IMG/VR virus record: IMGVR_UViG_3300028857_000007
Coordinates: 1 to 61,170 of that record
Length of the DNA: 61,170 nucleotides
Direction: 5' to 3' (one strand)
Source: a virus
The notes below the pieces were generated by a model. It was not told the DNA's origin, made no database searches, and saw only the letters and a program-made list of their open reading frames with translations. Below, in pieces: positions 1 to 61,170 of the stretch (its first letter is position 1; every line of letters starts with the position of its first letter). The translations under genes were made by a program, and so were the position numbers.

Positions 1-3000
1 TGAATGCATAGGTAAAAAGTAATTTGCAAATAACGACAAAGGACTTGTAAGCGTTTTATTGCTTAAAAGTCCAACTATTGAATTGATTGCAGCTTCTTGT
101 TCTCCCGTTTCTAATGGTGTATTTGACTCATTAGTAAATATCATTTTTCGTATCTTGAACATATCGTTCATACTGTATTTACTACCTATCCAGATAAGCG
201 TGTTCAAGTGTTCGCGCAGTCGGGTAATATCATTTGCATTAGAACTGGAAAAATTGTATTTACGTTTGGAAACACCACCAACATTCTCCATAGTAAATAA
301 TGGATTACGGGCATGTAGTTCACGAGTAGAATTTGTCAATGAACCATTCTCTCCAATATGTGAAGATGAATCATCAGCATGTAAAAGAGTACCTTCTGAA
401 TTAAGTACTTTTCCATCTTCTCCAATAGAATCATTGGCAACATAAAACTCACGGAATATCTCAAACAACAAATCTTGATTGTCCTTAGAAAATAATTCAG
501 AATTTTCTTTATTATATTCGACATTCATTTCAGAAAGGATATTGTTTACGATATTCTCTCTTTTAGATAACTGAGTAAGTTGTGCTTCGGTAAGTTGTCC
601 TTTTGCATCAAGAATAGATGGATCAAGTTCTCCAATAGCATTTAATTCTTCAATTAAGTTCTGACTGATTATTTGCGTGCCATCAGAACGACGTAATCCA
701 AGAGTAGTAAATAATTGAACACTCTTGAATGTATTCTCATGAATGATAACACGACTATGCAAACGTAACATTTGATTGGCCAAGTCAGCACCATCAATCT
801 TACTTGCAAGTTCATCAGCCATACGTATAGCATCACGTAATTGAATCTCATAGGTATTGTTACCATTAGCATTTTTACTTGCCAATTCAGAAACAAATTC
901 ACGTTCCGGTTGTGACTGATGATCACTTACTTTCTTTTCATTAGCAATACGTTCAGAAGTCTTGAAAGTATAAAGGAAATGTTCATTCTTTTTTACTCTA
1001 TCAATCTCTTGACGAATGATTTCAGAACCATTAGTACCATAAAATTTACCATCAGGATATTCTTTCTTATAAGTTTCTCCCTGGTCAGTAAGAACTGAAT
1101 TAATCCATACCTCAGCTTCTTTCATCGTATCTTGTAATTCTGTGAAGTAATTACTCAAAAATGTTTTACCATTTGGAGTATTCTGTTCACGCATTAGTTT
1201 AATACGTTTTTGAAATTGTTCCGGAGTTTCATTAGCATGTTCTAATGTCTGTCCATCAATACGCATAAATGGAAGTTTACCTTTCCCATTAAATGAAGAG
1301 TATTGATTATTTACGTTTTCAAGTCCCAGCGCGCGTGCAGCAGCATTCAACTGATTATCATGAGAGAATTGTTCATCATCAAAACTTTCAATTGTACGTT
1401 CGGCTTTTCCTACTTCTTCTGCAGCAGTTTGACTTTCATCTTGATAATGTTTCAATTCTTGTTGAATAGCATTTAGCTTATCAGTTTCTTGTTGACGTTG
1501 TTCATCGCTGGTTTCCGCCGGTAAAGAATTGATAGTTTCTAATTGAGCATCATATTCAGATTGTTTAGTAGTAATGAATGGTTCCAATTCAGCAACACGT
1601 TTACCATACATATCAATTTTTTCATTGGCCGGAGTAAGAATCTTACCTTCTGCTTGCTGAGCGATATTAGAAGTAAGTCCTTTTGCAGCATCATACATTG
1701 ATGAAAACTTATTTTTAAGTTCATCAAGTTTACTATTATCCATTGTAGTACCAAATACATTTCCACTTGTTTGGTCATTGAATACAGATAATTCTTTAGC
1801 TAAACGATTAGACAATCCGGCAACATCAGTAATCAATGATTTATGCTCAGCTTCATTATACGGTTTTGAAAGAGTATCACCTATTCGTTGTTGTAAGGCA
1901 TTTAAATCACTCGATAATGTTGCATGAGTAGTTTGGTTATCTATATCATTAATAATGGCATTAGCATGTGTCTGTTGAGCTTGTGCAGCTTCATCTACAC
2001 GTTGACGTAAGTTCTCAATGTTTTCATACGTAAAGTTCTTCTTAATTACATTCTCCCATGATGCAGCATATTGACGTTGGAAGTTAGGATCGTTTTTCAT
2101 CTCCCGAGTAAACTCTTTTGAGTTAGTAAGAGCTTGCATTTCCATTTCAACTTGTTTCATAACGGTAACGTTACGTTTCATCAAGTCATTGGCCGCTTTA
2201 GAGTTTTGAGTTCCCTCTTCACGTTTAGTATAATACTCGTATTCAGATAAAGCTTTATTATACTTATCAACTAATGGTTGCTTAGCTTCTTCATTTTCTT
2301 TTTGAAGTTGAGCAATCTGTTCATCAGTAGCAGTAGCACCTGCTTCTTTTGGTTGAAATGATTCAATAGCAGCTTTACTATCGCGCATATCCATGAAAGC
2401 TTGACCAGATTTGTTTAATGATATCTGACCATCAAATCCAGCCTGAGAAAGAATGTTTCTATCAACATCATTCAACCCCATACTTTCATTCAACTCTTTA
2501 TACGAGTCCACTAATTGCACAAATTCGACATACCTCATTTCAGCGAAGTTGTCGATTAATTGTCCCTCTTGATATCCCAATTTTTGTAGAGATGGACTCT
2601 TAGGTACTGAGAATAAACTTGGATCAAATTGTTCTCCTACAGTAGCATCTTTGATAAGGATATCTTTCACTCCCCACATACCACCATCAGGTTTCTGAAT
2701 ATGATCAGTAGCTATATTGATAAGTTCATCACCTTGGCCTTTCAGAACTTTCCATTTCAGTAATTCTTTTTGTTGAGTTTCTGTTTTACTGTCGGGAATA
2801 CCTTTAATCTTTTTGATTACGTGAGGAACAGCACCAGTAATAGCAGTCATTAAAGTAGTAGCAAATATGGTTCCTAAAGAAGTATCTGAAAATCCTTCAA
2901 ATACACCAGTAGTACCTATCTGTCCATTACCAACTTCGGAATATGCTGGAGCAGCTTTATCAACTTGCATTTGAACAGTATTGTATAATGCTTGCTCAAA

Positions 3001-4701
3001 ATTTTCTTGAAAGACTTCACTAACATTTGCTTTGGCTACATTAGCAAGATAACTTTCATTGTCAACAATACCTTTAATGAATTTGCTATTGTATATCTTA
3101 GAGAAACTATCGTAAACAGCTTCTTTAATAGTCTTGTCAGTAAGTGTACCGGCAGCTTCTTTAGCAGCTAATTTTTGAGCCATTGGAGCATAGATTTCTC
3201 TCATAGCCTTTTCAGCAATGTTTGGTCCTAGTTGTTCACCAATCCATTTATTTGTAAAATGTTCAGTAACGTATGTCAATGGTAAAGCAAAGAATCCAAA
3301 TTTAGCAGTTGTTTCCGGACTAACACCATTTTCATCAGCTACACGTTGAAATGAACTATAAGACTGTGAAGTACCAATAGCATTTACTAGAAACTCAGTA
3401 CCATACTGCAAAGCTTTTGTTGCAATACCTTTACCAGCAAATGCTGCAGTACCTTCTAATGCAGACATAGCACCACCCGAAGCCATACCTACAGCTATCT
3501 GAGGAAGAAGATAACCAAGTGTCGGAGCTTGACGTACCATCCAATCAATAGCACCGGTTCCTTGTTCTGTAGATGCTGATTGTTTAAATTCAGCTTGTTT
3601 CCAATCATTGAAAAAACCTTGTAATGCTTTATCTCCTTTTGACCAATTAATCGGTTGTGCTTCTCTACGTAATGAATTACCTACATTAGATGGAAGAGAG
3701 CCATAAGAGTAATTGAATGCTTTATTCATAGCATCATAATCACCAGATTCAAATGCTTTATCAAGTTCTTCTACAGCCTTTACATTGCCTTGTGCTAAGT
3801 TAGCAGCACGTACTTTATCATAATGTTTCTGAATGGCTTCATTACCTTGTTTGTAAAGATAAGTTTCATCATGATTCATTGCATTATTGAAAAGTGCACC
3901 AACAGAAGAAAAGGAACTCATAGTACCGGCGGTTGCTGCACTGTAAGCTCCTACAAAGAAATCTTTAATAGAACTACCAAATGTTTCTTTTGGACCCCAC
4001 TTAGTTGAGTACTGTCTATCTCCTGCAACAAAAGCATCTGATGGTAATACATCAAATACTTCACGTCCATTGGTAGGGTCAATAGTTGTTGTTACTACTG
4101 CCTTTCCATCACCAAACATCTTATCCATTCCATCCTTTCCAGGGTTAGGAATACGTTTACCATTCTTCAAAATGTATGGTGCAGCAGAAGCACGTTCTTC
4201 ACCGGTACCGCGTTCATTATCTTCATTACGAAATGGATCATGATAAGGCCCCCAATCAGGTCTGATATCTTTTACATTACCCAAATCTTTATCATGAACT
4301 GCTCTACCAGTAACTGCTGAGTTTTGTGTGTCGTGATAAAACTTTAATGCTGATAAGTCAACACCTCTTTTATTTAAACTTACTTTCTTTGCATTCTCTA
4401 CTTTTGCCTGATTAAAAGTTTTGATTATTTGACTTGCTGGTAAAGCTTCCGTATCAGTAGGATTTTTTTCTTTTGAGTACTTATCTACATAATAGTTTAT
4501 ATCGTTGAAAACAGGCTGCTCAGAATGCGCCATAGAGGTAAAGATATCTGCAGTTGATTGCTTATTCTTCAAAGCATCACCAACTACATCAACCTTACCT
4601 TGGTAATTTCCTTCTTGGTCTACAAATGCATCACTAGTCTGTGCTTGATATTTTTCTTCAAGTGTTGGTACTACTGGTTGTGCTTGTTCTTGGTTATCCA
4701 T
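1..4701 (-). CDS. Giant virion (internal/cargo) protein, partial: C-terminus beyond left edge
   Basis: The frame is open from the ATG at 4701 to the window edge, giving about 1567 residues with no stop. The protein starts MDNQEQAQPVVPTLEEKYQ. It has Gly/Ala-rich hydrophobic stretches near residues 245-260, 394-420 and 600-627, then long Glu/Gln/Lys-rich coiled-coil regions from about residue 790 on. It is the last of four genes after the muzzle protein, where crAss-like phages encode virion cargo and virion RNA polymerase proteins. The hydrophobic patches resemble ejected internal virion proteins of podoviruses. I saw no RNA polymerase DxDGD motif in the visible part. Calling it a virion protein is well supported by context; its exact role is inferred. 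Confidence 0.72.
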   Translation of the reverse strand, partial: MDNQEQAQPVVPTLEEKYQAQTSDAFVDQEGNYQGKVDVVGDALKNKQSTADIFTSMAHSEQPVFNDINYYVDKYSKEKNPTDTEALPASQIIKTFNQAKVENAKKVSLNKRGVDLSALKFYHDTQNSAVTGRAVHDKDLGNVKDIRPDWGPYHDPFRNEDNERGTGEERASAAPYILKNGKRIPNPGKDGMDKMFGDGKAVVTTTIDPTNGREVFDVLPSDAFVAGDRQYSTKWGPKETFGSSIKDFFVGAYSAATAGTMSSFSSVGALFNNAMNHDETYLYKQGNEAIQKHYDKVRAANLAQGNVKAVEELDKAFESGDYDAMNKAFNYSYGSLPSNVGNSLRREAQPINWSKGDKALQGFFNDWKQAEFKQSASTEQGTGAIDWMVRQAPTLGYLLPQIAVGMASGGAMSALEGTAAFAGKGIATKALQYGTEFLVNAIGTSQSYSSFQRVADENGVSPETTAKFGFFALPLTYVTEHFTNKWIGEQLGPNIAEKAMREIYAPMAQKLAAKEAAGTLTDKTIKEAVYDSFSKIYNSKFIKGIVDNESYLANVAKANVSEVFQENFEQALYNTVQMQVDKAAPAYSEVGNGQIGTTGVFEGFSDTSLGTIFATTLMTAITGAVPHVIKKIKGIPDSKTETQQKELLKWKVLKGQGDELINIATDHIQKPDGGMWGVKDILIKDATVGEQFDPSLFSVPKSPSLQKLGYQEGQLIDNFAEMRYVEFVQLVDSYKELNESMGLNDVDRNILSQAGFDGQISLNKSGQAFMDMRDSKAAIESFQPKEAGATATDEQIAQLQKENEEAKQPLVDKYNKALSEYEYYTKREEGTQNSKAANDLMKRNVTVMKQVEMEMQALTNSKEFTREMKNDPNFQRQYAASWENVIKKNFTYENIENLRQRVDEAAQAQQTHANAIINDIDNQTTHATLSSDLNALQQRIGDTLSKPYNEAEHKSLITDVAGLSNRLAKELSVFNDQTSGNVFGTTMDNSKLDELKNKFSSMYDAAKGLTSNIAQQAEGKILTPANEKIDMYGKRVAELEPFITTKQSEYDAQLETINSLPAETSDEQRQQETDKLNAIQQELKHYQDESQTAAEEVGKAERTIESFDDEQFSHDNQLNAAARALGLENVNNQYSSFNGKGKLPFMRIDGQTLEHANETPEQFQKRIKLMREQNTPNGKTFLSNYFTELQDTMKEAEVWINSVLTDQGETYKKEYPDGKFYGTNGSEIIRQEIDRVKKNEHFLYTFKTSERIANEKKVSDHQSQPEREFVSELASKNANGNNTYEIQLRDAIRMADELASKIDGADLANQMLRLHSRVIIHENTFKSVQLFTTLGLRRSDGTQIISQNLIEELNAIGELDPSILDAKGQLTEAQLTQLSKRENIVNNILSEMNVEYNKENSELFSKDNQDLLFEIFREFYVANDSIGEDGKVLNSEGTLLHADDSSSHIGENGSLTNSTRELHARNPLFTMENVGGVSKRKYNFSSSNANDITRLREHLNTLIWIGSKYSMNDMFKIRKMIFTNESNTPLETGEQEAAINSIVGLLSNKTLTSPLSLFANYFLPMHS

Positions 4702-4720
4702 AATTTATATTGAGTATTGA

Positions 4721-6991
4721 TTATTGAATTGATTGTCTACTTCCAAAATTGTAATTGTCATTTGGATTGGCATTTTCTTGTTTTTGTTTATCAAGCATAT
4801 TAAGATATTCAGCTTTCTCTCCAGGTTGTAGTTTACCAGTACTTTCAAGATTATTGATAATACCAATACTTTTTAAATAAGCTCTTTGTGGATCAGCTTT
4901 AAAATCAATATTATTCTTTGCTTGAATATCTACTAACCTTGCTTTTGGAGTTGTTCCAACATATACTTTATTTGTAGCTTGATCATCTATAAACCCATTC
5001 CTAGTAAATCTTTTTTCAAGATTTGCTGTACGTGCATTAGCTGTTCTTTGTTGAGCTGCATTAGCATTCTGTTCTCCACCAGCAATAAGATTACTTTCAG
5101 TTAATGTTTCTTGTTGTTTGCTAGTATTGTACTTATTGATAGCATTACGTCCTTCTTGAGCTGCCGTAGATGGTCCTTCAACTTGTAATGGTACTTGATA
5201 GATATCTTCTCCAAAACCAAATCCAAAACCAGGTGCATCACTAATCTTTGTAATATGATTTTTTGGATTCTTGGCAAGTTCTGATATCGGAGTAAGAACT
5301 GGTGTCTTACCATCGACTGCAAAAGGTATCTTAGTATCGCCAGTCAATTGAGTAGTAGCTGTCACATAGTTTTGAACAATAGGTTTACCATTTTCATCCG
5401 CTTGAATACGTGAAAGCATATATCCACCTTTCTCTCTTGGAACCTTATCAAATCGTGCTGTTTTCATTAAGTCCGAAGTAAGACCAGTAATCTTGGCATT
5501 CTTATCATTTGCAAATAATACATCCGGTTTAAATGGAACACCATTAAACATAGCGATTGGTTGATTAGTGATTTGCTCAGTCTTACCTTGTACATTTAAA
5601 TCAGGGAACAAAGAGTTTTCAAGTGTCTTACGTTCATCACCGGTAACAGTACTTGTATAGTATTTCAATGAACCAAAACCTTGCATTCCATCAGTAGGAT
5701 TTTCAACAAAGAAACTTCCGGTATTTGGATTGGTAGGTTTAGAGTAAATGATATCAATAGACGACATAGCATTCTTATCTTGTGCTTCATCATGTTTAAG
5801 TTTTTCTGATATTCCAGATTTCTGAGTATTATTAAAATCTCGTAGTCCTTTAGTATCATTTGCAGCAGTAGCATAAACATAACGTTGTGCTTCTGTCATG
5901 ATAGCATCAGCTAATCGTTTCTGTTCTGCTAAATTTTTATCCCGGGCTTCTGTATCTGATGTAGGTATTCTTTTTGCTTGTTGTTTAAGCAATTCAATAC
6001 TTGCAATAACTTGCTCACCACTAGCACGAGTATAATCATTCTTAGTAATAGTTCTACCTTTTGCATCTTTAGCTATTGATGTGGTTCCAGTAGGTACTAT
6101 CAATGTTCCATTCAATGCTGAACTCATAGCATAAGCCCGAGCATCTTCTGGTAAGTTTTGCCACATACTACTAGCAGCATTTTTCATATTGGTATAATTA
6201 TCAGAACGTGACCAATCCCAACTTCTTAATCCATCATCTCGATTCCCAGCATTAGCCATTTGTTTAGCTGAAGCAGCATCTATTCTACCTTTAATTTCTT
6301 TACTGAAATCAAGTGAGTTCATCATTTTTAGTGATGGGTCTAATGTATGACTTGGAGCAATACCACCACTACCATTAGCAGTAATGCCGGCATCCCACGA
6401 GTTACGTTCTTGAAGAGTATTATAACTATGAAGCTTTACTGCATTACGGCCACCAGGTGTTTTAGTAAAGTCTAATGCAAATGGTTTATCTAGTTGTAGA
6501 AAATCCTCAGCACTTTGAGCCTTACCTAAATTTGGATTGGTAACAGCTATCTCTTGACCAATACCTTTTTTAGTAATTTCATTGTTTACATTTTCCCATT
6601 GAGACTTAGCAAACTTAGCTTGTTGTTCAGCAACTCCAAATTGTGATTTCTTTTGAAACAAATCTTGCAACTCAGCATCATAAGCAGTTTCATATTGTTT
6701 CAATTTTTCCGGATCAGATTCATTCTTTATCTTTTCAGCATAAATGTTTGGTAGCATGCTGATACGATTTGTAATTTGATTACGATAATCATACAATGCT
6801 TTTGTATGACCAGGTAATAGTTCTTCCATCTTATCATCAGACGCAGCTTTAGGACTAGCAGTAGCTCTTGCTCTACTAACCCTATTACCATCATTAGCCA
6901 ATAAGATGCGTGGGTCAAGAGATATGCCAGGACCTACTTGTGTCTGTGTAGCATATCCAACCGGATTAATATTGTTTCCCCATATTGACAT
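4721..6991 (-). CDS. Large virion-associated protein (756 aa), probable internal/cargo protein
   Basis: This 756-residue hydrophilic protein is rich in Asn, Gln, Lys and Ala, with no clear catalytic motif. It starts MSIWGNNINPVGYATQTQVG and has helical Lys/Glu/Gln stretches in the N-terminal 150 residues and near the C-terminus. Its ATG touches the stop of the upstream 324-residue gene, so the two are translationally coupled. Together with its neighbours it forms the post-muzzle block that in crAss-like phages encodes proteins packaged in the capsid or tail. I infer an internal virion or cargo protein. The sequence gives no direct biochemical clue. Confidence 0.65.
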   Translation of the reverse strand: MSIWGNNINPVGYATQTQVGPGISLDPRILLANDGNRVSRARATASPKAASDDKMEELLPGHTKALYDYRNQITNRISMLPNIYAEKIKNESDPEKLKQYETAYDAELQDLFQKKSQFGVAEQQAKFAKSQWENVNNEITKKGIGQEIAVTNPNLGKAQSAEDFLQLDKPFALDFTKTPGGRNAVKLHSYNTLQERNSWDAGITANGSGGIAPSHTLDPSLKMMNSLDFSKEIKGRIDAASAKQMANAGNRDDGLRSWDWSRSDNYTNMKNAASSMWQNLPEDARAYAMSSALNGTLIVPTGTTSIAKDAKGRTITKNDYTRASGEQVIASIELLKQQAKRIPTSDTEARDKNLAEQKRLADAIMTEAQRYVYATAANDTKGLRDFNNTQKSGISEKLKHDEAQDKNAMSSIDIIYSKPTNPNTGSFFVENPTDGMQGFGSLKYYTSTVTGDERKTLENSLFPDLNVQGKTEQITNQPIAMFNGVPFKPDVLFANDKNAKITGLTSDLMKTARFDKVPREKGGYMLSRIQADENGKPIVQNYVTATTQLTGDTKIPFAVDGKTPVLTPISELAKNPKNHITKISDAPGFGFGFGEDIYQVPLQVEGPSTAAQEGRNAINKYNTSKQQETLTESNLIAGGEQNANAAQQRTANARTANLEKRFTRNGFIDDQATNKVYVGTTPKARLVDIQAKNNIDFKADPQRAYLKSIGIINNLESTGKLQPGEKAEYLNMLDKQKQENANPNDNYNFGSRQSIQ

Positions 6992-7965
6992 TATTTAGTT
7001 CCTCCCCAAGTTCGTTTATAAAATGATTGTTGACTAGCCTTAGCTTTAGTAAGATTATCATATATTACTTTTCGTCTTACTGGATTATCTTCTGTCGCTA
7101 ATTGATTCTCTAATGCAGCTACTGTATCATCTTCGATAGCTTGATTCTTTGTTGCTGCAATACTCTCGTTATTGATAATCGAATTTAAACCACTTGTAAG
7201 GTCGTTTTTAATCTGACTGATACCTTGACCTATCACACCTGATTTAAATCTGTCAGCTTCGTTCTGAATAGCTGTGTTAGCTTGATTACGCTGTGCTAAG
7301 GTCTGTGCATTCATAGCTGCAGTTTGATTATCTGTCTGAGCATTGATTTGCTGTTCTTGATTCTTTATCTTACTAATCTCAGATGATATTTGATTCTGTC
7401 CATAGATACCTTTTGCAACTAATGATGGATCAACTAAACCAAAACGACGATTTGTTTCTCTACCCTGAGCTAATTGTCCAGTAATACTATCTTGCATTGC
7501 TTGCTTTTGTTCTGCATCAATAAGAGATACATGAGTTGCTTCAATAGGTGCCTGATAAGGAATAAGTGCCGGCTTATAATCACTAGCTCTATTTATCCCT
7601 ACAAGGTCTGTAGCGACACTTAATGCAGTATTGACACCAGTAGCTATGTTAGCCCATTTAGATAGCCCATAGATACCTTTCTTATCACCAGGTGGTGGTA
7701 CATCTTTTGGTAGTCCTTCCGGAGTATTATCAATATACCGTGTTTGTGCTAATGCATTCAGTGGTTTAGAACTTACTGCAACTGGTGTCGGAGTTGGTAA
7801 TGGTAAAGTAGAAGGAGTTTGTTCTTTACGAAGTGCTAAGCGTTGTTCGTCATTCATCAATGGAACAATAGGATCAAGTTTCTTTTTCAGTAATATATTC
7901 GCTCCATTATCCATATTTGTATATGGTGGTGTGAATGATAATTTTGGATTAAATAGTTTTGCCAT
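6991..7965 (-). CDS. Virion-associated protein (324 aa), likely internal/ejection protein
   Basis: The first 100 residues are Pro-rich and probably disordered. A small Ala/Gly hydrophobic segment follows (IATGVNTALSVATDLVG, about 107-123), then a long Gln/Asn/Ala helical region (about 140-300) with heptad character. The gene lies between a 133-residue Gly/Ala-rich protein and the 756-residue virion protein, with 1-5 nt spacing. The order (small hydrophobic protein, medium helical protein, large proteins) recalls podoviral ejection modules. The role is inferred from position and composition only. Confidence 0.6.
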   Translation of the reverse strand: MAKLFNPKLSFTPPYTNMDNGANILLKKKLDPIVPLMNDEQRLALRKEQTPSTLPLPTPTPVAVSSKPLNALAQTRYIDNTPEGLPKDVPPPGDKKGIYGLSKWANIATGVNTALSVATDLVGINRASDYKPALIPYQAPIEATHVSLIDAEQKQAMQDSITGQLAQGRETNRRFGLVDPSLVAKGIYGQNQISSEISKIKNQEQQINAQTDNQTAAMNAQTLAQRNQANTAIQNEADRFKSGVIGQGISQIKNDLTSGLNSIINNESIAATKNQAIEDDTVAALENQLATEDNPVRRKVIYDNLTKAKASQQSFYKRTWGGTK

Positions 7966-7969
7966 AATA

Positions 7970-8371
7970 TTACATTAATCTTTGGTTTATAATTCCAGTA
8001 CCACCTGCTGATGGAACTGGATTAGAAGGATTGATCATTTGATTAATCGACTTCAAACTTTGACTTACACCTTCTTGTGTGTACATCATTTTATTTTGTT
8101 CTGATACTTGCTGAGAAGAAGCTAATTGATTTTTCTCACCTACAATCTGATTTTGATAATCCTCTTGATAAGCTTGTTGTCTTTCTTCTTCTTTCTTTTT
8201 AGCACTAGCTCCAAACAAACTAGCGATACCACCAATACCTGCAATTACTGCACCTGGTACTGCACCAACACCAGTAGCACTAAGAGTAGCACCAAGTGTC
8301 ATTAAACCAGAACCACCGGCAGACAAAGTGTCGCCAGTGGAATTTCTTTTAGGGGGTTGATAAACGGCCAT
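7970..8371 (-). CDS. Small Gly/Ala-rich virion protein (133 aa), T7 gp14-like in position
   Basis: Residues about 18-55 form a Gly/Ala/Val-rich hydrophobic stretch (GAVPGAVIAGIGGIASLFGA) that could insert in a membrane. A basic turn and a Gln/Glu-rich amphipathic helix follow (about 60-110). This layout is typical of small internal virion proteins of short-tailed phages. The start codon overlaps the stop of the muzzle gene by one base, so it belongs to the same late unit. The membrane-active ejection role is inference. Confidence 0.55.
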   Translation of the reverse strand: MAVYQPPKRNSTGDTLSAGGSGLMTLGATLSATGVGAVPGAVIAGIGGIASLFGASAKKKEEERQQAYQEDYQNQIVGEKNQLASSQQVSEQNKMMYTQEGVSQSLKSINQMINPSNPVPSAGGTGIINQRLM

Positions 8372-11300
8372 TACGAATAAGATATTATAAAGTTAGTAAT
8401 TACATTCTTCAAGTAAAAATACTTTGGAATATGTGTTCTATAGGCATTACCCATTACACGTTTTCCTTTGTATATTATCTTGACTTTAATCCATTGACCA
8501 CGCATTTGTGATTTTGCTTCAAAGGTATTAAAACTTTGAGTACTTAATGGACCAAAATTATTTTTATTGGTTGAAGGAATTATAGGAATTTCCCATGCAT
8601 GTTCCTTATATTCAGGATTAGTCCAAAATTCTTTCGCGTTTATAAAAGAAACTTTAGAGGATTCTTGATATTCTGTTTGCCAACTAATATTTTCAAGTTC
8701 TTCTGGACACATAACCATTAAATGAGAACGAAATTCTTTTTCAAATGAACTAGCATCTTGTTTCTCAGCAGAACAATTAATAATAAACTCTAATTCGAAA
8801 TTATCCGAAGCTTTATTATCATAGAAATATTGAAAATCTCCAACATTATGTTCCCACATATTTGGCCTTGAAGCAAGTTGTCCATGTGAGAAAGCAAATA
8901 GCCGGGCATCCAATTTCATATAAAGATTTGTATCGTATGAATAGAACCCAGTGAAGATATCAAGCTTCTCATTAAAAACCAATGTAAAGAACTTACCAGT
9001 ACCCAATTTGAAAGTAAATAATACCTCTTTTGTTTCTTCATCGAAAACACTTATAATTCCAGTCTGTGCTTCTGAATACAAGTCTTGTGGTAGTACTTTG
9101 ATATCTCCTTTGATTAATTTGAAGATATCAGTTATTTGTTTTGAAGTTACTAAGTCCTCAGCGCCAAATAATACATTACCACTTGTTGTTGAAGCGCCGG
9201 ATAATCGCCATATCTTTTCATTATCCCAATCAACACCATAACCACCTTTATCACCACTACAAATACTTTCTTTATGAGTAGTTCCAAAATCAGCTATCTT
9301 TCTTGACTGAGAAGAAAGAATAGTCTTATCACCAAGAATAATATCAGAACTGTCTTGACTCGATTGAAGTTTTGTAGAACCATATAATTGAATAATATTC
9401 TTACGTTGGATAATGAATAGAGTTGAATTAATGGTAATCAGCTTTTTTATCTCTCCACCTTCAAAATTAAAGTCTTGATATTGTCCTATTGGCAACTGTC
9501 GATACTGATCTACAAAAGCACCATCAACATGTACATTGCTAAAGTAAATTCTATTTGCTGCAGTGTTGCTTTTCATAGTAAAGATATCATCAAATGGCAA
9601 AAGAGTATAGACACCTTTTGTTTCATTATATCCACCATTTATTTCCCATGACTCTTTGAAAAATTGATTTGATTTGTTTTTCCAAATAAAATCTTGTACA
9701 ATACTATCATAGCTTGCTTCTGATGCATTTTTAAGTACGTATGGATAGAATGTATCATCTACAGTAGGAACTCTCAAATTTGAGTTGGTAAATGACTGTA
9801 GATAGACATTGAGTGCTATACCTGATTGCCATGAACGTTCCCAGTCTTGTGTATATGCCGGAAGAGTATTCCATCGAACACAACGCATGAATGTTTTTTG
9901 AGAAAATAAGTCACCTTTGAAAAGTTGTTTAGCAGTATAATTATTTGCAGCAAAAAATGAATTGTCATTTTCAATGATTGAATAGTTTTCATCAAGAATA
10001 TTATATGAGTTTTCAATTGAATCAATGTATTCAGCTATTGTAGCATACTTACAGATATCAACAATGGCATTATTCAAATTACGATAGTCAGGATTATCAT
10101 CAGTAAACACTGTTGCTTCTGAATGATATTTACCAACTTTTACAGTCTTACAACCAAAGTAAGATGTAGCTGTCATAGACATATTGGTAGCAACTACTGG
10201 TAATGAGTTTTTACTGAGATCACTTGTAAAAGGGGAAATAAATGCAGAAGTAAATGGGAATGCTGAATCTACTGCATAACCAGTTGTCATTGCTGGACGA
10301 ATATTTACTTCATTATCTCCTGTTGTTTTCTTAGTTCTATTGATAAGGATGCCGGCATCTTTCAATTGCTCTCTTGATTGGTCAAAATAATTTTCAATTA
10401 CTTTTTGTGATGGATCATTAGTACCATCCCATACTTCGTCACCAAAAACATCAATGATACTTTTCATTCTACTTGAAAAACCATTGTTTGAAAATATCTG
10501 ATTTTCTTGTACAATACTAGGTGTCATTTTAATAGCAACCGGATTCTGTATGATATGATGGTCGTAACCAAGACTAGGTTCAATAAGACGATTAGATACA
10601 TCTTTGTAAGCATGTGATTGATTAGTAAACAAATTGAAATTTGCTCCCCAACCGGTATGTGTTGCATACTTATTTTCAATAGAAGTATTATTTACTTTTG
10701 CAACTGATTCATTAAATCCTTGATTTACTACATCAATTTTTACTTTTGGTCGAAGATAATAATCGCCAATAATTACCAAATTTTTATTCAGTAATAAATC
10801 AGGAGCAAACACACTATACTTGTCAGTTTTCAATTCAAGAAAGTAATTACGATTATCATAGTAACGCGCCCACATATCATTGGCTTGTACCTTATTTTTG
10901 TACATCCATTTTTGACTAGCATCTGTTTCATGTTCTTGAACAAGAATTTCTTCTTTATTCATTACTTGTAACTCGGTTACTGACCAAGCACCAATATACC
11001 AACCTTGTGTTGATTTACTAATTTTAATTACTGGAAATACTTTCTTATCTCCACCTAAGAATGGAAAAGCAATATCAACTCCATTTGTACCAATCTTTGT
11101 TGATTGGCTAACTTCTCTATCTCCCCATGTCATAGGTGATACACCACGATAGCATTCAAAGACATTCTTAAAGCCAACAGCTTCAACCATTGCAGAACTA
11201 TATCCCTGGCATACAACATTAGCTTGTCGTTTACCTTGCACAAAATACATAGTAGTAATATTTGGAAGAATATCTTTATTTGCTTGATAATAATCATATG

Positions 11301-12789
11301 CAAAGTCATGAATAAACTCTACACCCATAAGTTTAAAGTGAAGTTGTTTTAAATCCTCAGCATTTGAAGTATGAGTAATAATACCTTTTCTTGGGAACTT
11401 ATAAAGACCACTAAGATTATCAATTGTTTTAAGCGTTTCTGAGGGACTTTCGTTATGATACTGTTCTCTATTATCAACATAGGTACGTAAGTCGAAATAG
11501 TTCATGTCTATGATAGTTCCATTGGCATTAGTAAGTGTTACTCCTTCATACCAACCGCAAATAGGAAATACTGGTGTCTTATATTGACCATCTATTAAAA
11601 ATGAAACACCCATAGGATAGATTTCATCTTCCATATATTCAAAGTATTTTGCTGTCTGATCATATACTTTATCGAAACGACTTTCATCTTTGATTACAGC
11701 ATGTGGTATGATAAGAGAAGCCATTTCTTTGAGCATAGCATAATCTATTGCCCGGCCTTTCCAATTAGCTCCATAATATCTATCTTCATGTTGAACTTCC
11801 GTTTCAGCAATGTCAAATGCCATATTGTCTTTGAATAGTTCTTCAAAAGTAATATCCTGAACAACATTGTTTCCATTGAATACTACAGTGGCTACACTAT
11901 TGACAATCTTTGTAGACTTACTGATAAGTTGCATTGATTTACTCAAAGTATCTGATGTACCATAATAATGGACAAAACCGACAGAAACCTTTTTATAGTT
12001 TGAGTCGGTATTTGTAATTTGTAATTGTACTTGTTTTGATACTCTTTCTTCGCCAGTATTCAATACTCCCGAAGAGCTATTAAACTCTTTAGAACCACTA
12101 TGGATATAGAATGGACCTACTTCTTTAATGAATGGTGTTGTATTCAATGATTCATCTTCATAGCGAATATAGAAGAAGTAAGTACCAGGCTTCATAGTTC
12201 CATTGTCTTTTACTTGTCCTACAACATCAGGAACATTAGTAATACTCTTCTGATGAACAAACAGAAGTACATCGTCAAGATTAGTATATGAACGAAGTGT
12301 TTTCTTTCCTTGTTGATCAATACCGGTATTGATAATAATGTTTTTATTCAATCCATCACAGATATACAAATCAACAGAACCATCATAACTATTCTTAGCA
12401 ATTATCTCAAGTAACTTTCCTTTGGAGAAACCAAGTACTGATTGATTTATTGATAATGCATCATCAGGGCCATTAGGGATAATAAGAAGTGTTTCTTCTA
12501 CCCATGCAGTACCATCACTACCCTTAAATGAATAGAAATTAATCTTATCAGTATTAGTTGCATGAGTAACAATATAAAGTATTCCATTGAATGATACTGA
12601 ACCAACAGGAACTTCATTTGTAGCAAAAGAAGTAATACTCTTTGTTCCACGAATATTAGTAATTGTATATCCATGTTCATCTTTTGAAACAATACTTCCA
12701 TTGAGCATATAGGTATAACTATTCTGTGGCATTAACGTATTATCAATACCTCTTTTCATACCACCTAGAAACGTATTATTATGTTGCAT
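8371..12789 (-). CDS. Muzzle / tail stabilization protein (1472 aa)
   Basis: The protein begins MQHNNTFLGGMKRGIDNTLM, with an N-terminal region of repeated beta-strand blocks (for example GSVSFNGILYIVTHA) like those of the very long stabilization or muzzle proteins at the tail tip of crAss-like podoviruses. It is rich in Asn, Tyr, Phe and Ser and has no transmembrane segment. It directly follows the tail tubular gene (2 nt gap), as in characterized crassviruses, where the muzzle caps the tail barrel. Length and gene order match the family closely. Assignment rests on gene order and fold-like composition rather than a catalytic motif. Confidence 0.8.
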   Translation of the reverse strand: MQHNNTFLGGMKRGIDNTLMPQNSYTYMLNGSIVSKDEHGYTITNIRGTKSITSFATNEVPVGSVSFNGILYIVTHATNTDKINFYSFKGSDGTAWVEETLLIIPNGPDDALSINQSVLGFSKGKLLEIIAKNSYDGSVDLYICDGLNKNIIINTGIDQQGKKTLRSYTNLDDVLLFVHQKSITNVPDVVGQVKDNGTMKPGTYFFYIRYEDESLNTTPFIKEVGPFYIHSGSKEFNSSSGVLNTGEERVSKQVQLQITNTDSNYKKVSVGFVHYYGTSDTLSKSMQLISKSTKIVNSVATVVFNGNNVVQDITFEELFKDNMAFDIAETEVQHEDRYYGANWKGRAIDYAMLKEMASLIIPHAVIKDESRFDKVYDQTAKYFEYMEDEIYPMGVSFLIDGQYKTPVFPICGWYEGVTLTNANGTIIDMNYFDLRTYVDNREQYHNESPSETLKTIDNLSGLYKFPRKGIITHTSNAEDLKQLHFKLMGVEFIHDFAYDYYQANKDILPNITTMYFVQGKRQANVVCQGYSSAMVEAVGFKNVFECYRGVSPMTWGDREVSQSTKIGTNGVDIAFPFLGGDKKVFPVIKISKSTQGWYIGAWSVTELQVMNKEEILVQEHETDASQKWMYKNKVQANDMWARYYDNRNYFLELKTDKYSVFAPDLLLNKNLVIIGDYYLRPKVKIDVVNQGFNESVAKVNNTSIENKYATHTGWGANFNLFTNQSHAYKDVSNRLIEPSLGYDHHIIQNPVAIKMTPSIVQENQIFSNNGFSSRMKSIIDVFGDEVWDGTNDPSQKVIENYFDQSREQLKDAGILINRTKKTTGDNEVNIRPAMTTGYAVDSAFPFTSAFISPFTSDLSKNSLPVVATNMSMTATSYFGCKTVKVGKYHSEATVFTDDNPDYRNLNNAIVDICKYATIAEYIDSIENSYNILDENYSIIENDNSFFAANNYTAKQLFKGDLFSQKTFMRCVRWNTLPAYTQDWERSWQSGIALNVYLQSFTNSNLRVPTVDDTFYPYVLKNASEASYDSIVQDFIWKNKSNQFFKESWEINGGYNETKGVYTLLPFDDIFTMKSNTAANRIYFSNVHVDGAFVDQYRQLPIGQYQDFNFEGGEIKKLITINSTLFIIQRKNIIQLYGSTKLQSSQDSSDIILGDKTILSSQSRKIADFGTTHKESICSGDKGGYGVDWDNEKIWRLSGASTTSGNVLFGAEDLVTSKQITDIFKLIKGDIKVLPQDLYSEAQTGIISVFDEETKEVLFTFKLGTGKFFTLVFNEKLDIFTGFYSYDTNLYMKLDARLFAFSHGQLASRPNMWEHNVGDFQYFYDNKASDNFELEFIINCSAEKQDASSFEKEFRSHLMVMCPEELENISWQTEYQESSKVSFINAKEFWTNPEYKEHAWEIPIIPSTNKNNFGPLSTQSFNTFEAKSQMRGQWIKVKIIYKGKRVMGNAYRTHIPKYFYLKNVITNFIISYS

Positions 12790-12791
12790 AA

Positions 12792-13433
12792 TTAATGTCT
12801 TTTTGTAATGAATTTGTATTCCGGACTAATAATATAATTATGGATTTCCTCAACGTCATTGTTTGATAAATCTCCCCAACTAACATAAGCTGCTTGAATT
12901 TCGTAATCAGAATCCTGACACATCTGTAACCATCTCCATTGTTGTATACGTGGTGGTATAACACTGGCATCTTCTTCATGCATCTTTTTAATGCAATAAG
13001 CATAACATGCTGTTTCATATCCACGTTTTATCAATGGAAAACCAAGAGTATCTACTGGCAATGAATAGTAATCAATAAAGCACTTCTGAGGTGTTCTAGT
13101 AGTACTGAATTGTATGTACTCTCCTTGATAAGTACTATTCTTTACTTTGTTTCCAGCTTCATCAAATACATTTTCCAATTTAAATACATCTGGCGGTACT
13201 AGAGCGCGATTAGAACGAATGATTAAAGTAGGATCATCATCAGAAGTAGGTTCTCCAATCTGTATTTTTTTATTCAAAATTAATCCTACTGGATCAGTAA
13301 GATATTCTGCAACGACTTCACTACACCATCGCATCACTTGTATCTTACTTATTTGAGTACCTTTTATTGGAAATGCAGACAGCAACCGAACATAAATCTC
13401 GGCTGCTGTAAAATATTTATTATTCGGATTCAT
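12792..13433 (-). CDS. Tail tubular / ring protein (213 aa), T7 gp11 / P22 gp4-like
   Basis: The N-terminus (MNPNNKYFTAAEIYVRLLSA) is a short helical segment, followed by DPVGLILNKKIQ and a beta-rich core ending in a helical region with IPPRIQQWRWLQMCQD. Small proteins of this size just before the muzzle gene are the tail tubular or head-tail ring proteins of crAss-like phages. The gene overlaps the end of a 59-residue gene by 14 nt and is 2 nt from the muzzle gene. Family assignment is by synteny and general pattern. Confidence 0.68.
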   Translation of the reverse strand: MNPNNKYFTAAEIYVRLLSAFPIKGTQISKIQVMRWCSEVVAEYLTDPVGLILNKKIQIGEPTSDDDPTLIIRSNRALVPPDVFKLENVFDEAGNKVKNSTYQGEYIQFSTTRTPQKCFIDYYSLPVDTLGFPLIKRGYETACYAYCIKKMHEEDASVIPPRIQQWRWLQMCQDSDYEIQAAYVSWGDLSNNDVEEIHNYIISPEYKFITKRH

Positions 13434-13599
13434 CTTTATTAGATTTTAATTCTATATGTTGATAAGCAAAAACTCCATGTACATTCCTTGCTGTCTTTAC
13501 ATACAACTCATTTGGTCTGTACTCTTTATTGCTATCCTCTACTACCTCTTTCAGTTTCTGATAGTACTCTTCGTCGTGTGCTTTCGAACGCTTACTCAT
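13420..13599 (-). CDS. Small conserved-position hypothetical protein (59 aa)
   Basis: An ATG at 13599 opens 59 codons ending at a TAA at 13420, giving a charged protein starting MSKRSKAHDEEYYQKLKEVV. It fills exactly the space between the Pro/Gln-rich 118-residue gene (2 nt upstream) and the tail tubular gene (14 nt overlap), which supports it as a real gene. The N-terminal 25 residues are predicted helical and highly charged. Function is unknown; a minor structural or assembly role is possible. Confidence 0.65.
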   Translation of the reverse strand: MSKRSKAHDEEYYQKLKEVVEDSNKEYRPNELYVKTARNVHGVFAYQHIELKSNKDESE

Positions 13600-13601
13600 A
13601 A

Positions 13602-13958
13602 TTATTGTGGCATTGGTACTGCTGCAGGAGCCGCTGGTTGTGCTTGTCCTTGTGATTGTAATTGATCAGTAGCTTGCTGAATCAACTGTTGTGCCTGTTC
13701 TTGTGGAATACCACCTTGTACTAACTGTGCAAGAATATCTTCCGGCTTAGCACCTTGTTGAAGCATTTTGATAATCTCTTGTATCATTTGAGCAGTTTGC
13801 TCTTCTGACATTTGAGGACTAGCCGGTGGTGATGTTTTAGCTGGAACAGATGATTTACCTTGCGCTTGTTGAACTTGTTCTTTAGTATAACCTTTTGCGG
13901 GTGTCGTAGATTTAGCAGAACTAGCTGCAGCATACTTTGTTTTGTCGATTGTTGCCAT
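13602..13958 (-). CDS. Pro/Gln/Ala-rich low-complexity protein (118 aa)
   Basis: Low-complexity flanks (AAPAAVPMPQ at the end; Ser/Thr/Pro/Ala-rich N-terminus) surround a helical centre with repeated small motifs such as EEQTAQMIQEIIKMLQQG and PEDILAQLVQGGIPQEQAQQ. The paired loop-helix motifs at about residues 55-75 and 76-96 look like a duplicated helix-turn unit. It sits between the HU/IHF-like gene and the tail genes, so a minor virion or assembly protein is plausible. No function is recognised. Confidence 0.6.
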   Translation of the reverse strand: MATIDKTKYAAASSAKSTTPAKGYTKEQVQQAQGKSSVPAKTSPPASPQMSEEQTAQMIQEIIKMLQQGAKPEDILAQLVQGGIPQEQAQQLIQQATDQLQSQGQAQPAAPAAVPMPQ

Positions 13959-13960
13959 GA

Positions 13961-14464
13961 TTAAAATTTTATATTATTATCTTCTAATGAGTGTAATTTC
14001 TTCTTATAGAATTTCCCAAATGATGCATAAGGAAAACCATATCTTACTTTATCCTGAGAAAAGAAATAATCGCAATTGATACGAGTATAAAATCCTTTTC
14101 TTTTTGAACGTTCTCTATCTTTTTGTCGACCTTGATATTTAGTACTTGAGGTCATTGTTAGCAAACTTATCAATCCGACTTTATTGATTTTGATTGTATT
14201 TCCCTTAAAGAGTTCTTCAACAATTATAGATATGTATGCAAAGAACACCTTATAGGCCATACCTCTTATAATTTGGCTTTTCGGATGTGTATTGGTAGAA
14301 AAGGTCACGTGAGATAAACGAGGTCTAAAAAGAGTGTCTATGTAAACCGTTTTACGTACACCAAATTTATTATTCTCATTGACTACATCATGATAATCAA
14401 ATTCCTCTTTCCTAAATTCTTTTACCTTTTTATTGATCCGGGTTTTCTTTGAAGATACTTCCAT
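13961..14464 (-). CDS. HU/IHF-like DNA-binding protein (167 aa)
   Basis: The central region has the HU/IHF pattern: a helix (YKVFFAYISIIVEELFKG, about 71-88) followed by beta-strands with NTIKINKVGLISLLTM and a long basic arm (KYQGRQKDRERSKRKG). An N-terminal basic extension of about 60 residues is present. crAss-like phages carry IHF-like genes between capsid and tail genes in this position, which supports the call. It may bind DNA at the packaging or ejection stage. It overlaps the end of the FISUMP gene by 35 nt. A second HU-like gene is at 45780-46097. Confidence 0.6.
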   Translation of the reverse strand: MEVSSKKTRINKKVKEFRKEEFDYHDVVNENNKFGVRKTVYIDTLFRPRLSHVTFSTNTHPKSQIIRGMAYKVFFAYISIIVEELFKGNTIKINKVGLISLLTMTSSTKYQGRQKDRERSKRKGFYTRINCDYFFSQDKVRYGFPYASFGKFYKKKLHSLEDNNIKF

Positions 14465-15413
14465 TGATATCTTTATGTGGATTTATACCATCACGAAACT
14501 GAGCCGCGTAATTCTCTTTCATATCAATACCAAAATGTTCTTTTACCGGTTCGAAAAATTCTGTATGCTTATCTGAATGTGTTCGATATTGATATTCTCC
14601 AAATGGAATATTCTGCTCACGAGTAAATCTTGGTGTTTCAATAACTTTATCTTTTGGGAAAACATAATCAATTCCATTATATGTAATAACAAAATCATCA
14701 GATATAATTTCAATTAATGTAGTTTCATAAACATTATTCTCATCATTATTATACATTGATACTGCCCCAAATAATTCATTTATACTATAGTCTATATCAT
14801 CACCATTGTTATATTTTGTTGTAGATATATTTTGTTGTAACCATACTTGATTACCAATAGTTATTGAATTATATGTATCACCATCAATTATAATATCTCC
14901 TTCATTAATATTATTATCTTTTATTAATCTAATTGATGCTAATGTATTGTAATATGCATTCCAAATTTCAGCAGAATCTTTATTAGATGATAATATTAAT
15001 GCGTCCCCTTGATTATCGGGATTATCATTAGTAGAAGCCCATAATATAGTTCTATACAATATGTCAAAATAAGTATTATTAAATCCTACTCCTGAACCAA
15101 AAGCATTAAAATTAAATGTATTATCACCTGCAATATTCCATTTAGAAATATCATTTGATTTTAAATGTTTTCCAGCTATAAGTAATCCTCCTACATAATT
15201 TATAAGTATAATAAAATCTTCTTTTGTTGGAATATGCCAACCTATTGCGGCAATCCCTCTAGGATCTGTTGCAGCATACCAATTATATAATCTACCATGT
15301 TTAATAACTTTTTGATTTTCTATTTTTGTTGCTTTTCGATAATCTTTCCAAGAAACACCTTCATAGAATAATTCACCATCAACTTCAAACTGTTCTGTAG
15401 TTACTAGATACAT
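14430..15413 (-). CDS. Structural-cluster protein with FISUMP (Fib_succ_major) domain (327 aa)
   Basis: Residues about 41-160 carry the FISUMP signature HGRLYNWYAATDPRG...GWHIPTKEDF, with later Gly/Asn-rich and WAST motifs. Residues about 175-225 then carry the other FISUMP half, IGNQVWLQQNISTTKYNNGD followed by a YNNDE motif. The outer parts (1-35 and 245-327) are unrelated and charged. FISUMP domains occur on surface proteins of Bacteroidota and their phages and are thought to be carbohydrate- or surface-associated. The middle of the gene is visibly more AT-rich than its flanks, suggesting a domain inserted into an older structural protein. Exact role unknown; a virion surface position is inferred. 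Confidence 0.68.
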   Translation of the reverse strand: MYLVTTEQFEVDGELFYEGVSWKDYRKATKIENQKVIKHGRLYNWYAATDPRGIAAIGWHIPTKEDFIILINYVGGLLIAGKHLKSNDISKWNIAGDNTFNFNAFGSGVGFNNTYFDILYRTILWASTNDNPDNQGDALILSSNKDSAEIWNAYYNTLASIRLIKDNNINEGDIIIDGDTYNSITIGNQVWLQQNISTTKYNNGDDIDYSINELFGAVSMYNNDENNVYETTLIEIISDDFVITYNGIDYVFPKDKVIETPRFTREQNIPFGEYQYRTHSDKHTEFFEPVKEHFGIDMKENYAAQFRDGINPHKDINGSIFKENPDQ

Positions 15414-15415
15414 AA

Positions 15416-16075
15416 TTATTGTCCCCCATTATCTTGTTGTTGTTGCTGTTGTTGTGGTTGCTTTACCGGAATATTCTTTGTTTCATCAATACCATTATTA
15501 GCAAAGTCTACTGGCATTCCTAACTTAGCTGCAATATGCTGAAAAGTAATTATCTCTAACTGTCTTTCATTGTTTTCTCCAATAGGATAACTTGATGTTT
15601 CATAACTGTAGTCAGCTAACGAATTTGGAGCTTCTATAACGGCATGTAATTCTATTGCGGACATATTGGGTGCTTTTATCTGTAAGATGTCACCAAGGTT
15701 CGCAAAAGCGGGTTGGTCAATGCCAAAGCGATGTGATTCATAGTTTACCAACTCTTCGAAAGAACAATAATGAAAATCCGGATTCTTTGTACCTATAGGA
15801 CCAAAATAACGAACATTTCTTCTTCCTATTCCTTCCATTAGTTTTGATGGCATAGTAAACTTCTTATAATCGAGATCAAGAGTTTCTACATTACCAGTTA
15901 TCTTTTGAAAGAATGCTGTAAAGACTTCCCCGGAAACATATAAAGAACGACACATTGCCGCTCTTGAAGTATTGATCATTTCTATCAACCATTCATCATG
16001 TACTATCTGGTCGTCCGTAAGATGTGGTTTTAATTGAAGTTTTAAACTTTCAACTATTTTTTCAAGTGTTATCAT
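15416..16075 (-). CDS. Head-tail connector/ring-type structural protein (219 aa)
   Basis: I place the start at MITLEKIVESLKLQL (ATG at 16075). The first in-frame ATG, at 16108, lies inside a strong terminator hairpin and would add only MSTYPFFNISN. The body is mixed alpha/beta. The C-terminus ends in a Pro/Gln tract with eight consecutive Gln encoded by CAA/CAG repeats. It is in the string of small structural genes between capsid and tail genes, where ring or connector proteins are encoded. Function is inferred from position. Confidence 0.6.
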   Translation of the reverse strand: MITLEKIVESLKLQLKPHLTDDQIVHDEWLIEMINTSRAAMCRSLYVSGEVFTAFFQKITGNVETLDLDYKKFTMPSKLMEGIGRRNVRYFGPIGTKNPDFHYCSFEELVNYESHRFGIDQPAFANLGDILQIKAPNMSAIELHAVIEAPNSLADYSYETSSYPIGENNERQLEIITFQHIAAKLGMPVDFANNGIDETKNIPVKQPQQQQQQQDNGGQ

Positions 16076-16087
16076 ATTACTGATATT

Positions 16088-16121
16088 AAAAAAAGGGTAA
16101 GTAGACATATCCTACCTACCC
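16088..16121 (-). terminator. Intrinsic terminator after the 314-aa structural gene
   Basis: On the minus strand GGGTAGGTAG pairs with CTACTTACCC around a 7-nt loop and is followed by seven T. The one imperfect pair is a G-U wobble on the minus strand but an A-C mismatch on the plus strand, so the hairpin belongs to minus-strand RNA. It separates the major-capsid transcript from the connector and tail genes and may act as a partial attenuator. Confidence 0.8.
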
Positions 16122-16147
16122 TTTTTGGATTTAATTGAAACTAATTA

Positions 16148-17092
16148 TTAAGGTGCTGTTTCCAATGCTACTACACGTGCAGTAAGTGCATCTACTGGAG
16201 ATACATTGTATGCAAGGTAATTATCAAATGATTTAGCAGCAACTACAACATCTGCCATAGATGGAACAATACCTGCAGAAGCAACAGCGATATCAGCAAA
16301 CAATACATCATCAGTCAATGCTAATGGCATATAGAAGTTGTAAACTTGTTCGCGTTTTACAAAAGCACTTGCAGATACATTTTCATAACCAAGTGTTTTG
16401 CTGGCAATAGTAATACAACAGTAATCAACACCCTCAGTAGGCATTACAACACGTTGTCCTTCGTTTTCTGCTTTAATCATAAAGATACGACTCAACATAT
16501 CGTTTGTCAATGTATCTTTCTTAGGCTTAGTAGTAAGCACCTGAGTAAAGTTTTCATCGAAAATACGAACAGTAATTGGTTGTCCTTTTTCTTTTGCAGT
16601 AAGAACAAGAGCAGATGTACCGGCAGCACCAGTACGACTAGCTACTACACAAGCACCACTGTTTACAGCATTCGAAGTTCTCATGACATCAGCATTGATT
16701 GCTTCAACAAGACCATCAACAACAGTTTGTTTATCTGTAGTCAAAGTAGCCGTGTTGGTCAACTTATAACCATAAGTATGACTTACTGGAAACTGATGAT
16801 TACCGGCGCCATCATACAATGGTTGACGAGTGATTTCAATTTCAATAATACGTTGATCACCGGTAGTCTTAGCAACAAATGCAGGAGTAAGAGTGATTAC
16901 TGCAGCAGCGCCAACAGCAGATGTTTTCTTTACAATGGTAGTATCTCCATCAAATGGAATATCAATACCATATTTTTTACATACAAGATGTTTAATACCG
17001 GTTACTACATCTCCCTGGTAGTACATACCAAATTCCTTTGGTCCGATAGTATTCAATAGGTAGTCTTGCGCACCTCTTATAAGATTACTCAT
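16148..17092 (-). CDS. Capsid-associated/auxiliary structural protein (314 aa)
   Basis: This Ala/Val/Thr-rich, mainly beta protein has an N-terminal segment MSNLIRGAQDYLLNTIGPKE and alternating strands such as VVKKTSA...AVITLTPAFVA and ALVLTAKEKGQPITVRIFDE. No membrane segment or catalytic motif is seen. It is three genes downstream of the major capsid protein and just before a terminator, so it shares a transcript with capsid genes and is probably abundant. An auxiliary capsid or decoration protein is the likeliest reading; this is inference from position and composition. Confidence 0.58.
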   Translation of the reverse strand: MSNLIRGAQDYLLNTIGPKEFGMYYQGDVVTGIKHLVCKKYGIDIPFDGDTTIVKKTSAVGAAAVITLTPAFVAKTTGDQRIIEIEITRQPLYDGAGNHQFPVSHTYGYKLTNTATLTTDKQTVVDGLVEAINADVMRTSNAVNSGACVVASRTGAAGTSALVLTAKEKGQPITVRIFDENFTQVLTTKPKKDTLTNDMLSRIFMIKAENEGQRVVMPTEGVDYCCITIASKTLGYENVSASAFVKREQVYNFYMPLALTDDVLFADIAVASAGIVPSMADVVVAAKSFDNYLAYNVSPVDALTARVVALETAP

Positions 17093-17104
17093 AATATTTA
17101 ATTA

Positions 17105-17788
17105 TTAATGTTTGAATTTTAATTCATTGTTGAAAGTTTGATATCGACTATCTTGAATACCTTCCAAATACATACGGGATGCCGTAGTGATAATTTCAGA
17201 ACATACTTCACGGTCAAATATACTTTCCTTAGTATTAGTAGTCTCCATTTCAGTAATAACCGGCGGGTTGACAACATAACTTATTCTAAATTTAGGATAA
17301 CCATCACCAATAGTAATATTTGGTACATAAACCAAAACATTTTTTACCGGTTTAGTTTCAACGATATCTTGACTTAAACTGTAATAACAATTAGAAGTCG
17401 TTGGTTTGCTAAATATACCATTCAAAACAGTGGTCAGTTCGTTTGAAGTTAGTGGATTACATTTGGCTTCTTTCAGACCAGATATTTCTGCAGATAATCT
17501 AGCAACCAATCGACAATCTTCCGGTAACACAAATGAATACGCTTTATAACGATCGCTACTGCTTGTTTCCGATAAAGTACCAGTAAATAATTTAGGTCCT
17601 TGCGTAATTGGCAAAAGCTGTATTGCAAACTTTTTATTCAATTCAAAATTATCAATCTTATTTGAAATAACTTCTTCGGTCGCTAAACCTAAAATTACTG
17701 AGAACTCTAATGGTGAAACAGTTCCTACTCGTGACTTCCTTACTATAGCAAGGAAATCTTTATACATATCAATTATTGCTACCGACAT
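17105..17788 (-). CDS. Head-completion/connector-type structural protein (227 aa)
   Basis: It starts MSVAIIDMYKDFLAIVRKSR, a helical segment with a following helix (SPLEFSVILGLATEEVISNK), then beta-rich sequence and a C-terminal helix with EIITTASRMYLEG. The arrangement (N-terminal helices, beta core, C-terminal helix) is common in head-tail adaptor proteins. It is spaced 4 nt from the upstream 260-residue gene and 12 nt from the next. No specific family is recognised with confidence. Confidence 0.55.
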   Translation of the reverse strand: MSVAIIDMYKDFLAIVRKSRVGTVSPLEFSVILGLATEEVISNKIDNFELNKKFAIQLLPITQGPKLFTGTLSETSSSDRYKAYSFVLPEDCRLVARLSAEISGLKEAKCNPLTSNELTTVLNGIFSKPTTSNCYYSLSQDIVETKPVKNVLVYVPNITIGDGYPKFRISYVVNPPVITEMETTNTKESIFDREVCSEIITTASRMYLEGIQDSRYQTFNNELKFKH

Positions 17789-17792
17789 AATA

Positions 17793-18575
17793 CTATTTGT
17801 TACCTTCTGATTTGTCCAACATATCTTTCAATGGGACATACAGACTATTATTTTTATCATCATAAATGAATGCAGCAGCTTCTTTTTCATCAGCTCCAAG
17901 AGTTACTTTGTCATACATGATATATCCATTGGCAACAGCGCGTTGTAAGTACTTCTTAGCAAGAAGTTTTTTGATAAATACAATTTGCTGATTATCGTCA
18001 AGATTTTCAAGATATGCAAGAACATCGGCTGGACGTGTTTCAACTAAACCATATACTCGAGCTTCGGCAATCTTAGTAGAAAGATTTGTTGCATTCTCAC
18101 CAAAGTAAAACAATAAATTGTTCATGTCTGATAATGATAGGTCGATAACCTTTGCTCCGGCCTGTGCTTTTGTCTTTCCATCAACAGCTGCTTTTACAGC
18201 TTCTGCTTCGAAGTTTTGAATATACATTAAGTGTTTTCCAACTACTGCATCTTTACGGGATAATGCTATCTCCGGCATTTCAAGAGCAAGGCAATAAAGC
18301 GCATAATCTCTTGTTGGTAGATAGCTTCCGTTTCTCTTAATCAAAACAAGCGTTTGGTTATGAACGATAGGATAATTTTCATCTTCCTTGATTATCAATT
18401 CTTGTTTTGATAATTCAGTAGGACTCATATTATGTTGCCCAGTTAATAACTTCTTTGTTGCATTATCGGTAATCGGAGTCATTAAAAATGGTTTCTCCTT
18501 ATACTTCTTATTGATCGCATAGATTTTTACTTCTTCGCGTTCTTCGCCTGTTTCATCTTTGGTTATCTTAGCCAT
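17793..18575 (-). CDS. Structural-cluster hypothetical protein (260 aa)
   Basis: This charged alpha/beta protein starts MAKITKDETGEEREEVKIYA. A central helical region (residues about 95-200) includes LALEMPEIALSRKDAVVGKH, and the Ala/Lys-rich C-terminal part ends LKDMLDKSEGNK. It is the first gene after the major capsid protein (26 nt gap) and probably co-transcribed with it. It could be an assembly or head protein. No family was recognised. Confidence 0.55.
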   Translation of the reverse strand: MAKITKDETGEEREEVKIYAINKKYKEKPFLMTPITDNATKKLLTGQHNMSPTELSKQELIIKEDENYPIVHNQTLVLIKRNGSYLPTRDYALYCLALEMPEIALSRKDAVVGKHLMYIQNFEAEAVKAAVDGKTKAQAGAKVIDLSLSDMNNLLFYFGENATNLSTKIAEARVYGLVETRPADVLAYLENLDDNQQIVFIKKLLAKKYLQRAVANGYIMYDKVTLGADEKEAAAFIYDDKNNSLYVPLKDMLDKSEGNK

Positions 18576-18601
18576 TATCTATAATTTTTAAAAGGAATGA
18601 A

Positions 18602-20038
18602 TTAATATTTTACTGGACGATAAAGTTCAGCAATACCGTTTACGTCAAGTAAAGCTGCACCAGTTTCCCATAGGATGTGGTGGTGTTTACCATCCACTGA
18701 GTTGGCCATGTCGCCACCTTTGTTGATACCATTTACTTCACCTTCTAACCAACCGCGTTTTCCAAGTTGCAATAACTCAATTGCTGGTTGATTGATTTCA
18801 ACATCTCCCAATGATACAAAGATTGCATTATGAGAACTGTTACGGGTTCCATCAGCACCATAAGTGGTTGCACGTTGAGGATTATCAAACCATGGCACTA
18901 CAGTAGGAATCATTTTGACACCACCAAATTCATAGTATTCATAATCCAAGTTGATACCTTTCTTACCATTACCACCCATCTCAACTGTTTTAGGGTCGAT
19001 ACCGGCTTGTTCACGCATAAGCTTAGCAAATCCTTTGTAGAACTGCATACCACAGATTACGGCTACCTCAGTTCCCCATGAAGAAGAATAGATAGAAATG
19101 TTTTCCATGATATTATCAATGACACGTGTTGAAATAACATTGTAAGGTAATCTCCAAGCACCATCGCCTTGATTCAAGATACCATCACCGGCCATTACTT
19201 CAAATCCTTCATTTGTTTTCAACAGAACTTTATCATCTGCAGTAACAGTTGATTTTCCGTTCAACAATTGTTTTTCACGATACATAGCGGCACGTTCAAG
19301 CATTTGAATCTGTGCATGGTCAGCCCACATAGAAACGCCATTATGTTCCATCCAAATAGCACTAGGACGATATTCATCAGCAGTACCAGACATAGACCAT
19401 TTCAAACGTTGAATAGTCATGTGAGTATATGCCTTTTCGTCAAAGGTATATTTTTCGTAAGCTGTTTCTGACATTTCTTCGAATGAAGTATGTGAGATAC
19501 TAACTTCTTGTCCAATAGCAAGCAAATTCGGATTTACATAATCACCCGATACATTGGTCATGATTTTTACACGGTAATGGAAAATTCCGGCATCAACTTC
19601 TTGTGGAAGAGTCGAGTCGGAAACGTGTACATAAGTTTGGTTATCGGCAAGTTCAAGAACATCTTTTGGAGAGAACCAATTGGTATCAAGATACAAGTCA
19701 ATCCACGTTTGGTTACGACCAGGTTCATTAGGGAATGCATCACATTTGAATGCAGCAATAACGCGAGCTTTACGATCCGGATAACCTTTGACATTCCACA
19801 TTACTTTGCGGTTACCAACGATTTTATACTTTCCTGATTTTGGATTCAAAGGATCAGCAAGTTTTCCCGAGAACATATTACGACCGGCAAGTAATGAACT
19901 AAATGCAGTTACATTTTTACGGAAAAGGGTAGTTACTTGTGCAAGCATATGTGGTGCTGCAATCAAGTATTGTGACATGTGTTTTGATGTCGGAGTTTGA
20001 TTAGCGAACTCTTGTGGTGCGCCAGGTAAAATTCTCAT
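18602..20038 (-). CDS. Major capsid protein (478 aa), HK97-fold candidate
   Basis: Length and position (after portal and a scaffold-like gene, before connector genes) match the crAss-like major capsid protein. The N-terminus is MRILPGAPQEFANQTPTSKH. An extended beta/helix body includes NVKGYPDRKARVIAAFKCDA, a region with long charged helices around WMEHNGVSMWADHAQIQMLE, and a C-terminal region ending in ELYRPVKY. No protease gene is next to it. Neighbouring genes are tightly spaced, as expected for a high-output late operon. The call rests on synteny and length. Confidence 0.85.
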   Translation of the reverse strand: MRILPGAPQEFANQTPTSKHMSQYLIAAPHMLAQVTTLFRKNVTAFSSLLAGRNMFSGKLADPLNPKSGKYKIVGNRKVMWNVKGYPDRKARVIAAFKCDAFPNEPGRNQTWIDLYLDTNWFSPKDVLELADNQTYVHVSDSTLPQEVDAGIFHYRVKIMTNVSGDYVNPNLLAIGQEVSISHTSFEEMSETAYEKYTFDEKAYTHMTIQRLKWSMSGTADEYRPSAIWMEHNGVSMWADHAQIQMLERAAMYREKQLLNGKSTVTADDKVLLKTNEGFEVMAGDGILNQGDGAWRLPYNVISTRVIDNIMENISIYSSSWGTEVAVICGMQFYKGFAKLMREQAGIDPKTVEMGGNGKKGINLDYEYYEFGGVKMIPTVVPWFDNPQRATTYGADGTRNSSHNAIFVSLGDVEINQPAIELLQLGKRGWLEGEVNGINKGGDMANSVDGKHHHILWETGAALLDVNGIAELYRPVKY

Positions 20039-20062
20039 GATGAATTTGATTAATAGAGTTGA

Positions 20063-21112
20063 TTATTTTTCTGACTGTTCAAGCAATCTCAATTCAGATT
20101 CGAAATCTAATGATTGACCAGTCTTGCGAGCGCCTACACCAGAGAAATTTGGAGTAATGCTTAATGACTTAAGCAATGCTTCTTTTCCACCTTCGCGCCC
20201 CTTGGTAATTGTTTCGATTACCTTTTCTTCTCCAAACTTAGCAACCATTACAAACATTTTGTACAATGTCATATTGTCTGACAATATATCATCGATTAAA
20301 CGTTCACCGGTTTCTTTGTTAGGAATAACAACTCTTTCAAATTCTGCTAAAAACTGATCATGGGTTTCTTGATTGACAGGAATACCATAAATAGAATCAA
20401 CTTTTGAAAGACTTTCTTTAAGAGTATTCAATTCGCTTTTTGTTTCACTCAACATTTGATTGTACTGAGCTTCATAAGTAGCAGATTGATTTTCCTTATA
20501 TTCTTTTACAAGATTGTCATTGTAGTTCTTGATATTTTCATCAATTACCAAAGCGGCATCTTGCTTTTGTATTTTTGTCATTCGACCAATTTCTTGTAAG
20601 ATATCATCATCAGTCAAACCACTAGGATTTTTTTCTGAATCATAAATACCATAACGAGTCTTTAAATCGAATGCTATTTTTTCATCAATAGAAAATTTGC
20701 TTGCATCAACATACTGTTCTGATACATTTGTTACCAAATCATTAATCGTTAGATTAGGATTGGTAGCTGTCAAATCTTGTATCTGTTGTGCTAATGGATG
20801 AAGAACCGGTTTCTCTAAACCAAACTTCTGTGCAACGAATGGACGAAGTAAATCATTCTCTGTTTCTGCAGTAATCTTTTCAGGCATTTTAAAGCCTTCT
20901 AAATCTTTAAATGAATCCCACAAAGGGCTAGGAGTATAAACTTCCTCTACGATACTTTTAGATACTTCCTCAGCAGGCTTTTCAACTTTAATAGGTTCTT
21001 CAAATGTTCCAGCCGGTGCTTCTAATCTTTGAAGTTCTTCCGCAGAAAAGCCACCAGAGGTATCTTGTCCCTCGGCGGCTTCTTCCATTTTAAAAAATAA
21101 TGGCTTATACAT
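20063..21112 (-). CDS. Acidic helical protein upstream of capsid, candidate scaffold (349 aa)
   Basis: This strongly acidic, Glu/Lys/Gln-rich protein has long helical segments (for example residues about 195-240, QSATYEAQYNQMLSETKSEL) and lies directly before the major capsid gene (24 nt gap), the usual place for a scaffolding protein. The first ATG (21112) overlaps the previous gene by 8 nt; MEEAAEGQ at 21088 is an alternative start that avoids the overlap. No protease motif is visible. The scaffold role is inference from composition and position. Confidence 0.6.
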   Translation of the reverse strand: MYKPLFFKMEEAAEGQDTSGGFSAEELQRLEAPAGTFEEPIKVEKPAEEVSKSIVEEVYTPSPLWDSFKDLEGFKMPEKITAETENDLLRPFVAQKFGLEKPVLHPLAQQIQDLTATNPNLTINDLVTNVSEQYVDASKFSIDEKIAFDLKTRYGIYDSEKNPSGLTDDDILQEIGRMTKIQKQDAALVIDENIKNYNDNLVKEYKENQSATYEAQYNQMLSETKSELNTLKESLSKVDSIYGIPVNQETHDQFLAEFERVVIPNKETGERLIDDILSDNMTLYKMFVMVAKFGEEKVIETITKGREGGKEALLKSLSITPNFSGVGARKTGQSLDFESELRLLEQSEK

Positions 21113-21524
21113 TGATCAAATCATTAAAGTTAGTATCAACTCCTAAAAGATAAGTATCACTTACTACCAAAGCAAGAGCACTTTTTACAACAATTTGTTG
21201 TGCTGCATTAGCCATTGATGGATTGTAATAAACAATATCGCCAGCTTTAAATTGACTACTTCCACTTTCCATAATAACAGCCAAATGTGGATGAACACCT
21301 TTGAACTCTTCTAATGATGGTTTGTAATTTTCCATCTTAATCATACGTTCAGTATAAGGAACAGTAATCGGGCAAATAAGAACTTCACCACTATTGTTTA
21401 TTGTTCTACACTTGAAACCAGTTTGACCTGGGTCACATACTTCAATAAGTGATGGATAATTTTTAATCCCATTGTTCTTAGATTGAATATCTTCAATCGC
21501 TTTTTCTAATCTGTCTTTAAACAT
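21105..21524 (-). CDS. Small structural-cluster protein (139 aa), beta-rich
   Basis: It starts MFKDRLEKAIEDIQSKNNGI, with an N-terminal helix, then beta segments including GQTGFKCRTINNSGEVLICP and GDIVYYNPSMANAAQQIVVK, and ends DLINV. It is the first gene behind a candidate minus-strand promoter at 21554-21561 and precedes the scaffold-like gene. The pattern GDIVYYNP resembles small beta-barrel proteins such as GroES-like folds, but this is only a resemblance. Function is unknown. Confidence 0.55.
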   Translation of the reverse strand: MFKDRLEKAIEDIQSKNNGIKNYPSLIEVCDPGQTGFKCRTINNSGEVLICPITVPYTERMIKMENYKPSLEEFKGVHPHLAVIMESGSSQFKAGDIVYYNPSMANAAQQIVVKSALALVVSDTYLLGVDTNFNDLINV

Positions 21525-21553
21525 AAGTGTTTGATTTGATTAATAATATGTTG

Positions 21554-21561
21554 CAAATATA
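21554..21561 (-). promoter_or_regulatory. Candidate promoter (-7 element TATATTTG) for the capsid operon
   Basis: The minus strand reads TATATTTG, a match to the Bacteroidota -7 consensus TAnnTTTG, about 30 nt before the start of the 139-residue gene in the 52-nt gap after the portal gene. No clear TTG -33 box is seen. Its location would give capsid genes their own promoter. Confidence 0.45.
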
Positions 21562-21576
21562 TGAATAATTTAATTA

Positions 21577-24099
21577 CTATGAGTCTTTTATATTTACTTT
21601 GTTCCTCATGTTTTTATCGAGATCAACATGCATCTTACGAAGTGATTGCATTTCTCCTGTTTTAATTTGTGCTTCTGACAAAATTGCATTCATCTTAATT
21701 TCAAACTGTTTCATCATTTCTTGTACTCTATTTACTCTACCTTCTTCTTGTAAGTAAGCTGATTCAATATCATTCTGTGCCATGATTTTGAAGTTTTCAG
21801 TTTTCTCTTTAACAACAAGTTCTCGTTCTTTGAACTCTGATTCCCATTCATAACGTTTTTCATCAAGTTGCAAACGAGCTTTTTCTATTTCCCTTGAAGC
21901 TAAATCAAATTCATCTTTTGTTTTTAAAAGCTGCATATCAATCTGAGCTTGCAAGTTCATTGTTTTTTGCTTAGCTTCTTCTTTTGCTGTTTCAGTAGCT
22001 GCTGCATTCTGTTGTCTGATTGCTTCGGCTTCTTTAGACATTTGAATAAGTTTGTTTTCCATCTCAGTCAAATCATCAATCTTAAACATACTTACTACAG
22101 AAGTAAATGGAAGTTCGGCCCGTCCCCATGATTGCATTGCTGCAGTACGTAAATCTTCAAGTCTTGATTCTTCTTTTACATTATTAGAAGAGTATATACG
22201 AAAATCAGAACCATTTAATGTTCCCTTTGGAATTTGAACTAAAACTTCTTCTAAGTCTTTATCAAGATAATTTAGAACTTTACCATCTTTCCATGAATAA
22301 CGTATTTTTAAGTTCAAGAATAATTCAATAGCCTTATCAAAGACTACATCATTTTCTGAGAACTGTATTTCAGTAATAAGAGAAGATTGTTCCCTAGACA
22401 TGTTTACATTACTTACTGGATCAGAAGATACAAATTGACCAAGTGAAGCATCAGTAATACCAATGAGTTTACCTATTAATGAATCTATGCCATTAAGAAC
22501 ATTATCAATGAAAGTAATACTTTGAGTAATGGTATCATCATAGTTTTGGAATTGATTATAAGAAGCCGGTGTTTTACGACCTTTCTTCATTGTTTCAATC
22601 CACATGGTTCCAAGCTTACGATAGTACATCCATTTACCCGAAGTCATGTTATCAGGTTTTTGGCTTTTATCCATTATCATACCTTTTACTCCGGATAAGG
22701 CAATTGTAAGTTCTTTCTTATAATTTACAATATCATAAAGTTCTATCAGTTCTCGTACTCTCCATATAAGAGAATATGGTTTTTCAGACGCTGTGTTGAA
22801 TGATCTGGCAACAAGTGGCAGTGTAGGAAGTCCAGGCATATCAAGTGGTCTAAAAACGTTCTCTTGTTTACCCATATTGACATGAATAACGTTTCCAATA
22901 ACAACAACATGATACATATCATAAATGACAGCGCGATTACGTATTTCATCTTTTCTTAGTTTAGCATCTTTTGTTGTGAGATGTACAAAGTATTCTTCCG
23001 GACGATATTTGTTTGGTGTTTTTTTCCAAAATATTTCGCGAGGTACCAAAAACCAAATACGTGATACTTCAATTGCATTATGTTGATCATTGAAGTTTTC
23101 ACTATTATCAAAGTAAACACTATTACCAATATAGTTTTTTAAAGCAGTAGCATCACCAAGACTGTATGCTTGAATAATTAGTTCCTCAGATTTTGTCAAT
23201 TCAAATTCAGAGAATACTTGACTTTTATTCATATACTCTTTTGTAAAACACCACTCACCATTTTGTGTCCAACGGTTATTTCCACCTTTAGAATAAGCTG
23301 CAGTATTAGCATCAACTTGTTTGAAAACTACATTCTTTGTTCTAGGATTGTAGTAAGTAATATAAGTTGGTTTACCGGTTACAATTTTTTCACGAAGTCC
23401 TACATTCCAATGTTGTTTTAAATCTTCTGTCTGAATAGCTGATTTTAATGCAGCATTAGCAACTTGTTGCATTATTTCAACATCAGTATTTAGCAAGAAA
23501 TAATCAATATGTTTTTGCATTTCATTATTATCCAATGAAACACGAGAAAGATTTCTGATAATTTTCTGCATCTCCAATTGGATCATAGGCATATTCTTTT
23601 TCAGTTCTTCCATTTGAACTTGTGCTTGTTCGTTGTTCGGTTGAACTTCTAATTGCTTTTGCATATCACTCATTCTATCTTGAACTTGTTGAATCTGCTG
23701 TTGAACAATAGCATCACGTTCTTTATACATTTCCAAGCGAGCATTTAGACTAGCTTTAATGCGATTTTCATACTTCAATTGAAGTGTACGTTCATCCATA
23801 GCAATTGCTTTGCTTTTGAATGACCTACGAGCTTGTTTAGACTCTAAGATATTAAGTTTGCTTCTCACAATCTCATTACCTATATTTCTAAACTTGGCCG
23901 GATAAGTAAAACCCTCAACCTTTGTTAAGTATTCAAACTTTGTATTATCTACAATACCATGGTAAATATTCCAACATTTCCTGTCTTTTACATTATCTTC
24001 ATGAAAATCAGAAGCACCGGATGATAAAATATATTTGGCAACTTCTTTGAAATAGTTGTCATCTTTATTCTCGTTATTGATTAATTTTTCTGGAAACAT
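21577..24099 (-). CDS. Portal protein (840 aa)
   Basis: This large protein directly follows TerL (10 nt gap), the canonical portal position, and its length fits crAss-like portals. I start it at MFPEKLINNENKDDN (24099); the upstream ATG at 24159 would overlap TerL by 50 nt. The body contains helices and a hydrophobic core (for example YSLIWRVRELIELYDIVNYK, about 461-480). Two coiled-coil regions are obvious: residues about 125-180 (many Gln/Glu/Met) and the C-terminal 150 residues (EIEKARLQLDEKRYEWESEF). The C-terminal coiled coil is the likely portal barrel. Confidence 0.85.
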   Translation of the reverse strand: MFPEKLINNENKDDNYFKEVAKYILSSGASDFHEDNVKDRKCWNIYHGIVDNTKFEYLTKVEGFTYPAKFRNIGNEIVRSKLNILESKQARRSFKSKAIAMDERTLQLKYENRIKASLNARLEMYKERDAIVQQQIQQVQDRMSDMQKQLEVQPNNEQAQVQMEELKKNMPMIQLEMQKIIRNLSRVSLDNNEMQKHIDYFLLNTDVEIMQQVANAALKSAIQTEDLKQHWNVGLREKIVTGKPTYITYYNPRTKNVVFKQVDANTAAYSKGGNNRWTQNGEWCFTKEYMNKSQVFSEFELTKSEELIIQAYSLGDATALKNYIGNSVYFDNSENFNDQHNAIEVSRIWFLVPREIFWKKTPNKYRPEEYFVHLTTKDAKLRKDEIRNRAVIYDMYHVVVIGNVIHVNMGKQENVFRPLDMPGLPTLPLVARSFNTASEKPYSLIWRVRELIELYDIVNYKKELTIALSGVKGMIMDKSQKPDNMTSGKWMYYRKLGTMWIETMKKGRKTPASYNQFQNYDDTITQSITFIDNVLNGIDSLIGKLIGITDASLGQFVSSDPVSNVNMSREQSSLITEIQFSENDVVFDKAIELFLNLKIRYSWKDGKVLNYLDKDLEEVLVQIPKGTLNGSDFRIYSSNNVKEESRLEDLRTAAMQSWGRAELPFTSVVSMFKIDDLTEMENKLIQMSKEAEAIRQQNAAATETAKEEAKQKTMNLQAQIDMQLLKTKDEFDLASREIEKARLQLDEKRYEWESEFKERELVVKEKTENFKIMAQNDIESAYLQEEGRVNRVQEMMKQFEIKMNAILSEAQIKTGEMQSLRKMHVDLDKNMRNKVNIKDS

Positions 24100-24109
24100 A
24101 ATATTGATT

Positions 24110-26146
24110 TTAAGAAGCGAATTTAATATTTTGATTATTCTCAGATACATATCCACCATATGTGTCCTCTTCTAGTTCTTCTCCTTCTGAATAGGCTGCG
24201 AACTCTTGTGTTTCTAATGCACTGGCAACATTTAATGCACTGGCAATTGTAATATCACAATTATATTTTGGTGACTTTTTGAATTTGGCAAAAGCTTCAA
24301 TCTGTCGTATATCAAACATCTTATCAATAATGGCAAAATCATCTTGCTTCATCTTATCTCTCCAAATATTTAAAGCATGTGGTATAAATGATTGTTCTAC
24401 TCCATAACGTTGTGCAGCCTTACCATCTTGTACATATTGACTAATTACCATTTGTGGGCGTTCTTGTAATAGAAACTCACAACCGGCCCGCTTATAATAA
24501 TCAAAAATCAATACATTGGAATATTCAATCAAATTCTCACACTCACCATAGAGATAACAAAGCTTTATTGAATCTTCATAGAACTGATAATTTCCACCTT
24601 CATCTTCTGTTGGTCGTTCTGTCACCCGGGCAACCCAATGATCAAATGTATGATGTGAATCAATAGCTCCTTTCCAAATAGAACAACTACCCAATGAGAA
24701 TGATGTTTCACTTTCTACTTTGTCATAGCTGTCCGTAGCGGCACTATAAAGATTTTTCCATACTTTCCCATAGCCATCAACTTCCGGTGCCTGTATGATA
24801 AGGAAACGACCTAATTCAGATGGTACAAGTTCTACTCCTTTACCCCAATCAAATGGATCAATCCAATTGATTTCTGCATTGTAAGCAATTTGCTGTTCAC
24901 GATGGGTAAGAAGATATCGTTTTCTATCATTCAATTTTTGATTAGCCGTTTCTCCAAGAAAACCACCAGTAGCCACCATAAACATTTGTGATAAATAGAG
25001 TGGTTTAGCAGTAAGAGCAATGTAACGCTCAGAAGAATTTTTACTCGATAATTCTTTTTGAATCGAAACAATACTTTCCTCTATCAAACTATTACCATCT
25101 TCATCAATAATTTCAAACTCATAAGCTGGAACAAAGGCCGCTACCTTACCAGTCGAAGAGATTTCATCTTCTTCCCATATATTATCAAACTCGAGTAAGT
25201 CAAACTTAGCCGGATTGTATGCCATTTCCTCTACATCAGCAACAGACTCGTCCATATCACCACCAGTACCAATATACATTTGATAACCGGTTTTGTCACC
25301 CTCTGCGAGTAGAGATGGTTTGACAAACTCTGCAGTTTGCTTAAGCGTGTCTTTTTTCCACTTTCCAATTTCTTCATATAATATCCAAAAAGGTGTAAGT
25401 CCTGAAACAGCTTGCGTATTATCTTTTGCAGTAATACAGTAGACTTCACTACCAAAACCGAGCATAAGCGTTCTTTTCTCTCCGGTTTCTTCATTTATTA
25501 CTTCTTCACGATATGAAGATTTAATATAGTCATTTCTATTTGGTGACCTACGTTTGTAGAACTCACTATCTCCTAGCCAATCCAAACCACGAACTACATT
25601 ACTCATGGTATGCTCAGCATAGTTTCCTTGACCGGCAACAATTACATTTTGTGATCCTGGAATAAAAATGAAGTTGTAACCAATATTACTTGCAGCATAT
25701 TCAGAGAATCCTTTCTGTCTTGACTTAGGAAATAACAAATCTTTTGCATTTAAGAACATAAGTTCTATACACATGAATTTGAAATAATCTAATGATGTAA
25801 ATTTAGGATGGCGTTTATCCTTTCTCTTTACGTTATCAAGCTTAGCTAAGATTACCCAAAAATTTAAATAGAAATACATTCGCCCGGGAATCCAAATATC
25901 ATATCCACGCTTTGTAGCATTTGGAACAATATATCCTTTGACACAACGACGATATTGTTCATGCCACCACGCTTGGTAGTCTGGACTATCTTTATTGGGT
26001 TGCATTTCATTCTTGTTATAGATAACAGGACTGAAACGTTTAGTATCTTTGAAATCTCTTGTTAGACACATGTTATCAATGTCCGGAACAAGTGTTCTAT
26101 CCATTGCTAAAATATCATCTAAATATGTAAGCTTAATATCAGCCAT
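24110..26146 (-). CDS. terL: Terminase large subunit, ATPase and nuclease (678 aa)
   Basis: The N-terminal ATPase has a non-classical Walker A-like segment LLFPKSRQKGFSEYAASN (about residues 137-154), where the P-loop is replaced by SRQKGFSE as in many divergent TerL proteins. Walker B follows at TPFWILYEEIG (about 258-268). The C-terminal half has acidic positions expected for an RNase H-like nuclease (YSAATDSYD and NCDITIASALN). It packages DNA through the portal encoded next. It lies directly after the spanin-like gene (3 nt gap). No small subunit is obvious in the neighbourhood. Confidence 0.92.
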   Translation of the reverse strand: MADIKLTYLDDILAMDRTLVPDIDNMCLTRDFKDTKRFSPVIYNKNEMQPNKDSPDYQAWWHEQYRRCVKGYIVPNATKRGYDIWIPGRMYFYLNFWVILAKLDNVKRKDKRHPKFTSLDYFKFMCIELMFLNAKDLLFPKSRQKGFSEYAASNIGYNFIFIPGSQNVIVAGQGNYAEHTMSNVVRGLDWLGDSEFYKRRSPNRNDYIKSSYREEVINEETGEKRTLMLGFGSEVYCITAKDNTQAVSGLTPFWILYEEIGKWKKDTLKQTAEFVKPSLLAEGDKTGYQMYIGTGGDMDESVADVEEMAYNPAKFDLLEFDNIWEEDEISSTGKVAAFVPAYEFEIIDEDGNSLIEESIVSIQKELSSKNSSERYIALTAKPLYLSQMFMVATGGFLGETANQKLNDRKRYLLTHREQQIAYNAEINWIDPFDWGKGVELVPSELGRFLIIQAPEVDGYGKVWKNLYSAATDSYDKVESETSFSLGSCSIWKGAIDSHHTFDHWVARVTERPTEDEGGNYQFYEDSIKLCYLYGECENLIEYSNVLIFDYYKRAGCEFLLQERPQMVISQYVQDGKAAQRYGVEQSFIPHALNIWRDKMKQDDFAIIDKMFDIRQIEAFAKFKKSPKYNCDITIASALNVASALETQEFAAYSEGEELEEDTYGGYVSENNQNIKFAS

Positions 26147-26149
26147 AAA

Positions 26150-26791
26150 TTATTTTGCTATAAAATATCCACCTATTGCACCGGCGCCTAAATAAAACCA
26201 AATATCATTTTTACTCCACCATCCCGTTGAACGTTTTAATGCTCCAATCAAATCTTTTTTTTCTTTTTGAAGAACAAGATTTTCATTTTTGGATTGTTCT
26301 GTTTCTTCTACTTGTAGAAAGTATTTTTTAGTTACATCAGTCAGACTTAATTCGGTACTTGCTAATTTTTTCTCAGTACTTTTTATGATGGTATCTTTCT
26401 GCTGCAGAGAAATATTTTTTAGTCCTACAAGACTGTCACAATTTGCAAGAGTATGCTTAGTAGTATCGGTATTATAATCATTCTCAAACTTACTTATCTT
26501 ATTTGTAAGAACTGAATTTTTGTTCTTATAAGTAGTAATCGTTTTAGTTGATTCTAAGCGATCTTTAGCCCTCAAAGTATTCACACTATCGATAGAGTCT
26601 TTTAATTGCTTACGATAAGCGCTAGTTGCTGTATTATACCCATTACGATATGCAGATGATAGTTCTTGATTTACAATCAAGTTAGATGCTTGTTTTGATT
26701 GACATGATTTAAACCAACCGCCAATAAACAACAAAAGCGCGATAGAAATTATCGCACTTATTATCCAGTTTTTCTTTATATATTTTATCAT
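26150..26791 (-). CDS. Spanin-like lysis protein with N- and C-terminal membrane segments (213 aa)
   Basis: A single transmembrane helix (WIISAIISIALLLFIGGWF, about 9-27) is followed by a Ser/Cys-containing short segment and a long coiled coil (about 35-180). The C-terminal hydrophobic segment is NDIWFYLGAGAIGGYFIAK. Inner-membrane anchored coiled coils next to holin and lysozyme are typical of i-spanins (Rz). The second membrane segment at the C-terminus suggests a unimolecular spanin-like arrangement. Its start overlaps the stop of the holin-like gene by 4 nt. Lysis role inferred from context. Confidence 0.6.
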   Translation of the reverse strand: MIKYIKKNWIISAIISIALLLFIGGWFKSCQSKQASNLIVNQELSSAYRNGYNTATSAYRKQLKDSIDSVNTLRAKDRLESTKTITTYKNKNSVLTNKISKFENDYNTDTTKHTLANCDSLVGLKNISLQQKDTIIKSTEKKLASTELSLTDVTKKYFLQVEETEQSKNENLVLQKEKKDLIGALKRSTGWWSKNDIWFYLGAGAIGGYFIAK

Positions 26792-27009
26792 TGTTCTCGC
26801 GTCCCTCCTGTTACGTCACTATCTTTTGTAAGAAAAGCAATTATTGCTGCAAGGAATATACTAATAGGAGAAAGGACCGATGCAACATCAAGAAGTGTGC
26901 ATTTACCGGTATAAACAAGAAATAAACAAATGAATAAAACAATTATTCCAATAACACCCATTAAAGATGTTTTCCATGATTTGTGCTTATAAGAAGTACG
27001 TGGTTTCAT
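26788..27009 (-). CDS. Holin-like membrane protein (73 aa)
   Basis: I start at MKPRTSYKHKSWKTS (27009), since the ATG at 27039 adds only MLYLHIKLII. A basic N-terminus precedes two membrane segments (LMGVIGIIVLFICLFLVYTG and a second one with VLSPISIFLAAIIAFLT), and the tail is polar. Two helices, small size and position between the GH24 lysozyme and the spanin-like gene fit a holin. The 4-nt ATGA overlap with the spanin-like gene suggests coupled translation. No experimental family name is claimed. Confidence 0.62.
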   Translation of the reverse strand: MKPRTSYKHKSWKTSLMGVIGIIVLFICLFLVYTGKCTLLDVASVLSPISIFLAAIIAFLTKDSDVTGGTREQ

Positions 27010-27079
27010 AATTATTAATTTTATGTGTAAATACAACATTAGGGAATGAACTTAATCACTCCCTAATAGATAATAAATA

Positions 27080-27151
27080 TCAACAAGTTTTCTTGTTTGA
27101 CATTGGTTTCTTCTTTCCAGAAGAAGCAGGTTTTTTCTTTGTACCAGCCAT
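27080..27151 (-). CDS. Very small basic peptide in lysis cassette (23 aa)
   Basis: An ATG at 27151 opens 23 codons (MAGTKKKPASSGKKKPMSNK and three more residues, ending in Cys) between lysozyme (24 nt) and the holin-like gene. Nine Lys, Pro/Ser/Gly spacers and a terminal Cys are the only features. It has an A-rich leader without a strong Shine-Dalgarno, like the neighbouring genes. An imperfect inverted repeat with TAGGGAGT and ATTCCCTA follows immediately (27037-27064). It may be a real mini-gene; function unknown. Confidence 0.45.
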   Translation of the reverse strand: MAGTKKKPASSGKKKPMSNKKTC

Positions 27152-27175
27152 AATGTTTAGTTTTAAAAATGAATA

Positions 27176-27664
27176 CTACCGACCAAAGTAAAGTTTTACA
27201 TCAAGTTTTCTACGCTTAATCAAACCATTGGAAGGTTTACCTTTCGAATTAATCCATTTATTAAACTCATGTTCAATATTTGGATCGTTGGAATTTGCAA
27301 GAACAAGTTTTAAAAGACGACTGTCGCCAAGTCCTTCTGGTGTAGAATCAATATCAATATCGCTACCAACATTGTAAGCAAAATCTACAAGTGCATCAAA
27401 TTTACCTTGATTTACTTCAACTGGACCAAGTAAGTAAATTACATCTTTCTCAAATTGTCTTACATCATATTTTAAAAGTTCGTCAGCTTTACTTTGTGTA
27501 ATAGCAGGATCTTTCAGACTTACACGAACACCATTTGAATATCGAGTACTACCCCAACCAATAGTAGGAATACCAGATTGACATAAATAAGGTTTAAGTT
27601 CACACCCTTCACATGATTTTAATACTGCATATCCTTTTTCTGAAAATTTTAAATTTGTATTCAT
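27176..27664 (-). CDS. Endolysin: GH24 lysozyme (162 aa)
   Basis: The T4-lysozyme/GH24 catalytic pattern E-x8-C-x5-T is present: E19, C28 and T34 in the segment CEGCELKPYLCQSGIPTIGWG, where Cys replaces the Asp of T4 lysozyme as in many endolysins. Further family residues follow (YNVGSDI, about 94-100). It should cleave the glycan backbone of peptidoglycan during release of progeny. No signal peptide is seen, so it depends on the holin-like protein encoded downstream. The length is normal for the family. Confidence 0.92.
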   Translation of the reverse strand: MNTNLKFSEKGYAVLKSCEGCELKPYLCQSGIPTIGWGSTRYSNGVRVSLKDPAITQSKADELLKYDVRQFEKDVIYLLGPVEVNQGKFDALVDFAYNVGSDIDIDSTPEGLGDSRLLKLVLANSNDPNIEHEFNKWINSKGKPSNGLIKRRKLDVKLYFGR

Positions 27665-27677
27665 AATATGTATTTAT

Positions 27678-28049
27678 TTAATCCGATTTATTTTCAATAT
27701 CTAAAGCACGCATTTTAATTGCTACTGGACAATTATCTGTATTGTCTTTATTATGTTTGCAACTTTTATTAGAACTTACAATCATTCTATATGCTGAGAT
27801 AAGTCTTTGTGAACGATTATCTTTTTTTAGAAGTTTTTCAACATCTTGTTCAAGAGTTTCAATTTTCTTCTCAGCTTCTAATTTCCATTTAAGAAGAAGA
27901 TTTAGTGAAGTCTCCCATGATTGATTTTCTTTGATAATTGCATTACTTTTTCGAATGCTAATAGAGGATGGAGAAAAATATGAAACAATACTCATTGCTC
28001 CACCAGCAGCTCCAATAGCTCCACCTATTAATATTAAAATATTATCCAT
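27678..28049 (-). CDS. Membrane-anchored coiled-coil protein in lysis region (123 aa)
   Basis: The N-terminal hydrophobic Gly/Ala-rich helix (ILIGGAIGAAGGAMSIVSYF, about 5-24) is followed by a coiled coil (LLLKWKLEAEKKIETLEQDVEKLL, cut here to its core LEAEKKIETLEQDVEKLL) and a tail with CKHNKDNTDNC. Such single-helix plus coiled-coil proteins occur as holin- or spanin-like partners. It is 13 nt upstream of the lysozyme gene. Function is inferred only from topology and context. Confidence 0.5.
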   Translation of the reverse strand: MDNILILIGGAIGAAGGAMSIVSYFSPSSISIRKSNAIIKENQSWETSLNLLLKWKLEAEKKIETLEQDVEKLLKKDNRSQRLISAYRMIVSSNKSCKHNKDNTDNCPVAIKMRALDIENKSD

Positions 28050-28213
28050 CGTTTTCTTTTTATATAAGTTTCGTCAATTTTTTTTGATTCCTCTAGTAGT
28101 CGTATTAAATGATCTATTTCATTAGCAGTCATATTATCACAAACTCCATTATCTATTGCTTTTATAACTCTTTTGAAGAGTCGTATGATTGTTTTTTTTA
28201 GCGTAGCATCCAT
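28034..28213 (-). CDS. Small helical protein (59 aa), related to N-terminus of the 40052 gene
   Basis: An ATG at 28213 gives 59 codons ending at 28034, overlapping the genes on both sides. The segment RVIKAIDNGVCDNMTANEID resembles IVLKMIENNECEDLTNEELE in the plus-strand gene at 40052-40345 (shared pattern: I-x-N-x-x-C-(D/E)-(N/D)-(M/L)-T-x-x-E). This resemblance supports that both are translated. Function is unknown; a small regulatory or protein-interaction helix pair is possible. Confidence 0.55.
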   Translation of the reverse strand: MDATLKKTIIRLFKRVIKAIDNGVCDNMTANEIDHLIRLLEESKKIDETYIKRKRWIIF

Positions 28214-28574
28214 AGTAAAAATATAGAAATATTGATAAACTCAAAGATAATAATAAAATAGCACTCAAACAGTAAAATATATATGGCAATTTTATATTAA
28301 CCTTATATAAATCTACTAAGACTAAAATTAAAATATCCGTGTAGATTAATATTCTATGCCAGGAACAAAATCTAAATGTATAAGATAATGCTAACATACC
28401 TATATGAAATAAATAACAATGACAAATTATAGTCGTATGTGAAGTATATGCTGTATAATCAATAAATCCAAAAGCTTCCCCAGTCATACCTATAGCTAAA
28501 TAAACTGTAAGTATAACTGGGAATAACTTTACGAAGTAAAGAGATACATATCTTGATATATGTTCAAGATTCAT
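28149..28574 (-). CDS. Polytopic small membrane protein (141 aa)
   Basis: Four hydrophobic segments are visible (near residues 14-34, 48-66, 73-92 and 97-120), with a polar basic C-terminus (KKNNHTTLQKSYKSNR). The coding is AT-rich. It lies between the Ig/coiled-coil proteins and the lysis genes. It could be a superinfection-exclusion or holin-associated protein, but no motif identifies it. Confidence 0.5.
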   Translation of the reverse strand: MNLEHISRYVSLYFVKLFPVILTVYLAIGMTGEAFGFIDYTAYTSHTTIICHCYLFHIGMLALSYTFRFCSWHRILIYTDILILVLVDLYKVNIKLPYIFYCLSAILLLSLSLSIFLYFYYGCYAKKNNHTTLQKSYKSNR

Positions 28575-28579
28575 AATTC

Positions 28580-29089
28580 TTATTTGCTAGGTGGGAATGT
28601 TGCACCACCTGAGTCCGGGCTTTTTTTATCATCAGCTTGATCAGAACTTTCTTTTTTAATTTTCATTTGTTTCCAATTATTTGGTTGTGAAAAAAATTTA
28701 AGAGTAATTAAAGAATTCATAGGTATTCCTTTTGTAGAACGAACTGTTGATTCTTTAATCTCTACTAATGAAATTTTACGTTCAATTTCAAAATCTTTTT
28801 GAAGTTTTGCTTGAAGAATTTTATATTCTTTTTGTTCATCTAATGAAAGTAATAATATACTATCATCATGTTGAGCATTTACTTCTTTCCCTTTTTCTTG
28901 AATAATATTTTCTAATTCAATTAAACGTGGATTAATTGTTTTTTGAATTTTATTATTTTCTTTTTCAAGAATTTCAAAGTTATCTAAGATAAGACAATTT
29001 AATTCAGTATTATCAATACCTTTAGCAGAAAAAATTGTCATTAAATTACTAATCTCAAAAAACTTTACTCTAATTTCTCCAATTTTCAT
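28580..29089 (-). CDS. Helical hypothetical protein with charged C-terminus (169 aa)
   Basis: The protein is mainly helical and Lys/Glu/Ile-rich (EILEKENNKIQKTINPRLIE, about 55-74), with a disordered C-terminal tail (ADDKKSPDSGGATFPPSK). No hydrophobic or catalytic motif is seen. It follows the Ig-like protein by 47 nt and precedes a membrane protein. A tail accessory or lysis-region role is possible, but nothing in the sequence decides. Confidence 0.45.
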   Translation of the reverse strand: MKIGEIRVKFFEISNLMTIFSAKGIDNTELNCLILDNFEILEKENNKIQKTINPRLIELENIIQEKGKEVNAQHDDSILLLSLDEQKEYKILQAKLQKDFEIERKISLVEIKESTVRSTKGIPMNSLITLKFFSQPNNWKQMKIKKESSDQADDKKSPDSGGATFPPSK

Positions 29090-29136
29090 GATGGTTTTTT
29101 TTTATTTATTGATTTATATATAAGAAATTTTTATTA

Positions 29137-29634
29137 TTAAGTTGGTGCAGATACTAAATCAGTACAATAATATGTTACTCCATCTACAACAATATATGTT
29201 CTAAAATAATATATTTTATTTGCTATTAAAGGAGTACTGGTATTAATAGTAAGTGTTTGATATGTTACACTTATATCACTATTTGTACGTGTCCCTATAA
29301 TATAATCATTATAAGAACGTGTAGGATTAGGAGCTGAATTCCAACAAATACCATACACTATAGAGCTACTAACTGGTGCTGTAAAAGTCATCCAATAAGC
29401 AATAAAAGTAGATAAGTTAGTAACTGTTGCATTAGAAATACTTGTATTTATTGTAACAGTTATATGTTTATAGTTTCTAAAATTATATAAACTATTCTTA
29501 GAACCAACATATAGAGAATCAAATGTACCAGTAGCTGCTGTAAACAATTCAGTCAAACTTCTATCACTTGAATCTCCATATATTTCAGTAACAACATCTC
29601 TTTGATTAAATGTAGTTATATCAGGAACAGCCAT
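29137..29634 (-). CDS. Tail-associated protein with Ig/FN3-like domain (165 aa)
   Basis: The first 45 residues form a polar N-terminal piece (SLTELFTAATGTFDSLYVGS). The rest reads as an Ig/FN3-like beta sandwich with the Bacteroidota pattern YGICWNSAPNPT and a closing strand block around NKIYYFRTYIVVDGVTYYC. Its start overlaps the end of the tail fibre gene by 14 nt, so it is probably part of the adsorption apparatus. Ig-like domains on phage virions often bind carbohydrates or mucus weakly; that role here is inference. Confidence 0.6.
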   Translation of the reverse strand: MAVPDITTFNQRDVVTEIYGDSSDRSLTELFTAATGTFDSLYVGSKNSLYNFRNYKHITVTINTSISNATVTNLSTFIAYWMTFTAPVSSSIVYGICWNSAPNPTRSYNDYIIGTRTNSDISVTYQTLTINTSTPLIANKIYYFRTYIVVDGVTYYCTDLVSAPT

Positions 29635-32600
29635 ACTTATCCTCCAATTGTTTTATTCTTGATTCTGCGTTAGCTAATTTGGCTACCAATAAATCAAAAT
29701 ATTTCACTTTATATTCTCCTTCTATATCTCCGACTACAAATTCTTCAAATCCGCTACTTAGCAAATCTTGCGCTATAACACCAAACCTAAGTTCGTCTAA
29801 ATTATTTTTAAAATTAAACTCGACTAAGTCAATAGAGCTATAGTCTTTTAGTATTGGTCTTATGTTAGTCTTTAAGGTTCTATCTGATGATAAATTAAAA
29901 TTAGTTGCACTTACGTCACCACTAAATGTTCCTGTAGTCGCTCCAGTAATTGCACCACTAATATTTGCACTACCATTAAAGGATTGTCCCCAAATAGTTC
30001 TAGCTGTTTGCAATATAGTAGCAGTACCAGCATTACCCGTTATAGTAGTTTGTGTGGCTAACCTTGAATCATTACCTTGACAAAATGTTCCTGCTATTGT
30101 ACCAAAGGAACCGACTTGTAAGATACCTCCAGTACCTGTTATAATAGGTAAACTAGCAACAGTTCCTATCAATCCTCCACTAGTTATATTTCCATGAACA
30201 TGTGTAGTTAATGAATAAGAGCCTGACGCTTGTTTGTTATTGATCTGACCTTGCAATTTTTCAATCGCTGATTCTAAAGTATCGGTGTTCAAAACAGTGC
30301 TATTTGCACCAACCGTAAAGCCTGTAATTACTTGTGAGAATAGATCGGTAATTCCATAACCGATAACTGTAGTTGGCCGGATACTAATTTCTGACCATGA
30401 GTAACTAGGTTTTGTCGCTGATTTAGCCCATGCAGAAACATCAGATGCTACACGAGCATCTGAAAGTCTTGAATCATTTCCTTGACAAAATGTACCTGCT
30501 GTTGTACTGAAGGAACCCGCTTGTAAAATACCGCCAGTACCAGTTATAATTGGCAAAGATGCTATTGAACCTATATATCCACTATTAGTTATATTACCAT
30601 GAGAGTGAGTATTCAATGAGTAATTAGAAGGAATAAAATTTCCACTAGTCCAAACCGTATTCCATGCACCCGTAGACCTTCTTTGATACATGTTGCCATC
30701 GCTACTGAATCCTAATTGATGGAAATATGTGGAAGTGCCATTATAAGTATCAATAGTCAATACTGCATTAGCATTATCTACTGTAGTAAATTTATTAGTT
30801 GATGCTGCACCAAGTCTTGAATATGATAATAACTTATCTACATTAAGAGTATTTAAATCCAATGTTGGCATACTTGCAGAGTTGCTTAAAGAGCTATGTG
30901 TATGGATAGTTGGTGAATAATAACTTCCATGCTGTCCATCTAGTAAATCAGCATTAAAATCACTAACCATAGTAGTAGATGCTACAGTTAATGGTGCTGT
31001 TCCAGTTGCTATTGTTGATTGAAGTTGAGTAGCATTGACTGTTGACAAAAAGACTCCCCTACCATCACCATATAATTTTACATTAGGGGTAAATACAGAC
31101 GAAGATATTATACCCAACTGCCATATATTTGTTCCCGCTGACCCAATTGAAGTATTTAAAACCTCCCCAGTCATATATCTATTTACCCACCAGTCAGTAA
31201 TTCCTTGTGTTCTAGGATATATAGCCATATTTGCAGCATATCCAATATCCCCAGTTATCCTAATATTTGCTGCTTGATTAGAAGTACCTTGATTTTGAAT
31301 ATAATTAGACATACCACTAGGTAAACTAGTTAACCCATTACCACTTCCTATAAAATTAGTTGCACTGACTGTAGATGCAAAAGTTGCTGCTCCATCGACT
31401 TGTAGATTAGTATTTGTAGATGATATAAATGAACCATCTGTATTACATTGTCCTAACCTAATTACCGAGCCACTACCTCCTATTCCCCATATATTAGATG
31501 AAGTCCAATTTCCTATAAATGCAGCAGAATTATATAGATAAGTTCTATAAACTCCATTTATATAACTATTAGCAGCTTGCGCTGAACTATTTTGATTCTG
31601 TATTGCATCTGTAATTCCATAGTTAGATAAAGTAGTTGGATGATTACCAGTATTCCATGGAGTATAACCTAAAGCAGTAGTAACCATTCCTGAATTGATA
31701 CCAGTTATCCATCCACCATAGTTACCAAGATTATTATTAAATTGACTGAGATTAGTTGGAAAATCACTAACTTGTGACTTAGTAATGCTTATACCAGTAG
31801 ATTTATTCCATGCCGTAAATACGGGATCTGTCTCAGTAAAACTAGATAGGTAGTTATGCGTATGAGTAGTTATCAGTCCAGTAAGAACCGATTCTACATT
31901 CTCCTTAGTTATTCCACTAATATAACTATTTGGATTTGATGCCAAGTAATAAGATGAGCTATCATAGCTTATGGTGGTTCCATTAGCCTTTACAAATCCA
32001 ATTCCATTCAATTGTGGCTGTCCGGCAAGACTAGATAAAGTTTGGTCGCCAGTATTAGTACCACTTACTGCATTCAATGCTACAATATTTGAATGTATAT
32101 CACTAGAATATGCAACATTACTTGCTGATGTAACTAAACCTTTTCCATTAACCGTTATATTATTAAAAGTACCTACATTAGCATTTACTGTTGCTAAAGT
32201 TAGTACAGTAGAACCTATTACATCACCAGTATGCGTTGCATTACTTAATTTATTATTGAAAATATTCCAATCAGTAGAAGATAATGCTCCGGTAGTTATT
32301 GTAGAAGATAAACCCAATGATATTGCTTGACCAGATAAAGAAAGACCATTACTTGTTCCTAGAGTAACAGCAACATGTTTATCATAACTTACTTTTTGTA
32401 ATGCTGTTAATATACTATCAGTTGTTGATATTGTACCTGATGTTGCTACATAACCAGAAAGTATAGTATTTAATATATCTGTAATTCCATATCCTGCAAC
32501 TGTTGTTGGATGATTACTTACACTCCATTGTAATATGTTAGCAACATTTGAAAGACCTATATCTGACTTATTCAATACAACAGCACCTATGTGACCATTT

Positions 32601-33661
32601 ACAGAAATAACTGCATCTGTATTATCAACTTTACCCCATGTATTTCCATTAGCAATTAACCAGTCACCAACTTGCCATTCACTAACAGAACCCATAGTAG
32701 TAGTGCCGGCTACCGAAACTATATAATAATCACCATTAGATGTTGGAATAGAAGGTAATGAAGGTGTTCCATTTGATGCATCCCAAAATCCTTTATAATC
32801 CACTTGACCAAATAATGATGTCGGAAGTTGAGATAAAGGAACTTTTGTATCATTTCCTAATGTAGCTAAACCATTTGCTACGCCCATTAATGATGGAGAC
32901 AATTTGTTATTAAAAGTAATCCAATCTACATTACTTAGTGCACCATTTGAAGTACTAGACGAAAGACCCAATGATAATTGTTGATTATCTAATGAAAGGC
33001 CATTAGAAGAACCCAATGTAAGTGGATTATGGTTTTTATAGCTAAGCTTCTGTATCGCGGTAAGAACAGTATCTGATGGACTTATAGTACCTTCTGTTGC
33101 TACATATCCTGAAAGGTTAGTACCAAGAACTCTATTATATGTAAAATAAAGATTAGCTGCTTCAGTAACTTCGGAAGTAGTATATGATGGTTTAGAAGTA
33201 GAAAGAGCCCAAGTTGGAATATCTGTTATTCCAAAACCTTGGACTGTTGTTGGTTTATTTAATAAACCAGAGAATGTCAATTGGTGTAGATTACCACTAG
33301 CTTGTGAATGATCGTAAGCAATCTTACCTAAATCACCATAGTAAGCATTTATATGAAGATTGCCAAGAACTAAATTTTCGACTGGAGCAAATAAAACCCA
33401 TTGTCCATTTCTTCGACAATAGAGTTGTTCGTCTGGAGCATCACCGATACCGCTAGTAAAAAATGTAGTTGAAGGTTCTACAATATAAGTAACATTTGTA
33501 TCACTTAGAATAACTTCAAATTGTTCTACGTTTTCAGTAAATATCACTTCGTAAGTGACAATTACATTATCCAATACCAATTCAAAGATTGCATTTTTAG
33601 CGTTTATGTTTTCTTCATTGTTTCCACTTGTTTCATCTACCGTAATAGAATAGATATCCAT
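29621..33661 (-). CDS. Tail fibre / receptor-binding protein with S74 intramolecular chaperone (1346 aa)
   Basis: Repetitive beta-structured fibre: GYGITD-type motifs recur many times, and long repeats such as LGTSNGLSLSGQAISLGLSS and ASLPIITGTGGILQ are duplicated. The C-terminal 90 residues are a peptidase S74 (endosialidase-type) chaperone: SSDRTLKTNIRPI at about 1258-1270 with the Ser-Asp catalytic dyad, then FGVIAQDLL and a C-terminal coiled coil ending QLEDKYGCS. In this family the chaperone trimerizes the fibre and then cuts itself off just before the Ser. It should recognise the host surface. The next gene starts within its last codons. Confidence 0.9.
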   Translation of the reverse strand: MDIYSITVDETSGNNEENINAKNAIFELVLDNVIVTYEVIFTENVEQFEVILSDTNVTYIVEPSTTFFTSGIGDAPDEQLYCRRNGQWVLFAPVENLVLGNLHINAYYGDLGKIAYDHSQASGNLHQLTFSGLLNKPTTVQGFGITDIPTWALSTSKPSYTTSEVTEAANLYFTYNRVLGTNLSGYVATEGTISPSDTVLTAIQKLSYKNHNPLTLGSSNGLSLDNQQLSLGLSSSTSNGALSNVDWITFNNKLSPSLMGVANGLATLGNDTKVPLSQLPTSLFGQVDYKGFWDASNGTPSLPSIPTSNGDYYIVSVAGTTTMGSVSEWQVGDWLIANGNTWGKVDNTDAVISVNGHIGAVVLNKSDIGLSNVANILQWSVSNHPTTVAGYGITDILNTILSGYVATSGTISTTDSILTALQKVSYDKHVAVTLGTSNGLSLSGQAISLGLSSTITTGALSSTDWNIFNNKLSNATHTGDVIGSTVLTLATVNANVGTFNNITVNGKGLVTSASNVAYSSDIHSNIVALNAVSGTNTGDQTLSSLAGQPQLNGIGFVKANGTTISYDSSSYYLASNPNSYISGITKENVESVLTGLITTHTHNYLSSFTETDPVFTAWNKSTGISITKSQVSDFPTNLSQFNNNLGNYGGWITGINSGMVTTALGYTPWNTGNHPTTLSNYGITDAIQNQNSSAQAANSYINGVYRTYLYNSAAFIGNWTSSNIWGIGGSGSVIRLGQCNTDGSFISSTNTNLQVDGAATFASTVSATNFIGSGNGLTSLPSGMSNYIQNQGTSNQAANIRITGDIGYAANMAIYPRTQGITDWWVNRYMTGEVLNTSIGSAGTNIWQLGIISSSVFTPNVKLYGDGRGVFLSTVNATQLQSTIATGTAPLTVASTTMVSDFNADLLDGQHGSYYSPTIHTHSSLSNSASMPTLDLNTLNVDKLLSYSRLGAASTNKFTTVDNANAVLTIDTYNGTSTYFHQLGFSSDGNMYQRRSTGAWNTVWTSGNFIPSNYSLNTHSHGNITNSGYIGSIASLPIITGTGGILQAGSFSTTAGTFCQGNDSRLSDARVASDVSAWAKSATKPSYSWSEISIRPTTVIGYGITDLFSQVITGFTVGANSTVLNTDTLESAIEKLQGQINNKQASGSYSLTTHVHGNITSGGLIGTVASLPIITGTGGILQVGSFGTIAGTFCQGNDSRLATQTTITGNAGTATILQTARTIWGQSFNGSANISGAITGATTGTFSGDVSATNFNLSSDRTLKTNIRPILKDYSSIDLVEFNFKNNLDELRFGVIAQDLLSSGFEEFVVGDIEGEYKVKYFDLLVAKLANAESRIKQLEDKYGCS
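30100..30600 (-). repeat. Internal duplication in the tail fibre gene (C-terminal pair)
   Basis: The block encoding ASLPIITGTGGILQ...AGTFCQGNDSRL occurs twice, about 405 nt (135 codons) apart, with about 85-90% identity at protein level. Such tandem duplication is a usual way fibre shafts lengthen or recombine. Confidence 0.75.
32230..33060 (-). repeat. Internal duplication in the tail fibre gene (N-terminal pair)
   Basis: Two copies of a block encoding LT(L/G)-x-SNGLSL...SLGLSS...GALS...(W)-x-x-FNNKLS lie about 660 nt apart. They are more diverged than the pair at 30100-30600, which suggests an older duplication. Confidence 0.7.
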
Positions 33662-33663
33662 GA

Positions 33664-34020
33664 TTATCTTATTGTACTAATTGGTAATACTTCTCTTCTT
33701 CCTGGTGCAAAACCGGTAATCTTTTTTCCACTAGCAAGAATAATATTAAAATCAAATTCATAATCTGCCGGTTCAGCAGTCATTACATGTTCCGGAATTA
33801 TAATGAAGTTTGTTGAAACTTCTATTGATCCATCTTCTGTAGAATATTGCTTTCCCAATACATTCCCATTCATAAAATTCATAACGACATCAGCGCCTAC
33901 CATATTAACTGGAGAACGTATCTTTTTAGTACTATCTGTCGGATCATCAACAAGTGTATTTATTTCAATTTTATATTCTGGTACTGTGGAACCAAAAAAT
34001 ACTGGGTCAAGGACTATCAT
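33664..34020 (-). CDS. Baseplate/fibre-adaptor protein, BppU-N-like beta protein (118 aa)
   Basis: The all-beta pattern resembles the N-terminal domain of phage receptor-binding or baseplate proteins (SPVNMVGADVVMNFMNGNVL, then EVSTNFIIIPEHV, then YEFDFNIILASGKKITGFAP). It sits 2 nt upstream of the tail fibre, so it is plausibly the adaptor that anchors the fibre to the tail. No similarity search was possible; the domain call is from strand pattern only. Confidence 0.45.
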   Translation of the reverse strand: MIVLDPVFFGSTVPEYKIEINTLVDDPTDSTKKIRSPVNMVGADVVMNFMNGNVLGKQYSTEDGSIEVSTNFIIIPEHVMTAEPADYEFDFNIILASGKKITGFAPGRREVLPISTIR

Positions 34021-34024
34021 AATA

Positions 34025-34696
34025 TTATTCTTTTGCTCGTGGGAACTCTTCTGTAATCGTTATCTTAGCGACTTCCTTTTGATTCTCAAACATTGTTGCT
34101 GAGGACCGTTTCTTAATGGCATCCTTATTTACATTTGCCAATACCTTTACATAATAATCATACAAATCACTTGCTTGCTTTAAAGCATCAAGTCGCTCTT
34201 TTGTATTGGGAATATCTATTTCAACTTCATGAACCCGGTCTATCATTGTCTGACCATCTTCATCAAGTTCTTTATGTGTAACCTTAATCTTTTTTTTGAT
34301 CATATGTGGCATCTTCTGTACCACCTCAGAGAACATATCAATATCCTCTTTTAATGTATCAAGCAAAATCTCATTCCGGGTCCTGGAATATTTCAAATAA
34401 CCGTGAATACATTTCTGAACCCATTCGTTTTCCTCAAAATCACTAATCTTTTTATACGATCCAGTATGGCTTTTTACAGCTTGCATACGACGTTGTGGTA
34501 ACGGTTGATTATGAAGATAAGAACGTTCTTCTCCAAAGACTTTATACACGTAGTAGATATAAGCCATAGCCTTATAAAAAAAGACTTTGTTAGTGCTGGT
34601 ATCATAACGTTTGAAATCTCTGAACTCAGGCATCTGCATTGCCATCTCAGTAACTTTCACTACTGAATCCTCAAGATATAGAAAATCTTCTTGCAT
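34025..34696 (-). CDS. Helical hypothetical protein (223 aa), late operon
   Basis: A mostly alpha-helical, charged protein (VVKVTEMAMQMPEFRDFKRY at the start, DALKQASDLYDYYVKVLANV near residue 175) without membrane segments. It is located between a 95-residue and a 118-residue gene with 3-4 nt spacing, so it is surely co-transcribed with the fibre genes. Proteins at this point often assist tail or fibre assembly. No family is recognised. Confidence 0.5.
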   Translation of the reverse strand: MQEDFLYLEDSVVKVTEMAMQMPEFRDFKRYDTSTNKVFFYKAMAYIYYVYKVFGEERSYLHNQPLPQRRMQAVKSHTGSYKKISDFEENEWVQKCIHGYLKYSRTRNEILLDTLKEDIDMFSEVVQKMPHMIKKKIKVTHKELDEDGQTMIDRVHEVEIDIPNTKERLDALKQASDLYDYYVKVLANVNKDAIKKRSSATMFENQKEVAKITITEEFPRAKE

Positions 34697-34699
34697 ATA

Positions 34700-34987
34700 T
34701 TAATAGTTTTTATAAATGCCCTCACGATTAATAAACATCATAGCTTCTAAAACTCCTTTTAAAGCAACATCCAATGGTATCAACTCTTTTGAATGCATTA
34801 TGTCAACCTCAGTAGTTTTCTCAGTAACATGCTTTACTTTGATACCTACCAAACGACTTACTCGTTTTACATTACCACCTTTGTCTTTTATCTCTTTGCT
34901 TTTGAATATCGCGTGGTCGACAACAAAGACTTTTTCTAAATTTGTAATATTCACAACAGGAATACCTGGCTTTATCCAATTTGACAT
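34700..34987 (-). CDS. Small hypothetical protein (95 aa), first gene of the fibre/structural transcript
   Basis: A short beta/alpha protein (MSNWIKPGIPVVNITNLEKV, then a Lys/Val-rich centre and a C-terminal helix). It is the first gene after a well-formed candidate promoter at 35011-35018, so it leads the large minus-strand late transcript. Function unknown. Confidence 0.55.
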   Translation of the reverse strand: MSNWIKPGIPVVNITNLEKVFVVDHAIFKSKEIKDKGGNVKRVSRLVGIKVKHVTEKTTEVDIMHSKELIPLDVALKGVLEAMMFINREGIYKNY

Positions 34988-35010
34988 ATTATATGTTTTT
35001 AAGTTATGTG

Positions 35011-35018
35011 CAAAGATA
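35011..35018 (-). promoter_or_regulatory. Candidate promoter (TATCTTTG) of the late minus-strand transcript
   Basis: The minus strand has TATCTTTG, an exact TAnnTTTG match, 24 nt upstream of the 95-residue gene, and another TTTG lies about 13 nt further upstream. A minus-strand terminator just before it (35038-35067) marks a transcription boundary, which strengthens the case. Confidence 0.6.
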
Positions 35019-35037
35019 TAAATAGTTTTTGCAAAGA

Positions 35038-35067
35038 AGAGAAGATAGTATTTAAACTATCCTCTCT
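35038..35067 (-). terminator. Hairpin terminator after the SSB-like gene
   Basis: Minus-strand AGAGAGGATAGT pairs with ACTATCTTCTCT (12 bp with one G-U wobble) around a 6-nt loop, followed by TCTTTG. The wobble pairs only in minus-strand RNA. The U tract is weak, so termination may be partial. Confidence 0.65.
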
Positions 35068-35124
35068 TTAATTTACAATAGTGTTTAATTGACTGTTTTA
35101 TTTTTGCGGGATTACAGTAAACCC

Positions 35125-35556
35125 TTAATTAAAAGGCAAATCACTTCCCTCACCACTACCAACAGCTAACCCGCCAGTAACAAATGGCCTTTGTCCGCCA
35201 GTATTTGCATCAGGATAAACAACAGCACCGGCTGGTGGTGTCATACTATCATTGCCAGGAACAGACATGCCAGGAACATCTGCCGGAGCATCCGATTTTT
35301 GTATAGAAACAACAGTAAGCTCATTGAAATATTTATCTTGCCATGGCTTACCTTTTGTTTCAATCTCACAATCAATATGCAATGTAGGATTAGCCAAGAA
35401 ATACTCATGAATATCAGTAAAGCATTTTACACTGAACTCAACATTATCAATCACACTCTTTACAATCCATGTACCAATTATATAAGGACCGTTCTGGCCG
35501 GAACCTTCATAATTAGAAAAATTCTTTACCAACGCTATTCTTTGTACTACTTTCAT
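35125..35556 (-). CDS. SSB-like single-stranded DNA-binding protein (143 aa)
   Basis: The N-terminal 80 residues look like an OB fold: VVQRIALVKNFSNYE..., YIIGTWIVKSVIDNVEFSVK and KYFNELTVVSIQK. A flexible Pro/Gly/Asp-rich linker follows, with the acidic-hydrophobic tail GSDLPFN. Such a tip (DxPF type) is the hallmark of SSB tails that recruit repair and replication proteins. Its ATG overlaps the stop of the upstream gene by 4 nt. The call is family-level; no experimentally known SSB is implied. Confidence 0.6.
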   Translation of the reverse strand: MKVVQRIALVKNFSNYEGSGQNGPYIIGTWIVKSVIDNVEFSVKCFTDIHEYFLANPTLHIDCEIETKGKPWQDKYFNELTVVSIQKSDAPADVPGMSVPGNDSMTPPAGAVVYPDANTGGQRPFVTGGLAVGSGEGSDLPFN

Positions 35557-36278
35557 TTCTTTGTTCTCCTTTTTGTTCTATTTTGAAATACCATTCTCTT
35601 CTCTTCATTTTCAACTACTATATTCCATTCCCAACGGTAACGCATTACTTCATAACCATAGTTTACTGACAGAAGCAAATGGAATAGCCTATAAGCTTCG
35701 ATAGGAACAGAAACAGTACCATGATTCAATAAAGTAATCAACCACGTAGGAAGCATGTTTGCATTACTTATCTGACGTTCATTTTCAATATCAACATCAC
35801 TGACAACTAACACAGGTGCATTTTCCGGAGCAGATAACAAACCACTAATGATTTCTTCTTTTTCAGACAACTGTTTCGTAATCTCCAAATACATTTTCTG
35901 TTGAGTAACAAAACCACTTCTATAATTACTTACCAATCCCTCTAATCCACCTAGCAACTTACGTAAATGAATCCTACCAAAATAAATCTCCCCACGAGTA
36001 ATAGAATCAATAAACTCGTCCAATCCCAAAACATCATTCTTATCACCATAAGAAAAACCAAAACTAAATAAATCATTCTTATCCCGATAAACCAAATGGG
36101 AATACTCTTTTACAAAAGGAGCCTCAGCAGAACTAAATACTCTACCACACTTTTGACAACTATACAAATATCTCTCATTACCACGAGCATCTACTACACT
36201 ACCATGGAACAATGAACCTCGCGTATCACAACGCCTTACTAAGCACTTTAAAAGTGCACCTAATGAACGATTACTCAT
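35553..36278 (-). CDS. Hypothetical protein with CxxC zinc-like motif (241 aa)
   Basis: It starts MSNRSLGALLKCLVRRCDTR and has a YSCQKCGRVF segment (about 39-48), a rubredoxin-like CxxC that could bind zinc with C12 and C17. The middle is helical (QQKMYLEITKQLSEKEEIIS), and the basic tail ends TKRRTKK. It is the first minus-strand gene after the divergent intergenic region and is coupled to the SSB-like gene, so a role in DNA metabolism is plausible. Not recognised further. Confidence 0.5.
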   Translation of the reverse strand: MSNRSLGALLKCLVRRCDTRGSLFHGSVVDARGNERYLYSCQKCGRVFSSAEAPFVKEYSHLVYRDKNDLFSFGFSYGDKNDVLGLDEFIDSITRGEIYFGRIHLRKLLGGLEGLVSNYRSGFVTQQKMYLEITKQLSEKEEIISGLLSAPENAPVLVVSDVDIENERQISNANMLPTWLITLLNHGTVSVPIEAYRLFHLLLSVNYGYEVMRYRWEWNIVVENEEKRMVFQNRTKRRTKK

Positions 36279-36304
36279 AAATTATTCTCTTTAAAATTAT
36301 ACCC

Positions 36305-36312
36305 CAAAGATA
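36305..36312 (-). promoter_or_regulatory. Candidate promoter (TATCTTTG) for the SSB-like gene pair
   Basis: TATCTTTG on the minus strand, a TAnnTTTG match 26 nt upstream of the first minus-strand gene, preceded by GGT as at other minus promoters of this window (GTTATCTTTG). Confidence 0.55.
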
Positions 36313-36527
36313 ACCAATAAATAAACAACTACCTAGTAACAATACTATTATAAAATACCATTAACAACATAACCAATCCAACGAAGAACATACCCTACAC
36401 TACCATATACAATATACAAGCCCACCGTATACCCACTACCAAATTACGAAAGCCCTGGATACTCTCTAGTAACTCCCCCCGGTTAGACGATATAAAAAAT
36501 TAATTACAAATTAAAAACAAAATTATT
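36313..36527. other. Divergent intergenic region, extremely C-rich/G-poor on plus strand; candidate origin
   Basis: No gene is seen. On the plus strand the 120 nt from 36301 contain 31 C and only 5 G. Leftward and rightward genes diverge from here. A C-run (CCCCCC) with GGTTAGACGATATAAAA lies 40-60 nt before the next plus gene. A promoter of the TAnnTTTG type is not visible for that gene, so it may use a different, phage-specific promoter. The strand skew switch suggests a replication origin, not proven. Confidence 0.4.
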
Positions 36528-36890
36528 ATGAGCAAATTATTGTATGTAGCGACAAAAGCCGCTGAGTTGAAATTCGATCTTACTGACATTGCACCAACAA
36601 CATTTGAAATCGTTGGACAATTTTATCGTGACGGAAGTCAAAAGAATGCAGCAGGTAAGCTGGTGAAAATCGAAGCAGCTGATGCTGACGTATCGAACAA
36701 AGACCTTCGTATCTGGTGTAACATGGCTATCGCCGGAATGACTGACAACTTCTCTCAAGAAGTAACTCGTATGAACTCTTGTGGGTTTGATACAGTCATT
36801 GACAAGAAGGAAGCTGCCAAAGGTATCATTAAGATTAAAGCAGGCGCTAAGATTAGCTGCTTAGGTGGTGTTATCAAATACAGCATGTAA
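36528..36890 (+). CDS. Hypothetical protein (120 aa), single-gene plus-strand transcript at the divide
   Basis: It starts MSKLLYVATKAAELKFDLTD, a beta/alpha protein with an internal AGAKISCLGGVIKYSM C-terminus, and no membrane or catalytic motif. It is the first gene of the right arm and is followed directly by a strong terminator, so it is transcribed alone and probably strongly (an early or constitutive product). The leader is A-rich (AAAACAAAATTATT before ATG). Function unknown. Confidence 0.6.
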   Translation: MSKLLYVATKAAELKFDLTDIAPTTFEIVGQFYRDGSQKNAAGKLVKIEAADADVSNKDLRIWCNMAIAGMTDNFSQEVTRMNSCGFDTVIDKKEAAKGIIKIKAGAKISCLGGVIKYSM

Positions 36891-36898
36891 GAACAAAC

Positions 36899-36928
36899 AA
36901 GGGAGATGTAATGTCTCCCTTTTTTTTA
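36899..36928 (+). terminator. Intrinsic terminator
   Basis: AAGGGAGA, loop TGTAATG, TCTCCCTT followed by a T run: 8-bp perfect stem. It ends the single-gene transcript of 36528-36890. Confidence 0.9.
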
Positions 36929-36964
36929 ATACTATTACCTCGAAATACTTGCTTGCTAGAGTTG

Positions 36965-36985
36965 TTGCGGACTGGCTTGTTTAAG
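36965..36985 (+). promoter_or_regulatory. Repeated intergenic element TTGCGG...GGCTTGTTTAAG, copy 1
   Basis: TTGCGG, three bases, then GGCTTGTTTAAG. The same GGCTTGTTTAAG with an overlapping TTGCGG occurs at 38307-38323. Both copies are upstream of early plus-strand genes and just follow a TA-n-n-(T/G)TTG box (TAGAGTTG here). It may be a promoter-linked leader or an initiation signal of a phage polymerase. Confidence 0.4.
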
Positions 36986-37037
36986 TGATCTCTACGCGCG
37001 CGTTCATTATATTATATACACATTAATACTTACTCTT

Positions 37038-37214
37038 ATGAAAGCTTCTTTTAAACATATTGCTGAGCATATCATATATGCCTTTATCTTCGGTGTTGCA
37101 TTTATATTCTTTGCTACTCATACCTATATATATGGTAGAGCAATTCTTATTGGTGCACTGTTCTTCTTTGGACTACATGTTCATGAAGCTATTACTCATT
37201 ATAGAAATAGATAA
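37038..37214 (+). CDS. Small membrane protein (58 aa)
   Basis: ATG at 37038 opens MKASFKHIAEHIIYAFIFGV; two hydrophobic segments (IIYAFIFGVAFIFFATHTY and AILIGALFFFGLHV) make it a two-pass membrane peptide. It is the first gene after the repeated GGCTTGTTTAAG element. The following 49-residue gene begins 4 nt after its stop. Small early membrane proteins of phages often alter the host envelope; function not known here. Confidence 0.55.
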   Translation: MKASFKHIAEHIIYAFIFGVAFIFFATHTYIYGRAILIGALFFFGLHVHEAITHYRNR

Positions 37215-37218
37215 TACT

Positions 37219-37368
37219 ATGAAACCAAAATATAATGACAAAGTTTGGAGATTAATAAATTTCCATTCTCAATTAAATGAGCAGGAACATACAAGACCTA
37301 TATGGAGAGATACTGCTGTTATCTTTATTCCTAAAGGTTCGCATAAGCGTCCTAATAAACGCAAATAA
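37219..37368 (+). CDS. Small basic hypothetical protein (49 aa)
   Basis: The ATG at 37219, with an AT-rich leader, gives MKPKYNDKVWRLINFHSQLN...; the C-terminus is Lys/Arg-rich (SHKRPNKRK). A longer frame begins at 37060 but runs out of frame through the preceding membrane gene, so I prefer 37219. Early gene, function unknown. Confidence 0.5.
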   Translation: MKPKYNDKVWRLINFHSQLNEQEHTRPIWRDTAVIFIPKGSHKRPNKRK

Positions 37369-37458
37369 TACTACTAATTGGTGGCGTTACTCGTGAGAGT
37401 AGATGCATTTGATTCTATTGGTACCTCATTTCACCCAACAAGGTGTAGAAGCCATCAA
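37369..37458. other. Intergenic region with a direct repeat
   Basis: The 13-mer TGAGAGTAGATGC at 37394-37406 recurs at 37690-37702, one copy on each side of the minus-strand gene 37459-37674. No further feature seen. Confidence 0.5.
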
Positions 37459-37674
37459 TTAAAAATTACCTCTATTCTTTATCCTTTGTATTCCTATTCC
37501 GGTCCAGACAATGCATTCCTTTATACGGACTGGTTCACTCAATAATTTACGACGTATAGTATCATCACTACATCCAACGAACTTGGATAGCATGGTCTTA
37601 CTTGTACATATAATAATGTCGTGATTCAATAGATTGTGTGCTACATAGTACACTTTATCATTCAATTTACTCAT
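37459..37674 (-). CDS. Small HTH-like protein (71 aa), candidate regulator
   Basis: I start at MSKLNDKVYYVAHNLLNHDI (37674), which follows a TATCTTTG promoter by about 30 nt; longer frames lack such a context. The segment SKTMLSKFVGCSDDTIRRKL reads as a helix-turn-helix: a helix, the GC turn, then TIRRKL as recognition helix. The gene is on the opposite strand to its neighbours and between two copies of a 13-mer repeat. It may regulate the adjacent early promoters. The DNA-binding role is inferred. Confidence 0.55.
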   Translation of the reverse strand: MSKLNDKVYYVAHNLLNHDIIICTSKTMLSKFVGCSDDTIRRKLLSEPVRIKECIVWTGIGIQRIKNRGNF

Positions 37675-37689
37675 TTTGCTGGCACTACA

Positions 37690-37702
37690 TGAGAGTAGAT
37701 GC
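37690..37702 (+). repeat. Direct repeat TGAGAGTAGATGC, second copy
   Basis: Identical to 37394-37406. This copy is immediately downstream of GGCACTACA and next to the minus-strand promoter, so it could be an operator for the nested gene. Confidence 0.45.
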
Positions 37703-37704
37703 CG

Positions 37705-37712
37705 CAAAGATA
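37705..37712 (-). promoter_or_regulatory. Candidate promoter (GTGTTATCTTTG) for the minus HTH-like gene
   Basis: Minus-strand TATCTTTG (37712-37705); the 12-mer CAAAGATAACAC read on plus is repeated exactly at 46159-46170 in front of the other minus-strand gene of this arm. Confidence 0.6.
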
Positions 37713-37741
37713 ACACAATATTTACTCTAAATTCATATAAA

Positions 37742-38014
37742 ATGAACACAAAACATCTATTCTTATTGTTATTGACTATCGTTGTTATAGTCCTTTCTAG
37801 CTGCTCTGAAACAACGCCAGTAAACAATACTGGACCTCTTATAATGTATCCTTATGCTATTCATAACTCTATTGTAATGAATAAGAAAAGCTCTGATAAC
37901 AAGCCTTATACATTCCTTATGACCGTGTATAACTACAAGGATTCAGCGTTCCATACATACAGCATTCCAGCTTGTTATTACAATGATTTTAAGGCTAAGG
38001 ATAGTATAAAGTAA
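37742..38014 (+). CDS. Putative lipoprotein (90 aa)
   Basis: The start at 37742 gives MNTKHLFLLLLTIVVIVLSSC, a lipoprotein signal with the lipobox LSSC and Ser/Glu at +2/+3 (typical of Bacteroidota lipoproteins exported to the outer membrane when acidic residues follow). The mature part of about 70 residues is soluble (IMYPYAIHNSIVMNKKSSDN). Phage lipoproteins often block superinfection or receptor binding. Secretion is well supported; the role is inferred. Confidence 0.62.
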   Translation: MNTKHLFLLLLTIVVIVLSSCSETTPVNNTGPLIMYPYAIHNSIVMNKKSSDNKPYTFLMTVYNYKDSAFHTYSIPACYYNDFKAKDSIK

Positions 38015-38498
38015 ACGTTCAAACAGGCTCTGTACACTCCTACTCTCTATGCTTCTCTCTCTATCTATAAGAATAATATAATACCTATAATGCGTTGAAT
38101 GCGCTGTTATATGTGGTTGTATGATATGTCTAGTTATGGTGGTGGTAATGGTGAGTTGGTTGTATTCCTTAAGTATTCATTTCTTGCAATAGAGTATAGT
38201 GTGTTGAATCTATTGGTCTACATTATATTAGATTATTTGATAGTGGTTGTGATTGGTGTAATCCGGTGTATCAGATGCTATACAATATTGTAAGATTTGA
38301 TTACTTTTGCGGGCTTGTTTAAGCTACTTTCTTTTATTGATATGATACATAGTGTCATTCTATTGCTATTCGTTCAACAGTAAGCTTTCTATGCGTTGAA
38401 ATGACGTGTATGGTCAGTGTAAATGATAGCTCATTTCTATTATTGTCTATTTATTCTCGTATATAAACTATTTATTAATCAACAAAACATTTATTATT
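38015..38498. other. Long intergenic region with promoter-like and repeat elements
   Basis: A plus-strand frame at 38099-38293 (64 codons, hydrophobic) exists but has no clear leader. I list it as doubtful, since the G/T-rich skew alone can create it. Features seen: promoter TACTTTTG at 38302-38309, second copy of GGCTTGTTTAAG at 38312-38323, and an imperfect dyad (ATGATAC ATA GTGTCAT) at about 38341-38357. The leader of the next gene is about 175 nt. Confidence 0.5.
38302..38309 (+). promoter_or_regulatory. Candidate promoter (TACTTTTG) with downstream GGCTTGTTTAAG
   Basis: TACTTTTG fits TAnnTTTG and is followed within a few bases by GGCTTGTTTAAG, as at 36965-36985. It would start the cluster at 38499. 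Confidence 0.5.
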
Positions 38499-38765
38499 AT
38501 GCAAGTAGGTGATTTAATTTATTTGAACAGGTGTCACAGTACAAATTGTGGAAAAGACTATCCTGTAAATTCCATTGGTATTTTAGTTGTAACTGCAGTC
38601 CCTGATCGTGATGATGATTTGCGTGTCCGTTTCTCAAGACATTCTACTAATGATCGTTCTTATATTCCGGCTTCTAAAATTGTTTTAGTACCAACTGAAC
38701 GACAAGAAGAAGCAAGAACTAAGTTTGACAAGGCTAAAGAAGAATACAAAAATGCTGTGCTCTAA
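38499..38765 (+). CDS. Hypothetical protein (88 aa)
   Basis: It starts MQVGDLIYLNRCHSTNCGKD and has a beta-rich N-terminal 60 residues (SIGILVVTAVPDRDDDLRVRF; this may be a small barrel), then a charged helix (EEARTKFDKAKEEYKNAVL). Leader AACAAAACATTTATTATT precedes ATG. The next gene begins 14 nt before its stop. Function unknown. Confidence 0.55.
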   Translation: MQVGDLIYLNRCHSTNCGKDYPVNSIGILVVTAVPDRDDDLRVRFSRHSTNDRSYIPASKIVLVPTERQEEARTKFDKAKEEYKNAVL

Positions 38766-39114
38766 CGACCCTATCATAATGCTACTGTATCTTCTTATAG
38801 GATTTGCAGTAGCTGCTCTTGCTCTTTGCTTTCAGCATATACAAGAGTTTGGAATGATATTCGACTGGTATCATGACTGGTTATACAAATACGTTCGATA
38901 TAAGAGACTTTTATCGAAGTATGGTAAGAATATACGTTTAGTGTCCTTTATGGCTTATATTGCCAAACCATTGGGCTTGTGTCCCTATTGTAATGGTATA
39001 TGGATAGCTATCATTACTTACTTGATTGCTTTTGGATTTCATTGGGATATATTTCTATTCATTGGCATATCATGGTTCTTTATTCGATTTATTCAACAAA
39101 ACAAAATATTGTAA
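38752..39114 (+). CDS. Small membrane protein with CPYC motif, DUF1360-like (120 aa)
   Basis: The start at 38752 gives MLCSNDPIIMLLYLLIGFAV; three or four hydrophobic segments are seen, and between them LGLCPYCNGIWIAIITYLI. The CPYCxGxW pattern is like the DUF1360 family of small membrane proteins found in phages and plasmids. An earlier ATG at 38725 would overlap the previous gene by 41 nt. Biochemical function is unknown. Confidence 0.55.
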   Translation: MLCSNDPIIMLLYLLIGFAVAALALCFQHIQEFGMIFDWYHDWLYKYVRYKRLLSKYGKNIRLVSFMAYIAKPLGLCPYCNGIWIAIITYLIAFGFHWDIFLFIGISWFFIRFIQQNKIL

Positions 39115-39115
39115 T

Positions 39116-39331
39116 ATGATTATTACTAGTGTAAATCAAGTTTATGATATTGTTGGAAATGAAATAATATTGTCCGGAATGAGTAATAAACAAATAGCTA
39201 CTAAAGCTGGAGTAACTGAAAGTATGGTTAGTTCAGTAAGAGGTGGCAGATATATGCAAGTTAGTTTTGAAAAATTCATTACTATTTGTAAAGTTTTAAA
39301 AATTGAACTTCAAATTAATATTAAACAATAA
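39116..39331 (+). CDS. XRE/Cro-type helix-turn-helix protein (71 aa)
   Basis: Residues about 22-60 (GMSNKQIATKAGVTESMVSS then VSFEKFITICKVLKIEL) form a classic XRE-type helix-turn-helix. The start MIITSVNQVYDIV at 39116 is 2 nt after the previous stop. It is a likely transcription regulator of the early region, perhaps of the palindromic operator at 40381-40392. DNA binding is well supported by motif; the target is not known. Confidence 0.75.
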   Translation: MIITSVNQVYDIVGNEIILSGMSNKQIATKAGVTESMVSSVRGGRYMQVSFEKFITICKVLKIELQINIKQ

Positions 39332-39335
39332 CAGT

Positions 39336-39620
39336 ATGGGAACACAAAATTATAGAGCTAAAGGAGATATTATCTTCTTTATGAACAACAACAAGATTGA
39401 AAAGAAACCAATCTTAGGTATATCAACATACACTGGTGATTGCCAAGTATTAATGAGTAATAATAGAATTGTTCCGGATGGAGAAGTTCTTATGGTGTAT
39501 CACACTGGTTCATATCATGAAGTAGAATCAAAAGATGCTTATGATACTCTTGAGGATTTAATGACAAGTCTAACAACACCATTAAACTTACCAGATGGCA
39601 CACAGAGTAGAGAATCCTAA
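39336..39620 (+). CDS. Hypothetical protein (94 aa)
   Basis: The start at 39336 (MGTQNYRAKGDIIFFMNNNK) follows 4 nt after the HTH gene. Beta-rich with Asn/Gly turns (KPILGISTYTGDCQVLMSNN). No recognisable family. The last 26 nt overlap the next gene. Confidence 0.5.
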   Translation: MGTQNYRAKGDIIFFMNNNKIEKKPILGISTYTGDCQVLMSNNRIVPDGEVLMVYHTGSYHEVESKDAYDTLEDLMTSLTTPLNLPDGTQSRES

Positions 39621-39861
39621 AGGGTTCAAAGTAATAAGCACTACAGCTACTGAATGCCTACAATGGGGTGGATTTGGCGTGTGTGATCATTGTAATCAAT
39701 CTTCTGATGAAGGTCGATTTATTGCAGTTCTTAATCATTGGATATGTCCTGAATGCTTTGATAAATGGCTTAAACGTGCTGTTGTCTATGAAGAGGACAA
39801 ACCTTATGAGACTAAAGTATTTAATCGCTATGCTAAATTGCTTGGCTTGCCGATTAAGTAG
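39595..39861 (+). CDS. Small zinc-finger-like protein (88 aa)
   Basis: Cys pairs CDHC (about 30-33) and CPEC (about 51-54) are 21 residues apart in GFGVCDHCNQSSDE and NHWICPECFDKWLKR: a C4 zinc ribbon. A basic C-terminal helix follows. It overlaps the previous gene by 26 nt. Possible DNA-, RNA- or protein-binding factor; unknown partner. Confidence 0.58.
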   Translation: MAHRVENPKGFKVISTTATECLQWGGFGVCDHCNQSSDEGRFIAVLNHWICPECFDKWLKRAVVYEEDKPYETKVFNRYAKLLGLPIK

Positions 39862-39956
39862 TGATTGGAATAGCTTGGATAATTATCTCAATATACTAAT
39901 GCTGATGTAGAATAATGATAAATAATTATTAGGTAGCTAACAATTACAAATGGTTC

Positions 39957-40026
39957 GGGAGTGTAGCTCAAAGGTAGAGCACAACATTTTATGTTGAGGG
40001 TGATGGTTCGAGTCCATTTGGTCCCA
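39957..40026 (+). tRNA. tRNA gene, probable Lys (anticodon UUU), slightly non-canonical
   Basis: The 70-nt cloverleaf has acceptor GGGAGTG with TGGTCCC (one G-G mismatch, G-U at two pairs), D-arm GCTC-loop-GAGC, T-arm GATGG-TTCGAGT-CCATT, and discriminator A. The anticodon arm reads as ACAAC/GTTGA around loop ATTTTAT, with U33 and anticodon UUU. This uses an A-A first pair and leaves no base 26. The CCA end is not encoded. The isotype is therefore moderately certain; the tRNA identity itself is strong. Confidence 0.7.
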
Positions 40027-40051
40027 CTAATATCAATAAACAATTATTACA

Positions 40052-40345
40052 ATGAGAAATTTAAATAAGATCATTTCTATTGTTTTAAAAATGATAGAGA
40101 ATAATGAATGCGAAGATTTGACTAATGAAGAATTAGAACAAATATCAATACTTATTCATAGACCTACTACAATGGGCCGAGAAGATGCTGCTAAGTTTAT
40201 GGGAGTATCACTAAATAAGTTCCATGAACTAAAAGACATGGGTATAATATCAGAACCGCGCAAACGTAAAGGATTCAAAGAGAAAGAATATTATCTATCT
40301 GATTTGAAAAAAGCATTAGAATTAAAGAAAAAACTAGACCTATAA
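40052..40345 (+). CDS. Helix-turn-helix/excisionase-type DNA-binding protein (97 aa)
   Basis: N-terminal helical part (IVLKMIENNECEDLTNEELE) precedes a winged-HTH-like region: TTMGREDAAKFMGVSLNKFH (about 37-56), ELKDMGIISEPRKRKGFKEK and YLSDLKKALELKK. The order (AA-x-x-MGVS, recognition helix, basic wing, Y-x-x-x-DL) is that of MerR/excisionase-like helix-turn-helix domains. The N-terminal segment matches a small minus-strand gene at 28034-28213. It is probably a regulator; target unknown. Confidence 0.6.
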   Translation: MRNLNKIISIVLKMIENNECEDLTNEELEQISILIHRPTTMGREDAAKFMGVSLNKFHELKDMGIISEPRKRKGFKEKEYYLSDLKKALELKKKLDL

Positions 40346-40375
40346 AATTCATTAGTACTAAGTTAGAGTAGTATA

Positions 40376-40392
40376 TAATTTTGACATGTCAA
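40376..40392 (+). promoter_or_regulatory. Promoter TAATTTTG overlapping palindromic operator TTGACATGTCAA
   Basis: TAATTTTG (40376-40383) is a -7-type box. TTGACATGTCAA at 40381-40392 is a perfect 12-bp palindrome that overlaps it and the expected transcription start. Position and symmetry fit repressor control of the Gly-rich gene at 40424. An HTH protein is encoded about 1.1 kb upstream. Confidence 0.55.
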
Positions 40393-40423
40393 CAATTCAG
40401 TTGGCAATTAAAAACTATATATT

Positions 40424-41155
40424 ATGTTGACATTAGATGGTACACTACCAACTGGCTCATTAGGCGGTGGTAGTTCAATGGGTTCCGGAGTAGGTCTTGG
40501 AGCAGTCGGTGGTGGTGTTGCTGGGTTAGTTCTCGGTTCACTTCTTGCAAACAATGGTAATGGTTTGTTTGGTGGTGGTAACAATGGCAATGCAAATGTT
40601 GCTGAGTTTGGTGCTATCAATAACCAAATACAATCATTGGCCGGTCAAATCAGTAATACTGCATTGACTGGTCAAATTCGTGCTGATACTATTGACCTTT
40701 CTCAAAGTATTAGTAATGTAGGTACACAAATAGGACAATTGGCGACTGCTCAAGCTGCAGCTAATTTTACTACTTTGGATTCAATCAATGGATTGGGAAG
40801 AGATATTACCGCTTCTCAAAATCAGAATGCTCTTCAACAATTAAACAGTTTCAATAACCTTACTACAACTACATTGCAAGGCTTCAATAGCTCAGCAATG
40901 CAAGTACAAAATGCTACGAATCAAATCATAGCACAAGGTACGGCTAATGCAGCTGCTATGGCTCAATGCTGTTGTGAGATTAAGAGTACTATTCTTGCCG
41001 ATGGTAATGCAACACGCGCACTTATCAATGACTTGAATGTTCAAAATTTACGGGATCAACTTTCTGCTGCTAACAACAAAATCAGTAACAATGAACAAAA
41101 TCAGTATTTGTTGAATACTATTTTGACTCATATTACTCCTACAGCAGTAGTTTAA
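40424..41155 (+). CDS. Gly-rich, CCCEIK-motif virion-like protein (243 aa)
   Basis: A Gly/Ser-rich hydrophobic N-terminus (residues 10-60, GLGAVGGGVAGLVLGSLLAN) precedes a long Gln/Asn/Ala/Ser helical region with TANAAAMAQCCCEIKSTI (about 174-191). This CCCEIK motif is common in small phage proteins of virion type. It is the first gene of a plus-strand unit behind a promoter with palindromic operator. A head- or fibre-associated virion protein is plausible, but I cannot show it from this sequence alone. Confidence 0.6.
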   Translation: MLTLDGTLPTGSLGGGSSMGSGVGLGAVGGGVAGLVLGSLLANNGNGLFGGGNNGNANVAEFGAINNQIQSLAGQISNTALTGQIRADTIDLSQSISNVGTQIGQLATAQAAANFTTLDSINGLGRDITASQNQNALQQLNSFNNLTTTTLQGFNSSAMQVQNATNQIIAQGTANAAAMAQCCCEIKSTILADGNATRALINDLNVQNLRDQLSAANNKISNNEQNQYLLNTILTHITPTAVV

Positions 41156-41166
41156 TACTTGCAATT

Positions 41167-41475
41167 ATGGCCAGTCCAGTAATTGTAGGTACTTCGGCTA
41201 TAGTAGTCGCTCCTATAAATAAGAAAAGAAGTAACATTCGATTTCAGAATACCAGTACTAATATAATCTATATAAAGAAAATTCCTTTGAGTGGTCCTTA
41301 TTCGGTTGTATCTGCTACTGATTATGAAATTCAATTGTTCCCGGCATCATCTTCTCAGGAAGGTGGTGAAGCATTCGAAACTAACTCTATTGCATCTTTT
41401 ATGGCTATTGCAGCCGGAGCAAGTAGTGCTTTAGCAGTTTATGAAACTAATAAGGTAACCTCTAAAACTCATTAA
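41167..41475 (+). CDS. Small beta-rich protein (102 aa), possible decoration or virion protein
   Basis: It has a beta pattern (MASPVIVGTSAIVVAPINKK, NIRFQNTSTNIIYIKKIPLS, YEIQLFPASSS) and a C-terminal Ala-rich helix (FMAIAAGASSALAVYETNKV). It is 11 nt after the CCCEIK protein and probably its partner. Similar small strand-rich proteins decorate phage heads or fibres. Inference only. Confidence 0.5.
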   Translation: MASPVIVGTSAIVVAPINKKRSNIRFQNTSTNIIYIKKIPLSGPYSVVSATDYEIQLFPASSSQEGGEAFETNSIASFMAIAAGASSALAVYETNKVTSKTH

Positions 41476-41476
41476 G

Positions 41477-41662
41477 ATGGAAGAAATAACATTGCATTTA
41501 CCTCTTAGTAAGGTAATAGAACTTGTTAGACAAGAGGAAAGAATGATGATTAAGAAATTTTTAGCTACAAATTTAAATCAACAAACTGCTGATTACATTG
41601 ATCAGTATGTTCCTGTTGAATCAGAAGTATTGGCTATGTTTACATGTCCGGGCATCGGATGA
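41477..41662 (+). CDS. Small helical protein (61 aa)
   Basis: Begins MEEITLHLPLSKVIELVRQE, a helical Lys/Glu-rich piece (QEERMMIKKFLATNLNQQTA). It begins 1 nt after the preceding stop and is followed by a terminator. Function unknown. Confidence 0.5.
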   Translation: MEEITLHLPLSKVIELVRQEERMMIKKFLATNLNQQTADYIDQYVPVESEVLAMFTCPGIG

Positions 41663-41680
41663 ATTTTGTAGTAGTATATA

Positions 41681-41716
41681 AAAAGAGTTATGATTAATTT
41701 TGTAACTCTTTTTTTT
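41681..41716 (+). terminator. Intrinsic terminator
   Basis: AAAAGAGTTA pairs with TAACTCTTTT around a 12-nt loop, followed by a long T run. It ends the 40424-41662 unit. Confidence 0.85.
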
Positions 41717-41739
41717 GTTTAATATTTAAATTAAATCAA

Positions 41740-42048
41740 ATGGAAAATGGTAAAGAACCTAGTGCAGATTTAGGTGTAAAAAAAGTACCTGCTAATGAAG
41801 CTATTGATGGTGGTGGACAACCTTTAGCAACTGCTAAATCAGTGTTGAATTATCCACGTAATGAAGAGCTTGTTATTCAATGTGTGATTAATAGTGAAGC
41901 CGAAGGATATGCTCTTTTAAGGGCATTACAAATCGTTGTGAATACCTTTGGTGCTACTACATGTACTCAGCTTGTTACTAAGCTTGAGAATAGTCCTAAG
42001 CTTGCTGATACTGTAAGAAAGTATATTCCTATTGTACTAGAAATGTAA
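41740..42048 (+). CDS. Hypothetical protein (102 aa)
   Basis: The N-terminus (ENGKEPSADLGVKKVPANEA) is polar and the rest alpha/beta with ALLRALQIVVNTFGATTCTQ (about 66-85). No membrane or catalytic motif. It lies between a terminator and a tRNA-Leu-like gene. Function unknown. Confidence 0.5.
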   Translation: MENGKEPSADLGVKKVPANEAIDGGGQPLATAKSVLNYPRNEELVIQCVINSEAEGYALLRALQIVVNTFGATTCTQLVTKLENSPKLADTVRKYIPIVLEM

Positions 42049-42057
42049 TAATGGTAT

Positions 42058-42166
42058 GATCTAATGGCGGAATTGGTTATACGCATAGTAATTTAAAGAA
42101 AAGTCATACGAACTACGGTGTCAGGCTTATACACTATAATTCTCTGTTCGAATCAGAGTTAGATCA
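42058..42166 (+). tRNA. tRNA-Leu-like gene with an extra 15-20 nt in the anticodon region
   Basis: Strong class II tRNA features: acceptor GATCTAA with TTAGATC (7 bp perfect), D-arm TGGCGGAATTGGTTATACGC typical of Leu, variable arm with GTGT/ACAC, T-arm CTCTG-TTCGAAT-CAGAG, discriminator A. The anticodon stem TAGT/ACTA (4 bp) encloses a 22-nt loop instead of 7. Total length is 109 nt against about 85-90 expected. It may be a degraded tRNA, an unusual one, or one with a tiny insertion. Anticodon not assigned. Confidence 0.6.
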
Positions 42167-42190
42167 CAAATTAATAATCAAATAATAATC

Positions 42191-42472
42191 ATGACTGAAA
42201 CAACTTATGTACCTTTTAGTGATTTACAATCACAACCTGAGCAGTTATCAACAATAACTACTATTGAACCTTATAGTCCGGCTAATGCACAAGCGACTAC
42301 TCAATGTAATCCTGTTCTTACTCATTGTTATGTATGTGGCAAAGGATGGGGTTATGGCTACTGGAAACATTGTGGATGCAATACAGTGCCAGTTGGTGAT
42401 GGAACGTTGCTCTTTGCTATGTTTCTGACAGTTTATGCGCTATTCAAATACTTTAAAAGAAGAAAGATATGA
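42191..42472 (+). CDS. Cys-rich membrane-anchored protein (93 aa)
   Basis: The N-terminal half is polar; residues about 38-60 contain five Cys (TQCNPVLTHCYVCGKGWGYG then HCGCN); the C-terminal segment LLFAMFLTVYALFKYFKRRK is a tail-anchor membrane helix with basic flank. Its last 4 nt overlap the next gene (ATGA). Function unknown; a Cys-rich metal site is possible. Confidence 0.5.
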   Translation: MTETTYVPFSDLQSQPEQLSTITTIEPYSPANAQATTQCNPVLTHCYVCGKGWGYGYWKHCGCNTVPVGDGTLLFAMFLTVYALFKYFKRRKI

Positions 42473-42621
42473 AACTAAAGCGTAAAAAGACATTCGTGTT
42501 CTTATTTTTATTGATGGTATTGATAGGACTTATGTTCTTTTCTAGTGCTATCATTGAGATATTTGATATTGAATTAAGTAAACCTGCTCGAGTTTATTAT
42601 GAACCCGACGAAAACAAATAA
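42469..42621 (+). CDS. Small single-pass membrane protein (50 aa)
   Basis: ATG at 42469 overlaps the previous stop. MKLKRKKTFVFLFLLMVLIG: basic N-terminus followed by one hydrophobic helix (about 8-30) and an acidic tail (YYEPDENK). It is 1 nt upstream of the beta-rich exported protein gene. Function unknown. Confidence 0.5.
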   Translation: MKLKRKKTFVFLFLLMVLIGLMFFSSAIIEIFDIELSKPARVYYEPDENK

Positions 42622-42622
42622 A

Positions 42623-43204
42623 ATGAAAAAACTATTACTTCTATTGTGCTTATTACCCATAATGGCTATAGCGCAAAACTTTCTTTCCTTTGGTGGTGCT
42701 ATTGTAGCTCCCAAAACAGATACCGGTAATGAAACTGGTGCCAGTCTATCCGCTTCGTTTAATCATATTATTGGACCAATAGTAATACAACCAGTAATGG
42801 CTATTACTATGATGTCCGGGATAGATAATGAACGACGTAGAGAACGCCAATACTCATATAATGTAGAGATGGCTTCAATAGGTATTAATCTACTTAGTAC
42901 TGGTAAGTTCTATGGTGTTCTTGGCTTACATTATAATGCTAATACATTAAGCAATCAGTTTAAATTAGTTCCTAATCAATTTGATCGTACCTCACGTAAT
43001 AATCTATTCTTTTCTGAATATGTTGGCATTGGTTATCGTACTTCTGTCAATATTGAATTTGGTCTTATGTATGCCAATACAAACTATATGGAAGGATATT
43101 GGCCTATAACCTCAAAGCATAACGATATGTACTTGCAATTTAAAGTATCGTATGATATTCCTCTTCATAGTAAATGTAATTGCGAACGTAAAAATTATTA
43201 TTAA
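42623..43204 (+). CDS. Exported beta-rich (outer-membrane-barrel-like) protein (193 aa)
   Basis: The start at 42623 gives MKKLLLLLCLLPIMAIAQNF, a signal peptide with a cleavage site after AIA-Q. The mature part alternates hydrophobic/polar residues in strands (NFLSFGGAIVAPKTD; SLSASFNHIIGPIVIQPVMA; INLLSTGKFYGVLGLHYNAN; GIGYRTSVNIEFGLMYANTN; DMYLQFKVSYDI), like a small outer-membrane beta-barrel. A longer in-frame ATG at 42599 only adds MNPTKTNK. Barrel fold and membrane are inferred; export is well supported. Confidence 0.6.
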   Translation: MKKLLLLLCLLPIMAIAQNFLSFGGAIVAPKTDTGNETGASLSASFNHIIGPIVIQPVMAITMMSGIDNERRRERQYSYNVEMASIGINLLSTGKFYGVLGLHYNANTLSNQFKLVPNQFDRTSRNNLFFSEYVGIGYRTSVNIEFGLMYANTNYMEGYWPITSKHNDMYLQFKVSYDIPLHSKCNCERKNYY

Positions 43205-43214
43205 ATATAGCATA

Positions 43215-43487
43215 ATGGAAAATACATTTTTTGTAATAACTAGAGGTATTAATGAATATGATCAAGATGGTGAATATTTTCATGCTGTATTTATTACAAA
43301 ACCAACTAGAGAAGAACTGAGGTTATTATTTTATGGTAAAAAACATGCTCGTATTATTGGACCATCTAATGAAGAAAAATTCATTACTCATTTATTAAAT
43401 GGTGGTGGTAGACAAGAATATGAAAATGAATGGTATTATCTAACTGAAATAAAATCAGGTGAATTATATAAACATTATAGTAAATAA
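43215..43487 (+). CDS. Hypothetical protein (90 aa)
   Basis: The start at 43215 (MENTFFVITRGINEYDQDGE) gives an alpha/beta protein with ARIIGPSNEEKFITHLLNGG (about 56-75). It follows the exported protein by 10 nt. Composition is normal for the region; no family recognised. Confidence 0.5.
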   Translation: MENTFFVITRGINEYDQDGEYFHAVFITKPTREELRLLFYGKKHARIIGPSNEEKFITHLLNGGGRQEYENEWYYLTEIKSGELYKHYSK

Positions 43488-43511
43488 AATTATTACTAAA
43501 ACTCAAATAAA

Positions 43512-43841
43512 ATGAAAAAAGAAAAAGTATGTGTAGGTGATACTATCGTAGTTGATGTGTGTCAACCGAAGTTCGGCCGCTTTCCGATAGGTCGCCATCA
43601 AGGTATGATATGTAAGCTTACCTATCCGGATGGTCTGAAAAGATTAGAATACGGATGTGTGATAACAGCAACAGTACTTGTCATTAAAGATAAGTCGTTA
43701 TCTGTTCTTGTGGAAGAAGTGACTAAGAGTGCTGCTGCAGCTAATGCTGAATTAAGCGTTTCAATTAGTTCCCTTGCTACTTTATGGGGTAAACAAAACA
43801 ATCATACCAAGAAAGATAAATCTATCATTAGAACGCTTTAA
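43512..43841 (+). CDS. Hypothetical protein (109 aa)
   Basis: Begins MKKEKVCVGDTIVVDVCQPK; beta-rich in the first 75 residues with Arg/Lys, then an Ala/Ser stretch and a basic tail (KQNNHTKKDKSIIRTL). No recognised family. Confidence 0.5.
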   Translation: MKKEKVCVGDTIVVDVCQPKFGRFPIGRHQGMICKLTYPDGLKRLEYGCVITATVLVIKDKSLSVLVEEVTKSAAAANAELSVSISSLATLWGKQNNHTKKDKSIIRTL

Positions 43842-43851
43842 AATCGATATT

Positions 43852-44820
43852 ATGGACTTAGAAAAAAACATAGAAATAGCTGCAGAAGTATATTCTACTA
43901 ATGGTTTTGGTAAACCTGATGATTCTATGTCAGATCAAGATGGAATGTTTTTTGATTATTCAAAAGATTCATTTATTGATGGTGCTAAATCACAAGCTGC
44001 AAAAGATTATTGGTATAATGAGTTTAAAGCTGAAAAAACGCAAGAACCAAAACCAATGCATAATTTAATGGAAATGTTTAAAACTGCAGAAGGAATACTT
44101 ATAGTAAAACCACCAAAACATATAGATTTTGATAAACTTGTTGAATTGATAAAAGGTATCAGTAAGAAACCTACATTTGTTCAAGAAGATGAATCTGGTC
44201 TTGGTTTACATGGTATGCCTTTTAAAGTTGAGTTTCCAAAAGACTATCCTTGGAATGAACCGGTTATTATGACTGGTTGGAAAGAATACAAAGAGTATAT
44301 GCGCGATTGTCCTGATCCATCTTTTACTTTTGAAGATTGGAAAAATATGATGACTAAATACAATCAAGTAACACGTAAAATTACTGATGAAATATCAGAA
44401 AGTGTTTTTGGTGTAGCTGGACATCCTATTGAAATTGTTCTTTCTGAAAAATGGTATCAACCAAATATATTTGATAAAACAGATTTATATGATGTTGAAG
44501 GAAAATCGAAAGGAATTATTATTGGTGTAGGACCAGGCAAATCATGTATGCAAGAATCTCATATACTAAGAGAATATGCTAAAAATGGTGGAGTTATCAT
44601 TGGTGTTGCTAATATACCTAATATTGGAAAAGGATTAAGAATGGATCCAATTACTTTCAAAGAAATGTCTATTGGTATTACTGAACAAATAAAAGAAGTT
44701 CCTATATTTGATTATACTGCTATAAGTAGAGATTATTTAGCAAATACTATTATAGAAGATAAGCCATGGGATACTAAAAAGCAAAAGCGTAACAATTACA
44801 AAAAGAAAAGAAGAAAGTAG
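43852..44820 (+). CDS. Hypothetical protein (322 aa)
   Basis: The ATG at 43852 (MDLEKNIEIAAEVYSTNGFG) is preferred because an earlier in-frame ATG at 43774 lies inside the previous gene. It is a soluble alpha/beta protein, Lys/Glu-rich; the C-terminal third has a Gly motif IIIGVGPGKSCMQESHILRE (about 222-241), and the C-terminus is basic (KKQKRNNYKKKRRK). The motif IIIGVGPGKS superficially resembles a nucleotide-binding loop but lacks other motifs. Function unknown. Ends in TAG. Confidence 0.55.
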   Translation: MDLEKNIEIAAEVYSTNGFGKPDDSMSDQDGMFFDYSKDSFIDGAKSQAAKDYWYNEFKAEKTQEPKPMHNLMEMFKTAEGILIVKPPKHIDFDKLVELIKGISKKPTFVQEDESGLGLHGMPFKVEFPKDYPWNEPVIMTGWKEYKEYMRDCPDPSFTFEDWKNMMTKYNQVTRKITDEISESVFGVAGHPIEIVLSEKWYQPNIFDKTDLYDVEGKSKGIIIGVGPGKSCMQESHILREYAKNGGVIIGVANIPNIGKGLRMDPITFKEMSIGITEQIKEVPIFDYTAISRDYLANTIIEDKPWDTKKQKRNNYKKKRRK

Positions 44821-44839
44821 TTTTATTCAAATAATTTTA

Positions 44840-44847
44840 TACATTTG
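44840..44847 (+). promoter_or_regulatory. Candidate promoter (TACATTTG) of the RNA locus
   Basis: TACATTTG matches TAnnTTTG exactly, 20 nt after the previous gene. A perfect terminator lies about 220 nt downstream with no gene with clear start signals between. This is the most gene-like promoter in the right arm. Confidence 0.65.
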
Positions 44848-44853
44848 CAGTCA

Positions 44854-45101
44854 TGATACAATCAATAATTCATCCCATCACCAGCCAGACGTTTGCATTA
44901 TGCAGCGACACACAACAACACGTGATTACGGTTATTATTAGATTTGTTTCGGATATCAATCAAACTTTAAAGAAAGCCTATTGCAAAGCAACACTTGAAC
45001 TATCTAGTTCGTATGGTTAGATGCAAACAGGTGTCAGTAAAATAATAGATTGATATAAATTAAACGTCCAGGTACTTTATTGTATCTGGACGTTTTCGTT
45101 T
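44854..45101 (+). ncRNA. Candidate structured non-coding RNA (about 250 nt)
   Basis: The region between a TACATTTG box and a strong terminator contains long-range complementary segments: GTTTGCAT (44891-44898) and ATGCAAAC (45021-45028), an 8-bp perfect pair that would close a large loop. A 55-codon frame (44853-45020, MIQSIIHPITSQTFALCSDT) begins at the transcription start, so a small protein is the alternative; its composition is not typical of the neighbours. RNA identity is unknown; no known riboswitch class is recognised. Confidence 0.45.
45062..45101 (+). terminator. Strong intrinsic terminator of the RNA locus
   Basis: AAACGTCCAGGTAC (45062-45075) pairs with GTATCTGGACGTTT (45082-45095) around TTTATT: 14 bp with one G-U, followed by TCGTTT. 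It separates the RNA from the gene at 45121. Confidence 0.9.
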
Positions 45102-45120
45102 CAAATTAAAAACTAATAAA

Positions 45121-45396
45121 ATGCATACAGTAAAAATGTTGTTCGTAAAAGAACCGGTTGCTATTGTACCAACTGTTGAGTTACGTAGATACTCTTACGA
45201 TACACAAGAAGAACTTAAAGTTGGTGAAGTATATTCTTCTCCATCTTATCCAAAGAACTTCTTACAAGTAGATTCTATTGAGCCAAAAGACGAAAGTGTA
45301 GTATTACCATACAAGATCAAAGAACTTGTTATTGGTGAACCGTCGGCGATTGCAGTAAGTAACACAAACTTAGTATATCTCAAAAAAGTAAATTAA
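45121..45396 (+). CDS. Hypothetical protein (91 aa)
   Basis: Begins MHTVKMLFVKEPVAIVPTVE; beta-rich with a KVGEVYSSPSYPKNF segment. It is the first gene after the RNA terminator, with an A-rich leader (AAATTAAAAACTAATAAA). Function unknown. Confidence 0.5.
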   Translation: MHTVKMLFVKEPVAIVPTVELRRYSYDTQEELKVGEVYSSPSYPKNFLQVDSIEPKDESVVLPYKIKELVIGEPSAIAVSNTNLVYLKKVN

Positions 45397-45397
45397 G

Positions 45398-45799
45398 ATG
45401 AAAAATCTCATTTATAGCATATTGTCGATAATGCTGTTTGTCGGCATGTTCTTAGGTCTTGAATATGATTTCCGGACAAACAACAATCATGTTCTTGGAC
45501 TATTCTCACCTATTCAATGGATGGCAGTACTATTCCTATTTTGGATAACTATTGTACTTCTGAATATATGCCTTGCTTATGCACTTAAACGTGTACATAT
45601 AGCTTCAAGCCTATTATTCTATATTGAATCCGATGATGAATGTCAGTTATACGTTATACCTTTCATGCAAGTCATTGTGCTTTTAAATAATTTCTTTTGT
45701 TGGCTTGCTATTATTAATGGTCGTATTAATGACGAGGAAAGAATGCAGAAAGAATTTGATGAAGAATTTCAAAAGAATACTATTGGTTCAAAGAATTAG
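45398..45799 (+). CDS. Polytopic membrane protein (133 aa)
   Basis: Hydrophobic segments near residues 4-22, 37-63 and 85-107 (MQVIVLLNNFFCWLAIINGR) with a charged C-terminus (EERMQKEFDEEFQKNTIGSK). It is 1 nt after the previous gene. It overlaps the end of the minus-strand gene at 45780. Function unknown; membrane association is clear. Confidence 0.55.
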   Translation: MKNLIYSILSIMLFVGMFLGLEYDFRTNNNHVLGLFSPIQWMAVLFLFWITIVLLNICLAYALKRVHIASSLLFYIESDDECQLYVIPFMQVIVLLNNFFCWLAIINGRINDEERMQKEFDEEFQKNTIGSKN

Positions 45800-46097
45800 C
45801 TCTCTCTTTAATAGCTTTTGTTATTATCATATTACGCCTTATACAACGTTCAAGAAACACTTTGTAGATTATTTTTCTTTCAATTGGAGCTATTCGTATG
45901 CACCGGTTGAATTTGTGTGTCTTGTACACTGATAACGTAAGAAAACCTCCACGTTTAATGATATGGGAAATTACTTGACCATAATAGTTTAGTAGTCTTT
46001 CTATATCGTTACGCGTGACAGATTTAAAATTTACTGGATCCTGTTCTTTTACTTTGGCCAGGACTCTTTTACTTATCTCTTTATTTGTAAATAGCAT
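45780..46097 (-). CDS. HU/IHF-like DNA-binding protein on the opposite strand (105 aa)
   Basis: Begins MLFTNKEISKRVLAKVKEQD. The pattern DIERLLNYYGQVISHIIKRG followed by FLTLSVYKTHKFNRC suggests the helix-helix-beta start of an HU/IHF fold, then a basic region (RKIIYKVFLERCIRRN). It is one of two minus-strand genes in the plus-strand arm and has a TATCTTTG promoter 62 nt upstream. It may bend or coat phage DNA; the fold is inferred. The other HU-like gene is at 13961-14464. Confidence 0.5.
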   Translation of the reverse strand: MLFTNKEISKRVLAKVKEQDPVNFKSVTRNDIERLLNYYGQVISHIIKRGGFLTLSVYKTHKFNRCIRIAPIERKIIYKVFLERCIRRNMIITKAIKERANSLNQ

Positions 46098-46158
46098 AAT
46101 GTTGTTTATATCAATTTCTACTATTGTAGATTAAATAGCATATCATAATGATTTGCGA

Positions 46159-46166
46159 CAAAGATA
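46159..46166 (-). promoter_or_regulatory. Candidate promoter (GTGTTATCTTTG) for the HU-like gene
   Basis: Minus-strand TATCTTTG; the plus-strand 12-mer CAAAGATAACAC is identical to 37705-37716, in front of the other minus-strand gene of this arm. Same-regulon control is likely. Confidence 0.6.
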
Positions 46167-46190
46167 ACACTTTCATAAAACATAACGTAA

Positions 46191-46556
46191 ATGAAAACAA
46201 AATTAGTAAAACCGAATTTAAGCTCTTTTGAGCTAGCTAAATTGAATTTCTATGCTGACTACTTAGGTTACATATTTAAGTTCAACAGAGAGAAGAACAG
46301 TGCCCTTTTCGAAACAATAGAAAAGGAAATTGCATACATACAAATGGATGAATACAATCATCTCTTTCTTGTGTGGAAAAATGACGAACGTATAGAATTT
46401 ATTGATGAAAAGATAAATATCTGTATCAAGCTCCATAAGATTAATATCCTTCCTGAGATATTCTCAACTATTTCATTAATCATTGGTATGCACGTCATGT
46501 GTGGTGAAACAGTTTCTAAACAAAAATATAAAAAGCTATGTCTACACACTTTGTAA
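46191..46556 (+). CDS. Hypothetical protein (121 aa)
   Basis: Helical/alpha-beta protein starting MKTKLVKPNLSSFELAKLNF with a C-terminal region (FSTISLIIGMHVMCGETVSK). It starts the helicase operon and is divergent from the HU-like gene. The next gene overlaps it by 19 nt. Function unknown. Confidence 0.5.
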   Translation: MKTKLVKPNLSSFELAKLNFYADYLGYIFKFNREKNSALFETIEKEIAYIQMDEYNHLFLVWKNDERIEFIDEKINICIKLHKINILPEIFSTISLIIGMHVMCGETVSKQKYKKLCLHTL

Positions 46557-46873
46557 TTACAACTTATGATGAGTTCTTAGAAAAGCTTTATGTCTTATGT
46601 CCTATTGGTAATGCTGAGGTAATATACCAAGTTATGCTTACCATATTGAATAAACCACTTCCTACTAAAGAACTACTGACATTTGAATTACTATGCAAGC
46701 GATTCAAAGATTATCAGAACTTCATTAAGCCGTTCAATGCCGGTGAGAAACAGTTTATCAAAAAAGACAAAGAAGAGAAAGAACTTGGAGCGTATATTCA
46801 ATTGGAAATGTACAAGAACGATTATAGCAAACAACACAATGATCCTAATGACTTTTATTTATTTGGAGTATGA
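46538..46873 (+). CDS. Hypothetical protein (111 aa)
   Basis: Begins MSTHFVITTYDEFLEKLYVL; alpha-helical Lys/Glu-rich (KEEKELGAYIQLEMYKNDYS). It overlaps the previous gene (19 nt) and the next (4 nt, ATGA), so the genes are translationally coupled. No family recognised. Confidence 0.5.
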   Translation: MSTHFVITTYDEFLEKLYVLCPIGNAEVIYQVMLTILNKPLPTKELLTFELLCKRFKDYQNFIKPFNAGEKQFIKKDKEEKELGAYIQLEMYKNDYSKQHNDPNDFYLFGV

Positions 46874-47112
46874 AAGAAAATGAAAATAAAGATGTAATTA
46901 CTCTTAATCCAGTAACTGCATTTAAGACCACAGATGGTCAGTTGTACGAAAATGATATTGATGCATTAGAACATCAAAAAGAATTGAATTTCGAGTCTGA
47001 TATCATTGAATTTTCAGAAAATTATATTCCTTATGAATCTGACAAAAGTGATTTTGTTAGATATGTAATGGAAAATAAAGATTTATTGAAAGAAATATTT
47101 GATAGATTATGA
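46870..47112 (+). CDS. Small acidic hypothetical protein (80 aa)
   Basis: Begins MKENENKDVITLNPVTAFKT; the segment TDGQLYENDIDALEHQKELN (about 21-40) is a domain found in small phage proteins. It overlaps both neighbours by 4 nt. A helicase-associated role is possible because it is coupled to the helicase gene, but not shown. Confidence 0.5.
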   Translation: MKENENKDVITLNPVTAFKTTDGQLYENDIDALEHQKELNFESDIIEFSENYIPYESDKSDFVRYVMENKDLLKEIFDRL

Positions 47113-48506
47113 AAAAAGATAAAGCTGTTGATTTATTCAACCAACCTAAAGTAGTAAAACCGAAGAAAGAAAAGAAACCAAAGAAGTCAGCCGACCGGGA
47201 CCCTAATGTTACTCTCAATGAAGAACAAGAAGAAGCCATTCAGCTATTACGTGCTTTTTTGAAATCTGATACTGACTTTGATTTTACTATTGAAGGTAAA
47301 GGAGGAACCGGCAAATCCTTTCTGATTCAAGAGTTATTCAAACGTAAAAAACAGAACTATGATGAATGGTATGTACCAAATACTGTAATTGGTGTATGCG
47401 TTACTCACATGGCACGTATCAATCTTATGAAGTCAATACCGAATACTACTACCTATGCTTCTGCAGCTAATCTTACAGTAATGTATGATCCTAATGGGAC
47501 ATTGTATTTTGTAGAGAAGTATGGTGGTAGTCAGTTCTCAGAACTTATGGGATATAAATACATCGTAGTAGATGAATGCTCTATGTTCTCAAAAGGTATG
47601 ATTGCTATGCTTCGTAAGTGTTGCTCTAAAACAGCTAAGATTATATGGCTTGGTGATTCTAATCAGTTGCCACCAATTGAAGCTGATGGAGATAATGATA
47701 GTCCTACTTTTGATTTCAAGAATAAGTATCAACTTACCATTAAAATGCGTCAAAAGAATGAAGATCATATTGCTATTCTCGGTGATAAAATTTGTGAACA
47801 TATTGCCGGTGACAAAGATATTTCTTTTCTTTCTACTATGACTCAGCAATGGGATGCAGCTAAAGGTAAAGGATATTCAATTACAACCATGGACAAGGCC
47901 ATAGAAAGCTATGTAAAGAACTTTCAGGCTGGAATGGATATTCGTATCACTGCATACAGAAACAAACGTATAATCGAACACAATAAAGTAATTCGGAATA
48001 TGCTTTGGGTGGAGAACTCAAATGAAATGTATGTACCCGGCGAACTTATTGTCATGAATGAACAGTATGCACCACACATGAATATTATTGCGTACAATGG
48101 CCAATCATTCCGTATTCAAAGTCTGCATGTAGAAATGGTAGAGTTTGTTGAATGCTTTGTCATATCAGTTCCGAAAGTTGGAAGAAAACCAAAATCAAAA
48201 GAAACAGTGCAATTGCTTGTTCCTACTGAGAATGGTTATCCTCTTTACAAAAATCATTTGGATAAGCTGAAACGTACTGCAATAAAAACGCATGAGTGGT
48301 CCGAACACCAAGCTTTCAAAGGAAAGTTTGCCAATATCTCGTATGGCTATGCTATGAATAACTATAAGATACAAGGTAGTACCATAAAGGGATGCTATGT
48401 AGATTTAAGTGATATCATGAGTGTAAAGCCTATCTCAAATAAACGTAAGTTACAAGCCTTTTATGTAGGAGTATCGCGCGCTACTCACTTTTTAGCAATA
48501 TTTTAA
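47109..48506 (+). CDS. SF1 DNA helicase, RecD/Dda-like (465 aa)
   Basis: All expected motifs are visible: Q-like LNEEQEEA (about 36-43), Walker A GKGGTGKSF (63-71), Walker B YIVVDECSM (151-159), motif III GDSNQLPP (182-189), and the C-terminal YKIQGST with GVSRATHFLAIF at the end. The first 30 residues are a basic, probably disordered tail. SF1B helicases of this type (T4 Dda, RecD2) unwind in the 5'-3' direction. It should act in replication or recombination. The length is typical. Confidence 0.92.
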   Translation: MKKDKAVDLFNQPKVVKPKKEKKPKKSADRDPNVTLNEEQEEAIQLLRAFLKSDTDFDFTIEGKGGTGKSFLIQELFKRKKQNYDEWYVPNTVIGVCVTHMARINLMKSIPNTTTYASAANLTVMYDPNGTLYFVEKYGGSQFSELMGYKYIVVDECSMFSKGMIAMLRKCCSKTAKIIWLGDSNQLPPIEADGDNDSPTFDFKNKYQLTIKMRQKNEDHIAILGDKICEHIAGDKDISFLSTMTQQWDAAKGKGYSITTMDKAIESYVKNFQAGMDIRITAYRNKRIIEHNKVIRNMLWVENSNEMYVPGELIVMNEQYAPHMNIIAYNGQSFRIQSLHVEMVEFVECFVISVPKVGRKPKSKETVQLLVPTENGYPLYKNHLDKLKRTAIKTHEWSEHQAFKGKFANISYGYAMNNYKIQGSTIKGCYVDLSDIMSVKPISNKRKLQAFYVGVSRATHFLAIF

Positions 48507-48507
48507 T

Positions 48508-48867
48508 ATGATACTAACAACAATTGAGCAAAATAAATATGATATTCTGGTAGATATTCAAAAGAACTTTCCAGCACTTACTTTTCAACATGTCGGTTAT
48601 GATTATATTGATAAAAGTAAACTCACTGAAGCAGATAAACAAGCCTGGAAAGAAGTTGAAACTTTATTGCGTAAAGCTATCAAAGGATTTGATTGTTTCA
48701 AAAACTTCTGTCATACTAAAAAAGGAATATTACAAATCCGATTTGATTATGGTTGGGGCTGGGAACTTGAAAATGGTATTGCTGTACATAGAGGAATATC
48801 ATTTACCGGTGTTGGTTATTTAGAGTTACAAGAGTTACTTAATGGATTTAATGAAAACAAAGTATGA
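48508..48867 (+). CDS. Hypothetical protein (119 aa)
   Basis: Begins MILTTIEQNKYDILVDIQKN; alpha/beta with GYDYIDKSKLTEADKQAWKE and a C-terminal FTGVGYLELQELLNGFNENK. One nt after the helicase stop. Function unknown. Confidence 0.5.
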   Translation: MILTTIEQNKYDILVDIQKNFPALTFQHVGYDYIDKSKLTEADKQAWKEVETLLRKAIKGFDCFKNFCHTKKGILQIRFDYGWGWELENGIAVHRGISFTGVGYLELQELLNGFNENKV

Positions 48868-49013
48868 TTATAGCGATATATGATTTTAAAATAAAAGGGT
48901 TTCCTGAAATAATTGAAGAAGTAATCTGTAGAAAAAGAACACCAATTCATTTTTCTGAAAAAAGGTTTCCTATGTCAGATATTACTCTTGAATTTATTTA
49001 CGTAGGGTTTTAA
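48864..49013 (+). CDS. Small hypothetical protein (49 aa)
   Basis: ATG at 48864 overlaps the previous stop by 4 nt. MIIAIYDFKIKGFPEIIEEV: strand plus helix plus a terminal strand (LEFIYVGF). Function unknown. Confidence 0.48.
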   Translation: MIIAIYDFKIKGFPEIIEEVICRKRTPIHFSEKRFPMSDITLEFIYVGF

Positions 49014-49024
49014 TTAATAATATC

Positions 49025-49204
49025 ATGGCAGAATATAGTGATAAAATGTATTACGAAGATCAACTGAAAAAACTCAAAGACACAAAGACTATAAATGTCT
49101 GTTTTGTTGATTATCGTGGTGAACGTACCAGTTGGATAATGCTGAATAATGACAGCATAGAAGTATTAATCGAGTTCTTAGAATCTCAAAAAACAAAAAC
49201 ATAA
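49025..49204 (+). CDS. Small hypothetical protein (59 aa)
   Basis: ATG at 49025 (MAEYSDKMYYEDQLKKLKDT), ending LIEFLESQKTKT. The next gene begins directly after its stop. Function unknown. Confidence 0.48.
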   Translation: MAEYSDKMYYEDQLKKLKDTKTINVCFVDYRGERTSWIMLNNDSIEVLIEFLESQKTKT

Positions 49205-49456
49205 ATGATTAAAATTGGACTAAAAGCAAATGCTCAATGGTCTTTTGAAGCAATGAATGGCAATACGCTTGGTGGTGAAACTGATACTTCTAAAAATTTT
49301 CGAAGTATTATGCATCTTAGCCCAGAACAGTTCTTTGATTATAAAGAGCTTCTTGACAAACATGGATGTGATAATATAAAATCACTAACCGAGCTTACAG
49401 AGAATCAAAAAATTGAGTATAAATGTGACTATATATGTTACATAATTAATAAGTAA
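49205..49456 (+). CDS. Small hypothetical protein (83 aa)
   Basis: Begins MIKIGLKANAQWSFEAMNGN; alpha/beta; contains LGGETDTSKNFRSIMHLSPE. Zero spacing from the previous gene, 1 nt before the next. Function unknown. Confidence 0.48.
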   Translation: MIKIGLKANAQWSFEAMNGNTLGGETDTSKNFRSIMHLSPEQFFDYKELLDKHGCDNIKSLTELTENQKIEYKCDYICYIINK

Positions 49457-49457
49457 A

Positions 49458-49616
49458 ATGAAAAGAACAATAGTTATCATAACCATTGAACACCATACAG
49501 AAGGTGAGTTTCAAACAAAGTTTTCTAATGCTGCAGATTTAATATCTCAAGGGTTTAAAAATGCTGAATATTCCAATGATGAAGATGAAGTAACAATGGA
49601 GTTTAAACGATCATAA
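49458..49616 (+). CDS. Small acidic hypothetical protein (52 aa)
   Basis: MKRTIVIITIEHHTEGEFQT... ends EDEVTMEFKRS; strand-helix-strand with a hydrophobic N-terminal strand (TIVIITI). Function unknown. Confidence 0.48.
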   Translation: MKRTIVIITIEHHTEGEFQTKFSNAADLISQGFKNAEYSNDEDEVTMEFKRS

Positions 49617-49627
49617 ACAGAAGCATA

Positions 49628-50125
49628 ATGGCAAAAATTTGTAAACACGAAACATGTACCATGCCCGTTTTTTCTCACCAATTCTGCAAAAACCATCAGT
49701 ATTTACGTACTGATGATAAAGCACAGAAAGTAAGAACAGCAATAACTATTTCAATCAATACGAAGAGTAAAGCTGTAAAACCTAAGTTTCGGCAGCCGAC
49801 TGGTGAACTTTCAATTTTTAAAGAAGTATGGAATGAACGCCCACATGTTTCAGAACTAAGTGGTGATAAACTATATTTCTTTGATATCAATAATTTTCAT
49901 CATTTGCTTACTAAGAAAACATATAAGAAATTTCGGTTGTACAAACCAAATATCATTCTTCTTACAAAGAGTGAACACTTTCAGATACATAATGTAGCTC
50001 AAAGTGTGCTTGTATCACAAGATAGCAGATGGCAGAAAGTATTTGATAAATATCAACAACTAAAAGAGAATTACAACTATGGCCGAGAAACGGAATTACA
50101 ACAGAAAACCACCATTACCGGCTAA
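49628..50125 (+). CDS. HNH/NinG-like zinc protein (165 aa)
   Basis: The N-terminus has a zinc-finger-like C5-C10-H17-C20-H23 group (KHETCTMPVFSHQFCKNHQY). The core has the pattern IFKEVWNERPHVSELSG, then FDINNFHHLLTKKTYKKFRL and NIILLTKSEHFQIHN. The HH and later H/IH residues resemble the His-Asn-His (HNH) arrangement of NinG-like and HNH endonucleases common in phages of Bacteroidota. It overlaps the DnaB-like gene start by 47 nt, so DNA recombination or repair is plausible. Nuclease activity is inferred. Confidence 0.6.
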   Translation: MAKICKHETCTMPVFSHQFCKNHQYLRTDDKAQKVRTAITISINTKSKAVKPKFRQPTGELSIFKEVWNERPHVSELSGDKLYFFDINNFHHLLTKKTYKKFRLYKPNIILLTKSEHFQIHNVAQSVLVSQDSRWQKVFDKYQQLKENYNYGRETELQQKTTITG

Positions 50126-51584
50126 TGATTTTGGTAAGCTCCCACCGCAAGATATTGAATTTGAAAAAGCAATTCTTTCAACAGTCATTAATTATCCTGA
50201 TAATTTGGGTTTTGTGCTTTCTATCATTAAACCTCAATGTCTTTATAAAGTAACGCATCAAAATATACTAGAAACATTAATGGGAATGTCTGAACAAGAG
50301 ATTCCCATTGATAATACTACTCTTGTGCATGCTTTACGTAAAAATGAAATGATTGATGATGTAGGTGGTCCATATGCAATAATAATACTTGCTGGTGAAC
50401 CTCATTCACAACAGAACCTGGAATACTATTGCTATGTGATATTTGAAATGTATGTTCGACGTACTATGATTGAACTGTTCTCAAATGAAATCAATAACTT
50501 ATATAAATACGATATAGATATTAAAGAAATCTATGAACGTGTTTACGAAGAGTTAGAGAAGATATTTGAGAACTTCAATGATAAACAGATTAAGCACATG
50601 AAGAACTCGGTTGATAAGGCTATTAATGAAATTCAGAACTACTCTAGTGGTAAAGATATTTCATACCTAAGAACTGGGTTTAAATTGCTTGATGAACATG
50701 TATATCTTGCTCCTAAGTTTATCCTTGGTATTGCAGCATCGCGTGGTGCCGGTAAAACCAGATTCCTTATTGAACTTATGCGTTCGATATTTGAAATCAA
50801 TCCGGAAGATGTAGCTGCTCTATGGTATTCAATGGAAGATAGCGATACAAAGATTATTAGACTGTTCGCTGCAAAGAAAACAGGACTCACTGAGGCACAA
50901 ATGCAAGGTAAAGGGTACAAACTATCCAATGACGAATTAAAGTCCGTTACAGGAGAGATAAACAAGTTTTCTAAGTATGATATAGATTTTGTAAATGAGC
51001 AAGAAACAATGTCAACCATATCGCGAACTTTCAATCGATTCATAAAGAAAAGAGAAAAGAAAGTGTGTTTTCTGATTATTGACAATATCATGCTTATTGA
51101 TGATTTGTATAACAGCCCAGCCGGTTCCAACCAGATTCAAATTGAAGATAAAGTTGCGGCCAGTATTCGTGCTATCGTAAACAATGCCGATAAGAAAGGA
51201 CATAAAGCTATTGTGATATTCTTGCACCACATGACAAAAGAAATGGAGAGTAAGAACAATTTCGAAGAAGCATATCGTCCTAAGCTTAGTCATATGAAAG
51301 GAACCACTCGTTTTGCAGATGTTGCTAATGGTATTATTCTATTGAATAATCCGGGCATGCATAAAGACCTTATAAAAAAGCATTCTTCTCTTCCGGATAT
51401 CAACTGTATCAATTCAAATGGTACTTCTATGTTCGTAAAAAGAGAAAAGCTTTTAAAGAATATGCTTATTGCTGAGGTGGCAAAGAATAGAGATGGTGAT
51501 ATGTCTGACGACTCTAAAGCTGTCCAACGATGGATAGTTGATTTCGGTACTATGAAGTTTAATGAATTAAATACTCAAAAATAA
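50079..51584 (+). CDS. dnaB: Replicative DNA helicase, DnaB-like (501 aa)
   Basis: The N-terminal domain (residues about 24-130, EFEKAILSTVINYPDNLGFV and IDNTTLVHALRKNEMIDDVG) is the DnaB N-domain. The RecA-like domain carries Walker A SRGAGKT (221-227) and a Walker B-type FLIIDNIMLIDDL. The C-terminal part keeps FLHHMTKEME and TRFADVANGI. It should be a hexameric 5'-3' replicative helicase at the fork. The start ATG at 50079 is inside the previous gene (47 nt overlap), with the sequence context AACTATG typical of this region. Length is normal. Confidence 0.92.
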   Translation: MAEKRNYNRKPPLPANDFGKLPPQDIEFEKAILSTVINYPDNLGFVLSIIKPQCLYKVTHQNILETLMGMSEQEIPIDNTTLVHALRKNEMIDDVGGPYAIIILAGEPHSQQNLEYYCYVIFEMYVRRTMIELFSNEINNLYKYDIDIKEIYERVYEELEKIFENFNDKQIKHMKNSVDKAINEIQNYSSGKDISYLRTGFKLLDEHVYLAPKFILGIAASRGAGKTRFLIELMRSIFEINPEDVAALWYSMEDSDTKIIRLFAAKKTGLTEAQMQGKGYKLSNDELKSVTGEINKFSKYDIDFVNEQETMSTISRTFNRFIKKREKKVCFLIIDNIMLIDDLYNSPAGSNQIQIEDKVAASIRAIVNNADKKGHKAIVIFLHHMTKEMESKNNFEEAYRPKLSHMKGTTRFADVANGIILLNNPGMHKDLIKKHSSLPDINCINSNGTSMFVKREKLLKNMLIAEVAKNRDGDMSDDSKAVQRWIVDFGTMKFNELNTQK

Positions 51585-51784
51585 TGGGAAAATATAAAGT
51601 TGAAATAGCATATACATTTTTGTGTGAATTTGAAATTGAGGCTGATACTAAAATTGAAGCTAAAGAATTTGGATTAAAACATTGTGGTGCTGTTCGTCCA
51701 GATTATCAATCTACAATTACAAGTGAATGGTGTGGTAATAATCATCCAAATACTGAAGTTGTAAAATCAATAAAAAAGATATAA
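51584..51784 (+). CDS. Small hypothetical protein (66 aa)
   Basis: Begins MGKYKVEIAYTFLCEFEIEA; one-base overlap with the helicase stop; alternating strand/helix (LCEFEIEADTKIEAKEFGLK). Function unknown. Confidence 0.5.
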   Translation: MGKYKVEIAYTFLCEFEIEADTKIEAKEFGLKHCGAVRPDYQSTITSEWCGNNHPNTEVVKSIKKI

Positions 51785-52002
51785 TGAGTAAGATTGATGG
51801 TAATGTACCAAAACGTTTTCCTAACACTAAAAAGGATTACGTAAAGTATCTGAATGAGCTTGGTGAATCTCTTGGTGATGATGAATTTATCATTGCTGGC
51901 ATAATGCGTAAAAGAAGAGATAACTATGGACAACTAATTAAAGACAATGATCCGACAGCTTTCAATCTTAGTTACAATGAATGGAAATTAAATCAAAAAT
52001 AA
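51784..52002 (+). CDS. Small hypothetical protein (72 aa)
   Basis: Begins MSKIDGNVPKRFPNTKKDYV; helical, Lys/Asp-rich, ending NLSYNEWKLNQK. It overlaps the previous stop by one base, so coupled. Function unknown. Confidence 0.5.
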   Translation: MSKIDGNVPKRFPNTKKDYVKYLNELGESLGDDEFIIAGIMRKRRDNYGQLIKDNDPTAFNLSYNEWKLNQK

Positions 52003-52794
52003 ATGGAAAAAATAATTTATTTGAAAAATGGTGAACGTGCAATACTTCATCAAGAATTGGCAATTAATGAATTTGTTGTCGAAAAACTTTATCTATATAA
52101 TGATCGTCATGATGAAGATGGTAGTGGGGAACCGTACGAAGAACCATCAGGAATGAAAATTATTGTAGATAAGATATTTGATACAGCACCAATTCAATCT
52201 ATTGATAAGTTGTATGCTGATAAGTATAAAGCTTTTGAAAAATTGAGTGTATCTGTAAGAACACTTACATCCGAGTTGCAAACTTTACGAAATGATGTTT
52301 ATAAAGAAAAAGTTATTCAAACTAACTTATCTAAGTTGATTTTTAATAAATCACAATTAAAAACAGCTAAAACAATTCATTATTTTATTGATGATAAAAT
52401 CATGCCTGAACTTATGACTGATTATGCCAAACAAAGCATGAAAATGACATTAGAAGTATCTGTGTATTCTGATTCAATACGTGCATGGAGTTATAGACTT
52501 TATGTAAATGATAATTCATGGGGTTCATCAGATAAAGTTGATGATACGTATGGTTTTTTATTTGATCTTACAGATGAAGAATTAGATAAGGCAATTATTG
52601 AACGTGTAAAGACAAAGCAAGCAAAAGATTTTTATGCTGGTTATTTATCTCAAATTGATAATAAATATCTTACTGATGAACTTATTCAAATTAAAGATAA
52701 ATTCAAATCAGACCAAGTAGAAAAACAAATTGCTGAATGTCGAAAAACTATTGAATTAAAAACAACTGAATTAAATCTTTTATTAGATAAATAA
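52003..52794 (+). CDS. Helical/beta hypothetical protein (263 aa)
   Basis: The N-terminus (YLKNGERAILHQELAINEFV) is beta-rich; the rest is mostly helical and Lys/Glu-rich, with a coiled-coil-like C-terminus (ECRKTIELKTTELNLLLD). No catalytic motif was recognised. Adjacent to replication genes. Function unknown. Confidence 0.5.
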   Translation: MEKIIYLKNGERAILHQELAINEFVVEKLYLYNDRHDEDGSGEPYEEPSGMKIIVDKIFDTAPIQSIDKLYADKYKAFEKLSVSVRTLTSELQTLRNDVYKEKVIQTNLSKLIFNKSQLKTAKTIHYFIDDKIMPELMTDYAKQSMKMTLEVSVYSDSIRAWSYRLYVNDNSWGSSDKVDDTYGFLFDLTDEELDKAIIERVKTKQAKDFYAGYLSQIDNKYLTDELIQIKDKFKSDQVEKQIAECRKTIELKTTELNLLLDK

Positions 52795-52798
52795 AGAA

Positions 52799-52990
52799 AT
52801 GGAAAACGCGTATAAAATTGTAGTAAGCAAAGTGTATTACATTACTCACGAAGAAGCACGTCAACGCAAAAACAATAGCGAAACAGAACGTGAATGTGCA
52901 AAACGTCTTGCTCTACGTAATATGGAAGAAGATGGCCGTAATGGGTTCCTAGAACCTTATGAAGATAACTTTAAAGTAGAACTAACATAA
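52799..52990 (+). CDS. Small charged hypothetical protein (63 aa)
   Basis: Begins MENAYKIVVSKVYYITHEEA; helical, Arg/Glu-rich, including EEARQRKNNSETERECAKRL. Function unknown. Confidence 0.48.
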   Translation: MENAYKIVVSKVYYITHEEARQRKNNSETERECAKRLALRNMEEDGRNGFLEPYEDNFKVELT

Positions 52991-53001
52991 TAACACAAAG
53001 T

Positions 53002-53892
53002 ATGAAAACTTTCGATTTCAAATCAAACAATGTTCAAGAAATGGAACTTGATGTTCTAAAACAAACTTACCATGAAAAAAACTTCGATGGTAAACCCTCT
53101 TTCAATGGTATCTATCACTATGAGCTTATTGAACGTATTGGTGCTATAATAGCAAAAAACAATATGGATTTCAATATTGAATCAATCTTTGCCGCTAACA
53201 ATAAAAAGGCCGGTCGTGATGGTGTATCAGTATCAAAAGAATTAGAAGCTCAGTATGGAGATAATTCTATTCAAGCGCATGTTCTTCGTCGCGTATTTAC
53301 TACGATCCGAATTAATGATTTGGAAGATGATGAAACGAACACCGGTCTTGTCGTTGCATTCCACCAAGATGGCATTCAAATAGCTATTGGTCCTAACGTA
53401 AAGATTTGTCATAACCAATGTATTTTGGCAGCCGACAGAATGATTTCTACCTATGGTGGAGATGGTAAGATTAAAGACCTGGATAAAGTATTTCAAATCA
53501 TTGATGATTGGATGCAGAACTTCACTGAGCAACGTTCACATGACCAAAAGATAATATCACGTATGAAAGCTATTGAAGTTACGTACAATAATACTATGGC
53601 GCTTATTGGCCGGTTGAATACCATACGTGTTGTAAAGGATTCTTCTGAAAAGTCATTGAAGAAACTTGAAGCAAATGTGGGTAGAAACTACCCTCTCAAT
53701 CAAACACAGATTTCTACATTTGTTGAGAACTATCTATTGGAATGTATCAAGCGTGATTCTACCAATATGAGTTTGTGGGATATCTACAATATCTCTACTG
53801 AATTGTATAAGCCAGGTCAAACTGACTTTAGCAATATAATTGGGCAAAACATCGCCTGGAGTGAGTTTTTATCAAAAGAATACAATTTGTAG
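53002..53892 (+). CDS. DUF932-like phage protein (296 aa)
   Basis: The segments AHVLRRVFTTIRINDLEDDE, GLVVAFHQDGIQIAIGPNVK and ICHNQCILAADRMISTYG have the pattern of DUF932-type proteins found in phages and plasmids (a conserved beta core with CxN near residue 135). The C-terminal half is helical. These proteins are often encoded with recombination or single-strand-annealing genes. It sits with replication genes. The family call is tentative; ends in TAG. Confidence 0.5.
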   Translation: MKTFDFKSNNVQEMELDVLKQTYHEKNFDGKPSFNGIYHYELIERIGAIIAKNNMDFNIESIFAANNKKAGRDGVSVSKELEAQYGDNSIQAHVLRRVFTTIRINDLEDDETNTGLVVAFHQDGIQIAIGPNVKICHNQCILAADRMISTYGGDGKIKDLDKVFQIIDDWMQNFTEQRSHDQKIISRMKAIEVTYNNTMALIGRLNTIRVVKDSSEKSLKKLEANVGRNYPLNQTQISTFVENYLLECIKRDSTNMSLWDIYNISTELYKPGQTDFSNIIGQNIAWSEFLSKEYNL

Positions 53893-53893
53893 C

Positions 53894-54499
53894 ATGAAAG
53901 ACGTAAATATTGAAAATGCTTTTATAGTATTGAAAGGTGATCATATGTCAAATGACATTGAGCTTGGTACTATTTTTCTTGAATGCAAATGTGATCGATA
54001 CAAATTGAATGTTCTTTCTTATGAACGTAAATTCAAAGATGGAAATACTATTTTTGAATTAGATGTTGAAAATCCAAATGATTTTGTAGCTGATGTATTT
54101 AGAAACAATGAAGTATCAGTTAGTTATTGGACTAAGAATGCAACCGGCCCATTTATTATCGGTATGATGCCAGTTATTTTATTTGATGGAACTATTCATT
54201 ATCTTCCATTCAATCAATTTGCAGAAGAGAAGCTATATATGGCTCCCGGCAATCATTTATGGATGGCATTGACAATAGTAAAATACAAAAGCTGTACTGC
54301 TACTTTTGGTGAAGGACCTGGTTGGGCGACTATCTACAGTATCGATAGCTATCAAGAAGGACAAGGACATGCTCAGGAGCTACTTATTCAAGCAAAAGCA
54401 TATTACTCCTTACTTGAGAAAGAAATGGCTTCTACAGTAGCTTTAAACTCTACTATGGAACATATCTTGGAAAAACTTTCTATTAAAGAGTACAAATAA
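53894..54499 (+). CDS. Hypothetical protein (201 aa)
   Basis: ATG at 53894 (MKDVNIENAFIVLKGDHMSN); an earlier ATG at 53840 overlaps the preceding gene by 53 nt. Alpha/beta protein with a TGPFIIGMMPVILFDGTIHY segment (about 76-95) and a helical C-terminus (SLLEKEMASTVALNSTMEHI). One nt after the previous gene, last gene before a long non-coding block. Function unknown. Confidence 0.5.
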   Translation: MKDVNIENAFIVLKGDHMSNDIELGTIFLECKCDRYKLNVLSYERKFKDGNTIFELDVENPNDFVADVFRNNEVSVSYWTKNATGPFIIGMMPVILFDGTIHYLPFNQFAEEKLYMAPGNHLWMALTIVKYKSCTATFGEGPGWATIYSIDSYQEGQGHAQELLIQAKAYYSLLEKEMASTVALNSTMEHILEKLSIKEYK

Positions 54500-54539
54500 T
54501 TAGCGAATTGTTTGGTAAACTTATAGAATTGTCTTTTCT

Positions 54540-54666
54540 TTGTATCGTTATTAATGGTAGATACAAGGACATATAAAAGAAATTAAGGCTATTCTCGGCT
54601 ATGCTGAAAGCCTTTGAAACCTCTGACATCGTATCTACCAGGATTTGTCAGGGGTTTCTCTTTTAT
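54540..54666 (+). ncRNA. Structured RNA or leader candidate 1, ending in a terminator
   Basis: Three successive helices are seen: TTGTATC/GATACAA (54540-54566), AAGGCT/AGCCTT (54585-54614), and GAAACCTCTGACA/TGTCAGGGGTTTC (54616-54658, 13 bp with one G-U) followed by TCTTTTA. The last is a strong terminator. No gene or ribosome site fits between 54500 and 54666. It is a short RNA or an attenuator between operons. No known class recognised; no clear promoter seen. Confidence 0.45.
54616..54666 (+). terminator. Intrinsic terminator of RNA candidate 1
   Basis: GAAACCTCTGACA pairs with TGTCAGGGGTTTC (13 bp, one G-U), tail TCTTTTATAG. Ends the upstream transcript before the TACGTTTG promoter. Confidence 0.8.
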
Positions 54667-54685
54667 AGTCTATCGGTGTATAATG

Positions 54686-54693
54686 TACGTTTG
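54686..54693 (+). promoter_or_regulatory. Candidate promoter (TACGTTTG)
   Basis: TACGTTTG is an exact TAnnTTTG match shortly after a terminator; downstream follow helices of RNA candidate 2 and then the RNase H gene. Confidence 0.55.
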
Positions 54694-54699
54694 GCTATA

Positions 54700-54920
54700 A
54701 TCGTAAATCTTCTAAAAGGAAATGGTGTGCGATAAGAAGAATGGAGCCAGATTAATCCATGTACCAGTGATACAACACTGAAAGTAATCAAAGTAGAGCA
54801 TTTGTATTATTACTCTGCCCTGAAAGCGAACGACCGACTGCCGGACTGCCTACGCTTAGAAAGGATAACCCTTTCACAACATTTTAATATGGTTGTGGGT
54901 AAGGGGTACTTATATCCTTT
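54700..54920 (+). ncRNA. Structured RNA candidate 2 upstream of the RNase H operon
   Basis: The run of helices includes ATGGA/TCCAT, CAGTG/CACTG, GTAGAG/CTCTGC and the nested GGATA/TATCC, CCCTT/AAGGG, CACAAC/GTTGTG hairpin at 54863-54917, followed by TTTCTT. A direct repeat GACTGCC occurs twice at about 54830-54850. No gene is visible. It begins about 7-15 nt after TACGTTTG. It could be an independent RNA with terminator-like end or a leader of the RNase H operon. Confidence 0.45.
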
Positions 54921-54953
54921 CTTCTCACTCCCTCCTTTAAAACTGTCTAATTA

Positions 54954-54989
54954 TATACTTATTTAATATATAATATATCTATAAGTATA
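54954..54989. repeat. AT-rich inverted repeat before the RNase H gene
   Basis: TATACTTAT (54954-54962) and ATAAGTATA (54981-54989) form a 9-bp perfect inverted repeat with an 18-nt AT-only centre. The following 28 nt are almost all A/T. It may be an unwinding element, an operator or a cruciform. Confidence 0.4.
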
Positions 54990-55017
54990 AGTTTATAATA
55001 ATATATAATAGTATACG

Positions 55018-55683
55018 TTGAAAACTTTTTATTTCTTTACTGATGGTGCATCAGAACCTACAAATCCAGGGCCTTCCGCTAGTGCTTTTTGTGAACTCTC
55101 CGATTATCACGATAACCGTGAATTATATTCTGAATCTATTTTTCTTGGATATGCTACAAATAATATTGCTGAATTAAAAGCAATAGATATTTTATTTGAT
55201 TATATCATTCTCAATTCTAATAAATATCTTTCTTTAGAAAATATCATTTATGTTTATGCTGACAGTCAATATGCACTTGATTGTATTCGTAAATGGTATC
55301 CTGAATGGGTAAGAAAGAATAAATTGAAAGATAAAAAGAATTTAGAACTAATTAAAAGCATATACATAAAATATATTCAGATAACTGCATTATCAAACAT
55401 AAAACTTGATTGGGTAAAAGCTCATAATGGTCATTGGGGTAATGAAAGAGCTGATGAGTTATGCGTAAAACAGTGTTTAGACAATGCAGGAAAGATTATT
55501 GTATCTAAAACTATGCAATCACCTACTGAACAATTTAATGCTCTTATACGTGAATCAAATATGCTTAATCAATCTATCAATAATAATATAAAGACATTAA
55601 AATCTTTGTATGAAGAAATTGTTGGTGTAAATATAGATGAATACTTAATTCTATCAATGATAAAAGAAAAGAATATATTATGA
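55018..55683 (+). CDS. rnhA: Ribonuclease HI (221 aa), TTG start
   Basis: The classic D-E-D-D tetrad is present: D9 (FFTDGAS), E52 (NIAELKA), D82 (VYADSQYA), D146 (NERADELC). The His loop VKAHNGHWGNERAD is kept. The only start that retains the first catalytic Asp is a TTG at 55018, because an in-frame TAG lies just upstream at 55009; so TTG initiation is inferred. It removes RNA from RNA-DNA hybrids, for example replication primers. A C-terminal extension of about 65 residues has no recognised motif. The next gene overlaps by 4 nt. Confidence 0.85.
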   Translation: MKTFYFFTDGASEPTNPGPSASAFCELSDYHDNRELYSESIFLGYATNNIAELKAIDILFDYIILNSNKYLSLENIIYVYADSQYALDCIRKWYPEWVRKNKLKDKKNLELIKSIYIKYIQITALSNIKLDWVKAHNGHWGNERADELCVKQCLDNAGKIIVSKTMQSPTEQFNALIRESNMLNQSINNNIKTLKSLYEEIVGVNIDEYLILSMIKEKNIL

Positions 55684-57323
55684 ATGAAATTTCTAAAATT
55701 TATTTATCAAAAATTATTGCTTCCAATTTAAATCCTAGGAAAGTAATAGATCAAAACTCTATAATTGAGTTAGCACAAAGTATTAAATCAGTAGGATTAT
55801 TGCAACCTATTACTGTACGACTTCTTACAGAAGATAATCATTATGAAATTATAATGGGATATCGTCGATTTTGTGCATGTAAATATCTTGAAATGGAAAC
55901 AATGCCATGTATCATTGTAGAAATGAATGATGAAGAAGCACTGGATGCAATGATCATTGAGAACTTACAACGCCAGAATATCGAACCTATGGATGAAGCG
56001 CGGGCATTTGCTGACCTAAATAACAAAGGTTGGACATTTGCTGATATTGCTGTAAAAGTTGGTAAGCCGGTTCAATTTGTAATGCATAGAATACGTTTAC
56101 TTGAGCTTATTGCTGAGTTTGTAAAAATGTTTGATGAAAATGAATTATCTATTTCTCATGCTTATGAATTATGTAAGCTTGACAAAGATGTTCAGTTAGA
56201 TATTTTCAAAACTCGTTACAGTGAAACAGCTGGTGATTACTATCGGTGGAATGACCTTAATCTAAAAGATTTGAAATCGAAAATACAAAATCTTGCAAAG
56301 AACTTAGACAATGCTTCTTTTAGCTTAGCTGAGTGTATTACTTGTCAGTTTTGTACTTCTAGTCATGGTTCTTTATTCCCGGACTACAAAATCAATTCTT
56401 GTACTAATGGCTTCTGTTATGATGAAAAAAGCTTTGAACATGGTATGAACAATATCATTCTTGCACATGAAGAAGATACTACTATTATGATTCGTTCATT
56501 AGGTACAAGTAATCGAGTTCTTGATAAGCTGAAAGAATTGAATATACCAGTTGTAGTGTTCAGTACCGATGAATACGATTTTGAGCATGATAATAGCGAT
56601 GATCTATCCTTTCATGATAAAATGGTCAAGAAAGGATTTGAACTCGTGTATGGGCTTGATATATGGTCTGGTGGTGATAAGATATTCTATGTAAAAGCAA
56701 AGATTACCAAAAAAGATATCGCTGCTGCAGGAACAGTTCATCCGGAACTTGTAAAGCTTGACAAAGACCTTGTTCGTAAAGAGGAAATCAAAGAGGAAAA
56801 GATTAATGCTGATCTTAGAAGTCTTATTTCCAGTAGTGATTATCGTGAGATAAGTACACCACTTCTTCCTATCGAAGAAACTGCTTTTATGGCTGTAGTA
56901 TTCTATATGGCTTCCAATAGTAAATTAAAAGAGATAAGAGCAAAATTCAAGAAAGATTTGTCTTACATGGAAAACATACAAAACATGTTGCCCGAGGATA
57001 TTATTACATTGAAACGGTGCTTTATAAAACAATGTATTGTTGGAACAGAAGTAACTCATGATGCCGATGTTCAGAATATCCTTTCATCTATTTCGAATGT
57101 ATTCTATTCAGATAAGTTTGGGGAGATTGTCAAAGAACATACGGCCACATGTAACAAACGTAAAGATCGTATTGCTATTCGTAAACAAGTTATTCTTGAT
57201 GAAATTAATCCGGTAAAGAAAGAAGTTGTTGAGAAAGAAAAGAAAGTACCTACAAAAGAAAAAGAAGTGCCGGTTGTAGTAGAAGAAAATGAATATGTCA
57301 AATTTGGTAACATAGGAGAATAA
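55680..57323 (+). CDS. ParB/Spo0J-like nuclease-domain protein (547 aa)
   Basis: The N-terminal ParB domain is clear: LNPRKVIDQNSIIELAQSIK, GLLQPITVRLL, YEIIMGYRRFCACKYL and ENLQRQNIEPMDEARAF (about 93-109), followed by a helix-turn-helix (FADIAVKVGKPVQFVMHRIR). A Cys-rich segment (ECITCQFC and a later CTNGFC) could bind zinc. The C-terminal 50 residues are basic and disordered (KEVVEKEKKVPTKEKEVPVV). Phage ParB-like proteins act in DNA binding, partition or transcription control. It is coupled to RNase H (4-nt overlap) and to the methyltransferase (1-nt overlap). Confidence 0.85.
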   Translation: MNEISKIYLSKIIASNLNPRKVIDQNSIIELAQSIKSVGLLQPITVRLLTEDNHYEIIMGYRRFCACKYLEMETMPCIIVEMNDEEALDAMIIENLQRQNIEPMDEARAFADLNNKGWTFADIAVKVGKPVQFVMHRIRLLELIAEFVKMFDENELSISHAYELCKLDKDVQLDIFKTRYSETAGDYYRWNDLNLKDLKSKIQNLAKNLDNASFSLAECITCQFCTSSHGSLFPDYKINSCTNGFCYDEKSFEHGMNNIILAHEEDTTIMIRSLGTSNRVLDKLKELNIPVVVFSTDEYDFEHDNSDDLSFHDKMVKKGFELVYGLDIWSGGDKIFYVKAKITKKDIAAAGTVHPELVKLDKDLVRKEEIKEEKINADLRSLISSSDYREISTPLLPIEETAFMAVVFYMASNSKLKEIRAKFKKDLSYMENIQNMLPEDIITLKRCFIKQCIVGTEVTHDADVQNILSSISNVFYSDKFGEIVKEHTATCNKRKDRIAIRKQVILDEINPVKKEVVEKEKKVPTKEKEVPVVVEENEYVKFGNIGE

Positions 57324-58054
57324 TGTCAAAACAAAGAATTTTATCAGAATGTACAGTAGTACAAAATCGCGTATATCTACCGGAAGAACAAATCGACCGT
57401 AAGCTTTATATGGAAGTTGCAAAAGCTTTAGAACTTATCGGTGGTAAATGGACTGGTGGTAAAGTAAAGGCTTTTGTATTTGCTGAGGATCCAACAGATT
57501 TATTGGCAGAGATAGCCAGTGGTGAAAAACGGAACCTAAAGAAAGAACATCAATTCTTTGGTACTCCACCGGAACTTGCTGACAGACTTGTAGAGCTTGC
57601 TCAATTAAACAACTATGACCGTGTTCTAGAGCCTAGTGCCGGACAAGGTGCTATCGTTGAAGCAATGCAACGCAAATGGCATAATATCGTGCCTACATGT
57701 GTTGAGAATATGGGACTCAATTCTATTATTCTTACAAAGAAACAGATTACTCATTTCTTTCAAGACTTTCTTACTTCAGAATGTAATAGACCATTTGATA
57801 AGGTAATCGCTAATCCACCATTCACAAAGAATCAGGATATTGATCATATCTATAAAATGGTTGAAGTCTGTAAGCCCGGTGGAATAGTAGTATCATGTGT
57901 TTCTAATCATTGGAGAGAATCAAATAATAAGAAAGAAACTGAGTTCAGAGCTTTTCTTGATGGTATGGGTGCTGTTATTGAAGAAATACCAGCTGGTACC
58001 TTTAAAGAAAGTGGAACTATGATTGCAGCATGTATCGCAATCATTCATGTATGA
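57323..58054 (+). CDS. N6-adenine DNA methyltransferase (243 aa)
   Basis: SAM-binding motif I LEPSAGQG (103-110) and catalytic motif IV NPPF (164-167) with the KVIANPPFTKN context identify an amino-methyltransferase (adenine N6 type). An N-terminal domain of about 75 residues precedes it. No restriction gene is near, so the enzyme probably protects or marks phage DNA rather than being part of a restriction system. It is coupled to the ParB-like gene (1-nt overlap) and to the small zinc protein (4-nt overlap). Target sequence cannot be told. Confidence 0.85.
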   Translation: MSKQRILSECTVVQNRVYLPEEQIDRKLYMEVAKALELIGGKWTGGKVKAFVFAEDPTDLLAEIASGEKRNLKKEHQFFGTPPELADRLVELAQLNNYDRVLEPSAGQGAIVEAMQRKWHNIVPTCVENMGLNSIILTKKQITHFFQDFLTSECNRPFDKVIANPPFTKNQDIDHIYKMVEVCKPGGIVVSCVSNHWRESNNKKETEFRAFLDGMGAVIEEIPAGTFKESGTMIAACIAIIHV

Positions 58055-58260
58055 CAAACGATAGTACCTTGAATAATGACCTATTTGCTATGTTTCAAGA
58101 GCAAGATGCCCTTGAATTTAGTAGATGGGTCAATTCAGTAGAGAAGCATGTAAGTAAGATTAAAACGAAGCTATGCAAGTCATGCAACAAAAACAAATTA
58201 GAAGTAGTAAACATGCATAAAGCAGAATGTACAAATTGTCAAACATTAAACTCATTTTAA
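58051..58260 (+). CDS. Small C4 zinc-ribbon protein (69 aa)
   Basis: I start at MTNDSTLNNDLFAMFQEQDA (58051, 4-nt overlap with the methyltransferase stop). The C-terminal part KLCKSCNKNKLEVVNMHKAE followed by CTNCQ has two CxxC pairs, a zinc ribbon. An acidic helix precedes it. Possibly a DNA- or protein-binding accessory factor. Confidence 0.58.
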   Translation: MTNDSTLNNDLFAMFQEQDALEFSRWVNSVEKHVSKIKTKLCKSCNKNKLEVVNMHKAECTNCQTLNSF

Positions 58261-58261
58261 A

Positions 58262-58588
58262 ATGTCAGAAGAGAAATTTGATTTATGGTGTATGGTTGAA
58301 TTATTCGGCCATAATAAGATTGCTGGTAAATGTACTGAGCAAAATATAGCAGGAACTAATATGCTTCGTGTAGATGTTCCAGAAACAACAAAACAACCGG
58401 CCTTTACTAAGTTCTATAATGGAACAGCTATTTATGCAATTAATCCAATTACTGAAGAAGTAGCTACTGATTTAGCAAATAGATTTGAAAGCACACCAGT
58501 ATCAGTTTATGAAGTAAAAAATATGATTAAACGTAATATATTAGAATTAGAAGAAAAAGAACCTTTACCATGGGAGGATGAAAAATGA
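58262..58588 (+). CDS. Hypothetical protein (108 aa), widespread phage type
   Basis: The pattern FGHNKIAGKCTEQNIAG, MLRVDVPETTKQPAFTKFYN and AIYAINPITEEVATDLANRF is one I recognise as a small domain seen in phages and mobile elements of Bacteroidota, but its function is not known to me. The C-terminus is acidic (ELEEKEPLPWEDEK). It overlaps the next gene by 4 nt. Confidence 0.55.
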   Translation: MSEEKFDLWCMVELFGHNKIAGKCTEQNIAGTNMLRVDVPETTKQPAFTKFYNGTAIYAINPITEEVATDLANRFESTPVSVYEVKNMIKRNILELEEKEPLPWEDEK

Positions 58589-58767
58589 ACAAAGAAAATA
58601 TTAAACGTGCAAATGAACTTGAAAAAGAAATAAAAGACCTTGAAGTATTAATTCCATACATTGATGCTTGTTTAAACAAATCAGAAGATGGATTTAATGG
58701 AATACAAATTGTTCTTTCATCATCTGGTTATGAAAAAAGCATATACAAAAATTCGTTCCTCAATTAA
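58585..58767 (+). CDS. Small helical protein (60 aa), apparently frameshifted before its natural end
   Basis: Begins MNKENIKRANELEKEIKDLE; the reading frame stops at 58767 right after a run of five A (58748-58752). In the -1 frame the coding sequence continues smoothly as KFVPQLMPVIAIIAKDEIRK and further to a TAA at 58845, ending 10 nt before the next gene. The combined product would be about 87 residues with a coiled-coil tail. This points to a one-base loss in a homopolymer (or an assembly error) in an otherwise intact gene. Confidence 0.6.
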   Translation: MNKENIKRANELEKEIKDLEVLIPYIDACLNKSEDGFNGIQIVLSSSGYEKSIYKNSFLN

Positions 58768-58857
58768 TGCCGGTAATTGCTATAATAGCAAAAGATGAAA
58801 TCAGAAAACAAATCACAGAAAAAGAAGCTGAAATTGCAACACTTTAAATAACACAAC

Positions 58858-60336
58858 ATGTCACAAGAAATTAAAATTCATATCAAAAATTACAAACTTC
58901 TCAAAGAGGGAGAATGGGATTTATCAAATGGTACTATCTTCTTCGCACAAGGCGGAAACAAAAAAGGTAAAACTTCTTTCTTGAATCTTATCCAAGCACT
59001 CATGGAAGTAAAAGATACTACTGTCAATCCAGTAACCTTTGGTGAGAAAGAAGGATTTGCTACCGGTACAATACCTGGCGCTGATGGTTTACAATACCAA
59101 TTCCGTTATGACTTCAATATTGATGGAAAGAACAAATTTCAGTTCATTGCTCCAGACAATAAAGTTGTCAAAGGAATTACTGAAATGCGCGCTATCTTCA
59201 ACTATACTCACTTCACATTGGAAGAGTTCTTTGAATGGAGTAAAACAGAACCGGGCCGTGCTAAACAACGTGCTATCTTCATGAACTTACTTTCTGAGAA
59301 AGACCGTGAAGAGATTTTGAAAATTGATGCTCAGGTTCATCCAACCAAAGGTACAATGATTGACTCGCGCAAAGTATTGAATGCATCTGTTGACTTCTTG
59401 AAAAAGAGTATTGACAATATCGTATTCAATCCGGAACAACAAAAGCTTATTACTGATGCGCCGGCGATTCAAACTTTGTTTACTGAACTTACTGCTCGTA
59501 AAGAAGTAATTGATGAAACAATCAAAGGATTCGATACTTATCAAGTGAAGTTGGATGCAGAAAATGCAAAACTGGATCCATTAAAAAAATCGCATGATAA
59601 ACAAGTGGAAAGTCTTACTAATTCTATTCGTTTTGCCAAAGAGGAAATTGAACGCCTTACCAAAGAGTTGGCAGCTGATGAAAAGAAATTGGAAACTGAG
59701 AATGCTGAGTACGAAACTTCTGAAAAAGCAATCACTGCAGCAATCACTGAATTGAATACTAAGTTCGATGTAAAAGTACTTGAAGCTGCAAAATTGGAAT
59801 TAGATGGTGATGGTACTGAAAAGAATATCGGTCTTGCTAAACGATTAGAGATTGGCCAAACAAAAATCAATCAGTATAATCAATTGGATGTATTGGTAAA
59901 ACAAAAAGCAAAGAATGAAGAAGATTATAAGAAGAAGGAAAGTGAAGTTAGTGAGTTGGACGAGAAGATTACGACTCTCCGCACCAAGAAGAAGGAAATC
60001 ATCAAAAACAGCCAGAACATGCCGGTTGGTTGGTCGATTGATGATGATTATGTTACTATCGATAATATTCCTTTTCTGGAAACTGATATTTGTAAGTCGG
60101 AAGCGACTGCTGCGATTGCTCAATTGATGATGCGCGTCAATAAGGCTCCATTGATGCTTATGGGCGATGCTGAGGCCTTGGGATATGAAGTACTCAATAA
60201 GCTTGAGGAAACAGCTAAAAGTCTTGGTAAGGTAATGCTATTCGCTGAACATGTTCGTTCTGCTGATGAAATGCAATTGGTTTGCTACGATGAAGTTGAT
60301 CATGAAGTAAAGAAAGAAGAGAAAGAATTGTTTTAA
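58858..60336 (+). CDS. SbcC/Rad50-like AAA ATPase (492 aa)
   Basis: N-terminal Walker A QGGNKKGKTSF (31-41) with an N-terminal strand pattern (IKIHIKNYKLLKEGEWDLSN) typical of SMC/RecF/SbcC-type ATPases. A long coiled-coil centre (residues about 230-390) follows. Near the C-terminus APLMLMGDAEALG (about 434-446) fits a Walker B region, then a terminal KVMLFAEHVRSADE. Half-length compared with full SbcC, so possibly a phage DNA-repair or recombination ATPase (gp46-like class). No nuclease partner is seen in this window. Confidence 0.78.
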   Translation: MSQEIKIHIKNYKLLKEGEWDLSNGTIFFAQGGNKKGKTSFLNLIQALMEVKDTTVNPVTFGEKEGFATGTIPGADGLQYQFRYDFNIDGKNKFQFIAPDNKVVKGITEMRAIFNYTHFTLEEFFEWSKTEPGRAKQRAIFMNLLSEKDREEILKIDAQVHPTKGTMIDSRKVLNASVDFLKKSIDNIVFNPEQQKLITDAPAIQTLFTELTARKEVIDETIKGFDTYQVKLDAENAKLDPLKKSHDKQVESLTNSIRFAKEEIERLTKELAADEKKLETENAEYETSEKAITAAITELNTKFDVKVLEAAKLELDGDGTEKNIGLAKRLEIGQTKINQYNQLDVLVKQKAKNEEDYKKKESEVSELDEKITTLRTKKKEIIKNSQNMPVGWSIDDDYVTIDNIPFLETDICKSEATAAIAQLMMRVNKAPLMLMGDAEALGYEVLNKLEETAKSLGKVMLFAEHVRSADEMQLVCYDEVDHEVKKEEKELF

Positions 60337-60377
60337 TAACTAAAACCTAGTGCGGTATAGGTAAGCCAATAATAATT

Positions 60378-60719
60378 ATGGATTTTAATCATGCAATTAA
60401 AACTTATCCAATGATTCAAAGAATTGGATGGAATGGTAAAGGACTATTTGTATTTCAACAAGTACCTTCTGAGATACCAATAGCTGTTGTTCCGAAAATG
60501 CAATCATTACCTGAAGCAGTAAAATGTGAATTTACTCGTCGCTATGATTTAGCTAGTGATAATGGGAATAAAATGATGCAAAATAATAGCCCATTTTTGA
60601 CTATTCGTTACAACTATCAATTAGCAATAGTTGATAAAGAAAACAACATCAATGGATGGGCGCCTTCTGTTTCTGATGCATTGGCCGAAGATTGGATTGA
60701 ATATATACCGGAGGTTTAA
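60378..60719 (+). CDS. DUF2829-family, Tad2-like protein: candidate anti-Thoeris factor (113 aa)
   Basis: Two signature blocks are clear: the N-terminal AIKTYPMIQRIGWNGKGLFV (R15-x-GWNGKG at 17-22) and the C-terminal GWAPSVSDALAEDWIEY (93-109). This is the DUF2829 pattern (GWNGKG ... GW-x-PS-x-x-D-x-LAEDW). Members of this family (Tad2) bind and sequester the nucleotide signal gcADPR and so block Thoeris immunity. It lies alone in an accessory position between the ATPase gene and the right edge. The family match is seen; activity in this phage is inferred. Confidence 0.75.
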   Translation: MDFNHAIKTYPMIQRIGWNGKGLFVFQQVPSEIPIAVVPKMQSLPEAVKCEFTRRYDLASDNGNKMMQNNSPFLTIRYNYQLAIVDKENNINGWAPSVSDALAEDWIEYIPEV

Positions 60720-60720
60720 A

Positions 60721-61086
60721 ATGGGAAAAGTATCAACAATTGATACCAAACGCAATCTTTGTGGTAGTTACAAAAGCAGCTACCCTGATTGCACTGGTCA
60801 GCCGGAGTTTGGAGATAATGTCGGAAATGATAATGTTATCCGATGTAATAAGTATACAAAGAAAAAAACGAATGTCATTCGCGTAGCAGTAGGTGAAGAG
60901 TATTTTGTTTATGTTCTGAAAGATCAAAATGTTTCTATGAATGATTTCATTTCAAGAAAACGTGTAGAAACAAACAACACTACAGATAATCTGTATTATG
61001 AAGTTGGAAACTATTTTCTAACAGAGGGAGATTGTAATGAAGAGATTGAACGAGTAACAAAATTGAAGAAAAATGGCACAAGGTAA
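60721..61086 (+). CDS. Hypothetical protein (121 aa)
   Basis: The start at 60721 (MGKVSTIDTKRNLCGSYKSS) is 1 nt after the Tad2-like stop; an upstream in-frame start (60631) would lie inside that gene. Alpha/beta, with VNRV-type strand VIRVAVGEEYFVYVLKDQN and a charged C-terminus. The last 14 nt overlap the next gene. Function unknown; coupled to the anti-defence candidate. Confidence 0.5.
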   Translation: MGKVSTIDTKRNLCGSYKSSYPDCTGQPEFGDNVGNDNVIRCNKYTKKKTNVIRVAVGEEYFVYVLKDQNVSMNDFISRKRVETNNTTDNLYYEVGNYFLTEGDCNEEIERVTKLKKNGTR

Positions 61087-61170
61087 ATTAATCAGTTTCG
61101 TACCACTGATGAAAAATGGCGTACAAGATACATATAGTGGAAGTAATGGTATGCTTTATAAGTTTACTGT
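61073..61170 (+). CDS. Partial gene running off the right edge, possibly OB-fold-like
   Basis: ATG at 61073 opens MAQGKLISFVPLMKNGVQDT and continues with YSGSNGMLYKFTV to the window end (33 residues seen). The GxxYSGSNGMLYKFTV-like strand pattern resembles small single-strand-binding or primase-associated phage proteins, but too little is visible to assign. Confidence 0.4.
   Translation, partial: MAQGKLISFVPLMKNGVQDTYSGSNGMLYKFT

Follow-up and report, generated by a model that had tools for sequence, protein, structure and literature searches.

A candidate anti-Thoeris protein of the Tad2 family, with a long insertion, in a crAss-like phage

In the human gut, crAss-like phages rank among the most abundant phages. 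The question raised by the locus described here is whether a small gene in one such phage encodes a protein that disarms Thoeris, a host defence triggered by NAD-derived signals, and which signals that protein might bind. The sequence analysed, called the window below, is the complete virus contig record IMGVR_UViG_3300028857_000007 of IMG/VR (61,170 bases). We confirmed the open reading frame at 60378-60719 (plus strand), which has an ATG start and encodes 113 amino acids. A 100% identical protein is encoded by four further contigs, and five sibling contigs carry an allele that is 75% identical to the window protein. Because the same protein or allele recurs in these other contigs, the gene in the window is not an assembly artefact.

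A Tad2-family protein of a crAss-like phage

The original prediction placed the protein in DUF2829, now named Tad2-like (PF11195), and described both signature blocks of that family. The profile search agreed with this assignment (E = 6.8e-11; 43 bits compared to a curated cut-off of 25), and both blocks, RxGWNGKG and WxPSxxDxxxxDW, were found. All matches in a sequence search of the PDB were Tad2 proteins: SptTad2 (6.4e-11), HgmTad2, also known as AcrIIA7 (1.8e-9), MoTad2 (1.3e-8) and SPO1 Tad2 (8.8e-6). With a profile of 71 homologues, the corresponding values were 1.4e-36, 2.8e-37, 5.3e-22 and 1.1e-20. PADLOC and NCBIfam scans gave nothing useful for tad2.

The predicted structure pointed to the same family. 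An AlphaFold (AF2) model of the 113-residue protein had a pLDDT of 90.6 and a pTM of 0.74, and showed the Tad2 fold with the pocket loops in place. A structure search with this model recovered 24 chains at E ≤ 0.001, all 24 of them Tad2 (TMt 0.56-0.73). The top structures were 8kbk, with 1',2'-cADPR and cGG (2.4e-8), and 8wjd, with cGG (4.8e-8), followed by MoTad2 with hisADPR and then SPO1 Tad2 with gcADPR. TM-scores against the best Tad2 chains were moderate (0.62-0.71). Judged by sequence and predicted fold together, the protein is a genuine member of the Tad2 family.

The phage is crAss-like, as originally proposed, by its capsid (Crass_capsid, PF23898, 7.6e-30), terminase (phrog_6681, 3.6e-60) and portal (phrog_6547, 3.2e-41). 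Its capsid is at best ~26% identical to those of named phages; no named phage was close at the DNA level, and the 36-61 kb part had no near match. We assume from the phage order that the host belongs to the Bacteroidota. A single tRNA-Lys (TTT) gene lies at 39957-40027 of the window, after a switch from minus-strand to plus-strand genes. In an 86-kb relative (G001), an open reading frame of 4,280 amino acids followed by one of 1,561 amino acids (L218:24-12866) occupies a part of the genome that the window lacks or truncates; together they presumably encode the giant RNA polymerase that crAss-like phages carry in the virion.

The gene had been proposed to link crAss-like phages to Thoeris evasion in Bacteroidota. 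To call it a first connection of these phages to Tad2 would be an overstatement: our literature search found no paper joining the two, but many crAss-like records carry Tad2. In a sample of 50 records chosen for carrying Tad2, 11 had a match to the crAss capsid, and terminase and portal matches raised the number of crAss-like records to ~17, including the two of this phage group, so that ~15 other crAss-like records carry Tad2. One of them is csAssE-Sib, with a DUF2829 protein. A protein of crAssphage ctbg_1 (A0A345MSY5) is already named Tad2-like in UniProt. The connection is thus real and recurrent, and was already latent in the databases. One of the Tad2-carrying records (G020; 174,147 bases, the record behind L070) has a crAss-type terminase and portal and many in-frame TAG codons, 13 of them in the terminase, and appears from its sequence to be a stop-recoded crAss-like phage.

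Pocket motifs, insertion and position in the Tad2 tree

In known Tad2 proteins, the gcADPR pocket is formed by loops beta1-beta2, beta3-beta4 and beta4-alpha3, together with strand beta4 and helix alpha3 (PMC12043709). The N-terminal signature of the window protein, RIGWNGKG (residues 15-22; 60420-60443, plus strand), reads R15-x-G-W-N-G-K-G22 and lies in loop beta1-beta2 in the model. The C-terminal signature, NGWAPSVSDALAEDWI (residues 92-107; 60651-60698, plus strand), reads N92-G-W-A-P-S-V-S-D-A-L-A-E-D-W106, with W94-L102 lying in loop beta4-alpha3 and helix alpha3. Both would contribute to a pocket for ADPR-type signals. Eight residues in these blocks are invariant across the 71 homologues: R15, G17, W18, G20, W94, D100, D105 and W106. 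The window protein and MoTad2 share the pocket loop PSVSD, compared to PSQTD in SPO1 Tad2 and ASQTD in HgmTad2 and SptTad2. Position 99 is mostly Ser outside the HgmTad2-like rows of the alignment, and Gln-Thr is usual at positions 98-99 within them.

In HgmTad2 and SptTad2, a long insertion between beta2 and beta5 forms a second ligand site, for dinucleotides (PMC12043709). Alignment to 8kbi and 8wjd places such an insertion at approximately residues 29-74 of the window protein (60462-60599, plus strand). It includes PKMQSLPEAVK (residues 39-49), in which the SLP motif is conserved; among the 71 homologues, S43 and K49 are invariant and L44 and P45 are conserved in >90%. The conserved residues of the pocket and the insertion are putative ligand contacts in this protein.

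The segment of helix alpha1 and strand beta1, F3-R15 (60384-60422, plus strand), lacks 3 residues that are usual in the family. It is 13 residues long in the window protein and in the sibling allele, compared to 16 in 68 of the 71 homologues. Because known Tad2 tetramers are interlocked through helix alpha1 (PMC12043709), the assembly of this protein may differ from theirs.

In a tree of 83 Tad2 rows, all four structurally characterised Tad2 proteins fell in one set of 30 rows (support 98/96), and the window protein fell outside it. Its nearest rows were uncharacterised insertion-type proteins, and it did not group with HgmTad2 and SptTad2. Because the set containing the solved proteins excludes the window protein, any function assigned here is transferred onto a branch without a characterised member. 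The distribution of Tad2 among phages was interspersed, and the tree forces at least six changes between the labels "crAss" and "other", which were assigned from the capsid only. Because many contigs labelled "other" are fragments or are crAss-like by terminase and portal, we do not claim a number of acquisitions by crAss-like phages.

The tad2 locus and a sibling RyR-domain gene

The surroundings of tad2 are, by their sequence matches, a replication and recombination block. Upstream are genes for DnaB-like helicase, ParB, methyltransferase-like and SMC-like proteins; the last, an SMC/AAA-like coiled-coil protein at 58858-60336 (plus strand; phrog_1499, 1.3e-24), is 97% identical in the sibling phage, with a dN/dS of 0.07. 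Past the end of the window, relatives encode a RusA-like resolvase and PcfJ/PcfK-like proteins. Among the scanned proteins adjoining the tad2 locus, there were no products of NAD-synthesis (NARP1-like) genes. A second spot that varies between the window and the sibling phage lies at 58262-58767, where the window has two small open reading frames (108 and 60 amino acids) ahead of the SMC-like gene; most of this stretch is absent from the sibling, which has other sequence instead.

The SMC-like gene and tad2 are separated by a 41-nt gap in the window (60337-60377). All five sibling contigs have at this site a gene for a 122-residue RyR-domain protein (PF02026, 6.1e-9; L006:7591-7959). Phage RyR-domain proteins such as RyDEP defeat Thoeris by cleaving or sequestering 2'cADPR and 3'cADPR, and H75, W78, H100 and D117 are the key ligand and catalytic residues of RyDEP (2026 preprint, PMC13232231). 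H69, W72, H94 and D111 of the sibling protein have identical spacing, making it a candidate by which a crAss-like phage would evade Thoeris in the manner of RyDEP. Because the RyR gene belongs to a family that disarms Thoeris signals, its presence beside tad2 gives independent support for a role of tad2 against ADPR-type signals. A general linkage of RyR and Tad2 did not hold up. The pairing is lineage-specific, since RyR occurred only in the sibling group among the 50 tad2 records and five other RyR records lacked Tad2. The window phage has no RyR gene at this site, and no PF02026 match was found in the 86-kb relative.

Comparison of the leaders suggests how the site might change. A leader, ACCTAGTGCGGTATAGGTAA, precedes tad2 in the gap (60345-60364, plus strand), and a similar one precedes the sibling RyR gene: the RyR leader (ACTAGAACCT...GGTATAGGTAA) resembles the tad2 leader (ACTAAAACCT...GGTATAGGTAA). 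There is one copy of GGTATAGGTAA in the window, and there are two, 410 nt apart, in the sibling loci. At the window junction, sequence from the left part of the RyR leader is joined to the tad2 leader. The RyR cassette may have been lost or gained by recombination between the two leaders. The leader was also considered as a stable RNA hairpin and rejected, as its stability was not above that of shuffled sequences.

The gene downstream of tad2 (60721-61086, plus strand; 121 amino acids, with a cysteine-bearing N-terminus) had been put forward as a possible partner. The open reading frame is real, with a 1-nt gap to tad2 and a GGAGG ribosome-binding site inside the tad2 end. However, its product had no matches in Pfam, PHROG, NCBIfam or PADLOC and no convincing relative in the phage collection outside this phage group, the gene was not found at 16 other tad2 loci tested, and the single-sequence structure model was unusable (pLDDT 36). 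With no family, no usable fold and a distribution confined to this phage group, we set it aside as a partner; the sibling RyR gene is the better companion. The protein has cysteines C14, C24 and C42, and the sibling adds C17 (CGNC, compared to CGSY here), a pattern that suggests a metal-binding cluster differing in the window phage.

Proposed function and comparison with known systems

The likeliest function of the protein is that of a nucleotide sponge against Thoeris, possibly for two kinds of ligand. Taking sequence and model together, we think it quite probable that it is a Tad2-family sponge of signals made by TIR proteins, probably with a second, dinucleotide site. The protein would fold as a Tad2 protomer and work as an oligomer; the conserved pocket of W18, W94 and D100 would bind NAD-derived signals from host TIR proteins; and with the signal sequestered, the NAD-depleting Thoeris effector would not be triggered. 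The long insertion probably adds a site for cyclic dinucleotides of the CBASS/STING type, as in HgmTad2 and SptTad2. Pairwise dN/dS between the sibling lineages, a weak test on such short genes, was 0.51 for tad2, compared to 0.07 for the SMC-like gene, 0.18 for the methyltransferase, 0.31 for ParB and 0.39 for the downstream gene. The tad2 gene is evolving faster than its neighbours, as expected of an arms-race gene.

The anti-Thoeris role in the original prediction therefore stands as the leading one, on the family, the fold and the sibling RyR gene; its choice of gcADPR as the ligand was overstated, because proteins of the insertion class also bind cyclic dinucleotides and the PSVSD loop resembles that of MoTad2, a His-ADPR binder. 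That the main ADPR-type ligand is instead His-ADPR, the signal of type II Thoeris, is a tentative reading to which we give somewhat less than an even chance. The loop is identical to that of MoTad2, which was solved with hisADPR (9eib), and differs from those of cADPR and gcADPR binders; the preference for Ser at position 99 outside the HgmTad2-like rows fits as well. Against this reading, the comparison covers only three proteins whose ADPR-type ligand is known, the loop residues are putative contacts, and the RyR family that adjoins tad2 in the siblings acts on cADPR isomers (PMC13232231). We regard it as unlikely that cyclic dinucleotides of CBASS/STING systems are the main targets, with the ADPR pocket secondary. 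Both by fold and by single-sequence search, the protein comes nearest to the cGG binders 8kbk and 8wjd, two insertion residues (S43 and K49) are invariant in the 71 homologues, and SptTad2 slightly activates Panoptes, which its authors read as sequestration of 2',3'-c-di-AMP (PMC12657218). Nevertheless, the best-conserved parts of the protein are the ADPR pocket motifs, and its branch lies apart from HgmTad2 and SptTad2.

Two other roles would take the protein out of immune signalling. The location of tad2 inside a block with DnaB, ParB, methyltransferase, SMC-like and RusA genes, and the shortened alpha1, would suit a Tad2 fold repurposed for phage replication, its pocket kept for a housekeeping nucleotide. 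The fast evolution of tad2 relative to these neighbours, its interspersed distribution and the RyR gene in the same slot in siblings make this improbable. Inhibition of Cas9 is suggested by the deposition of HgmTad2, among the closest relatives, as the anti-CRISPR AcrIIA7. We give this very little credence: AcrIIA7 is one of the Acrs for which a review notes that reports conflict (PMC13131331), and it is nucleotide signals that occupy the ligand-bound structures of the family.

Returning to the sponge, a more specific proposal, offered as speculation that is rather unlikely to hold in all its parts, is that an uncharacterised insertion-type Tad2 branch, recurrent in crAss-like phages, forms oligomers with shortened alpha1 that combine a His-ADPR-type pocket and a site for dinucleotides, and that the preceding slot, flanked by repeated leaders, is a site for swappable cassettes, where an RyR-type gene for degrading or binding signals is gained or lost. 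If so, sponge and enzyme would be combined at the locus as host signals change. The present evidence indicates that proteins of the Tad2 type are recurrent in many lineages of crAss-like phages and that in one of these an RyR-type gene of a family directed at Thoeris signals lies at the same locus. The insertion branch of the window protein has no characterised members in the PDB. This branch and the RyR/tad2 locus are the most useful additions of the present analysis.

The window protein has the fold and signature blocks of SPO1 Tad2 (8sme-8smg), the founding member, which lacks the dinucleotide insertion and so has less sequence between the blocks, has a PSQTD loop and is 24-28% identical in fold alignments. 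HgmTad2/AcrIIA7 (8kbi, 8kbj, 8kbk), the best structural match, also has the long insertion with SLP; it differs in its identity of ~30%, its ASQTD loop, its supported branch apart and its full-length alpha1. SptTad2 (8wjd), the best single-sequence PDB match and of the insertion class, has VKSLPDAVK where the window protein has MQSLPEAVK, but its loop is ASQTD and it lies on a different branch. MoTad2 (9eib, 8v3e), from a prophage of Myroides (Bacteroidota), shares the PSVSD loop and the LAEDW helix end, whereas it has 88 amino acids without the long insertion, belongs to another branch and has His-ADPR as its ligand. RyDEP, a mycobacteriophage RyR-domain glycosidase of Thoeris signals (PMC13232231), has a homologue with four of four key residues before the sibling tad2, although none was found in the window phage or its 86-kb relative. 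The Tad2 proteins of csAssE-Sib and ctbg_1 share both family and phage order with the window protein; that of csAssE-Sib falls in the HgmTad2 set, whereas the window protein lies outside it.
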